The notes below the pieces were generated by a model, which saw only the letters and a list, made by a program, of their open reading frames with translations, searched no databases and was not told the DNA's origin. Positions 1-37,923 of a stretch of 37,923 nt of DNA are shown in pieces. The DNA is from Deltaproteobacteria bacterium (lineage in GTDB: Bacteria; Bdellovibrionota; UBA2394). The stretch spans positions 1 through 37,923 of the forward strand of contig JAFLCD010000008.1 of NCBI GenBank assembly GCA_017302715.1. The letters run 5' to 3'. The translations under genes were made by a program, and so were the position numbers. Position 1 is the stretch's first letter; every line of letters begins with the position of its first letter.

Positions 1-296
1 GCCGCTCTTTTTTCGGCAGTACCAGCATTCGACTCACGGACATCGTTAAAATCCGTAAACGCAGTGATAAGGTCGATATCAAAAGGCACTTCGATCAAAA
101 GCGGAAGAGCGTCTACTCTACTTTTTTCAACGTCGGCCAATCCTGCTGGATTCACCATCGCCGAATCATAGTCTCCCACCGTCGCAAGACCCGCATTTCC
201 CATCGACTGCATTCTTGGTCGCGGATTAACCGAAACAGGATCCGCGCTCAGAAAAAAAGGAGTCATCATAAAACTTAAAATAATTATTTTTTTCAT
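1..296 (-). CDS. outer-membrane protein, N-terminal part (cut by window edge)
   Basis: An open frame starts at ATG 296 and runs off the left edge with no stop, giving about 98 residues. It begins with a lysine-led hydrophobic signal peptide (MKKIIILSFMM...FFLSA). The mature start reads PRPRMQSMGNAG, followed by DYDSAMVNPAGLA. The pattern MGNAG...A...NPAG is typical of the N-terminus of FadL/PorV-type outer-membrane beta-barrels, so I infer an outer-membrane protein of that general class. A good ribosome site (AGGAA) lies about 8 bases upstream. The lipoprotein gene ends 22 bases upstream, so the two are probably one transcript. The family call rests on the N-terminus only. Confidence 0.6.
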   Translation of the reverse strand, partial: MKKIIILSFMMTPFFLSADPVSVNPRPRMQSMGNAGLATVGDYDSAMVNPAGLADVEKSRVDALPLLIEVPFDIDLITAFTDFNDVRESNAGTAEKRA

Positions 297-318
297 ATAA
301 AAATTCCTGTCTCTCATT

Positions 319-1047
319 TTATTCAGAAAGATTTTTTTGCTGTAAAAGGTAAGCACATATTGCAGCCGTACTTCCCGCTGTATCCACAGAGCTTTTGAGT
401 GAATTACTTAAAGAGTACAAAGCATTTGAAGGATCTAATCCTGCGGAATCAAAATCAGCTGCAGCCGATCCTAAATTAGTTGTGATTTTTGTATCTTTGT
501 CATCCGCCGCTGCATTCGTATAAGCGTCTTCACAAGTCACCGTCGTGAAGGTATCCAAATTAATTTCTGAAATTTGAACCGCTATCCGAAGAGCATCAAA
601 TAAATAAGCCAATCCTCTTTGATAATAAATCCCCTGTCGATCTCTCAAAGATGCCGCTGCGAAGACATCTTCACCAATCAAAGTATCCAAATTTGAAATG
701 GCCGATCTAAACTTCACGCCCGAATCAGAGGTCAATGTAGAAAAGGCATCTCGGGTGAGAGTTACCGTATTCTCACTTACTTTATAAACTACCGTTGAAA
801 TAATTTTAATCGAATCCACTCCCGCCGCTTGAATTTGCGCTCCTGCGTACAAGCGATATGTCTCTAGTCTTTGAGCGCCTGAACTACTCGTTAACATGGG
901 TTCTAGAATGCTGATAGCTTTGGCAGCGTTTTCCTTATCGCCTTTTCCCAAAAGATATCGAGCTTCTTCAAGATCAGCTTTTGTTCCGGCACAACCGAAG
1001 AAAATTGTCGCGATGAGCAACAACCCCACTACATTTAACTTTTTCAT
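319..1047 (-). CDS. exported lipoprotein, TPR-like, function unknown
   Basis: The 242-residue protein begins MKKLNVVGLLLIATIFFGC, a lipoprotein signal peptide with lipobox FFGC, so Cys19 should be lipidated. The mature protein is mostly helical and starts with a TPR-like segment at about residues 25-75 (EEARYLLGKGDKENAAKAI). The rest has no motif I recognise. The start is secure: AGGGGAG lies 5 bases before the ATG. It is upstream of, and probably cotranscribed with, the outer-membrane protein, so a role in assembling or partnering an envelope protein is possible but is only inference. Confidence 0.72.
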   Translation of the reverse strand: MKKLNVVGLLLIATIFFGCAGTKADLEEARYLLGKGDKENAAKAISILEPMLTSSSGAQRLETYRLYAGAQIQAAGVDSIKIISTVVYKVSENTVTLTRDAFSTLTSDSGVKFRSAISNLDTLIGEDVFAAASLRDRQGIYYQRGLAYLFDALRIAVQISEINLDTFTTVTCEDAYTNAAADDKDTKITTNLGSAAADFDSAGLDPSNALYSLSNSLKSSVDTAGSTAAICAYLLQQKNLSE

Positions 1048-1149
1048 ATAAACTCCCCTTATCGAAAATTCATTGTCCGTCAGGTGAATACGAGCGTCTA
1101 GTTTTTTTCATTCTGATTCTTGAACTTCAAGGATATGCTGAAGATATTC

Positions 1150-1692
1150 ATGTCTGATCAAAATAATCCTTTGGATCCTGACTTTAGTGTGAATGCGCTG
1201 GATCTGCTTCGCACCTACAAAAAACTCAATGAAAGAAAAAATTTAGGTCTTTCTGAGCAAGAGCAAAATCTACTCAATGAGATTGAAAAAAAATTAGCGC
1301 AGCTCGTCAATCCTAAAGAAAAAAAGACGGTTTCTAATCAAAGATCCAACCTTCGGGTGGGTACGAATTTAGCTATCAAACTTGCTACGGCATCCGATTT
1401 AAAAAATGCTTTCATGAAAAATATTTCCGGAGGCGGACTTTATATCGAAACCACTGAAGTTTTTAAAATGGGGCAAAAACTTGAAGTCGAACTGACACTT
1501 CCAAACGACAATCAATCTTTTAAAGTCAAAACAGAGATCGCTTGGTTAAACCCAAGCGGAATGGCCGGACTTCCTCCGGGCGTAGGCGTAAAATTTTTAG
1601 ACTTAGATCAAAAAATCAAAAACAAAATTCAAAGTATTATCGATAGTGCTATCGAAAAGAAAATCAAGCCCACGGAAGTTAAGAAAAAATGA
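1150..1692 (+). CDS. PilZ-domain protein (likely c-di-GMP binding)
   Basis: The C-terminal half is a PilZ domain. The RxxxR element is RSNLR, 75-79 counted from a possible TTG start at 1120, and the second element is NISGGG at 101-106. The final strand reads GVGVKF. PilZ domains bind cyclic di-GMP through exactly these residues. The N-terminal half is charged and helical and resembles Myxococcus-type PilZ proteins. I prefer ATG 1150 because GAAG lies 6 bases upstream; ATG 1135 and TTG 1120 are in frame but have poorer sites. The stop overlaps the next start by 4 bases (ATGA), so it is translationally coupled to the ChaN-like gene. The effector target is unknown. Confidence 0.8.
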   Translation: MSDQNNPLDPDFSVNALDLLRTYKKLNERKNLGLSEQEQNLLNEIEKKLAQLVNPKEKKTVSNQRSNLRVGTNLAIKLATASDLKNAFMKNISGGGLYIETTEVFKMGQKLEVELTLPNDNQSFKVKTEIAWLNPSGMAGLPPGVGVKFLDLDQKIKNKIQSIIDSAIEKKIKPTEVKKK

Positions 1693-3257
1693 AAGAGTGG
1701 GTTCAACTTCAACGAGATCTTTATAAAGACATCAAAACTGAAGTCGATCTTCTTTTAAAAAAACAACCGGCCGCACTTTTAAAATATGAAAAAGAGTTTT
1801 TGACCGATCAGAAAGATTTTGCAGCTACTTCGGCTCGAGAATTTGTTTCTGAAATTAATAAAGCAGAAGTAACTTTTTTTGGAGATTTTCACACCCTTCG
1901 CCAAAGCCAAAGGCTTTTGCTTCGACTTTTACGCGATCGAAAAATTAAAAGGCCTAAGATTTTAGCTTTTGAAGTTTTAAGCTCCTCGCATGAAAAGTTA
2001 GTTTATCAATGGCTCGAAAAAACCTCTCTTAAATCTAAACTGCAGGCAGCGCAGTCGCTGAAATATGCACTGAATCTTGAAAAAAAATTCGGAAGTTCTT
2101 TTGAAACTTTTCAAGAAATATTTATTGAGTGCTTCAAAAATAAAATTCAAATTAAAGGGCTTTTTAATCCCTCTTCATCCCTGATCGAACGAGATAAAGC
2201 TGCCGTCCGCCGAATTCAAACTTACAAAGAAAGAGTCTGGGTGCTTTTTGGAGAATATCATTGCGCTCGATCTCATTTACCTCAGCAACTTTTAAAAGTC
2301 CTTCCTCACCTGTCGATGGCCGTCGTACAACAAAATGACGATCGAACAGCTCTTCGCTATTTGGACAAACTCAGCGCCGAAAAAACTCTGATTCTAAAAT
2401 CAAAATCGAAAAATAAAATCCCTCTTTTTTGCCTCCTCCACACACCGCTTTGGGTAAAGTGGCAGAGTTATATGGAGAGACATCTTCTCGCTGCTGAGAC
2501 ATCTGGCAACGGAGAAGCGGAGATCGATCTTCGCGAACAAATTATTTGGTCTCTTCAAACGCTTTCACAATTTCTTCATGATCCTCGGTATCCATTTAGA
2601 AAATCGGAGAGCGATTTACTCGACTTCGAAGTTTTTGGACCCGAAGATCCGCAATTCGTCCGCTCGCTGTCAAAGCTTCCAGCAAGTGAAAAGCAGCAAG
2701 TGATGAAGCAACTTCGATCTTCGAATGCCGCTATTCTCCGTCAGCGAAGGCGAATTTATTTAACAGAGCAAACGATTAATTCCTGCTCTCAAGCTGCAGG
2801 TCTTTATCTCTTTCAAATTCAGTCCAATCTTCAACCTCAGTCTGAGGAGTTTTTTAAATCGGTTCTGGTTGAAGCGATGGCGTTTTTAATGTCAAAACTT
2901 CTCAATCACTCTCGACAAGCGGCTCACTGGAAAGATTTTGAAGTCTTAGCCAAAAGAAAAAATTCTCAGCAAAAAGAATCCAGAGCTATTTTGCATTGTC
3001 GAAGTTTTTCTGTACATGGCCTCTCTTCGGAGTGGCGAAAAAAATTAAAACCTTATCAATCGCATTGCATCGTGGCCTTGGGGCGCATGCTTGGAGATTC
3101 AGTTTTTGAAGCTTTTCTCTCAGGAGAATTCTCTCGTTCCAGACTTATTCGCCTTGCATCATCCTCTGTAAAATCGGAGCGCGATGCTTTTGAAAGAATT
3201 GTAGAACTTCAGTCAATCGCGCGAGACTTTGATCCTAAGAGATCTCGGCTCTGGTAA
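1689..3257 (+). CDS. ChaN/Tiki-superfamily-like protein, long form
   Basis: A 522-residue protein whose N-terminal part (about 50-210) matches the pattern of the ChaN/TIKI/EreA-like fold: FFGDFHTLRQSQ (GDFH at 65-68), LAFEVL (Glu95), then VLFGEYHCARSHLP (GEYH 188-191, His197). In that superfamily these His/Glu residues bind haem or metal or form a hydrolase site. Unlike ChaN lipoproteins there is no signal peptide or lipobox, so it should be cytoplasmic. The remaining 300 residues have no motif I recognise. It overlaps the PilZ gene by 4 bases. Its catalytic activity, if any, is unknown. Confidence 0.65.
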   Translation: MKEWVQLQRDLYKDIKTEVDLLLKKQPAALLKYEKEFLTDQKDFAATSAREFVSEINKAEVTFFGDFHTLRQSQRLLLRLLRDRKIKRPKILAFEVLSSSHEKLVYQWLEKTSLKSKLQAAQSLKYALNLEKKFGSSFETFQEIFIECFKNKIQIKGLFNPSSSLIERDKAAVRRIQTYKERVWVLFGEYHCARSHLPQQLLKVLPHLSMAVVQQNDDRTALRYLDKLSAEKTLILKSKSKNKIPLFCLLHTPLWVKWQSYMERHLLAAETSGNGEAEIDLREQIIWSLQTLSQFLHDPRYPFRKSESDLLDFEVFGPEDPQFVRSLSKLPASEKQQVMKQLRSSNAAILRQRRRIYLTEQTINSCSQAAGLYLFQIQSNLQPQSEEFFKSVLVEAMAFLMSKLLNHSRQAAHWKDFEVLAKRKNSQQKESRAILHCRSFSVHGLSSEWRKKLKPYQSHCIVALGRMLGDSVFEAFLSGEFSRSRLIRLASSSVKSERDAFERIVELQSIARDFDPKRSRLW

Positions 3258-3270
3258 ATATTGATCGAAA

Positions 3271-4338
3271 TTATTGAGCAGTCGTTGGAGTAAGCTGAGT
3301 TTCAACCATTTTATCCCCACGCTTATAAGTGAGCGCAATGGAGCGATGAAGATCATCGGCGCTTAATTCTTGCCAATCCGATATAATCTTTAAATCTTTT
3401 CCATCCCATTTGATAAGAAGATCTTTTACTCTCAGACCCGCTTGGTAAGCAGGACTGCCCACATCGATTTGTTGAACCGAAAATCCGGCCACGCCTGGTT
3501 TCAAACGAAGACCTGTATAAGGTCGATTTACTTTTCCATGATCCAAAATAGAGTGAACAGTCTCTTCAAGTCTCTTCATTGAAATAGCAGCACCCCAAAG
3601 CGGAACAGGATGTGAAAGTAAAAATCCAACGGCTCTCCATTTTTCATCCATCAGAATTCCGCCCATTGAAACTTCTGAAGGTGGAGGTAAAAACAAAATT
3701 AATTCTTCATCCATTCCCGTATGAAGTTGAGTTCTAAAAGGTTCGACCGTTACGTTGAGGCGATCGATCTGACCTGGATACGCCGCCGAAATGACCGAAA
3801 GCTTTTCGCCTAAGGTGACGGCATCCGATCTCATCAACCAACGATTATCTCGACTAAAATGAAGTTGAGCAGGAAGCGAAACTTGAAGAGCAATGATGTC
3901 GAGTGCTCGATCAATGCCTTTGACCGTCGCATCCAACCAGGGCGAGTTTCCGTTTGAACATTCTAAATCCTGAACATTTTCAAACCAAGGACGAGAGGAA
4001 ATTAAAACTCCCGTATCTGACCAAAGCAGAGCAGTCCCGATCAAAGTTTTTGAAGTGCTCAAATCGAGAGAGCTTAAACCTTTGTCGTGAAAATAATCTA
4101 AAAAGCCTTCGATCATTCTTCCCGGAAATTTTTGATTTTTATCAGCGTTGTAATTGGGAATCACTCCGCGACAAGTCCAAATCCATTTTCTTGTTTCAGA
4201 AAGTCTGGTCGACTCATCTGAATTTTTAACAATCCCCGACTGACGCTCCCATTCAGGAATTCTTTCGCAACCTGATAAGACTAAAATAAAGAGAGCAAAA
4301 AAAAGACCAGAAATAGAAAATACGTTTTTTAAAACCAT
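3271..4338 (-). CDS. PDZ lipoprotein with degenerate HtrA-like protease domain
   Basis: The N-terminus is a lipoprotein signal (lipobox LSGC, Cys24). Residues about 95-260 look like a trypsin/HtrA fold: ALLWSDTGVLISSRP matches the HtrA strand that normally ends in the catalytic His, but Arg116 sits there. RALDIIALQV (Asp147) resembles the Asp strand, and EVSMGG (Ser224) resembles the GNSGG serine loop. Residues 276-348 form a PDZ domain (VQQIDVGSPAYQAGLRVKD). I infer a membrane-anchored, probably catalytically dead HtrA relative that binds protein C-termini. It overlaps the beta-barrel gene upstream by 10 bases, so a quality-control or scaffolding role for envelope proteins is plausible. Confidence 0.7.
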   Translation of the reverse strand: MVLKNVFSISGLFFALFILVLSGCERIPEWERQSGIVKNSDESTRLSETRKWIWTCRGVIPNYNADKNQKFPGRMIEGFLDYFHDKGLSSLDLSTSKTLIGTALLWSDTGVLISSRPWFENVQDLECSNGNSPWLDATVKGIDRALDIIALQVSLPAQLHFSRDNRWLMRSDAVTLGEKLSVISAAYPGQIDRLNVTVEPFRTQLHTGMDEELILFLPPPSEVSMGGILMDEKWRAVGFLLSHPVPLWGAAISMKRLEETVHSILDHGKVNRPYTGLRLKPGVAGFSVQQIDVGSPAYQAGLRVKDLLIKWDGKDLKIISDWQELSADDLHRSIALTYKRGDKMVETQLTPTTAQ

Positions 4339-4844
4339 AAAATCAAATGACCCATCAAAGAAAATCCGTGATTAGCTTCAAATTTTCCAGAGTTTGTACT
4401 TCCAAAATAAGCGAGTGCATAATAGCGCATCGAAGCTCCTGTCGAAAAATGCGAATTAATGGCAACGTCTGTTCCCAAACTAAAATCTGGCTTCGCGCCG
4501 TAAGCTAAACCTTTATCGTTCGTGTGTACTATGACTGGGCCTATAGCGCCCTCAACAAACGGGCGAACAATCCCCTGTGAGAAAAAATATTTTTGCCCAA
4601 GAACGAGAGAGTAAGTTTCTACTTTTGTAGCTGAATAATGAAATCGAATTTCATAAGGATCAACGCGATAAAAACCTTCGGCTGAAATTCCGGCCCCATA
4701 ACTATCATCCTGAGCGAGAGGAAAATCTCCACCCACTGATCCCCCCATCGCTAAGGGCGCCGCCCCCACTTGAAACAACGGCATACAGGTAGACATAATA
4801 TAAATTCCAAATCCGACAACCAAAGAAGCTATAAAATTTTTCAT
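4329..4844 (-). CDS. outer-membrane beta-barrel protein, small
   Basis: A 171-residue exported protein with an N-terminal hydrophobic signal (MKNFIASLVVGFGIYIMSTC). It is followed by alternating strands rich in Gly, Tyr and Phe, such as YEIRFHYSATKVETYSLVLG and RPFVEGAIGPVIV. It ends in a terminal aromatic (HLILWF), the usual recognition signal for beta-barrel assembly. The length suits an eight-stranded OmpW/OmpX-like barrel. The start overlaps the proS stop (ATGA), and its 3' end overlaps the PDZ lipoprotein gene. The ligand is unknown. Confidence 0.68.
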   Translation of the reverse strand: MKNFIASLVVGFGIYIMSTCMPLFQVGAAPLAMGGSVGGDFPLAQDDSYGAGISAEGFYRVDPYEIRFHYSATKVETYSLVLGQKYFFSQGIVRPFVEGAIGPVIVHTNDKGLAYGAKPDFSLGTDVAINSHFSTGASMRYYALAYFGSTNSGKFEANHGFSLMGHLILWF

Positions 4845-6604
4845 AAAATACTCATCGCTTTCTTTTTTAAAGTCTCCCGATCTTCAGACAAAATGCGAAG
4901 AACTTTTTCTCGAATTTCAGTGAGTGCTACAAATTCTTTCAGAGAACCCGCGCGAATTTTCCATTCGACCTGCTGATTCTTCAAACCTTTCTCACCTACA
5001 ATAATCTGATACGGAATCCCTACAAGATCCACGTCCTTTAGTTTGACTCCCGGCGATGCACTTCGATCGTCCCAAATGACATCGACGCCTGCCGCTCGAA
5101 ACTCCTGATAGAGCTTCTCCGCTTCACCAACCGCAGCACCTTCGCCTAAAGAAATAATCGCAAGTTCATAAGGAGCCATTGATAGCGGCCAGATAATCCC
5201 ATCTTTATCGTGATTTTGCTCGATACATGCGGCGACCGTTCTTCCCACGCCGATGCCATAGCAGCCCATCTCTATAGGCTTTAATTTTCCGGATTCATCG
5301 GTGACTTCGCACTTCATGGCTTCGGAGTATTTTTTGCCCAAATAAAAAACATGTCCTACTTCAATGCCTCGAAAAATTTTCAAATCTCGACCGCAGTTTG
5401 GGCAAGATTCTCCAGCCTGAACACTTCGAATCGTGCCTTTGACATCTACTTTAGCATCTCGAGTGAGTTGGATATTTCGAAAATGGAACCCCTCTTTGTT
5501 GGCGCCTCCTATATAAGAGGCACTTTCTGAAATAGCATCATCGACGACCAACAAAACACCTTTAGAAAAATTCTCACGCGGAAAATTCGCAGGCCCTAAA
5601 CTTCCTTTGGGAAGCTTCCAGATTCTTAGTTCTTCATCGGTCGCTAAACGAACACCTTTAAGATTTTTTTGTTTCGATAAAAGAGCACCCAGTTTTACTT
5701 CGTGAAGCTGATGATCACCACGTAACAAAACGACAATACATCGTCCCTCAGAGTCCGTCGCAATCATCGTCTTCATCAAGGCCGAAGTTGAAAGGGATAA
5801 AGATTTTCCAAGATCTTCAATTGTCTTTAGCCCTGGAGTCGCGAACTCCTCTAAATTCTGAAGAGCACTAGCCTCAGGTGCTTTTATTTTCGCCGTCGCT
5901 TTTTCTTGATTCGCTCCATAATCACAAGATTCACACGAGACAATTTCATCTTCGCCAGAATCGGCAAGCACCGTAAATTCTTCAGATCTCGACCCGCCAA
6001 TGGCGCCTGTATCGGCATCGACAGGTTTAAAATTTAAACCCGTACGAGTAAAAATTCTTCGATACGCTTTTCGCATCTCTTCATAACTTTTAATGGCCGA
6101 AGCTTCATCGATATCAAAAGAGTACGCATCTTTCATAATGAACTCGCGTCCGCGCATAATTCCAAAGCGAGGGCGAATCTCATCACGAAACTTGGTTTGA
6201 ATTTGATAAAAATTAAGAGGTAACTGTCGATAAGACTTTACATCTCTTCGCACGAGATCCGTAATGGCTTCTTCGGACGTGGGCTGCAAACAAAAATCAT
6301 GCTCATGGCGATCTTTAAGTCGCGCCATTTCTTTTGCATAAAGGGACCAACGGCCCGACTCTTCCCAAAGCTCTTTGGGTTGAACAAAAGGCAGTTGAAC
6401 CTCTTGAGCTCCCGAACGATTCATCTCTTCGCGAATAATGGCTTCGGTTTTAAAAATAACTTTCCAACCGAGTGGAAGAAAACTGTAAATACCTGCGGCA
6501 AGTTTGCGAATCATTCCTGCTCGCATCATCAACTGATGACTGACGACTTCAGCTTCTTGCGGAGCCTCTCGCAGCGTAGGAATATGAGAAGAGCTCCATT
6601 TCAT
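4841..6604 (-). CDS. proS: prolyl-tRNA synthetase, bacterial type
   Basis: ProS charges tRNA-Pro with proline in the cytoplasm. At 587 residues it is the bacterial form with an inserted editing domain. It opens with the typical class II block (LREAPQEAEVVSHQLMMRAG, KLAAGIYSFLPLGW). Motif 2 is FRDEIRPRFGIMRGREF. The editing insertion lies at about 240-395 (VVLLRGDHQLHEVKLGALL). Motif 3 is YGIGVGRTVAA, followed by the C-terminal anticodon-binding domain (YQIIVGEKGL). ATG 6604 lies 3 bases after the TPR gene, and the stop overlaps the next gene by 4 bases. Confidence 0.96.
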   Translation of the reverse strand: MKWSSSHIPTLREAPQEAEVVSHQLMMRAGMIRKLAAGIYSFLPLGWKVIFKTEAIIREEMNRSGAQEVQLPFVQPKELWEESGRWSLYAKEMARLKDRHEHDFCLQPTSEEAITDLVRRDVKSYRQLPLNFYQIQTKFRDEIRPRFGIMRGREFIMKDAYSFDIDEASAIKSYEEMRKAYRRIFTRTGLNFKPVDADTGAIGGSRSEEFTVLADSGEDEIVSCESCDYGANQEKATAKIKAPEASALQNLEEFATPGLKTIEDLGKSLSLSTSALMKTMIATDSEGRCIVVLLRGDHQLHEVKLGALLSKQKNLKGVRLATDEELRIWKLPKGSLGPANFPRENFSKGVLLVVDDAISESASYIGGANKEGFHFRNIQLTRDAKVDVKGTIRSVQAGESCPNCGRDLKIFRGIEVGHVFYLGKKYSEAMKCEVTDESGKLKPIEMGCYGIGVGRTVAACIEQNHDKDGIIWPLSMAPYELAIISLGEGAAVGEAEKLYQEFRAAGVDVIWDDRSASPGVKLKDVDLVGIPYQIIVGEKGLKNQQVEWKIRAGSLKEFVALTEIREKVLRILSEDRETLKKKAMSIL

Positions 6605-6607
6605 AAA

Positions 6608-7342
6608 TTAAGGAATTAAAAGTCCGCGAACGATAGAAACTTCGGTGGAGTTTGGAAACTTTTCTAAAAAAACTTCATAAACTTTTTTAGCTTCATCGTT
6701 GCGTTTAAGCGAGCGAAGTAAGCGCCCCTTCGCAAGCATCGACCACTCTTGATATGGCGAATCTTTTATTTTTAAAATCTGATCGTGAGTAGCTAAAGCT
6801 TTTTCGAGATTTCCAGATTGCTCATACGCCTGAGCCAAGGGATAAAGTCCCAAAGCTTTTTCCGAGGAAGGCAAAGACTTTGAATAGATTTCATAAGCCG
6901 CAACTGCTTCTGGCCATTTTCCGTTGAAAGCCGACATTTGTCCGCGAATCATCTGCGCCAACTGGTTGGCATGAGAATTTTTAAAGTCTGAATCGAGAAT
7001 CTGAAACTCTTTTTGAAGATCCGCTTCAGTTTTTTTCTGTTCTTCCTTTGAAGGTGCAGAAACTCCTTTTGTCTTCTCTCCCGCTTTGTCTAAGCCTTTT
7101 TCCATTCCAACTTGAATTTTCCATTGTTCAAAAAGAGCTTTCGCTTCGCCATAGTGAGCTTGGGCTTTTCCTTCGGTTCGCATTTTTGATTGGTAAAAAT
7201 AAACACCACCGATCGTCCCTGCAAAAATAAACACTAAAAGAATGACGATCACCGCCACATTCTTTGTCATAAAATCTAAAGTTTCACGAGAGGCCTGCCA
7301 GACTCGGTCAGGAGCTTTAAGTTCTTTTTTGGTAAGTTTCAT
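6608..7342 (-). CDS. inner-membrane-anchored TPR protein (YfgM/CpoB-like)
   Basis: The 244-residue protein has a short basic cytoplasmic start (MKLTKKELKAPDRVW), one membrane helix at about 29-50 (VAVIVILLVFIFAGTIGGVYF), then periplasmic helical repeats. TPR-like units are at about 140-235 (WPEAVAAYEIYSKSLPSSEKALGLYPLAQAYEQSGNLEKAL is the clear pair). This topology matches YfgM-type ancillary translocon proteins and related TPR_21 proteins. Ending with a YEVFLEKFPNS repeat is common in such chaperone-like proteins. It sits just upstream of proS. Confidence 0.7.
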   Translation of the reverse strand: MKLTKKELKAPDRVWQASRETLDFMTKNVAVIVILLVFIFAGTIGGVYFYQSKMRTEGKAQAHYGEAKALFEQWKIQVGMEKGLDKAGEKTKGVSAPSKEEQKKTEADLQKEFQILDSDFKNSHANQLAQMIRGQMSAFNGKWPEAVAAYEIYSKSLPSSEKALGLYPLAQAYEQSGNLEKALATHDQILKIKDSPYQEWSMLAKGRLLRSLKRNDEAKKVYEVFLEKFPNSTEVSIVRGLLIP

Positions 7343-7386
7343 CCTGAAAAACTTACCGGAAAATCAGGGGCTTAGGCTAGTGACAA

Positions 7387-8097
7387 TCACAGAGGGAGCT
7401 CATTTTGAATCAATTGATATCGCTCAGGCGTTCCGATATCGCTCCATGATTTAAACCGCTGAAGACAAGCGCCTAAGCTTTGCCCCTCTTTCAAACGTTC
7501 GAGCCAATAATTACGAATGATACAGCCCTTATCTGGAAGTTTCATAAAATCCATCTTTTGAATTAATTGAATGCCAGAAAAGCACCCACTATTTTCGATG
7601 GGATCATTGGAACTCCACAACTTTCCGATCGAACAAATTCTATCCCTATGGGCGCCGACTTCCGTTTGCGAAGAATCTTTTTCAGTTAACCACCATGTAG
7701 AAGAAACATCTTGAGAAAGAGAATACTTCACAAAATTTTCAATACCCCCTTTCCAGAGGCAATCTCCGTTCAGCATTAAAAAAGGAGCGCCATTTAACAG
7801 AGGATAAACTTTTTTTAAGCCACCACCTGTTCCAAGCAATTCATTCTCTTCTGAAACTAAAATCTCAAAAGGAAATTTAGTTTTTCGCTCGCTCGCGTAT
7901 TGAACAACCTGCTCTTTTAAATGCCAGGCATTGAGAACAACTCGCTCAAGTTTCAGAGGAATCAAATTTTCTAAAATAAAATCTAAAAGAGGGCGCCCGC
8001 CCACCGGCAACAGAGGCTTAGGAGTTGTATCTGTAAGCGGACGAAGCCGCTCCCCTCTTCCAGCCGCTAAAACAAAAGCCGATTTTATACTTTGCAT
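7387..8097 (-). CDS. murU: sugar-1-phosphate nucleotidyltransferase, MurU-like
   Basis: The first 35 residues hold the nucleotidyltransferase signature (LAAGRGERLRPLTDTTPKPL). The metal-binding aspartate is in LMLNGDCLW, and GTGGGLK follows the first half of the sheet. At 236 residues it has the short form typical of MurU, which makes UDP-MurNAc from MurNAc-1-phosphate and UTP. The specific call depends on context: it overlaps by 13 bases an AmgK-like sugar kinase, the same pair that in Pseudomonas recycles MurNAc from peptidoglycan and bypasses the fosfomycin-sensitive step. Another NDP-sugar product is possible. Confidence 0.78.
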   Translation of the reverse strand: MQSIKSAFVLAAGRGERLRPLTDTTPKPLLPVGGRPLLDFILENLIPLKLERVVLNAWHLKEQVVQYASERKTKFPFEILVSEENELLGTGGGLKKVYPLLNGAPFLMLNGDCLWKGGIENFVKYSLSQDVSSTWWLTEKDSSQTEVGAHRDRICSIGKLWSSNDPIENSGCFSGIQLIQKMDFMKLPDKGCIIRNYWLERLKEGQSLGACLQRFKSWSDIGTPERYQLIQNELPL

Positions 8098-9146
8098 GAG
8101 CCTTGAATTTCTTCTTGAAGATGAGCTTCGATCAGCGAAAGAATGCGCAGCTCTTTTAAATCTCGCAACGTCTTAAGAACTCGTTTCAAAGTAGGAGCCA
8201 CATAAGGAAGATGAGTGTCTTTTCCTTTGACCATCGAAATATAATAAAAACGTCCAGCCGCTTTTAAATTTCTCTGCAAACTCGTTAAGCCATAAATTCT
8301 GCGATCGACTTTTTTACCCGAAGCTTTTTCAAAAACGGAGATCAAATGCTCTTCCTCGGTAGGATCAAGCGCCACATATGAGTCTCTTAGTAAGGATGCT
8401 AAATCATAAGTCGCCGGACCCATCAGCGCGTCTTGAAAATCAATCACTCCGATTTGCTTTTCTTTTTCGAGAATCAATAAATTCTTCGAATGATAATCTC
8501 GATGTGTGATGACATAGGGAGAACTCACTACATCATCGACGAGCTTTGAGAAAAAATTTCTAAAGTCTTTTAAGACAGCTTCAGATAAATTTTTATTTCT
8601 TTTGATGAGTGCGTATTCCAAAAAATGTTCCGTCTCCCAAAGCAATAAATCCTTAGTGAAAGATCTCGAAGCTGCGAGCTCAAAGGGTTTCATCTTTTGA
8701 ATTTTTGCGAGCTCTTTGAGTGCGAGTTCATACCACTCCAAAGCCGAATTTTCTTGTCGCCTTTGATAGAGAAGTTCATCTCCAAAATCTTCGAGCAAAA
8801 TAAATTCCGAATTTTCTGCGACGCCCACAATTTTGGGAACACGAATGCCGCCCTTCGCAAATTCTTTGGCCACCGTTACAAAAGGAAGTTCGCTCGGCTC
8901 TGAAACTTTACCTCCCGTCACTTCTTCGGACTTAAAAGCTTCAGGTGCATTCATGACCATCAAAATGAGTGGATCTTTTTTTCCGTCGAACTGAAGTCGC
9001 CCATAAAATCGATTACTCGCGTCTCCAGGAAGCCAATCGCATTTAAAATTTTGAAGCTGAAGTTCAGGATGACGCTTTAGCCACTGAGAAAATTTTTCTA
9101 AAAGCGGCTCGCGTTCAGAATTTTTCGTAACAACAGCTGCACTCAT
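8085..9146 (-). CDS. amgK: anomeric sugar kinase, AmgK-like (APH fold)
   Basis: The 353-residue protein has an aminoglycoside-phosphotransferase kinase fold. [11 protein letters not shown] is close to the GDAS-type nucleotide loop of AmgK. The catalytic loop is [11 protein letters not shown] and the metal-binding motif is [21 protein letters not shown], which is very AmgK-like. AmgK phosphorylates MurNAc and GlcNAc at the anomeric carbon, giving the substrate for MurU. It overlaps murU downstream and the carboxylase beta gene upstream (ATGA). The order acyl-CoA carboxylase beta, amgK, murU is unusual to me. Confidence in the pair is higher than in exact substrate. Confidence 0.82.
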
Positions 9147-10714
9147 AAAGGAATATTTCCATGCTTCTTAGGAGGATTCGAATCGCGCTTGTTCTGTAAA
9201 TTCGCAAATGAAATTTCCAATCGCTTGCGAGCTTCAGATGGCAAAATCACATCGTCCACAAATCCTGAACTCGTGGCCTGATAAGGATTCGCAAATCTCT
9301 CTTTATATTCGGCAGTTAGTTTTGCCGACTGACTTGCGTCTTTTTTTATGTCTTCGCGGTACAAAATCGATACAGCACCTTCAGCTCCCATCACTGCAAT
9401 TTCAGCCGTAGGAAAAGCTAAATTCACGTCACCTCTGAGATGCTTAGAACTCATGACATCGTAAGCGCCACCATAAGCTTTGCGAGTGATGAGGGTCACC
9501 TTTGGAACCGTAGCTTCCGCAAAGGCATATAAAAGTTTTGCACCATGACGAATAATGCCTTCGTATTCTTGAACGGTGCCAGGCAAAAATCCTGGGACGT
9601 CAACCAGAGTTAAAATCGGAATATTAAAACAATCGCAGAAGCGAACAAATCTCGCTGCTTTCACCGAAGCTTGAATATCCAAACATCCCGCTAAATGCAG
9701 AGGCTGATTCGCCACAATGCCAACGGTCTCGCCTTTCACGCGACCAAATCCGATCAACATATTTTTGGCGTAATCTGGTTGAATCTCAAAAAAGCTATCC
9801 GCATCGATCAAACCATCGATCACCGAATGCATATCGTAAGGTTTTTGCGATGCCAGAGGAATAATCGAATCATCTAAAGAATTTTTTGGATTTTTAGATT
9901 CGCCACGTGGAGGTTTCTCTCGATTGTGGCTCGGCAAATATTGCATCAATTTTCTTAAATTCTGTATCAGAGAAATTTCATCCGGAAATTTTCGGTGAGC
10001 GACTCCACTTTTTGTAGAATGAGTCTCGGCGCCTCCGAGTTCTTCCATCGTAATTTTTTCGTGAGTCACTGTCTTGATAACATCGGGGCCGGTGATAAAC
10101 ATATAAGACGTTTTCTCGGCCATAAAAATAAAATCGGTAATCGCGGGAGAATAAACAGCACCGCCTGCACAAGGCCCAAGTATTGCCGAAATTTGCGGAA
10201 CCACTCCCGAAGCCAATGTATTTCTTAAAAAGATATCGGCATACCCGCCCAAACTTCGAACGCCTTCTTGAATACGAGCTCCGCCGGAGTCGTTCAAGCC
10301 GATCACGGGTGATCCCACCTTCATAGCTTGATCCATCAGTCTGCAGATTTTTTGAGCGAAAGCATGACTTAAAGATCCACCAAAGACTGTAAAATCTTGA
10401 GCGAAAACGTGAACTAATCTTCCGTCTATTTTTCCGGTGCCGGTGACGACTCCATCGCCTAAAATTTTCTTTTTCTCCATTCCAAAGTCGGGGCAATCGT
10501 GGGTAACAAAAGCTCCAGATTCCACAAAAGTTCCCGGATCGAGCAAAAACTGAATCCTCTCCCGAGCTGTTTTTTTTCCAGCCTGATGCTGTTTTTCGAT
10601 GCGATCGATACCACCGCCTTCGGCAGCTTGAACACGAACTTTTTCTAATTTTTGAAAAGGATCAGCGGTTTTTGTTGAGGTCTGAGGTTCTTTTGATTTC
10701 TCTGCTTTTGCCAT
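9143..10714 (-). CDS. pccB: acyl-CoA (probably propionyl-CoA) carboxylase beta subunit
   Basis: A 523-residue carboxyltransferase of the PccB family, which moves CO2 from carboxybiotin onto an acyl-CoA. The crotonase-fold motifs are clear: [14 protein letters not shown] near residue 50, [11 protein letters not shown] at 142-152, [14 protein letters not shown] at 178-191, and [16 protein letters not shown] at 411-426. The Asp in GAYDVM (Asp419) is the form I associate with propionyl-CoA rather than acetyl-CoA carboxylases, but this is not proof. Residues 1-25 are a low-complexity lead. The biotin carboxylase and carrier genes lie on the opposite strand, beyond a shared promoter region and the M3 peptidase gene. 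Confidence 0.9.
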
Positions 10715-10718
10715 TTTC

Positions 10719-10724
10719 TATAAT
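10719..10724 (+). promoter_or_regulatory. candidate -10 box for the M3 peptidase operon
   Basis: A perfect TATAAT lies in the short divergent space between the carboxylase beta gene and the M3 peptidase gene. A matching -35 at 16-18 bases is weak; TTGATT at 10693 is 20 bases away and inside the beta-subunit coding sequence. A start near 10731 would give a leader of roughly 58 bases to ATG 10789. Supported by one element only. Confidence 0.35.
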
Positions 10725-10788
10725 TTAGCCTCTCATTCTGCGGTTTTTGAAGCTTTCTTTTTTATTTTTAGAACGTTTAAATGAAAAG

Positions 10789-12789
10789 ATGACGAAGCAT
10801 ACGGATCTTGGCCCCATTCCACAAAAATTTACACGCGTTTTAGAAGAGCCTGCGTTCGAAAAATCAGCAGAAGCTGTGACGAAATCCATCGACGAACTCA
10901 TCGTTTGGAGTAAAAAACAAACCGAAGAAATTGGAACTCAAGATCTTAAAAACGTCACCTTTGCTTCCACATTGGGCGCCCTTGACGATCTTCATTTTGA
11001 AGAGAGCAAAGTTCTGCATCGTATTCATTTATTGCAGAATGTTTCGCCGGATGAAGCTTTAAGAAAAGCAGCTCAAGAAGCCAGTAACAAATATCACAAT
11101 TGGGCGATCGAAAAAGCTTATGATCCAAAAGTTTATGCCGCTGTAAAAGCTTACGCTGCAAAAAATGAAAAGCTTGAAGGCGAAGATAAAAAAGCTCTCG
11201 AAGAAACCTTGCGTGACTACAAACGCATGGGAATGGATCTTCCGCAAGAAAGCCAAAACAAACTGAAAGAGCTTCAGAAAAAACTTTCTCTCTTAGAAAC
11301 CGATTTCTCTACGCATATCAACGAGTTCGAAGATGAGCTTCTTTGCACTCGAGAAGAACTGACCGGCTGCGCTGAAGATTTTATCAACGGACTCAAAAAA
11401 ACTGAAGACGGTCGCTTCAAAGTGACGCTTCAATATCCTGACTATTTACCTGTGATGGAATTCTGCAAAAGTGAAGAAGTTCGCCGAGCTCTTTCCATCA
11501 AAAAAAATAATGCGGCGCGAGCCACTAATATTGATCTACTCAATCAAATGATTTCTTTGCGCGATGAAATCGCTTCACTTTTAGGATATGCATCGTGGAA
11601 TGACTACGTTTTAGAAGAGCGAATGGCCAAAACCCCCAAGCGAGTTCAAGAATTTTTAAGTCAGTTTGAATCCAAACTTAAATTGAAATCTAAATCGGAG
11701 CTAGTCGCTTTAACAGATCTCAAAAGATCTGAAACAAAGGATCCACAAGCCGAGCTTAAAATTTGGGATTATTCTTTTTATAGCTCGTTGTACAAGAAGA
11801 AAAAATATTCTGTCGACAATCAGGAGCTTAAAGAATTTTTTCAAACAGAGAATGTTCTTAAAGGAATGTTCGATCTCGTTTCTAAACTTTTTTCTGTTCA
11901 ATTCGAAGAGCAAAAACCGGGAAACTTTTATCAATGGCATGAAGACGTTCGGTTATTTAAGGTCAAAGATTCTCAGGGAGATATTGGCTTTTTCTATCTG
12001 GATCTCTACCCTCGCCAAGGCAAGTACGGCCATGCCGCGGCTTTCACTTTGACCGAAGGTAAATATTTACCGAATGGAAAATTTCAACGCCCTGTCGATG
12101 CAATGGTATGCAATTTTCCAAAGTCATCCCCTTCGCTTTTGCCGCACGCTGAAGTGGAGACTTTGTTTCATGAGTTTGGCCATGTGATGCATACGCTTTT
12201 AAGCCAAACCAAATTGGCAAAATTCTCCGGTACGAATGTGGCTTGGGATTTTGTCGAAGCCCCTTCGCAAGTGATGGAAAATTGGGTTTGGGATTACGAT
12301 ATTCTGCAAACTTTTGCTAAACACGCAAAAGATCCCAGCAAAAAACTTTCGCGCGATCTCGTTGAAAAAATGAATGAAGCTAAAAAAGCTGGAATTGGAC
12401 TTTTTTATTTGCGCCAAGTCAGTTTTGCTAAATCAGACTTAGCGTTTCATGCGCAAGGCAGAACAAAAGATTCAACGAAGATTATCAACGATATTACGGC
12501 CGAAACTTTTATGCCTCTTCCTCCTGATACCGCCTCTCAAGCGAGCTGGGGACATATGGTTGGCTATGCTTCAGGTTATTACGGCTACGCTTGGGCCGAC
12601 GTCATCGCCGCCGATATGTTTTCGCTTTTTAGAAAGCAAGGCCTACTCAATCAAGATCTCGGCATAAAGTTGCGAGAAGAAATTTTTGAAAAAGGAAGTT
12701 CGCGAGATGAAAATATTTCCTTAGAGAAATTTTTAGGTCGCCCTTTGGATTCAAGTTCGTTCTTTGAAGATTTAGGATTGGCTTCGTGA
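10789..12789 (+). CDS. M3-family zinc oligopeptidase (thimet/OpdA type)
   Basis: A cytoplasmic zinc peptidase that cleaves short peptides. The metal site is ETLFHEFGHVMHTLLS (His461, Glu462, His465), with the third ligand in WDFVEAPSQVMENW at Glu490. The 29-residue spacing equals that of thimet oligopeptidase (His473 to Glu502). The C-terminal half also has the conserved YYGYAWADV segment. The start is uncertain: ATG 10789 gives 666 residues, and an in-frame TTG at 10747 would add 14; neither has a strong ribosome site. Its stop overlaps the GTG of the biotin carboxylase gene by 4 bases, so peptide breakdown and acyl-CoA carboxylation are coupled at the genetic level. Confidence 0.9.
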   Translation: MTKHTDLGPIPQKFTRVLEEPAFEKSAEAVTKSIDELIVWSKKQTEEIGTQDLKNVTFASTLGALDDLHFEESKVLHRIHLLQNVSPDEALRKAAQEASNKYHNWAIEKAYDPKVYAAVKAYAAKNEKLEGEDKKALEETLRDYKRMGMDLPQESQNKLKELQKKLSLLETDFSTHINEFEDELLCTREELTGCAEDFINGLKKTEDGRFKVTLQYPDYLPVMEFCKSEEVRRALSIKKNNAARATNIDLLNQMISLRDEIASLLGYASWNDYVLEERMAKTPKRVQEFLSQFESKLKLKSKSELVALTDLKRSETKDPQAELKIWDYSFYSSLYKKKKYSVDNQELKEFFQTENVLKGMFDLVSKLFSVQFEEQKPGNFYQWHEDVRLFKVKDSQGDIGFFYLDLYPRQGKYGHAAAFTLTEGKYLPNGKFQRPVDAMVCNFPKSSPSLLPHAEVETLFHEFGHVMHTLLSQTKLAKFSGTNVAWDFVEAPSQVMENWVWDYDILQTFAKHAKDPSKKLSRDLVEKMNEAKKAGIGLFYLRQVSFAKSDLAFHAQGRTKDSTKIINDITAETFMPLPPDTASQASWGHMVGYASGYYGYAWADVIAADMFSLFRKQGLLNQDLGIKLREEIFEKGSSRDENISLEKFLGRPLDSSSFFEDLGLAS

Positions 12790-14267
12790 AAAAAATTCTC
12801 GTCGCTAATCGCGGCGAAATTGCGATTCGTATTTTAAGAACAGCTCGTGAGATGGGCTTTAAAACCGTAGCTGTCTACTCGGAAGAAGATCAAAACGCTC
12901 TTCACCGATTTGAAGCTGATGAATCCATCTGCATTGGTCCCGCTGAAAGTCAAAAATCCTATCTTAAAGTTGAAAATATTTTAGACGCCGCCAAAAAAAC
13001 AAAAGCTGATGCGATTCATCCGGGTTACGGATTTTTATCAGAGAACTCTTCATTCGCAGCTGAAGTAAAAATAGCGGGTCTTACTTTTATTGGACCAGCC
13101 GCTGACGTTATCAAGCAAATGGGAGATAAAGTTTTAGCGAGACAAGCCGTGGAAAAAGCTGGAGTTCCCACTGTGCCAGGCACGGGCGCTTTAAAATCTG
13201 TCGAAGAAGCTCTCACTGCTGTTAAAAATTTACTCAAAACTCGAAAAGATTTTAAATTTCCTCTGCTCGTCAAAGCCGCCGGTGGTGGCGGAGGAAAAGG
13301 AATGCGTATTGTTCGCTCTGAAGGAGAACTTAAAGAAAATATCGAGCGAGCAAGATCCGAAGCCCTTAAGGCTTTCAATAATGAAACTGTTTTTGTGGAG
13401 CGCTATCTCGAAGAGCCTCGACATATTGAAGTTCAAGTTTTGGGAGATGGAAAAAGCGTTCTCCATCTTTTTGAAAGGGAGTGTTCTCTTCAACGCCGAC
13501 ATCAAAAAGTAGTTGAAGAAGCTCAGAGCCCAAGCTTAACACCTCAGCTTCGCGAGAAAATTCTCGCGGCCGGCGTCGCCGCTGCAAAAGCTGTAAAATA
13601 TTCTAGCGCGGGAACCGTAGAATTTATTGTCTCGAACACAGATGATTTTTATTTTTTAGAAATGAATACGCGAATTCAAGTCGAGCATCCGGTTAGTGAG
13701 TGGATCACGGGTATTGATTTGATTCGCTGGCAAATCGATATCGCAAATGGAAAGCCTTTAAAACTCTCTCAAGAAGATATTCGCTCACAAGGTCATTCGA
13801 TCGAAGTGCGCCTCTATGCTGAAGATTGTGATCACGGATTTTTACCTCAACCCGGAAAACTTCACTTTTTAAGATTTCCGCACTGGACCGGAGTTCGAGT
13901 GGACTCCGCTGTGATAAGCCCAACTACTATTTCTTCTTTTTACGATCCAATGATCGCCAAAATTTCTGCTTGGGCTCCTACACGCGAAGAATGTCGGCAG
14001 CGAATGAAACTCTTTTTAGAAAAAACGGAAGTCGAAGGCCTTATTACAAACAAAGCTTTTCTCCTAGAAATTCTTAACGCCGAATTTTTCAAAAAGGGTC
14101 ACTACCATACTCAACTTTTAGAAAGTCCAAACTGGAGAAAAAAAATACAACCTTCGAACGAAATCTTGGCAGCGCTCTGTCTCAAGGATTATCTCGAAAA
14201 TAAAATCAGCTTTGAATCTCGAAATTTAAGTTCATGGCAACAGGAGTCTTATGCGCTGGCGCCTTAA
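12786..14267 (+). CDS. biotin carboxylase subunit of acyl-CoA carboxylase
   Basis: A 493-residue ATP-grasp enzyme that carboxylates the biotin of a carrier protein. Visible are the N-terminal domain (ILVANRGEIAIRILRTARE), the glycine-rich ATP loop AAGGGGGKGMR (164-173), the CSLQRRHQKVVEEAQ block (233-247) and the catalytic FLEMNTRIQVEHPVSE segment (about 290-305). It starts at GTG 12786, overlapping the peptidase stop. It lacks the fused biotin-carrier tail of classical PccA; the carrier is the next gene, overlapping by 17 bases. This is therefore a split alpha chain. With the divergent beta subunit the enzyme is complete. Confidence 0.92.
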   Translation: MKKILVANRGEIAIRILRTAREMGFKTVAVYSEEDQNALHRFEADESICIGPAESQKSYLKVENILDAAKKTKADAIHPGYGFLSENSSFAAEVKIAGLTFIGPAADVIKQMGDKVLARQAVEKAGVPTVPGTGALKSVEEALTAVKNLLKTRKDFKFPLLVKAAGGGGGKGMRIVRSEGELKENIERARSEALKAFNNETVFVERYLEEPRHIEVQVLGDGKSVLHLFERECSLQRRHQKVVEEAQSPSLTPQLREKILAAGVAAAKAVKYSSAGTVEFIVSNTDDFYFLEMNTRIQVEHPVSEWITGIDLIRWQIDIANGKPLKLSQEDIRSQGHSIEVRLYAEDCDHGFLPQPGKLHFLRFPHWTGVRVDSAVISPTTISSFYDPMIAKISAWAPTREECRQRMKLFLEKTEVEGLITNKAFLLEILNAEFFKKGHYHTQLLESPNWRKKIQPSNEILAALCLKDYLENKISFESRNLSSWQQESYALAP

Positions 14268-14730
14268 AATAGATGAAGAGAAAATCGTAGACGTCGAACT
14301 CGTCTCTGCAACTGACACGACCTTTACTTTTAAAGTCGGCGATAAACAGATCACTCTCTCTCATCCCCAAGTTTTCCCTTTTTCACTTTCTTGCGATCAA
14401 GTCGAACTCAGCCTTGAAGCTTGGAATAAAAAAAATTGGCGAGCCGTCTCAGGCGCTCAAACCTACTCTGTTGAATCTCTCGGATTTGAAAGCGAAAACA
14501 AAAGCTCTCAAAACGAAATACGAACCCAAATGCCCGGTCGGGTTTTAAAAATCCTCGTCAAAGCTGGCGATCAGATCGAAGCCAATCAAACTTTGCTCAT
14601 CATGGAAGCTATGAAAATGGAAAACGAAATTCGCTCGACGGCTTCAGGAAAAGTAAAATCGATCTCCGTTGCACCGCAAGCCAGCGTAGAATCTGGAGCT
14701 CTGCTAATGGAACTTGAGCCAAATACTTAG
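14251..14730 (+). CDS. biotin carboxyl carrier protein of acyl-CoA carboxylase
   Basis: A 159-residue protein with a C-terminal biotinyl domain at about 88-157. The biotin-accepting lysine is Lys122 within EAMKMEN, preceded by TQMPGRVLKILVKAGD. The first 85 residues form a strand-rich domain resembling the BT or linker domain found between carboxylase and carrier in fused PccA chains, so the gene looks like the C-terminal part of PccA made separately. AGGAG lies about 5 bases before the ATG, giving strong independent initiation despite the overlap. It ends a three-gene transcript. Confidence 0.9.
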   Translation: MRWRLKIDEEKIVDVELVSATDTTFTFKVGDKQITLSHPQVFPFSLSCDQVELSLEAWNKKNWRAVSGAQTYSVESLGFESENKSSQNEIRTQMPGRVLKILVKAGDQIEANQTLLIMEAMKMENEIRSTASGKVKSISVAPQASVESGALLMELEPNT

Positions 14731-14771
14731 ATCAGAAATGGAATCTGGTCGCCACAGCGACGCCCCCAACA

Positions 14772-15506
14772 CTATACCTGCGAATGAGAATTCGGATGAT
14801 TTTCTGTAGCATCTAAGACAATAACTTCTTCCGTCGCTTCATCTTTAGCTTCAGCCGCTGCGAACGGATCAACGATTTCAAACTTCGTCACTTTTTTCAA
14901 AGTCTCATCCATTTCAGATAACGATTCACTGACGAAACCTTCGTCGCGATTGAGAAGTCCGAGTAGGTTTTCGGCACCTTTATCGAAACCGCGGTTAAGA
15001 GCTTCCATTTCTGAAAGCGGAGGAAGATCGTTGAGTTTATCAATTTGAAACCATTCTAAAAATTTCTCGGTGGTTCCGTAAACAACCGGATGCCCCGGCA
15101 AATCGGAGCGGCCGCGCATTTCAATCAATTCTCGCTCGAGCAAAGTTTTTAAAACGCCTGTACAATCGACGCCGCGAATACGCTCCACTTCGGGGCGAGT
15201 GATCGGTTGCTTGTAAGCGATCACCGATAAAACTTCTAAAGTCGCCTGAGTTAAACGAGGCGGTTTTTTCTCGTTAAATTTGGCCATCGGTTCGCGAAGA
15301 TCAGCCTTCGTTCTAAATTGATAGCCGCCTGCAATATGTCGAAGTTCAAAACCTCTTTCGTCCGAAGCGTACTCGGCTCCGATGACTTCAAGCAGCGCGC
15401 GAACTTCTTCAATGGGAAATTCTAAAATATCTGCCAATAATTTTTCTGAAACAGGATGAGGGTTAGCAAAAATCACACCTTCAATCATTGCCTTATTAGA
15501 AATCAT
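14772..15506 (-). CDS. scpB: segregation and condensation protein B
   Basis: ScpB dimerises through winged-helix domains and joins ScpA and SMC in the bacterial condensin. The core is clear: EGVIFANPHPVSEKLLADIL, then RLTQATLEVLSVIAYKQPITRPEVERIRGVD and GRSDLPGHPVVYGTTEKFLEWF. The acidic C-terminal tail (about 190-244) is longer than minimal ScpB and has no motif. Its start overlaps the scpA stop by 4 bases (ATGA). No convincing terminator follows it. Confidence 0.95.
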   Translation of the reverse strand: MISNKAMIEGVIFANPHPVSEKLLADILEFPIEEVRALLEVIGAEYASDERGFELRHIAGGYQFRTKADLREPMAKFNEKKPPRLTQATLEVLSVIAYKQPITRPEVERIRGVDCTGVLKTLLERELIEMRGRSDLPGHPVVYGTTEKFLEWFQIDKLNDLPPLSEMEALNRGFDKGAENLLGLLNRDEGFVSESLSEMDETLKKVTKFEIVDPFAAAEAKDEATEEVIVLDATENHPNSHSQV

Positions 15507-16357
15507 GCCGAAGCCTCCGTTGTTTGCTCATTCGATTGAGCGGATACATTTTCGTTATCAGAGATCGTCTGATCAAATTCTGAATGCACAAGATTATCAT
15601 CAGTCGCTCCATCCACGTAGCGAAGAAAAAGTGGAGTATCGACCGACGATTGAAAAATTTTAATTTTCTTTAAACGAACCAATTCTAAAATTCCTAGAAA
15701 CGTCACCACCAAAAAAAGTTTCGATCTCGCTTCTCCTAAAATTTGAGAGAACTCGAGTTCTTTTTGTCCTTGAAGTGAAAGAAAAATTTCTCTCATTCGC
15801 TCCGATGTTGAAATTTCTTCTCGAGCAAGTTCATATGGAATATCCGCACGAAATTCTCGCATCGCTTTTTGAAATCCGCGAACGAGTTGAAAAAGAGTTC
15901 CATGGCCGTCGCCTTCGATGCCTTCAAATGTTTCTTTGGCACCTTTGATAAAAACATCCCGGCCTAAAAGCGGACGATCTCTTAAAAGATCCGCCGCCTG
16001 TTTAATTTTTTGATATTCCATCAGGTAGCGAACGAGATCATCTCGAGGATCTTTTTCTTCTTCGACAGGAACTTCTTCTTTGGGAAGCAAAAGCTTAGAT
16101 TTAATTTGCGCCAAAGTGGCCCCGACAACGATAAAATCGCCAGCCTCGTCTAAATTGATGGTCTCTGATTTTTCAATAAATTCTAAGTAGTGCTCGAGCA
16201 AAACCGAAATATTCAGATCGAGTAAATTGAGTTCCTGCTCCTCGATGACTTGCAAAAGCACATCGTAAGGTCCCGTCCAAGCAGGCAGCGTCACTGTATA
16301 TTTTTCAGACACCGCAAATTCTTCATGCGGCGCTTTGATTAAAGCAGCTTCCGTCAA
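15503..16357 (-). CDS. scpA: segregation and condensation protein A (kleisin)
   Basis: ScpA is the kleisin that bridges SMC heads. The N-terminal block WTGPYDVLLQVIEEQELNLL and the segment DFIVVGATLAQIKSKLLLP are diagnostic, and the C-terminal winged helix is visible (VVTFLGILELVRLKKIKIFQ). The 284 residues are slightly longer than usual because of an acidic tail rich in Gln, Glu and Asn. Both ends overlap neighbours by 4 bases: xerD-like upstream and scpB downstream. Confidence 0.95.
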   Translation of the reverse strand: MTEAALIKAPHEEFAVSEKYTVTLPAWTGPYDVLLQVIEEQELNLLDLNISVLLEHYLEFIEKSETINLDEAGDFIVVGATLAQIKSKLLLPKEEVPVEEEKDPRDDLVRYLMEYQKIKQAADLLRDRPLLGRDVFIKGAKETFEGIEGDGHGTLFQLVRGFQKAMREFRADIPYELAREEISTSERMREIFLSLQGQKELEFSQILGEARSKLFLVVTFLGILELVRLKKIKIFQSSVDTPLFLRYVDGATDDNLVHSEFDQTISDNENVSAQSNEQTTEASA

Positions 16358-17277
16358 CTTAAGCGTTCCTTTCCTCGCGGATGAAATTTCTCGTAATCTT
16401 CTTTTAACTTATGCGCGCCCACTTGAGTATAAATCTGCGTGGTCGCGATATCGCTATGACCTAGCAGCTCTTGAATGCTTCGTAAATCAGCTCCCCGCTC
16501 AAGCATATGAGAGGCAAAAGAATGCCTTAAAATATGGGGATGCAGAGCTTTTTTGAATTTTAACTTTTGAGCATACGAACGCAAAATCTTCCAAAAGCCC
16601 TGGCGAGTAAGTTTAAGGCCTCGCTGATTTACAAAGACAAACTCATGGTATCGGCCCTTCATTAAGGTGGATCTGCAGTCATCGATATAAGCTCTTAGCG
16701 CTTGCTGGGCAAATCTACCCATGGGAACCCATCGCTCTTTGCCGCGTTTTCCAGTTACCAAAAGCGAGCCATCCTCCCAATGCACAGAACCCAACTTAAG
16801 ATCTAAAAGTTCCGACACTCTCAAACCGCCCGAATACATCAGGTCAAACATCGCAAGATCTCTCGAACCCAAATTCGTTTTTGGATCCGGCGCTTTAAGT
16901 AAATTCTCAACTTCTTCGACGCTAAAAATTTCGGGTAGATCGACTTCTAATCTTGGAGTTTTTATTTTTTGAAGCGGAGAATCTCCGGCGTAACCTTTGG
17001 ATTTTAAATATTTATAGAGTCCTCGAAGAGTCGTAATTTTTCTCTGAATACTTCGAAGCGAAATATTTTGATTCGCTAAATGATCTAAATAATTTTTGAT
17101 CTTGGTTTCGGTTATCCCGTCAAAGTTAATGAGGGATCGCTTTTCTTTATCGATATATTCGAAAAATTGCCTAAGATCGGCATCATAACTCGAAAGCGTA
17201 TTTTGAGACGCTCCCCGCTGAACCTGCAAAAAATCCCGAAATTCTTCGAGTAAAGCTTTGGTGTCTAGTTTAGCCAC
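16354..17277 (-). CDS. xerD: tyrosine recombinase, XerD/XerC type
   Basis: A 307-residue tyrosine recombinase. The N-terminal SAM-like domain (about 5-95) is followed by the catalytic domain with all expected residues: Arg153 (SGLRVSEL), Lys177 (VTGKRGKERWVPM), His248 and Arg251 (HPHILRHSFASHML), His274 (LLGHSDIATT) and nucleophile Tyr283. Size and sequence fit the chromosomal dimer-resolution recombinases rather than phage integrases, and there are no prophage genes nearby. Position upstream of scpA-scpB also supports a housekeeping role. The start is GTG 17277, with a weak ribosome site. Xer C versus D cannot be settled here. Confidence 0.88.
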   Translation of the reverse strand: MAKLDTKALLEEFRDFLQVQRGASQNTLSSYDADLRQFFEYIDKEKRSLINFDGITETKIKNYLDHLANQNISLRSIQRKITTLRGLYKYLKSKGYAGDSPLQKIKTPRLEVDLPEIFSVEEVENLLKAPDPKTNLGSRDLAMFDLMYSGGLRVSELLDLKLGSVHWEDGSLLVTGKRGKERWVPMGRFAQQALRAYIDDCRSTLMKGRYHEFVFVNQRGLKLTRQGFWKILRSYAQKLKFKKALHPHILRHSFASHMLERGADLRSIQELLGHSDIATTQIYTQVGAHKLKEDYEKFHPRGKERLS

Positions 17278-17321
17278 TCTTGAGGATTTTTACAGAAGAG
17301 CAAAAAATTCACCAGACTTTT

Positions 17322-17349
17322 AAGATATCGCCTTCCTGTAAAATGGCAA
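17322..17349 (-). promoter_or_regulatory. candidate sigma-70-type promoter for xerD-scpA-scpB
   Basis: On the minus strand TTGCCA (-35, one mismatch) and TATCTT (-10, two mismatches) are separated by 16 bases. A start near 17315 gives a leader of about 38 bases. It is back to back with the sigma-54 promoter at 17378. Confidence 0.4.
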
Positions 17350-17377
17350 TTAATAGACTTAAAAGGGGGTGTTTAGC

Positions 17378-17394
17378 TTGGTACGAAGCTTGCA
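17378..17394 (+). promoter_or_regulatory. sigma-54 (RpoN) promoter
   Basis: TTGGTACGAAGCTTGCA matches the -24/-12 consensus, with GG at 17380-17381 and GC at 17392-17393 separated by exactly 10 bases. The predicted start is near 17405, giving a leader of about 75 bases before the exported protein gene. Such promoters need an enhancer-binding activator; none is encoded in this window. Confidence 0.75.
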
Positions 17395-17479
17395 AGTTTT
17401 GGAATGAAATGGTGTAAGAGTCGCAAAAAGTGAAAGGCTAATTAAAAGCCATAAATCAGAAACTGCAGAAAGCCGCTCC

Positions 17480-18103
17480 ATGAAAAATAGAAAATTATCC
17501 AAAATTATTCTTTTTAGTTTTGTCTCGCTTATCTTTCTTCCAACAACTTATGCCGATGCTTCATGGCCTGTGGAGCGAGAAATGATAACAAATTTGAGGA
17601 TCTGTGAAGCCATTATGGCTCATGTTGGGTCAGGTAAACATGGACAAGCTTATTTACTTTCTAAGCCCAAAGATCTGGCACTTTCTAAAGACTTAACCCC
17701 TTCAAAGACAAAGACGATAGTTTCTGAGGCAGCCCTTTGGATTAAGCAAATACAAAAATTAGTTTCTAGCCGAAAATTCAATAGCGACGACGTAGAAGCA
17801 ATTATGTCGGATTTAAATTCTCTCGAACCTTATGACGTATTTGCATTAGTCGAAGCAAATTTAAGAAGAATACGCAGTGGTGAGCAACTTGAAATAGGAC
17901 TTCGTGTTGTTAGAAATATGCGTAAAAAGATTTATAACTTTGAAGAAATCGGAGCTCCCAGAGGAGTCTTCTTTAAACCACAAGATTATCAACCCGGAAT
18001 AGCGATCGAACACCCCAATCCTTTAGGAAGTGCGGCCGCCGACCCCGATGCTACAGGTGGATACGGTCCCGCTGTTCGTGCATTGGAAGATAGAGAAAAT
18101 TAA
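17480..18103 (+). CDS. exported protein, function unknown, sigma-54 driven
   Basis: A 207-residue protein with a signal peptide (MKNRKLSKIILFSFVSLIFL, likely cleavage after the TYADA region). The mature part is largely helical, with alternating charged segments such as WIKQIQKLVSSRKFNSDDVEA (the clearest helix pair, about 92-115) and NLRRIRSGEQLEIGLRVVRNM split over two helices. It ends in a flexible Pro/Gly/Asp-rich tail (HPNPLGSAAADPDATGG). I recognise no family. No strong ribosome site precedes ATG 17480. It stands alone between divergent and convergent neighbours, and its own sigma-54 promoter suggests conditional expression. Confidence 0.65.
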   Translation: MKNRKLSKIILFSFVSLIFLPTTYADASWPVEREMITNLRICEAIMAHVGSGKHGQAYLLSKPKDLALSKDLTPSKTKTIVSEAALWIKQIQKLVSSRKFNSDDVEAIMSDLNSLEPYDVFALVEANLRRIRSGEQLEIGLRVVRNMRKKIYNFEEIGAPRGVFFKPQDYQPGIAIEHPNPLGSAAADPDATGGYGPAVRALEDREN

Positions 18104-18139
18104 ATCTTCTTAAATTTCACTTGGCTTAGTCGGCCTCGT

Positions 18140-20257
18140 TTAGGCAACTCCACGCTCTTGAATCGCTTGTCTTCGGCTCAAACGAATTCGACCTTGGCGA
18201 TCGATTTCGAGAACTTTAACAAGACATTTTTCGCCCTCTTTCAAAACGTCTTCGACTCGCTCGACTCTTCCATCTTCAAGTTCAGAGATGTGAACAAGAC
18301 CGTCCGTTCCTGGAGCAATATTGACGAATGCGCCAAACTCTACAATTTTTCGAACGACTCCGTTATAGATTCTTCCGATTTCGACTTCACCTGAAAGCGC
18401 TTCGATCATCTCGACTGCTTTTGTTGTCATTTCTGGATCGGTAGAGAAAATATTTACAACTCCGTCATCGTTGATATCGACTTTCACACCCGTCGCTTCA
18501 ATAACGCCTTTGATATTTTTTCCACCAGGTCCGATGACATCTTTGATTTTGCTTTGTCGAACAGTGAGTTTTCGAATCTTAGGAGCGTAACGTGACATTT
18601 CTTTTCGAGGAGCAGAAAGAGCTTCATTCATTTTTCCAAGAATAAAAAGACGAGCGTCTTTGGCTTGATGAAGAGCTTTCTCCATGACTTCCATGCTGAT
18701 GCCCGAAATTTTGGTATCGAGTTGAAAGCCAGTGATTCCCTTTTTGGTTCCAGTCACTTTGAAGTCCATATCTCCAAGATGATCTTCGTCCCCTAAAATA
18801 TCGGTCAAAACTTCCATTTGCTTTCCTTCGGCGATAAGTCCCATGGCAATACCTGCAACAGGTTCGCCTGTTGGAACGCCGGCATCCATCAATGCAAGTG
18901 ATCCACCACAAACAGTGGCCATCGAAGAACTCCCATTACTTTCTAAAATATCGGAGACAATGCGAACCGTGTAAGGAAACGCATTTTTATCTGGAACTTG
19001 TCGAGCCAAAGATCGCTCGGCCAAAAATCCGTGACCCACATCTCGTCGAGAAGGCCCACGCATAGGTTTGGTTTCACCAACAGAGAAAGGAGGAAAATTA
19101 TAATGAAGTAAGAAATGTTTTTCTCTCGAACCCATCAAAGCATCGATCGTTTGAGAATCATCTGCTGCACCTAAAGTACAAGTCACAAGGGCTTGAGTTT
19201 CACCTCGAGTAAAAAGAACACTTCCGTGAGCTCGCGGCAAAACCCCGACTTCAATACTGATTGGTCGAACTGTTTTCAAATCACGGCCATCGATGCGTTT
19301 TTTATTCTGAATAATCTCAGCGCGCATCACTTTGGAAGCAATTTGCTCCATTCGACCCATGACTACTTTTTTGACATCGGCTTCAGCATAATCTGAACCT
19401 TCGGTCACAAATTTTTTCACAGCCTCTTCAACGGCTTTATGTTCAACATCATGCTTTGTTGAATAACGTTTTTGCTTTTCTTGAATTTTCAAAGCAGCTG
19501 CCATGGGCTCGGTCGCCATACCATCAACGAAATTTAAAATTTCTTGTGGTGCGGTGGGAGCGGTCCACTCCATTTTTTCTTTACCGCATTTTGCGCGCAT
19601 TTCTTTTTGAAGCTTAATCGCATTTTGAATTTCTTTGTGAGCAAAGAAAATTCCTTCGAGCATCGTTTTTTCGTCTACTTGATTAGCATCCCCTTCAACC
19701 ATGATGATCGAAGATTCTGTGCCGGCGACTAAAATATCCATATCCGAGCTCTCATCTAAAACTTGTGGAGTTGGATTGATAACGAATTGTCCGTTCACTC
19801 TTCCCAAGCGAACGCCTGCTACGGGCTCTTGAAATGGGATATCTGAAATCGTTAAGGCTGCTGAAGCTCCTAAGAGGGCCAAAGTATCCGCCGAATTTTC
19901 TTTATCTGCGGAAATTACCGTCGAGATCACTTGAACTTCATTTAAAAAACCTTCGGGGAAAAGTGGACGTAAAGGTCGATCCACTAATCGAGAAGTTAAA
20001 ATTTCGTGCTCCGATAATTTTCCTTCACGTTTAAAAAATCCGCCCGGAATTTTTCCAGCGGCATAAGTTTTTTCTTGGAATTCACAAGTGAGGGGAAAAA
20101 ATCCTTGGCCAGGCTTTGGATCTTTGGCAGCACATGCTGTCGAAAGCACCATCGTGTCGCCACAGCGAACAACTACGGATCCGCCGGCTTGCTTCGCCAT
20201 ACGACCTGTTTCAAAAGTTACTTTTTTTCCACCTAATGTTGTTTCAAAAATTTGCAT
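18140..20257 (-). CDS. pnp: polyribonucleotide nucleotidyltransferase (PNPase)
   Basis: PNPase degrades RNA 3' to 5' by phosphorolysis and works in the degradosome. Two RNase PH domains are seen: residues about 5-235, and about 305-550 with MRGPSRRDVGHGFLAERS. They are followed by KH (IKDVIGPGGKNIKGV) and S1 (EIGRIYNGVVRKIVEFGAFV) domains. I chose ATG 20257 (705 residues) because AGGA is 8 bases upstream; ATG 20263 has only 2 bases of spacing, and an in-frame TTG at 20308 would run through the leader hairpin. It follows rpsO, the classic order. Confidence 0.95.
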   Translation of the reverse strand: MQIFETTLGGKKVTFETGRMAKQAGGSVVVRCGDTMVLSTACAAKDPKPGQGFFPLTCEFQEKTYAAGKIPGGFFKREGKLSEHEILTSRLVDRPLRPLFPEGFLNEVQVISTVISADKENSADTLALLGASAALTISDIPFQEPVAGVRLGRVNGQFVINPTPQVLDESSDMDILVAGTESSIIMVEGDANQVDEKTMLEGIFFAHKEIQNAIKLQKEMRAKCGKEKMEWTAPTAPQEILNFVDGMATEPMAAALKIQEKQKRYSTKHDVEHKAVEEAVKKFVTEGSDYAEADVKKVVMGRMEQIASKVMRAEIIQNKKRIDGRDLKTVRPISIEVGVLPRAHGSVLFTRGETQALVTCTLGAADDSQTIDALMGSREKHFLLHYNFPPFSVGETKPMRGPSRRDVGHGFLAERSLARQVPDKNAFPYTVRIVSDILESNGSSSMATVCGGSLALMDAGVPTGEPVAGIAMGLIAEGKQMEVLTDILGDEDHLGDMDFKVTGTKKGITGFQLDTKISGISMEVMEKALHQAKDARLFILGKMNEALSAPRKEMSRYAPKIRKLTVRQSKIKDVIGPGGKNIKGVIEATGVKVDINDDGVVNIFSTDPEMTTKAVEMIEALSGEVEIGRIYNGVVRKIVEFGAFVNIAPGTDGLVHISELEDGRVERVEDVLKEGEKCLVKVLEIDRQGRIRLSRRQAIQERGVA

Positions 20258-20304
20258 TTTCATTTTCCTTTGTTGATGTTCTTCAGAAGACGCGAGCCAA
20301 GCTT

Positions 20305-20342
20305 CCAAAAATAATTAGAAAACAAGCTTTCTAAATTTTTGG
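20305..20342 (-). promoter_or_regulatory. long hairpin between rpsO and pnp (possible RNase III site)
   Basis: Two nested stems form: CCAAAAA (20305-20311) pairs with TTTTTGG (20336-20342), and TTAGAAA (20315-20321) pairs with TTTCTAA (20328-20334), around a 6-base loop. In E. coli the pnp leader carries an RNase III hairpin used for autoregulation; this element sits in the same place. There is no terminal T-run, so it is unlikely to be a strong terminator. Confidence 0.6.
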
Positions 20343-20351
20343 AGAACCGAA

Positions 20352-20618
20352 TTATTTTCTAAGGCCTAAGCGAGTGATGACTTCCGAATAGCCCTGAAGG
20401 TTGTCATCTCGAAGATACTTTAAGAGTCGGCGACGACGTCCCACCATTTTGAGAAGTCCGCGACGGCTTGAAAAGTCTTTCTTGTTGGTCTTCAAATGTT
20501 CCGTCAGCTGCTGAATGCGAGCTGTAAGTACGGCCACTTGAACTTGTGCTGAGCCTGTGTCTGCATCATGCACTCTAAATGTTTTGATCAATTCATTCTT
20601 TTCGTCTTTTGAGATCAT
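20352..20618 (-). CDS. rpsO: 30S ribosomal protein S15
   Basis: The 88-residue product is the normal size for S15, which binds the central domain of 16S rRNA. Diagnostic segments are [39 protein letters not shown] and [11 protein letters not shown]. An AGG about 8 bases before the ATG serves as ribosome site. It lies between truB and pnp, and probably also has its own promoter overlapping the truB stop. Confidence 0.97.
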
Positions 20619-20657
20619 AAATATACCTGTTTTAATTAGTCTTTTTTTTCTTTGTTA

Positions 20658-20685
20658 ATTTCAATGTAATCGCATCTTCTGTCAA
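20658..20685 (-). promoter_or_regulatory. candidate internal promoter for rpsO-pnp
   Basis: On the minus strand a perfect TTGACA (20685-20680) is followed after 16 bases by TGAAAT (-10, two mismatches). The -35 box overlaps the truB TGA stop. A start near 20651 gives a leader of about 33 bases. E. coli also has a promoter directly before rpsO. Confidence 0.45.
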
Positions 20686-21434
20686 ATAGCGTTTAATGGT
20701 TTTAAATGTGCTCGGACATCCGAAGCGAATTTTAAAGTCGAAAGCTGTACAGCTTCGTCTATATGATACCGACCAGCCTGAGTTCGGGTGAGGCTCTTCA
20801 CGACGGCTCCAATTCCCAATTTCTCGCCTAAATCGTGCACCAAAGTACGCACATAGACCCCCTTGGCCGAGCGTACATAAAATTTAAAGGTTCTCTCATC
20901 GATCTTCTCGGTTAAACGGAAACGCTCGACAAAGACTTTACGAGTTTCAACCTCAACGGTCTCTCCCGCTCGAGCATAGTCATATAAAGGACGGCCGTTT
21001 TTCTTTACCGCCGAGTACATCGGTGGACGTTGCTCGATATTTCCTTCAAATGCTTTGGCCAGCTCGTTTAGCCTTTCCATCGTCACATCCAAAGGAACCG
21101 GCTTCGGATCATAAAGAGGAGTGCCCGTCATATCTTGAGTATCGTAAGCCACACCTAAAACTAAACTACCTTCGTATTCCTTGATGCCTTCCATGACTTT
21201 CGCCGAAAGTCCGGTCGCCTTATTGATTAAAATGGGAAGTACGCCAGTCGCAAAAGGATCGAGAGTTCCACCGTGTCCGATTTTGCGAGCGTTACAAACT
21301 TTTCTTAAAACTCGAATCACATCCATCGAGGTAAGGCCCTCAGGCTTATCTACGACTAAAATTCCAGATTCATTGAGAGATTCTCGCCGTTGAAAAGATT
21401 TCGAATCTGATTCTTGAACTAGATGGGCGCTCAA
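20682..21434 (-). CDS. truB: tRNA pseudouridine(55) synthase
   Basis: TruB makes pseudouridine 55 in the T-loop of tRNAs. The core is unmistakable: SGILVVDKPEGLTSMDVIR, the catalytic block IGHGGTLDPFATGVLPI and the segment RPPMYSAVKKNGRPLYDYAR. I place the start at TTG 21434: AAGGAG lies 7 bases upstream and the TTG overlaps the rbfA TGA (TTGA), giving tight coupling and 250 residues. The first 30 residues before SGILVVDKPEG are longer than usual. There is no PUA-type extension beyond the short C-terminal domain. Confidence 0.93.
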   Translation of the reverse strand: MSAHLVQESDSKSFQRRESLNESGILVVDKPEGLTSMDVIRVLRKVCNARKIGHGGTLDPFATGVLPILINKATGLSAKVMEGIKEYEGSLVLGVAYDTQDMTGTPLYDPKPVPLDVTMERLNELAKAFEGNIEQRPPMYSAVKKNGRPLYDYARAGETVEVETRKVFVERFRLTEKIDERTFKFYVRSAKGVYVRTLVHDLGEKLGIGAVVKSLTRTQAGRYHIDEAVQLSTLKFASDVRAHLKPLNAI

Positions 21435-21835
21435 GCTGCATCTCCTTCGGTGGCCGATTTCACGACACTCCAAAGTCTTGAAGCTTCGGCCAAATGATGA
21501 TCGTATTCAAATCGAATCGAAGGAATAACTTTCATCACGAGAGCCCTTTTAAGCCGCTCATAAATAAAGTGAGAACTTGCTTGAAGCCCGTCCATCAACT
21601 CTTCTTTTTCTTCGGTCGTAGGCTCTTCCAAAACTCCCTTGTCGCCCATGAATTTGCAGACGCGAACAATCGCCGACTTCAAATCGGGCTTGAGCAAAAC
21701 TTCTGTGATTGTAAGACCTCGAACACGTGGATCTTTTACTTCACGTGTTAAAATCGCCGATAATTCTTGTCGCACCAGCTCTTGAACTCGGTGATGGCGT
21801 CGAACTTTTCCGTCGTCAGAATATTTTCTCATCAT
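21431..21835 (-). CDS. rbfA: 30S ribosome-binding factor A
   Basis: RbfA is a KH-fold factor for late 30S maturation. Recognisable segments are RRHHRVQELVRQELSAIL, EVKDPRVRGLTITEVLLKPD and RLKRALVMKVIPSIRFEYD. At 134 residues it has normal length. Its start overlaps the infB stop by 4 bases (ATGA) and its stop overlaps truB. Confidence 0.95.
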   Translation of the reverse strand: MMRKYSDDGKVRRHHRVQELVRQELSAILTREVKDPRVRGLTITEVLLKPDLKSAIVRVCKFMGDKGVLEEPTTEEKEELMDGLQASSHFIYERLKRALVMKVIPSIRFEYDHHLAEASRLWSVVKSATEGDAA

Positions 21836-24666
21836 ACAGCTTGCTTCATTTCTGTTGTTTCAAAACATTCGATAATATCGCCTGGCTTCAAATCGGAATA
21901 ATTTTCAAGTCGAATACCGCACTCGAAATTTTCTAAAACTTCTTTTGCGTCATCTTTGAATCGTCGAAGCGATGAAACCTTCGCCGTATATATCACAACA
22001 GAATCTCTGATGAGACGAGCTTGAGCATTTCGAATGATTTTTCCGGATTTCACAAAACAACCGGCGATCGGACCGACTTTAGAAACCGTAAAGACTTCTC
22101 GAACTTCAGCCTGACCAACCACATGCTCTTTGATGATCGGAGCCAAAAGACCTTGCATGGCGAGTTTCACTTCATCGAGAAGTTCGTAAATAATTTCGTA
22201 AGTTTTAATCTGAACATTTTCGCGAGCAGCTAAGGCTTTTGCCTGAGCGGTCGGACGCACATTGAATCCAAAAATCAGCGCACCACTCGCTGCTGCAAGG
22301 TCGACATCGCTTTCAGAAATTCCACCGACTGCTTTAAATAAAACCTGAACACGAACCTTATCGTGTTTGATTTTTTCTAAGGAATCCGCAATGGCCTCTA
22401 GTGAGCCTTGAACATCGCCTTTTAAAATAACGCGAAGTTCAGAAACATCTCCGGCTTGCATTTTTTTATACATATCCTCGAGTGACATTCGAGAATTTTT
22501 CATCGAATCCATTTTTTTCTTCGCAAGAACAGAAAGTTCCGAGGCTCTTCGAGCAACAGCATCATCGCTTACCGCACTGACATTATCCCCTGCGGAAGGA
22601 ACGCTTTCAAAACCTAAAATTTCTACAGGGGTCGATGGACCCGCTTCGGTAATAGATTTTCCGAGGGCATCAAACATCGCACGAACTTTTCCAAACGAAG
22701 TTCCGCTCACGATTGAATTTCCGACTTTCAAAGTTCCGTTTTGAACGATGACGGTGGCGACAGGACCTTTTCCTTTATCCAAACGGCTCTCGATTACAAT
22801 CCCTTTAGCAGAACTTTCGGGATTCGCTTTTAGATCTAAAACTTCTGACTGAAGCAGAATCATTTCTAAAAGTTCGGTAATACCCTCACCGGTATGTGCT
22901 GAAACTTTCGAATAAATAGTGTCTCCACCCCATGATTCAGGAACCAATCCGTGGCCTGATAATTCTTGAAGAGGAACATCGGGTTTTGCTTCAGGTTTAT
23001 CAATTTTATTGATCGCAACAATCACTGGAACTTCAGCCGCTTTCGCGTGAGCTAAAGCTTCTAAAGTCTGCGGCTTTACACCTTCGTCGGCGGCAACCAC
23101 CAAAATAACGATATCCGTCAGCGAAGCTCCGCGAGCACGCATGGCCGTAAACGCAGCGTGACCGGGTGTATCGATAAACGTAATTTTTTTATTATTGTGA
23201 GTAACTTGATAAGCACCGATGTGCTGAGTAATTCCACCGGCCTCTCCTGCGACCACTCGAGACTTTCGAATATGATCGAGCAAAGAAGTTTTTCCGTGGT
23301 CAACATGCCCCATGACCGTGACGATGGCTGGACGATGCTCTTGAGGGCCTTCATCTTCTTTTGCATCAGATTGCAAAACCGTCTCTGCGGATTCCGCTAC
23401 GTTTTGAACTTCGTAATTATACTCGGATGCAATCAAAATAGCTGTATCGTGATCTAATTTTTGTTGGATCGTCGCCATCTGACCCATCGTCAAAAGTTTT
23501 CGGATAATATCCGAAGCTTTGATCGCCATTCGGTCAGCTAAATCAGCAACCGTAATTTCATCTTCAATTCGAATAACTCTTTTTGTTGCACCGGGAGTCG
23601 TGATTTGAGTTTGACGACGCTCCATGCGCTGAGTGGCTTTTTTAGGACGACGTCCAAGAGGTCGAGTGATCTCAACTTCTTCCATCATTCCCAATAAATC
23701 TTTTTTGGTAACTCGAGAGGGCTCGCCTAATTTAGAAGCCGTTGCTGCTTTTTTCTTAGCCGCTTCGTGTTTCTTCAAACGATCTTCTGCTGATCCTTCT
23801 TCCGTAGGAGCTGTTCCAATTGCAGGCTTCGCTGCTCCAGCTACCGCCGGCGTACCGGGACGACGTAGAGGCGCGGGAGGTCTGGGTGGAATGGCAGGAG
23901 TATCTACAATTTTTAACCGAGAAGGAGCTGATAAATTTCTTCCCGTCGAAGGAACTGAAAATGTCGATCGAGACGGACTCGCTGGAACGGCTTCAACTAC
24001 AGCTGCTGGAGTGGCAGTCGATGGAGCCGTAGGCGCTTTTGGCTTTTCTACAGGAGGTCGAGGCGCAACAGGAGCAGATGGCGGAGGAAGAGGAGCTCTT
24101 CTTAATATAGGTTGAGTATCCGATAAATTTCTTGGACTTGCAGGTGCCGCTGCAATTTTTGAACTCACCTCAACGGGCGCTGCGGTTTCTTCAGAAGAAA
24201 AATTTTCTTCAGCAGGAACCGATGCTTCGATTGCGGGAGCGGCTGGAGTGGCTGAGGGCTCCACACGTCTACGTCTCAGCACACCTTCTTTAACAACTCT
24301 TTGTTCAAGAGTGACTGTTCCCTGAACGCCCTCTTCGCGCTGAACAATAGAAACTTCGTCGGGCTCAACAACTGAATCTTTTTTTAAACTCGCAGATTTT
24401 TTAGAGGAAGTTGTTCGTTTGGTTACGACTCTTGAAGCCTTAGCAACTTTTGGCTTTTTTGGTTTAGTTTCAACGGGTGCACTAGCTAAAGCCGCCATTT
24501 TTTCATCCACTTGAGGATATTTTTTCTGAATAACCTTCATCGCCTTCTCGTCGACTAACGCCATATGCGTTTTGTAGGTGAAACCTTCTTTGGCCAAATC
24601 GACCATCAAAATTTTTGCGGAGACACCCAGTGCCTTGGCAATTTCATGAAGTCTTCCGCTACTCAT
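21832..24666 (-). CDS. infB: translation initiation factor IF-2
   Basis: IF-2 is the GTPase that brings fMet-tRNA to the ribosome. The G domain starts at about 445, with G1 GHVDHGKT (453-460), the DTPGH switch and NKID. It is followed by the IF-2 C-terminal domains. An IF2_N module lies at 1-50 ([19 protein letters not shown]) and a second at about 366-415. Between them is a long Ala/Pro/Val-rich linker (about 135-290), expected to be disordered and the main reason for the 944-residue length. ATG 24666 follows nusA by 36 bases. Confidence 0.97.
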
Positions 24667-24702
24667 TGAATCGTTCCTCTTTCTTTCGTTTCTTCAAAAA
24701 TC

Positions 24703-26319
24703 TTAACGACTTTCCGCTACGGGTTCTTGCTCAGGTTGTTCATCGAGAGACATATCGAGAATTCCCTGCTCCAAAGCTTTCAAGTTTTTCAACTTCTCAT
24801 CGATGCTCATTCGAGCTCGTTTTTCGACAAAAGATTTTGCCGTATTTAAAATCAAACTGGCTTCGTCCTCGGTGAGCGCTAACTTCGTCGCCAAATCATC
24901 TATTGAGGATTTCAGAAGTTCATCCAAAGTTTCAATGCCCGAAAGTTTGAGATGTCGAAGAAGTTTGAGGCCAATTCCAGGAATCTTGACGATCTCTAAA
25001 TGCTTATCATCCAAAGAGTCGATAAATTCCATACTGTCGACTTCATGCCTGAAAAAGTTTTTAAGGGTGGATAAAGTTTTTGCGCGCTCTTCGGTATACA
25101 AAAGAACAGTGTCCTTGATTTCGTGGATTTGATCCGTTGAAAATCCCGGCAAACTCGAAAGTTTTTCTTCGTCCGCATCTAAAAGCTGTTGAGCCGTTTC
25201 AAAGCCAAGACCTTTGAGAACTTCCGCATTGGCATCTCCAATTCCAGGAATATGTCGAAGAGGAATTTGTCCACCTTCAGCCCGACGCAAAATTTCGTTT
25301 TCAGAAATAATATCGAGCTTCCATCCTGTAAGCCTCGCGGCCAAACGCACGTTTTGACCTTTTTTGCCGATCGCTAAAGAAAGTTGATCGTCTTGAACAA
25401 TAAGTTCCATTTGTTTAACCGCTTCGTTCATACGAATACGGCTGACTTCGGCGGGAGCGATCGCGTTACAGACAAACTGAATCGGATCTTCTTCAAAAGG
25501 AACGATATCAATTTTTTCGCCGCGTAAATTACTGACGACAGATTGAACGCGGCTGCCCTTCATACCTACGCAAGCGCCGACTGGATCTACATCCGAATCT
25601 TTTGAAGAAACAGCAATCTTAGCTCGGATACCGGGCTCACGAGAAGCTGCCTTAATAGTGACGATGCCTTCGTAAATTTCTGGAACTTCCATTTTAAAAA
25701 GTTGAATCAAATAGTTTTCATCCGCTCGTGAGATGACAACTTGAGGGCCTCTGGCAATATCGTGAACTTCGGTAATAACACCTTGAATTCGATCTCCAGG
25801 TTTATAAATTTCATTTGGAATTTGCTCTCGACGAGGAACAATCGCTTCGGTTCTTCCGAGATCCACGATGATATCTCCACGCTCGACCTTACGAACAATG
25901 CCGGTGACGACCTCATTTTTGCGATTGATATATTCTTTAAAGACAATGTCTTTCTTCGCTTCGCGTACTTTTTGAATGATCACTTGTTTTGCAGCTTGAG
26001 CAGCAATGCGACCTAGACTTCCAGTTTCCATTTTGAAGCCCATGGAGTCGCCTTCTTGAGCTTCGGGATCTAATTTACGAGCTTCTTCGAGAGAAATTTC
26101 AATTTCATCATCAAAAACATCTCCAATTACCGTCTTAAATTCATGAAGTTCAATCGCGCCGGTTTTTTCGTTAAATTTTGCCTCAATATCACGGGCAAAA
26201 CCGTAGTGTTTGCGAGCTACAGTCAGCATGGCATCTTCTAAAGCTTCGATGAGGATTTTTTTATCAATCCCTTCGTCCTTACCGACTTGTTCAATGACGT
26301 TTCTTAAGTTTTCAAACAT
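24703..26319 (-). CDS. nusA: transcription termination/antitermination factor NusA
   Basis: NusA binds RNA polymerase and nascent RNA. It has the N-terminal domain (1-125), S1 (VTGIVRKVERGDIIVDLG), two KH domains (PVGACVGMKGSRVQSV; LAIGKKGQNVRLAARLTGW) and two C-terminal acidic helix-hairpin-helix repeats (HIPGIGDANAEVLKGLG; KIPGIGLKLLRHLKLSG). These repeats are found in proteobacterial NusA. I chose ATG 26319 (538 residues), which has GGAG 6 bases upstream; TTG 26340 is in frame but has no site. The usual upstream partner rimP is absent here. Its leader contains a candidate attenuator. Confidence 0.96.
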   Translation of the reverse strand: MFENLRNVIEQVGKDEGIDKKILIEALEDAMLTVARKHYGFARDIEAKFNEKTGAIELHEFKTVIGDVFDDEIEISLEEARKLDPEAQEGDSMGFKMETGSLGRIAAQAAKQVIIQKVREAKKDIVFKEYINRKNEVVTGIVRKVERGDIIVDLGRTEAIVPRREQIPNEIYKPGDRIQGVITEVHDIARGPQVVISRADENYLIQLFKMEVPEIYEGIVTIKAASREPGIRAKIAVSSKDSDVDPVGACVGMKGSRVQSVVSNLRGEKIDIVPFEEDPIQFVCNAIAPAEVSRIRMNEAVKQMELIVQDDQLSLAIGKKGQNVRLAARLTGWKLDIISENEILRRAEGGQIPLRHIPGIGDANAEVLKGLGFETAQQLLDADEEKLSSLPGFSTDQIHEIKDTVLLYTEERAKTLSTLKNFFRHEVDSMEFIDSLDDKHLEIVKIPGIGLKLLRHLKLSGIETLDELLKSSIDDLATKLALTEDEASLILNTAKSFVEKRARMSIDEKLKNLKALEQGILDMSLDEQPEQEPVAESR

Positions 26320-26369
26320 ATTTTTCTCCAGTTTTTGCAATCTACAACGGGCTAGATCGCCTCAAACAA

Positions 26370-26393
26370 AAATGGGCCCTTAAGGACCCATTT
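26370..26393 (-). terminator. intrinsic terminator-like hairpin in the nusA leader
   Basis: On the minus strand a 10-bp stem with one G-U pair (AAATGGGTCC / GGGCCCATTT, loop TTAA) is followed by TTGTTTG. It lies about 50 bases before the nusA start. The upstream element AATGGCCCTT (26451-26442) can pair with the 3' arm plus loop through 10 bp with one bulged C, so an antiterminated form is possible. I infer attenuation of the nusA operon; it could instead end a small RNA. Confidence 0.5.
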
Positions 26394-26476
26394 GCTAAAA
26401 ATTCGAGCAAACTAGGCCGATTCTTATCTCAAATTCTGGTGAAGGGCCATTAAAAACTATGGATATCACTTCGTAT

Positions 26477-26504
26477 TTGACGCATTGCGTAATCCTGCTA
26501 AAAG
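26477..26504 (+). promoter_or_regulatory. candidate sigma-70-type promoter for exported-protein gene
   Basis: TTGACG (-35, one mismatch), a 16-base gap and TAAAAG (-10, two mismatches) predict a start near 26511. The -35 lies in an imperfect palindrome (TTGACGCATTGCGTAA, 26477-26492) that could be an operator. A hairpin (CGAGTG / CACTCG, 26513-26530) would form at the very 5' end of the transcript. Confidence 0.3.
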
Positions 26505-26583
26505 GCTTCCTGCGAGTGGTTTTTCACTCGTTTAACAATGTTCTCCACAATTCGCGCTTCAGGCGCTCAGAAGGGACCTCGAA

Positions 26584-27078
26584 ATGAAAAAAATCGTTCT
26601 TAGTTTAATTCTAATCTCCTCGATTAGCTTAAGCAGCTTTACGTTTGCAGCTGATCCACAGCCTACAAATCCTCCAACTCCTACTGTTCCTGCAAATCCC
26701 AATGGACCAGGAAACACACATGTTGATCCAGGCGAAAGAACTTCGACCTCTTGTACTTGGGTAGAAGTAGCGACCAGCGTTTGGAGTTGGTTCTGCTGGA
26801 CTCGAACCATTAAGAAAATCATCGTCGATGAACCAGAGCCAGAACAAGTTGAGCAAAATCCTATTGGCAGCCTTTACTGCCCAGACGTCAAAGTCGGCGC
26901 AACGACGCTTTCTAATGTAAGAGTGAATTTAATTTCAGAAGGTGGAACTGTTAAAGTCACTGAAGCGACTTTTATTTTGCCAGCGAATAAGCCATTTTCA
27001 GCCACCGTTAATAACTGGCTCAATACTCGACTCAATGCTTATGGAAACGCTTGTTACAATGAGTATATGGGCCAATAA
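26584..27078 (+). CDS. small exported protein, Pro-rich linker and Trp/Cys patch
   Basis: A 164-residue protein with a signal peptide ending TFAA at about 23, then a Pro/Asn/Thr-rich stretch (25-50). Next comes an odd patch, CTWVEVATSVWSWFCW (57-72), with four tryptophans and two cysteines. An acidic linker (DEPEPEQVEQ) leads to a C-terminal strand-rich domain with Cys99 and Cys157. Four cysteines suggest two disulfides after export. I recognise no family. AAGGGA is about 9 bases before the ATG. A strong terminator follows, so it is a single-gene transcript. Confidence 0.65.
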   Translation: MKKIVLSLILISSISLSSFTFAADPQPTNPPTPTVPANPNGPGNTHVDPGERTSTSCTWVEVATSVWSWFCWTRTIKKIIVDEPEPEQVEQNPIGSLYCPDVKVGATTLSNVRVNLISEGGTVKVTEATFILPANKPFSATVNNWLNTRLNAYGNACYNEYMGQ

Positions 27079-27114
27079 GTCCGGTACTTGTTTTTTTAAA
27101 AAAATAGGTTAGAT

Positions 27115-27148
27115 AAAGCCCTCGCCTTAACAGCGAGGGCTTTTTTTT
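27115..27148 (+). terminator. strong rho-independent terminator
   Basis: A perfect 8-bp stem, GCCCTCGC (27118-27125) with GCGAGGGC (27133-27140), a 7-base loop and a run of eight Ts. Three flanking A-T pairs extend the stem. It ends transcription of the exported-protein gene at 26584 and isolates the gene at 27182. Confidence 0.92.
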
Positions 27149-27181
27149 GCTACGCGCGGAAAGACTAAACAAGGTGGATTT

Positions 27182-28339
27182 ATGAAATATCTTTCAGTTC
27201 TATCCCTCGGCCTTTTGATGATGTTGACGGTTTCGTCCGCCGAGCCGCTCACCTCCTCCTATGATAAAGTTTTCGAAAAAAATATTCAGACACTCGCTTC
27301 AGCTCATAAGCTTTTGCCGCAATCTTCTACTTACCTTAAACAATTAGAAGATGAACTGCTGAAGGCGGCCCCAGAACTTTCGGAAGAAAGTCGAAAGACA
27401 TTGGCCTCGCAGCTTTTTGCAAAAACACAAGAAAGCCTACAAAACTATATCGCTCAAAATCCAAAATCTATTTTTGGAAAATCACCTGGAGAGGGCGCCA
27501 AAGATGCACAGGAGGTCTTTGATTTTTTTGGAGGAAGCCTTCTTGAGCAAATTCATTTCTTTAAAAATTTAGAGATAAAAGAAACCTTCTCTCTCCAAAA
27601 AGATTTTCCAACGCTTGCTGATCGCTCAGAGCTTTCAAAAACAGACGACGTTAGCATCATCGTTTTTAAATCTACTGGCTTTATAGCAGACTCTAGCGAT
27701 GCACTTTTCTTCTCATCACCTTTGGATCTTCAACTCACAACGGCCCATGACCACAGCTTCCAAAATGACAAGGACGAAAGACAGACCATACATCTCAGCG
27801 GAGTTTTTAAAATTTCATTAAAGGAAGCTTTCACTCTTAGTCTTCAAGAAGTTTTTGGAAACTCTCGTCTTATTTTTGTTAATGAAGAAGCTTATGAGAA
27901 AATAAAAACAAAAGATGAAAGCTTAAAGTCTGAGAAACTTATTTTTTTGCATGCTACCATCCTTCACGAACTCCAACATTTGAAAGATTATTTTTCAACG
28001 CCGGAACTTTTCTCCGAGGCCCCCATCGCAGTTAAAGCCTATCGAGAAAAATTCGCTGAACTCAAAAAAGAAGATGCCGAACTTAAAAAATTCTCAGAAA
28101 AAAAATTAGCAGGCTTAGAAATTCTTTATATTTATTTAAACTCCCCTGTAGAAGGCAGAGCTATACAAACAGAAGTTGAGTTTTTAAAATCCTCGGGAAT
28201 AAGCCTGAACATGATTTTAGAAGAATTTACTAAACGTTGGTATGCAGGCAATACAACAAAGCTAACGCCAGAGCAGATTCGAGCCAAGCTTCCACGTTTT
28301 GCTAGAGAAAAAATTACTGAATGGTTTAATCATCGATGA
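27182..28339 (+). CDS. exported protein with HELQH zinc-peptidase motif
   Basis: A 385-residue protein with a signal peptide (MKYLSVLSLGLLMMLTVSSA). The feature that stands out is LHATILHELQHLKDYF: His262, Glu263 and His266 form an HExxH zinc motif on a helix. Downstream SPVEGRAIQTEVEF offers Glu324 as a possible third ligand, the spacing and EGRA context of a gluzincin-like site. I do not recognise the rest, which is charged and helical at 280-310. AAGGTGG before the ATG is a good ribosome site. The gene overlaps pyrD tail to tail by 10 bases. Protease activity is inferred from the motif only. Confidence 0.65.
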   Translation: MKYLSVLSLGLLMMLTVSSAEPLTSSYDKVFEKNIQTLASAHKLLPQSSTYLKQLEDELLKAAPELSEESRKTLASQLFAKTQESLQNYIAQNPKSIFGKSPGEGAKDAQEVFDFFGGSLLEQIHFFKNLEIKETFSLQKDFPTLADRSELSKTDDVSIIVFKSTGFIADSSDALFFSSPLDLQLTTAHDHSFQNDKDERQTIHLSGVFKISLKEAFTLSLQEVFGNSRLIFVNEEAYEKIKTKDESLKSEKLIFLHATILHELQHLKDYFSTPELFSEAPIAVKAYREKFAELKKEDAELKKFSEKKLAGLEILYIYLNSPVEGRAIQTEVEFLKSSGISLNMILEEFTKRWYAGNTTKLTPEQIRAKLPRFAREKITEWFNHR

Positions 28340-29265
28340 GCTAAGCCGATAAGCTCTTGAACGCTTGAAAATTTATTTTTCTGTAAATAACGAGCTATTT
28401 CTTCTGACATTTTTTCATAACAAAACGGGTCTCTAAAATTCCAAGTTCCAATTTGCACAACCGTGGCACCTGCTAATAAAAATTCAATGACGTCGCGAGA
28501 AGAAGTAATTCCTCCCATCCCGACGATGGGAATTTTAATTTTGGAATACGTTCTGTAAACGCGCTCAATCGCTACGGGTCGAATCGCAGGCCCCGACAGT
28601 CCGCCCATCTTTCGACCAAGCCATGGTTTTTTGCTGTCTATATTAATAGACATTCCTAAAAGCGTATTGATCATGGAAATCGCATCGGCACCCGCACTTT
28701 CTGCTGCAACAGCGATATCTGAAATCGATGTGACATTGGGAGAAAGTTTTACCCAGAGAGGTTTTTTCACCGCTGCTTTTACTTGAGAAACAACTTCGGC
28801 TGTCGTTTTTGGATCCGAAGAAAATTCAAGCCCACCTTTATCGATATTCGGGCAAGAAATATTAATTTCGATCGCCACCGCAGAGCATGCATTCGCTTTT
28901 TCTGCCAAAATTTTAAAATCTTCCACACGTTGAGCGTAGACGCTTAAAACATAAGAAGATTTTGCAGCTTTTAATTGAGGCTCGACGTTTTGAATAAATG
29001 CGTCGATACCCATATTTTGAAGCCCGATTGAATTGAGCATTCCGCTTTCGGTTTCGTAAAGTCTGGGCATTGGATTACCCTCAGAAGATTTCACGCTCAA
29101 AGATTTTGTAACGAAGCCGCCCAAAAACTTTTGCAGAGGATGATTTAAAAATTCTAATCCGTAAGCCCAAGTTCCTGAAGCTGCGAGAAGTGGAGTTTTA
29201 AACTCGACGCTTCCCACTTTTGACTCAAGTAATTTAATCGAAGGTAAAGATTTTACAGAGCCCAT
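28330..29265 (-). CDS. pyrD: dihydroorotate dehydrogenase, class 1B catalytic subunit
   Basis: PyrD oxidises dihydroorotate to orotate in pyrimidine synthesis; class 1B passes electrons to NAD through PyrK. The FMN-barrel features are visible: TPLLAASGTW, NSIGLQNMG, EINISCPNIDKGG (the SCPN cysteine, Cys138, is the class 1 catalytic base) and GMGGITSSRDVIEFLLAGA. I chose ATG 29265, with AAGGA 6 bases upstream, overlapping pyrK by 13 bases; a TTG at 29280 is less likely. Confidence 0.93.
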   Translation of the reverse strand: MGSVKSLPSIKLLESKVGSVEFKTPLLAASGTWAYGLEFLNHPLQKFLGGFVTKSLSVKSSEGNPMPRLYETESGMLNSIGLQNMGIDAFIQNVEPQLKAAKSSYVLSVYAQRVEDFKILAEKANACSAVAIEINISCPNIDKGGLEFSSDPKTTAEVVSQVKAAVKKPLWVKLSPNVTSISDIAVAAESAGADAISMINTLLGMSINIDSKKPWLGRKMGGLSGPAIRPVAIERVYRTYSKIKIPIVGMGGITSSRDVIEFLLAGATVVQIGTWNFRDPFCYEKMSEEIARYLQKNKFSSVQELIGLAHR

Positions 29266-30104
29266 GCGCCATCCTTCCAAGGTTTTAAAACTTCACCTTT
29301 AAAAATAGGGCCTTCGATACATGAGCGAACTTTTTTTACTTCGGATTTTTCATTCAAGATCGGAACAACACAGCCGATGCAAATGCCAAATCCACAACCC
29401 ATCGTCTCCTCCAAAAAATAAAGTGAACGATCGGGTGGAAGCAAATCATAAACCGCTTTCATCATCGGCGTCGGCCCACAGATATAAAACCAATCCGAAT
29501 CTTTCCAGTCGGATTCTTTTTTCTTCAACAACTCCGGAAGTCTTCCATGAAATCCCGCAGAGCCGTCATCGGAAGCAATGTCATAAGCTAAAGGAATTTT
29601 TCGGATGATTTCAAGATCCTCTCGTACTCCGTAAAAAATCCTTCCTGCATCTTCTCGTTTATTTTTGACGAGCTCTTGAATGAGCGGCATCAAGGATGCA
29701 TAACCCACTCCACCCGCAATGAAGCAATGCTTACCTTTTTTTAAATGCTCTCGAGGAATTCCTTTTCCAAGAGGACCAACGAGACCAAGTTTTGAACCCA
29801 CACTCGCCTTCACCAACTGATGCGTCAGTTTTCCATGAACACGATAAATAAATTGATACATTCCGTCGTCTTGATCGACGATCGCAAAAGGTCTTGCAAT
29901 CAACGGATCCACGCGATCCAAAAGTGAAAGCATGCAAAATTGTCCCGGCAAAAAACTTGGAAGTTCTTTGATCGCGCCCGCTTCATCGGGCTTCACCCAA
30001 ATCGACCATTGATTGTTGGCAATAGGTCGACTTTGAATAATGCGAACTTCAATCATCCCTTGAGGCGTGGGTGGTTTTTCTAACAAAGCAGACTTCGTCA
30101 TCAT
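29253..30104 (-). CDS. pyrK: dihydroorotate dehydrogenase electron-transfer subunit
   Basis: PyrK carries FAD and a 2Fe-2S cluster and links PyrD to NAD. The ferredoxin-reductase-like FAD domain has RPFAIVDQDDGMYQFIYRV (residues about 70-90), the NAD domain has FIAGGVGYASLMPLI and CGPTPMM, and the cluster motif is GCGFGICIGCVVP followed by RSCIEGPIF, giving four cysteines. It overlaps rimI-like upstream (ATGA) and pyrD downstream. Pairing with a class 1B PyrD confirms the assignment. Confidence 0.94.
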   Translation of the reverse strand: MMTKSALLEKPPTPQGMIEVRIIQSRPIANNQWSIWVKPDEAGAIKELPSFLPGQFCMLSLLDRVDPLIARPFAIVDQDDGMYQFIYRVHGKLTHQLVKASVGSKLGLVGPLGKGIPREHLKKGKHCFIAGGVGYASLMPLIQELVKNKREDAGRIFYGVREDLEIIRKIPLAYDIASDDGSAGFHGRLPELLKKKESDWKDSDWFYICGPTPMMKAVYDLLPPDRSLYFLEETMGCGFGICIGCVVPILNEKSEVKKVRSCIEGPIFKGEVLKPWKDGAWAL

Positions 30105-30568
30105 AAATCTTTCATCATCAAAATGGCGTCTTCACCATTGGCGTAATATTTTTCTCTCGTTAACAAAGTTCTAAAGCCGCGCGTCTCATAAATTTTTCTT
30201 GCTCGTTCGTTCGAAGGACGAACTTCCAAAAATAAATAGAGTGCGCCGATCTCTCGAGCATCTTTCATAATTTTTTGTAAAAGCTGAACACCCCAACCTC
30301 TTCCTTGAAATTTTTTTTCGATGGCAATGTTTAGTAAATGCCCTTCTGTAAAAATCACCTGGTAAATGGCGTAACCGACGCATTCTTCACCACAAAAAAC
30401 GCCCACTGAATGAGTCATCGGAGCCTTGAGACTTTCACTTAAAAGTTGAAGGGACCAAGGGTCATCGTAAACTCTCTGCTCGATAGCATGAACAACGGGC
30501 ATATCTTGATCTTCCAACGCTCTAAAATTGAGTTTGGAGAAAGAATTTTCTTCGAACGGTTGAGACAT
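30101..30568 (-). CDS. rimI: GNAT acetyltransferase, RimI-like
   Basis: The 155-residue protein is a single GNAT domain. The acetyl-CoA loop is EKKFQGRGWGVQLLQKIM, preceded by the strand LLNIAIEKK and followed by YLFLEVRPSNERARKIYETR, which is typical of RimI. RimI acetylates the N-terminus of ribosomal protein S18. The C-terminal REKYYANGEDAILMMKDL also fits. Upstream of pyrK it is an unusual but translationally coupled partner. Confidence 0.85.
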   Translation of the reverse strand: MSQPFEENSFSKLNFRALEDQDMPVVHAIEQRVYDDPWSLQLLSESLKAPMTHSVGVFCGEECVGYAIYQVIFTEGHLLNIAIEKKFQGRGWGVQLLQKIMKDAREIGALYLFLEVRPSNERARKIYETRGFRTLLTREKYYANGEDAILMMKDL

Positions 30569-30637
30569 GCGTGTCCCAGAAGTACTGGATAAAAGCCCTC
30601 TGATCCAGGATTTTTGGCGTTTTAAGGCGGCTCAGGA

Positions 30638-30653
30638 TGGCACAAACCTTGCT
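30638..30653 (+). promoter_or_regulatory. sigma-54 (RpoN) promoter
   Basis: TGGCACAAACCTTGCT is a near-perfect -24/-12 element: GG at 30639-30640 and GC at 30651-30652 with 10 bases between. The predicted start near 30664 places GAGGGAG (30665-30671) at the 5' end of the message, 8 bases before the TTG start at 30680. This also supports that TTG start. Confidence 0.82.
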
Positions 30654-30679
30654 TTATCTAAGCTGAGGGAGCTTACGTT

Positions 30680-32398
30680 TTGGTAGGGGAAAAGCCAGCT
30701 AATTTGCCGAAATTTGTTTTTGGCAACTTATCCTTTTTAGCACTTCTTTTGGGGCTTTATAGCTGCGGTCCAAATGCGCCTATCGATATCGAATTAAATT
30801 CAAATTGTTTATCCGAGGCGGGTGGCTCCTGCGCCGCTGCTTCAAATGGCGGAAAATTCACCTGGTATCTTGAGAATGCACCAGCCTCTCAAGAATATAT
30901 GATCGCCGTGATGTCACTCGCCTCGACCGATCGAGTAAGCAACTATATTCATCCGATCCAAGTCACCACGAATTTGCCATCGAGCGCCATTCCTCAAAGC
31001 GAACAAGAGATGATCGCTCAAGTGAAGAATTTAAAAAATATCGATATGAGTGTGGGAAGTTGGGATGCAAATATTTTTGCGCCCTTACCGAATTTTCAAA
31101 CCACTCCACAAAATATTGGAGTCGATGAATTTTATATTCCAGATCCCAATAATTATGTAACGCATACGCCGACCAACACGATTCCGTATATGCCATCCAT
31201 GCCAGAGTCGAGCCAGCTTACAGGAAGAGTCTCGCAGACAGATATCTTCAGTCGACTCGATGGAGTTTTTCAAATCTTAGTGGATATGAAAACCTTTGGA
31301 GGAAAAGCCTCACAACTTGATGCGAATTACCAAAGTATTTTTAGAAATTTAGATACATGCCTGAGACGTGTAATGCCGCAAACGATGAATTTGATTGGCG
31401 CTCCTCTTTTTCGTTTGAATGGAAAAAATGCCGTCGATGTTTTGGTAGGAGATATTCCGCAAGTCAATGGGCGTGCAACCGCCGGACAAATTTCACAGAT
31501 CGATAGGTTCATGACCAATAGAGGTCAGCCTCTGAAGGATTCAAATCGGACCGAAGTTTTGTACGTTCAACGAACCACTTCAACAGATTCGGTAAGCACT
31601 CAATGCTCAACGACGGCTCATGAGTATCAACATCTGATTAGTTTTGACTCCAAAGTTTTATCGCGAATGCCGCCTGAGACTCGCTTTGACTTAGACACTC
31701 AGCGTGCGATGGCAATTCATCCCGAGAGATTAGGATTTGATGAAGGATATTCAAGCATCGTCGAAGAACTTACGGAAGAGAAACAAAGTGTTTCGAGAAA
31801 TATCGTCGCCTTTCTTAGCAATCCCAATTCAACTTCGTTTGCGCTTGAAGCCGTGTATCGAGAAGCCGCTTCGAATTTTCGCTCGCGCGGGATTAATACC
31901 CTCTTTTTGTATTCAATGTTGAAACGCGCTGGTGGAAGTTTAAATGCCTCTGATCCAGCGACACAAAAATTTTTAAGCTCTCTTATCCGCAGTCAAGAAA
32001 CCGGATTTGATAATGTGGCCGGTTTCTTTGGTTCAAATTGGCTTGAAGTACAGCAGTATTTCTTTACGCGAATGGTTCGCGCGCTCTATGACTCAAAGAA
32101 AATTTCTGAATTTATCCCAGCCCTCGAAGAGAAACCTATCGCGGGCGGAAGCATCAAACGCGGCATTCGCATTTTAGATCGAGCGACTCCGCCGACTTCG
32201 GTTACTCTCAATCCTCCAATTGTTCACCCACTTCAGTTCGACGCGCCACTCGTACCCAATGCTTCGACTTATAATGTACCTGCGCAGTCCGTCATGTTTT
32301 TTCGGTATATTGTTCCAGAAAAGAAAAAATTCAATGCCCGCATTACCTTAGCAACGGGCGGCGCTCCCTATTCTATTTTTGTTATTCCTGTTCGCTAA
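30680..32398 (+). CDS. metalloprotease-like lipoprotein (HEYQH, M30-like)
   Basis: A 572-residue lipoprotein with lipobox LYSC (Cys29). The zinc motif is STTAHEYQHLISFD (His314, Glu315, His318). The downstream LGFDEGYSSIVEEL (Glu355) resembles the third-ligand EG motif of gluzincins. The pair AHEYQHLI and DEGYS recalls the M30 (hyicolysin) family. The C-terminal 100 residues look like a beta domain. TTG 30680 is chosen because it has GAGGGAG 8 bases upstream, just after the sigma-54 start. It leads a plus-strand cluster with the FHA-GGDEF gene 23 bases downstream. Confidence 0.72.
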   Translation: MVGEKPANLPKFVFGNLSFLALLLGLYSCGPNAPIDIELNSNCLSEAGGSCAAASNGGKFTWYLENAPASQEYMIAVMSLASTDRVSNYIHPIQVTTNLPSSAIPQSEQEMIAQVKNLKNIDMSVGSWDANIFAPLPNFQTTPQNIGVDEFYIPDPNNYVTHTPTNTIPYMPSMPESSQLTGRVSQTDIFSRLDGVFQILVDMKTFGGKASQLDANYQSIFRNLDTCLRRVMPQTMNLIGAPLFRLNGKNAVDVLVGDIPQVNGRATAGQISQIDRFMTNRGQPLKDSNRTEVLYVQRTTSTDSVSTQCSTTAHEYQHLISFDSKVLSRMPPETRFDLDTQRAMAIHPERLGFDEGYSSIVEELTEEKQSVSRNIVAFLSNPNSTSFALEAVYREAASNFRSRGINTLFLYSMLKRAGGSLNASDPATQKFLSSLIRSQETGFDNVAGFFGSNWLEVQQYFFTRMVRALYDSKKISEFIPALEEKPIAGGSIKRGIRILDRATPPTSVTLNPPIVHPLQFDAPLVPNASTYNVPAQSVMFFRYIVPEKKKFNARITLATGGAPYSIFVIPVR

Positions 32399-32421
32399 AA
32401 AAAAGCGTTAAAATAGAAGCA

Positions 32422-33354
32422 GTGAATTTCGACGAAAAAGACGGCGACGATACAGACTATACTACGCAGATGCGTCAGCTTGAGGCGGATACCGATCCTA
32501 CGAGAACTTTAAAATCTCAGGCGGTTTTGTTAGTCATGTCGGGACCCACCACCGGACAAAGTATTTTCCTCGAAACAAAAGATGTTTGGATTTTAGGCCG
32601 CTCAACCGATAGCGATATCACTCTTCATGACGCCAGCGTCTCTCGAAATCATTGCAAAATTAAATATCAAGCCCCACATACGTGGATTGCCGAAGATCTT
32701 AAATCTTCGAATGGAACTTGGCATAATGGCGATCGCATTCAAAAAGTAGAGCTGAAAAGTGGAGATAAACTTCAACTTGGCACGAATATTATTTTGAAAT
32801 TTGTTTTACAAGACGAGCTGGAGCTCGCTTTTCAAAAAGAACTTTATGAGTCTGCAACAAAAGACGCACTGACCGGACTTTTTTCGAAGCGATATTTTTT
32901 AGAGCAACTCGATGTGGAGTTTAATTTTCATAAGCGAATTAAAAAACCGATTTCGCTTGTTCTTTGTGACTTGGATCATTTCAAAAAAGTGAACGACACT
33001 TACGGCCATATGGCTGGGGATCTTGTACTCAAAGAAACCGGAAGACTGCTTTTAAATGTCACTCGAAAGGGAGATCTCGTTGGAAGATACGGTGGAGAAG
33101 AGATTATCGTTTTACTGCGAGACACTCCTCTTCAGGGAGCGAAAATTTTTGCGGATAAACTCAGACAGTTGATTCAAAAACATCCTTATATTTACGAAGG
33201 AAAGAAAATTCAGGTCACCGCCTCTTTTGGCGTGGCAACTTTTAGCGACGAAAATTATCAAAGCACGACTGATTTGATAAAAGTAGCTGACGAATTTCTT
33301 TATAAGGCCAAACAATCCGGACGCAATCGCGTTGCATGTTTAGGCGATTCATAA
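32422..33354 (+). CDS. FHA-GGDEF diguanylate cyclase (DgcB-like architecture)
   Basis: A 310-residue protein. Residues 35-128 are an FHA phosphothreonine-binding domain with WILGRSTDSD (Arg60), SVSRNHCKI (Ser74, His77) and SSNGTWHNG. Residues 145-308 are a GGDEF domain with DALTGL, DLDHFKKVND and active site GGEEI (224-228); GGEEF is the usual form. An inhibitory RxxD site is intact (RKGD, 215-218). Bdellovibrio DgcB, needed for prey invasion, has this same FHA-GGDEF layout. The N-terminal tail is acidic and carries TDPTRT (24-29), which could be a phosphothreonine ligand. The start is GTG 32422 with a weak ribosome site. Confidence 0.9.
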   Translation: MNFDEKDGDDTDYTTQMRQLEADTDPTRTLKSQAVLLVMSGPTTGQSIFLETKDVWILGRSTDSDITLHDASVSRNHCKIKYQAPHTWIAEDLKSSNGTWHNGDRIQKVELKSGDKLQLGTNIILKFVLQDELELAFQKELYESATKDALTGLFSKRYFLEQLDVEFNFHKRIKKPISLVLCDLDHFKKVNDTYGHMAGDLVLKETGRLLLNVTRKGDLVGRYGGEEIIVLLRDTPLQGAKIFADKLRQLIQKHPYIYEGKKIQVTASFGVATFSDENYQSTTDLIKVADEFLYKAKQSGRNRVACLGDS

Positions 33355-33366
33355 TAAAGATTTTGG

Positions 33367-33759
33367 GTGATTGCTCCTGAGAAATCTCAGCTTCCCTTAA
33401 AAGCTCACCCTCAATTCATTGAGGTGAATGACGAGCAGATTCAAAAATTTCATAAGGCTTTTCGAGACGGCAAATCAAAGCAGATGCCCGCTACTTTTAC
33501 AGCGATGGCAATGAAAGGCATTTTTGAAATTGTCGATTCGCTTCAAACAGATTGGCGAAAACTTTTACATGCAACTCAAAGCTTTACGTATCATTCTGCG
33601 ATTACTTCGCCTTCGAAAATTCGGGCAGAAGCTAAACTTATGGACTGCAAATGGAGAGCCGGAATGTATTGGCTGAGTTTTGTTATCGAAGTTTACGAAG
33701 AACCCAGTCAGAAATTATTGATCACCTCTAAATCACTTTTGATGGTGAAAGCTGAATAG
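33367..33759 (+). CDS. MaoC-like hotdog protein, probably non-catalytic partner
   Basis: The 130-residue protein looks like the N-terminal half of a MaoC/FAS1-dehydratase type hydratase. The central LLHATQSFTYHSAI and the strand WLSFVIEVYEE fit the hotdog fold. It lacks the catalytic D-x-N-x-x-H motif that the next gene has. Mycobacterial HadA/HadB is a comparable pairing of a non-catalytic and a catalytic subunit, so I infer a heterodimer. The start is GTG 33367, 12 bases after the cyclase gene, with 1 base to the next gene. Confidence 0.62.
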   Translation: MIAPEKSQLPLKAHPQFIEVNDEQIQKFHKAFRDGKSKQMPATFTAMAMKGIFEIVDSLQTDWRKLLHATQSFTYHSAITSPSKIRAEAKLMDCKWRAGMYWLSFVIEVYEEPSQKLLITSKSLLMVKAE

Positions 33760-33760
33760 G

Positions 33761-34114
33761 ATGAACGCGCTAAAAACTTTTACATTTGAAGCTCTCACCA
33801 AAGAGCAAATTCGAGATTATTGCGAAGCTTCGGGCGATTGGAATCGCATTCATCATGATGAGGCCTTTGCAAAGGAAGCGGGGCTTGGCGGAATTATCGC
33901 ACATGGAATGCTCTCGATGGGGCTCGCTGCTCGCGCGCTCGAAGAGTGGGGATTTTCGGCAGAGAAATTAAAGAATCTCGAAGCGAAATTTAAAGATATT
34001 GCAAAGCCTGGAGATATTCTCAGCGCAGAATTACTCGAAACGACTCCTCAGATCCGTTGCCGCGTAATCAATCAAAAGGGCGCTGAAATCGTCTCTGTCA
34101 GTGCCACCCTCTGA
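33761..34114 (+). CDS. MaoC-family dehydratase/hydratase (catalytic)
   Basis: A 117-residue hotdog protein with the hydratase 2 motif YCEASGDWNRIHHDEAFAKE: Asp26, Asn28 and His31 match the catalytic Asp/His of R-specific enoyl-CoA hydratases. It is followed by GIIAHGMLSMG. It likely acts on 3-hydroxyacyl/enoyl thioesters together with the preceding non-catalytic subunit. Whether CoA or ACP carries the substrate is unclear. It ends the cluster led by the sigma-54 lipoprotein gene. Confidence 0.8.
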   Translation: MNALKTFTFEALTKEQIRDYCEASGDWNRIHHDEAFAKEAGLGGIIAHGMLSMGLAARALEEWGFSAEKLKNLEAKFKDIAKPGDILSAELLETTPQIRCRVINQKGAEIVSVSATL

Positions 34115-34186
34115 GGCATCCACCTCTCATTGCCCCATAAAGTTTTCGTAGGGCAAAATCCCGCTATGAAAACCCCCGAAAAACAA

Positions 34187-34206
34187 GGTTTTAAGCGGTT
34201 TTAAGC
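34187..34206. repeat. exact tandem 10-bp repeat beside a sigma-54 promoter
   Basis: GGTTTTAAGC occurs twice in a row and abuts the -24 element of the promoter at 34207. It may be a protein-binding site or a chance slippage product. Confidence 0.8.
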
Positions 34207-34222
34207 TGGCATAGGTTTTGCA
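34207..34222 (+). promoter_or_regulatory. sigma-54 (RpoN) promoter
   Basis: TGGCATAGGTTTTGCA has GG at 34208-34209 and GC at 34220-34221 with 10 bases between, a good RpoN match. The predicted start near 34233 is only about 2 bases before ATG 34235, so the message may be leaderless. Confidence 0.72.
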
Positions 34223-34234
34223 CTCTTTTTACAT

Positions 34235-34708
34235 ATGAGTAATTTGAGCAAAATTGTAGGTGTATTTTTGGTCCTTGGGTTAAGCCTTTTTCTATCTGCA
34301 AAAGTAGAAGCCAAAGAGACTTTAATCGCCTGTGAAAACTTAAGTTTATCCGGAGTTTTTGAGCAATGCGAAGAAGTGGTCATTCTTGAAAAACTTGGAA
34401 ACAGGATCCGCGCTTATTCGAAGCCTAAACAAATCGTCATCAGCATTTCAAAAGACATTATCTTTGTCGCAAAAAATTTAGAAAAAGGTGAAAAAGTTGA
34501 ATCTCACCAACGAGTCACGATCGCCGCTGATAGACTTTGGAATACGTCCAAAGCTGGATTTCAGTCTCTCTGCGAAGTGAAGGGTGAAAATAAAAGTGGC
34601 TTACTCAACGTCAATTGCGGTCGTTATCAAAATGAAACCATCGATAAAGCAGCTGTCTTCACTTTGCACCCTTACTCAACGTACAGCGCTGCTAAAGAAA
34701 AATCTTAA
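34235..34708 (+). CDS. small exported protein, function unknown, sigma-54 driven
   Basis: A 157-residue protein with a signal peptide (MSNLSKIVGVFLVLGLSLFL, likely cut after VEA at 26). The mature part is strand-rich with Cys33 and Cys44 near its start and two further cysteines (LCEVKG, NCGRY), which suggests two disulfides. I recognise no family. The start is either ATG 34235 or TTG 34244; the sigma-54 promoter leaves almost no leader for the former. Its stop overlaps the stop of the opposite-strand HD-GYP-like gene (TTAA, 34705-34708). Confidence 0.65.
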   Translation: MSNLSKIVGVFLVLGLSLFLSAKVEAKETLIACENLSLSGVFEQCEEVVILEKLGNRIRAYSKPKQIVISISKDIIFVAKNLEKGEKVESHQRVTIAADRLWNTSKAGFQSLCEVKGENKSGLLNVNCGRYQNETIDKAAVFTLHPYSTYSAAKEKS

Positions 34709-36144
34709 TCAAAGAAAAATCCGGGGATAGAAATTCCCTCGCGCTTTGGATCCAAAGTCTTAACGATTTTAAAGTCAGGATGATGAGCCAAGTCTAAAAG
34801 CTCAGCTCTTTCAGCTTCTGTAGCCGGAAGAACTTTAATCATTGGCTCACCGAGCTTGTCTCCACTCGGTCTAAACACAATGGCCTTTTTTCCGTTCGAA
34901 AGTAAACAGAGACTGCCCACGGGATAAACCCCCATCAGCCGAACAAAAACATAATAAATAATTGGATCAAGATCACCCGAATTATCTCTCGCCTGCGGAC
35001 CAACAGCTTTATTGCCTAGAATTTTTACAGCTTCGGATGGCGTATAGGCATCTCGAAAAGGTCGATCGCTAATGAGCGCGACGTATTGAGAAACGAGTCT
35101 GACTAATCGACTCTCGAGAGTAAGTGAAACTGATTTTACATCCGAGCCTCGAGATTGTTCAAAGATCGCAAGCAATCTTTCTAAGACTGGGCGACTCGAG
35201 CCCTGAAGACGAATGAGTTTGTAAACTCCCGATGTCTGAGCATCAAGAACTCTTTTGTATTCTACGGGTGTGAGTTTTTCATTTTTTAAAACAGCAGCGG
35301 CTTCGTTACCAAGTAAGCCCACATTATAAAGCAATCCCACTAATCCCAAATTCACCTGCTCACGGACAGAAAAATTAAGTTCTTTGGCAAGAACGATACA
35401 GAGCATACAAGTTGCGATGGCTTGAGAGACAGCAGCCGACTCAGAAGTTTCTTTAGCTGGATCTTCGCGAATCAAACTTAGTGAAATCAATTGATAAGGA
35501 GCAACTCGTGCAATCTCCACCATTTCCATCAATTCACGTCGAAGATTTTTTTGAGAATTTAATTTTTGACTGGTGATTCCCTCGAAATAATTTTCAGTAT
35601 GTTTTCGCAATAAAAAATAATGCTGAAGTGCATACTGAGGACTCAGCAAAAGTTGCTTTGTTTTTAAACGTAAATTTGCCTTACTAGGATCCATCAAAAC
35701 CAGATCAATGCCTGCGATCTTTGCTTGAAGCTCTTTAGGTCGTTGATGAACCGAATTATGAAGAGCCCATTTTGCAAAAAATTCTCCGATCACTTCTCGC
35801 TTGAGATCTTTATGAAAAGTGAGGCTCTCAATCATGGCGATTTCTACAGCATCGCCCACCACTTTCATCGCTTCGACTACAGAGAAATGATTCGTAATCT
35901 TATGGCCCATCAAAATAAAGAGATGATCTTGATAGCGCATCTCTACCTTGCCATCTTCTTTGGCATAATGACGAAGCTCATTTAAAGCTTTCTCAAAATT
36001 CTGAAAGGGTCTTTGAAGTGCAACGTTATGAATGTCGTGAACGCTTAAACTTTTAAGCAGTGCAAAAATAGAATTGAGAAAATCTCGTCGAGTTTGCTCA
36101 AATTCAGGAGATGCGATCTCTTGAGTGTTAGGACTTACGCTCAC
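34705..36144 (-). CDS. degenerate HD-GYP protein (pseudo-phosphodiesterase)
   Basis: A 479-residue protein. Residues about 240-375 follow the HD-GYP layout, but the metal residues are lost. LGLVGLLYNVGLLG (267-280) matches LGxLLHDIGKxG with Tyr273-Asn274 where His-Asp should be, and IFEQSRGSDV (327-336) stands in for the HHExxDGxGYP loop. The later helix YVALISDRPFRDAYTPSEAV (354-373) is typical HD-GYP, as is the tail VYPVGSLCLLSNGKKAIVF. Residues 35-128 form a strand/helix domain resembling one in the upstream partner. I infer a catalytically inactive sensor or scaffold. Its start overlaps the HEAT-like gene (ATGA). Confidence 0.78.
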   Translation of the reverse strand: MSVSPNTQEIASPEFEQTRRDFLNSIFALLKSLSVHDIHNVALQRPFQNFEKALNELRHYAKEDGKVEMRYQDHLFILMGHKITNHFSVVEAMKVVGDAVEIAMIESLTFHKDLKREVIGEFFAKWALHNSVHQRPKELQAKIAGIDLVLMDPSKANLRLKTKQLLLSPQYALQHYFLLRKHTENYFEGITSQKLNSQKNLRRELMEMVEIARVAPYQLISLSLIREDPAKETSESAAVSQAIATCMLCIVLAKELNFSVREQVNLGLVGLLYNVGLLGNEAAAVLKNEKLTPVEYKRVLDAQTSGVYKLIRLQGSSRPVLERLLAIFEQSRGSDVKSVSLTLESRLVRLVSQYVALISDRPFRDAYTPSEAVKILGNKAVGPQARDNSGDLDPIIYYVFVRLMGVYPVGSLCLLSNGKKAIVFRPSGDKLGEPMIKVLPATEAERAELLDLAHHPDFKIVKTLDPKREGISIPGFFFD

Positions 36145-37901
36145 GAAATATCTCCTCCCGAATTACCTTTGAAAATTTCTCTGGGAATTTCAGAGGTTGT
36201 TTTTTTAACAAACGAAATTTTTTGAATCATGTCTTTAAGCTCAGGAACCAAAGTCTCTAGCGGAGTTTTTTCTAGAAGCTTCGTGATAAATTCTGGCATG
36301 GTTTTGGCCATGGCTTTTGTTAAGACCATTCGTCTTTCGGTCTCGCCTTTTTTCTTGAAAAGTCCCGAACCAGGTTGCATCCAAAGCGCTTCTATCCAAG
36401 GAAATGCAACGTCTCCACCGATACGAATAATACTGATGTAGCCCACTTCTCTTTCGTCTGGCGCACTCTCTTTAAATTTATTCGATTCAAGATGGTTTTT
36501 TAGCATAATGAGTGAGTTCTTATTCTTGGAAGAAGAAATCAATTCATAGGCTTGAATGCGATCAGCAGGATTTTCTGAATTAAAATATTTTTCAAATATT
36601 TTAAGAGAATCAGCGGTGCCGATCGCGGCCAATTGTTTCAAAACCTTTTGTCGAACATTCGTGGTCGCGGTCTGTAATAAGCTTTCGAGAAACTTCTGAA
36701 AATGCTGGGTGGGTTTAGAAGCAAGAATATTAATCAGTGCTTCCCAACAGTCATTGGCAGGATTTTTTTGTACTTCTTGATTAAGCCACGTCATTTGTCC
36801 TGGAAGATTTTTCAAAACGCTTTCGGCAAAATTTTTCTGTAACCAAGGATGTGGGCCTAAAAGTAAAATCGAAAGTCTGCACGAACTCGCGGGAGCTTGA
36901 GACAAAATCTTAAGCAGTGCCTTATGATGATCCGAATGCGTAAAGAGTTTTGCAAAAACTTCTAATTGATCGGGAGAGAAAATAGAATCTAGAATTTTTT
37001 GATATTCCCCCGCTTGATCTATTTTTTCTTTTTGAAGTTGATAAAGCCTAACTAAGAGGGCCTCACCGAGATCAAAATACGAATCTTCTAAAATATTGAG
37101 CGCAACTTTAATGACTAAATCGCGACCGACTTGGCGTTGTTCCGGATCTCGATCGTTAAGTAAAAAGTGAAAGCCCATGACCAAAAGTCTTTCAACTGTT
37201 TCTCGCTCTTTCACGGGTGAGTCTTTAAGAGTCGTGATTGTTTCAATAACCTTCGAGACTTCTTCATTAGAACGTGTGAACTGAACAGGGTTCAGTCGAA
37301 ATTCATCCAAAACTTTCATATCATCGGGACGTAAACGTCTTTGAGCCGAAGTTTTTGGAATTGCTTTTGCAGAGGCAATTTTAGCCATGAAAGATTTCAT
37401 CTCTTCTTTGAGCTCGGGATCTTCTCTTTCAAGTTCAACTAAGATATCTGCACCCACTACTTCGAAATGATCGAAACGCTTTTCCATGAAAAGACAGTAG
37501 AGATCTTGGTCCATGAGTTCGGCTTTTGTGAAATCGGTGGCGAGAATTTGAATGACTTCTAAGAGTTCTTCTTTGGTAAACCCTTTTTTGAAAACGAGCA
37601 TTCGAATGCCATCCTGATAGAGCGCGAAGCTCAATGACGTTTTCTTTTCTTTGTTTGTGTAAACAACTTTTCGATCGAAGAAGATTTCAAAAGGCTTCAC
37701 CGTCATTTCAAGTTGATCAGCTTCTAAGAGTGCGCGTTCAAGAGCGCCTATCGTGTTTTCGTAAATATTTTGAATGACATCTTGGCCTGAAGCATAATTG
37801 TAGAGCTTGGCGGAGCGACTTGATTTTTCAAGTGCGTTGATAAAAATTTCAACGGCGTTTTTCTGACCTAATCCTGGCGATGACGCTGTTGTTTGTTCCA
37901 C
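36141..37901 (-). CDS. HEAT-like helical repeat protein
   Basis: A large cytoplasmic protein with no signal peptide. Its N-terminal 125 residues contain a strand/helix domain with FEIFFDRKVVY, DGIRMLVFKKG and TKEELLEVIQIL. From about 195 onward it is entirely helical, with HEAT-like pairs such as VRQKVLKQLAAIGTADSLKI and DRIQAYELISSSKNKNSLIM. GTG 37901 is preferred because GGGGGAG lies 5 bases upstream; ATG 37922 is in frame but its ribosome site is outside the window. It is coupled to the pseudo-HD-GYP gene. A protein-protein scaffold is likely. Confidence 0.68.
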   Translation of the reverse strand: MEQTTASSPGLGQKNAVEIFINALEKSSRSAKLYNYASGQDVIQNIYENTIGALERALLEADQLEMTVKPFEIFFDRKVVYTNKEKKTSLSFALYQDGIRMLVFKKGFTKEELLEVIQILATDFTKAELMDQDLYCLFMEKRFDHFEVVGADILVELEREDPELKEEMKSFMAKIASAKAIPKTSAQRRLRPDDMKVLDEFRLNPVQFTRSNEEVSKVIETITTLKDSPVKERETVERLLVMGFHFLLNDRDPEQRQVGRDLVIKVALNILEDSYFDLGEALLVRLYQLQKEKIDQAGEYQKILDSIFSPDQLEVFAKLFTHSDHHKALLKILSQAPASSCRLSILLLGPHPWLQKNFAESVLKNLPGQMTWLNQEVQKNPANDCWEALINILASKPTQHFQKFLESLLQTATTNVRQKVLKQLAAIGTADSLKIFEKYFNSENPADRIQAYELISSSKNKNSLIMLKNHLESNKFKESAPDEREVGYISIIRIGGDVAFPWIEALWMQPGSGLFKKKGETERRMVLTKAMAKTMPEFITKLLEKTPLETLVPELKDMIQKISFVKKTTSEIPREIFKGNSGGDIS

Positions 37902-37923
37902 GAAAACTCCCCCGATTGACATC

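Follow-up and report, generated by a model that had tools for sequence, protein, structure and literature searches.

Two genes that overlap by 4 bp and code for proteins of different architecture raise the question of whether the two products work as a single unit and, if so, which part of them couples the two. The window analyzed here, i.e. the whole stretch of 37,923 nucleotides, corresponds to contig G000:C18 of a 2.39-Mb assembly, and the region 34705-37901 of its minus strand is occupied by two genes, one for a HEAT-like protein and one for a pseudo-HD-GYP protein (hereafter pair A). A preliminary description of this DNA had noted similar segments near the N-terminus of both proteins and suggested a two-protein signalling complex. 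We have analyzed the gene boundaries, the N-terminal segments, the degenerate HD-GYP domain and the distribution and neighbourhood of the pair among related genomes.

Organization of the gene pair

The features of the locus are the following:

36141..37901, minus strand: HEAT-like gene, 586 aa counted from GTG 37901
37428..37871, minus strand: N-terminal domain shared by both proteins, HEAT-side copy, residues about 18-165 (profile match, model pLDDT 79.9)
36144..37427, minus strand: helical body of the HEAT-like protein, residues 166-593, with a HEAT_2-like stretch at 36489-36692
36152..36159, minus strand: Shine-Dalgarno-like GGGAGGAG, preceding the start of the pseudo-HD-GYP gene
36141..36144, minus strand: GTGA, 4-bp stop/start overlap of the HEAT-like and pseudo-HD-GYP genes
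34705..36144, minus strand: pseudo-HD-GYP gene, GTG start, 479 aa, HD_5 match
35689..36108, minus strand: shared N-terminal domain, HD-side copy, residues about 13-152 (profile match, model pLDDT 86.5)
35005..35427, minus strand: degenerate HD-GYP domain, residues about 240-380, with HD replaced by YN and the GYP motif and ligand histidines lost
34765..34971, minus strand: C-terminal segment with a GVYPVGSL motif, also found in the intact HD-GYP protein of the same genome

The HEAT-like reading frame ends with a stop at 36141 and is open from ATG 37922, which corresponds to 593 aa, and it is this longer form that the residue numbering follows. GTG 37901 is nevertheless the better start, because GGGGGAG lies ~6 nt 5' of it and the orthologue in genome G001 starts at the equivalent valine; the boundary at 37901 given in the preliminary description is thus the preferable one. 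An overlap of the NTGA type is found in 11 of the 12 pair junctions listed.

In the body of the HEAT-like protein, Pfam HEAT_2 matches residues 411-478 with an E-value of 1.2e-5 and 26.0 bits, slightly below the cut-off of 27.7, and profile matches to designed helical-repeat proteins were also obtained. The protein resembles HEAT-repeat proteins in having this putative helical-repeat stretch, but differs from them in that most of its body is unrecognised and its N-terminal domain belongs to no family.

Profile evidence for a common N-terminal domain

The HEAT-like and pseudo-HD-GYP proteins have in common an N-terminal domain of ~140 residues (N-domain). Using hhalign on N-domains trimmed to about 145 residues, with 10 sequences per side taken from four genomes, we obtained a co-linear match over 132 columns with a score of 41.6, a probability of 88% and a single-comparison E-value of 3e-6. 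Exchanging query and target gives a score of 34.4, and a second, separate profile comparison results in a probability of 80% and an E-value of 1.4e-5 over 128 columns. As for the background, column shuffles (n=100) reach a maximum of 19.8 and reversed profiles 13.6, while the highest score among the real decoys, i.e. 87 windows of 24 unrelated orthologue groups, is 22.8, each of these matches being short and local; windows of the partner proteins outside the N-domain score at background level (≤14.9). Four MAFFT modes gave N-domain scores of 31.5–41.7, and the best decoy is beaten in 93% of 60 subsamples, each with 7 of the 10 sequences, the matches being weaker when untrimmed N-terminal alignments are used. 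The alignment of the two N-terminal segments is significant with respect to the decoys and shuffles, and the stretches that the preliminary description had quoted as similar indeed occupy equivalent positions within a domain whose alignment covers its full length.

Pairwise BLAST between the HEAT-like and the pseudo-HD-GYP proteins returned chance-level fragments only, with nothing meaningful in the N-domain, and the likeness is thus real yet visible by profiles only. Taken as a comparison of sequence profiles, the match between the two sides is moderate, and the two N-domains are very probably homologous. Chance or convergent likeness between non-homologous α/β segments of similar length, in what would be merely a conserved operon, is the explanation to be weighed against homology. 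It agrees with the identity of about 14% along the alignment, with the profiles of small subfamilies, whose matches between the HD and HEAT sides are often too weak, and with the single-side HMM searches, in which the N-domain of one side did not find the other in either direction. However, whole-domain scores of 31–42, compared with maxima of 22.8 for decoys and 19.8 for shuffles, argue against it, as does the order of structural elements, which matches in independent models (see below), and we consider this explanation very unlikely.

Predicted fold and distribution of the N-terminal domain

AlphaFold2 models of the N-domains were obtained with a mean pLDDT of 86.5 for the HD side and 79.9 for the HEAT side, and these were compared by secondary structure alone. 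On this basis the predicted folds have the same order of elements, helix-helix-strand-strand-helix-strand-helix-strand, in line with the similar shape proposed in the preliminary description; the HEAT-side model has in addition a third strand that follows the hairpin, as well as a short helix ahead of the last strand. Along the hhalign path the class agreement is 96% at the 57 positions structured in both models, and the overall three-state agreement amounts to 0.59, versus 0.36±0.09 (maximum 0.57) for rotations.

The N-domain has not been listed before: neither Pfam nor NCBIfam has a model that includes it on either side, and a Foldseek search of the PDB with both models gave no match at E≤0.001. 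N-domain profiles run against 144 genomes revealed no convincing member beyond the pairs, and no match was found in the phages, plasmids and viral contigs searched. The HD-side profile gave three weak matches outside the pairs (E 0.0015–0.0036), which are short or stop-interrupted. For the HEAT side the one borderline match outside the family, in genome G044 (E 0.005), was rejected as it corresponds to a NAD-synthetase-like protein. We presume that segments resembling the N-domain are present in other delta-proteobacteria, in HEAT-repeat as well as HD-GYP proteins, in which case the domain would be less novel. In respect to its role, dimerisation fits as well as 'input'.

Degeneration of the HD-GYP domain

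Pfam HD_5 recognises residues 245-378 of the pseudo-HD-GYP protein with an E-value of 3.4e-7 and 30.6 bits, against a cut-off of 27.2. In the pair A HD proteins (n=4), alignment noise aside, none of the 12 HD-GYP signature positions examined is kept: the HD of the metal ligands is YN in all four, other residues take the place of the ligand histidines and aspartate, and the GYP motif, present in an intact paralogue, is absent. The HD proteins of the paralogous pairs B and C (see below) have stray signature residues only, and the metal site appears to be lost in every one of the HD domains of pairs A, B and C. One could envisage that the HD protein has kept enzymatic activity, with a changed active site, and that the HEAT-like protein is its regulator, considering that the HD-fold superfamily is chemically diverse, as stated in the accessible part of PMC8177086, and that the C-terminal segment is conserved in intact and degenerate forms. 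The complete loss of the signature in the four pair A proteins, metal ligands included, together with the stray residues left in B and C, makes this extremely improbable.

The intact-looking HD-GYP paralogue of the same genome (G000:C1, L042:7374-8231) has 285 aa, an HD_5 match with an E-value of 3e-22 and all 12 signature residues. Its gene lies directly behind that of a ~410-aa HEAT-like partner (both genes within L042:7374-9448; also L112, L113 and L114), and the two overlap by 4 bp in three of four genomes, the start being uncertain in the fourth. The C-terminus of this partner scores 31–40 against the HEAT family (shuffles ≤23.4, other decoys about 20), so that its putative link to the family has one moderate profile match behind it; the N-domain was sought in this partner and not found, the scores being at decoy level. 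The window protein and the intact paralogue are alike in the HD_5 region, the helix pattern and the C-terminal GVYPVGSL segment, and both genes overlap an upstream HEAT-like gene by 4 bp; unlike the paralogue, the window protein is devoid of metal ligands and GYP and has the N-domain. From these sequence features we infer that the association of an HD-GYP with a HEAT-like protein came first, and that pairs A, B and C derive from it, having lost catalysis and gained the N-domain. The upstream HEAT-like partner of the intact HD-GYP protein may represent the ancestral state.

A catalytically inactive HD-GYP protein, Bd1817, has been described in the predatory relative Bdellovibrio bacteriovorus, with a regulatory role given as unknown in the accessible part of PMC4159591. 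The window protein, predicted to be an inactive HD-GYP protein, resembles Bd1817 in this respect but has lost the whole metal site, whereas Bd1817 keeps a binuclear iron site, the GYP tyrosine being its sole loss (same part of PMC4159591); that part makes no mention of a HEAT partner for Bd1817. A literature search for HD-GYP combined with HEAT repeats returned nothing relevant.

Conservation and duplication of the pair

The pair belongs to a small family of uncultured Bdellovibrio-like bacteria, and pair A is adjacent in four of the five family genomes, namely G000 (the window), G001, G003 and G004. The relatives with a name come from metagenomes, their assemblies carrying the labels Bacteriovoracaceae UBA2394, Deltaproteobacteria CG11 45_16 and Bradymonadales DLM2.Bin98. 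The orthologues in G001, G003 and G004 have identities of 43–56% for the HD protein and 37–63% for the HEAT-like protein, the G001 copy of the latter being read as two pieces. No pair was found in the fifth genome, G002, which is 76% complete. A paralogous pair B is present at G000:C14, G003:C71, G004:C84 and, split over two contigs, G001:C214/C83, and a third one, pair C, at G001:C195 and G004:C31. Duplication has thus affected both genes together and resulted in three paralogous pairs, and adjacency is kept both in four genomes and through these duplications. In G004:C31 the HEAT-like gene of pair C (L087:8367-10127) has an in-frame TAG that results in two open frames in the assembly, corresponding to either a pseudogene or a sequencing error.

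Matches to the HEAT profile among 291 genomes of the phylum are restricted to this family, and so are full-length matches to the HD profile among 369 genomes, those found elsewhere covering the ordinary HD domain only. In comparisons of pair A with pair B, the HD-HD and HEAT-HEAT matches of the N-domains reach a probability of about 97%, above that of HD-HEAT, which indicates that the N-domain split is older than the pair duplications. The distances of the HD and HEAT-like subunits correlate with r=0.98, a value mostly set by the A/B/C split and one that a pair moving as a unit would be expected to give.

These observations bear on the main rival explanation, in which the N-domain serves each protein separately as an input or ligand-sensing module, the two proteins being co-expressed branches of one response that form no mutual complex. 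A stand-alone sensor used twice would account for the N-terminal position in both proteins, which is the usual one for a sensor domain, and for downstream parts that are wholly different. It is at odds with the joint movement and duplication of the two genes, three times over and with retention of the overlap. It also disagrees with the searches of 144–369 genomes of the phylum, in which neither of the proteins nor the N-domain was found on its own, and it is in our view rather unlikely. The interpretation given in the preliminary description is supported in part: a common domain and a conserved pair are present, and co-duplication, overlapping genes and co-divergence are consistent with the two-protein signalling complex. 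The shared N-domain and the joint duplication suggest that the two proteins work as one such complex, and a physical association between them is the outcome that we favour.

Neighbouring signalling genes

Pair A is convergent to the gene of an FHA-GGDEF cyclase (window 32422-33354), which is kept beside it in the relatives. The cyclase has a Thr-containing N-terminal tail, DYTTQM, with counterparts DQTTTIA in G004 and DQTTSIA in G003. Bdellovibrio DgcB is activated by binding of its phosphorylated tail to its own FHA domain, and the kinase is not known, according to the accessible part of PMC6733907. The window cyclase is like DgcB as described there in having an FHA followed by a GGDEF domain and a D-x-x-T-T tail; in contrast, that part of PMC6733907 mentions no HEAT/pseudo-HD-GYP pair.

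Pair B is divergent from the gene of a Ser/Thr kinase with a REC domain, in two orthologues of which MshEN scores above the Pfam cut-off; a FIST protein gene follows the pair, and a second MshEN kinase is encoded nearby. In G000:C14 the two kinases (L034:6066-8639 and 2806-4791) consist, respectively, of REC with a weak HD_5-like piece, where the orthologues have MshEN, and of MshEN-TPR-kinase. The presence of a kinase with a c-di-GMP-binding-type domain beside a pseudo-HD-GYP protein is an unusual combination. Pair C is convergent to a zinc-ribbon/adenylate-cyclase/AAA/TPR gene in both genomes that contain it (L087:3973-6927 and L041:3968-6874).

Upstream of 37922 (L033:9946-12498; L035, L036 and L037), two consecutive ArsA/ParA-like ATPase genes are divergent from pair A, and so is an unlisted gene with a membrane-like N-terminus; in G001, G003 and G004 this block is near ftsA-like and ftsZ-like genes.

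The proximity of cyclase and kinase genes is weak functional evidence, because whole blocks of the neighbourhood are in synteny among relatives, and it is doubtful that the neighbouring enzymes are clients of the pair.

A putative non-catalytic adaptor

The best explanation of these results is a heteromeric adaptor composed of a scaffold and a pseudo-enzyme, to which we assign a probability of about 0.6, the complex, its ligand and its target being what we infer. According to this scaffold/pseudo-enzyme model, the partner subunits would have inherited one common N-domain from a duplication older than the A/B/C split, and the homologous N-domains may pair as a pseudo-symmetric heterodimer, with coupled translation providing presumably equal amounts of the two subunits. 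Without catalytic activity, the pseudo-HD-GYP part would serve in regulation or docking, and the HEAT-like part would act as a scaffold to which a client signalling protein might bind, e.g. the adjoining cyclase or kinase. The surfaces of the complex could then gate or place a signalling enzyme, and the adaptor would act within a network of c-di-GMP and Ser/Thr kinases. A bolder version, which we put forward tentatively and hold to be less probable, is that the undescribed N-domain is a pseudo-symmetric coupling module, and that within one family the adaptor was duplicated and one copy each became attached to diguanylate cyclase, Ser/Thr kinase and adenylate cyclase systems.

Degenerate HD-GYP proteins are encountered frequently, and for most of them no role is known. 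The system described here represents a form of degenerate HD-GYP signalling that is specific to this lineage and includes an unlisted domain, and in which the dead HD-GYP protein has a fixed genetic partner with the same N-domain, and the intact HD-GYP protein also has a HEAT-like partner. This offers a testable idea, namely that a phosphodiesterase-plus-scaffold pair may have been turned into a non-catalytic adaptor and then multiplied.
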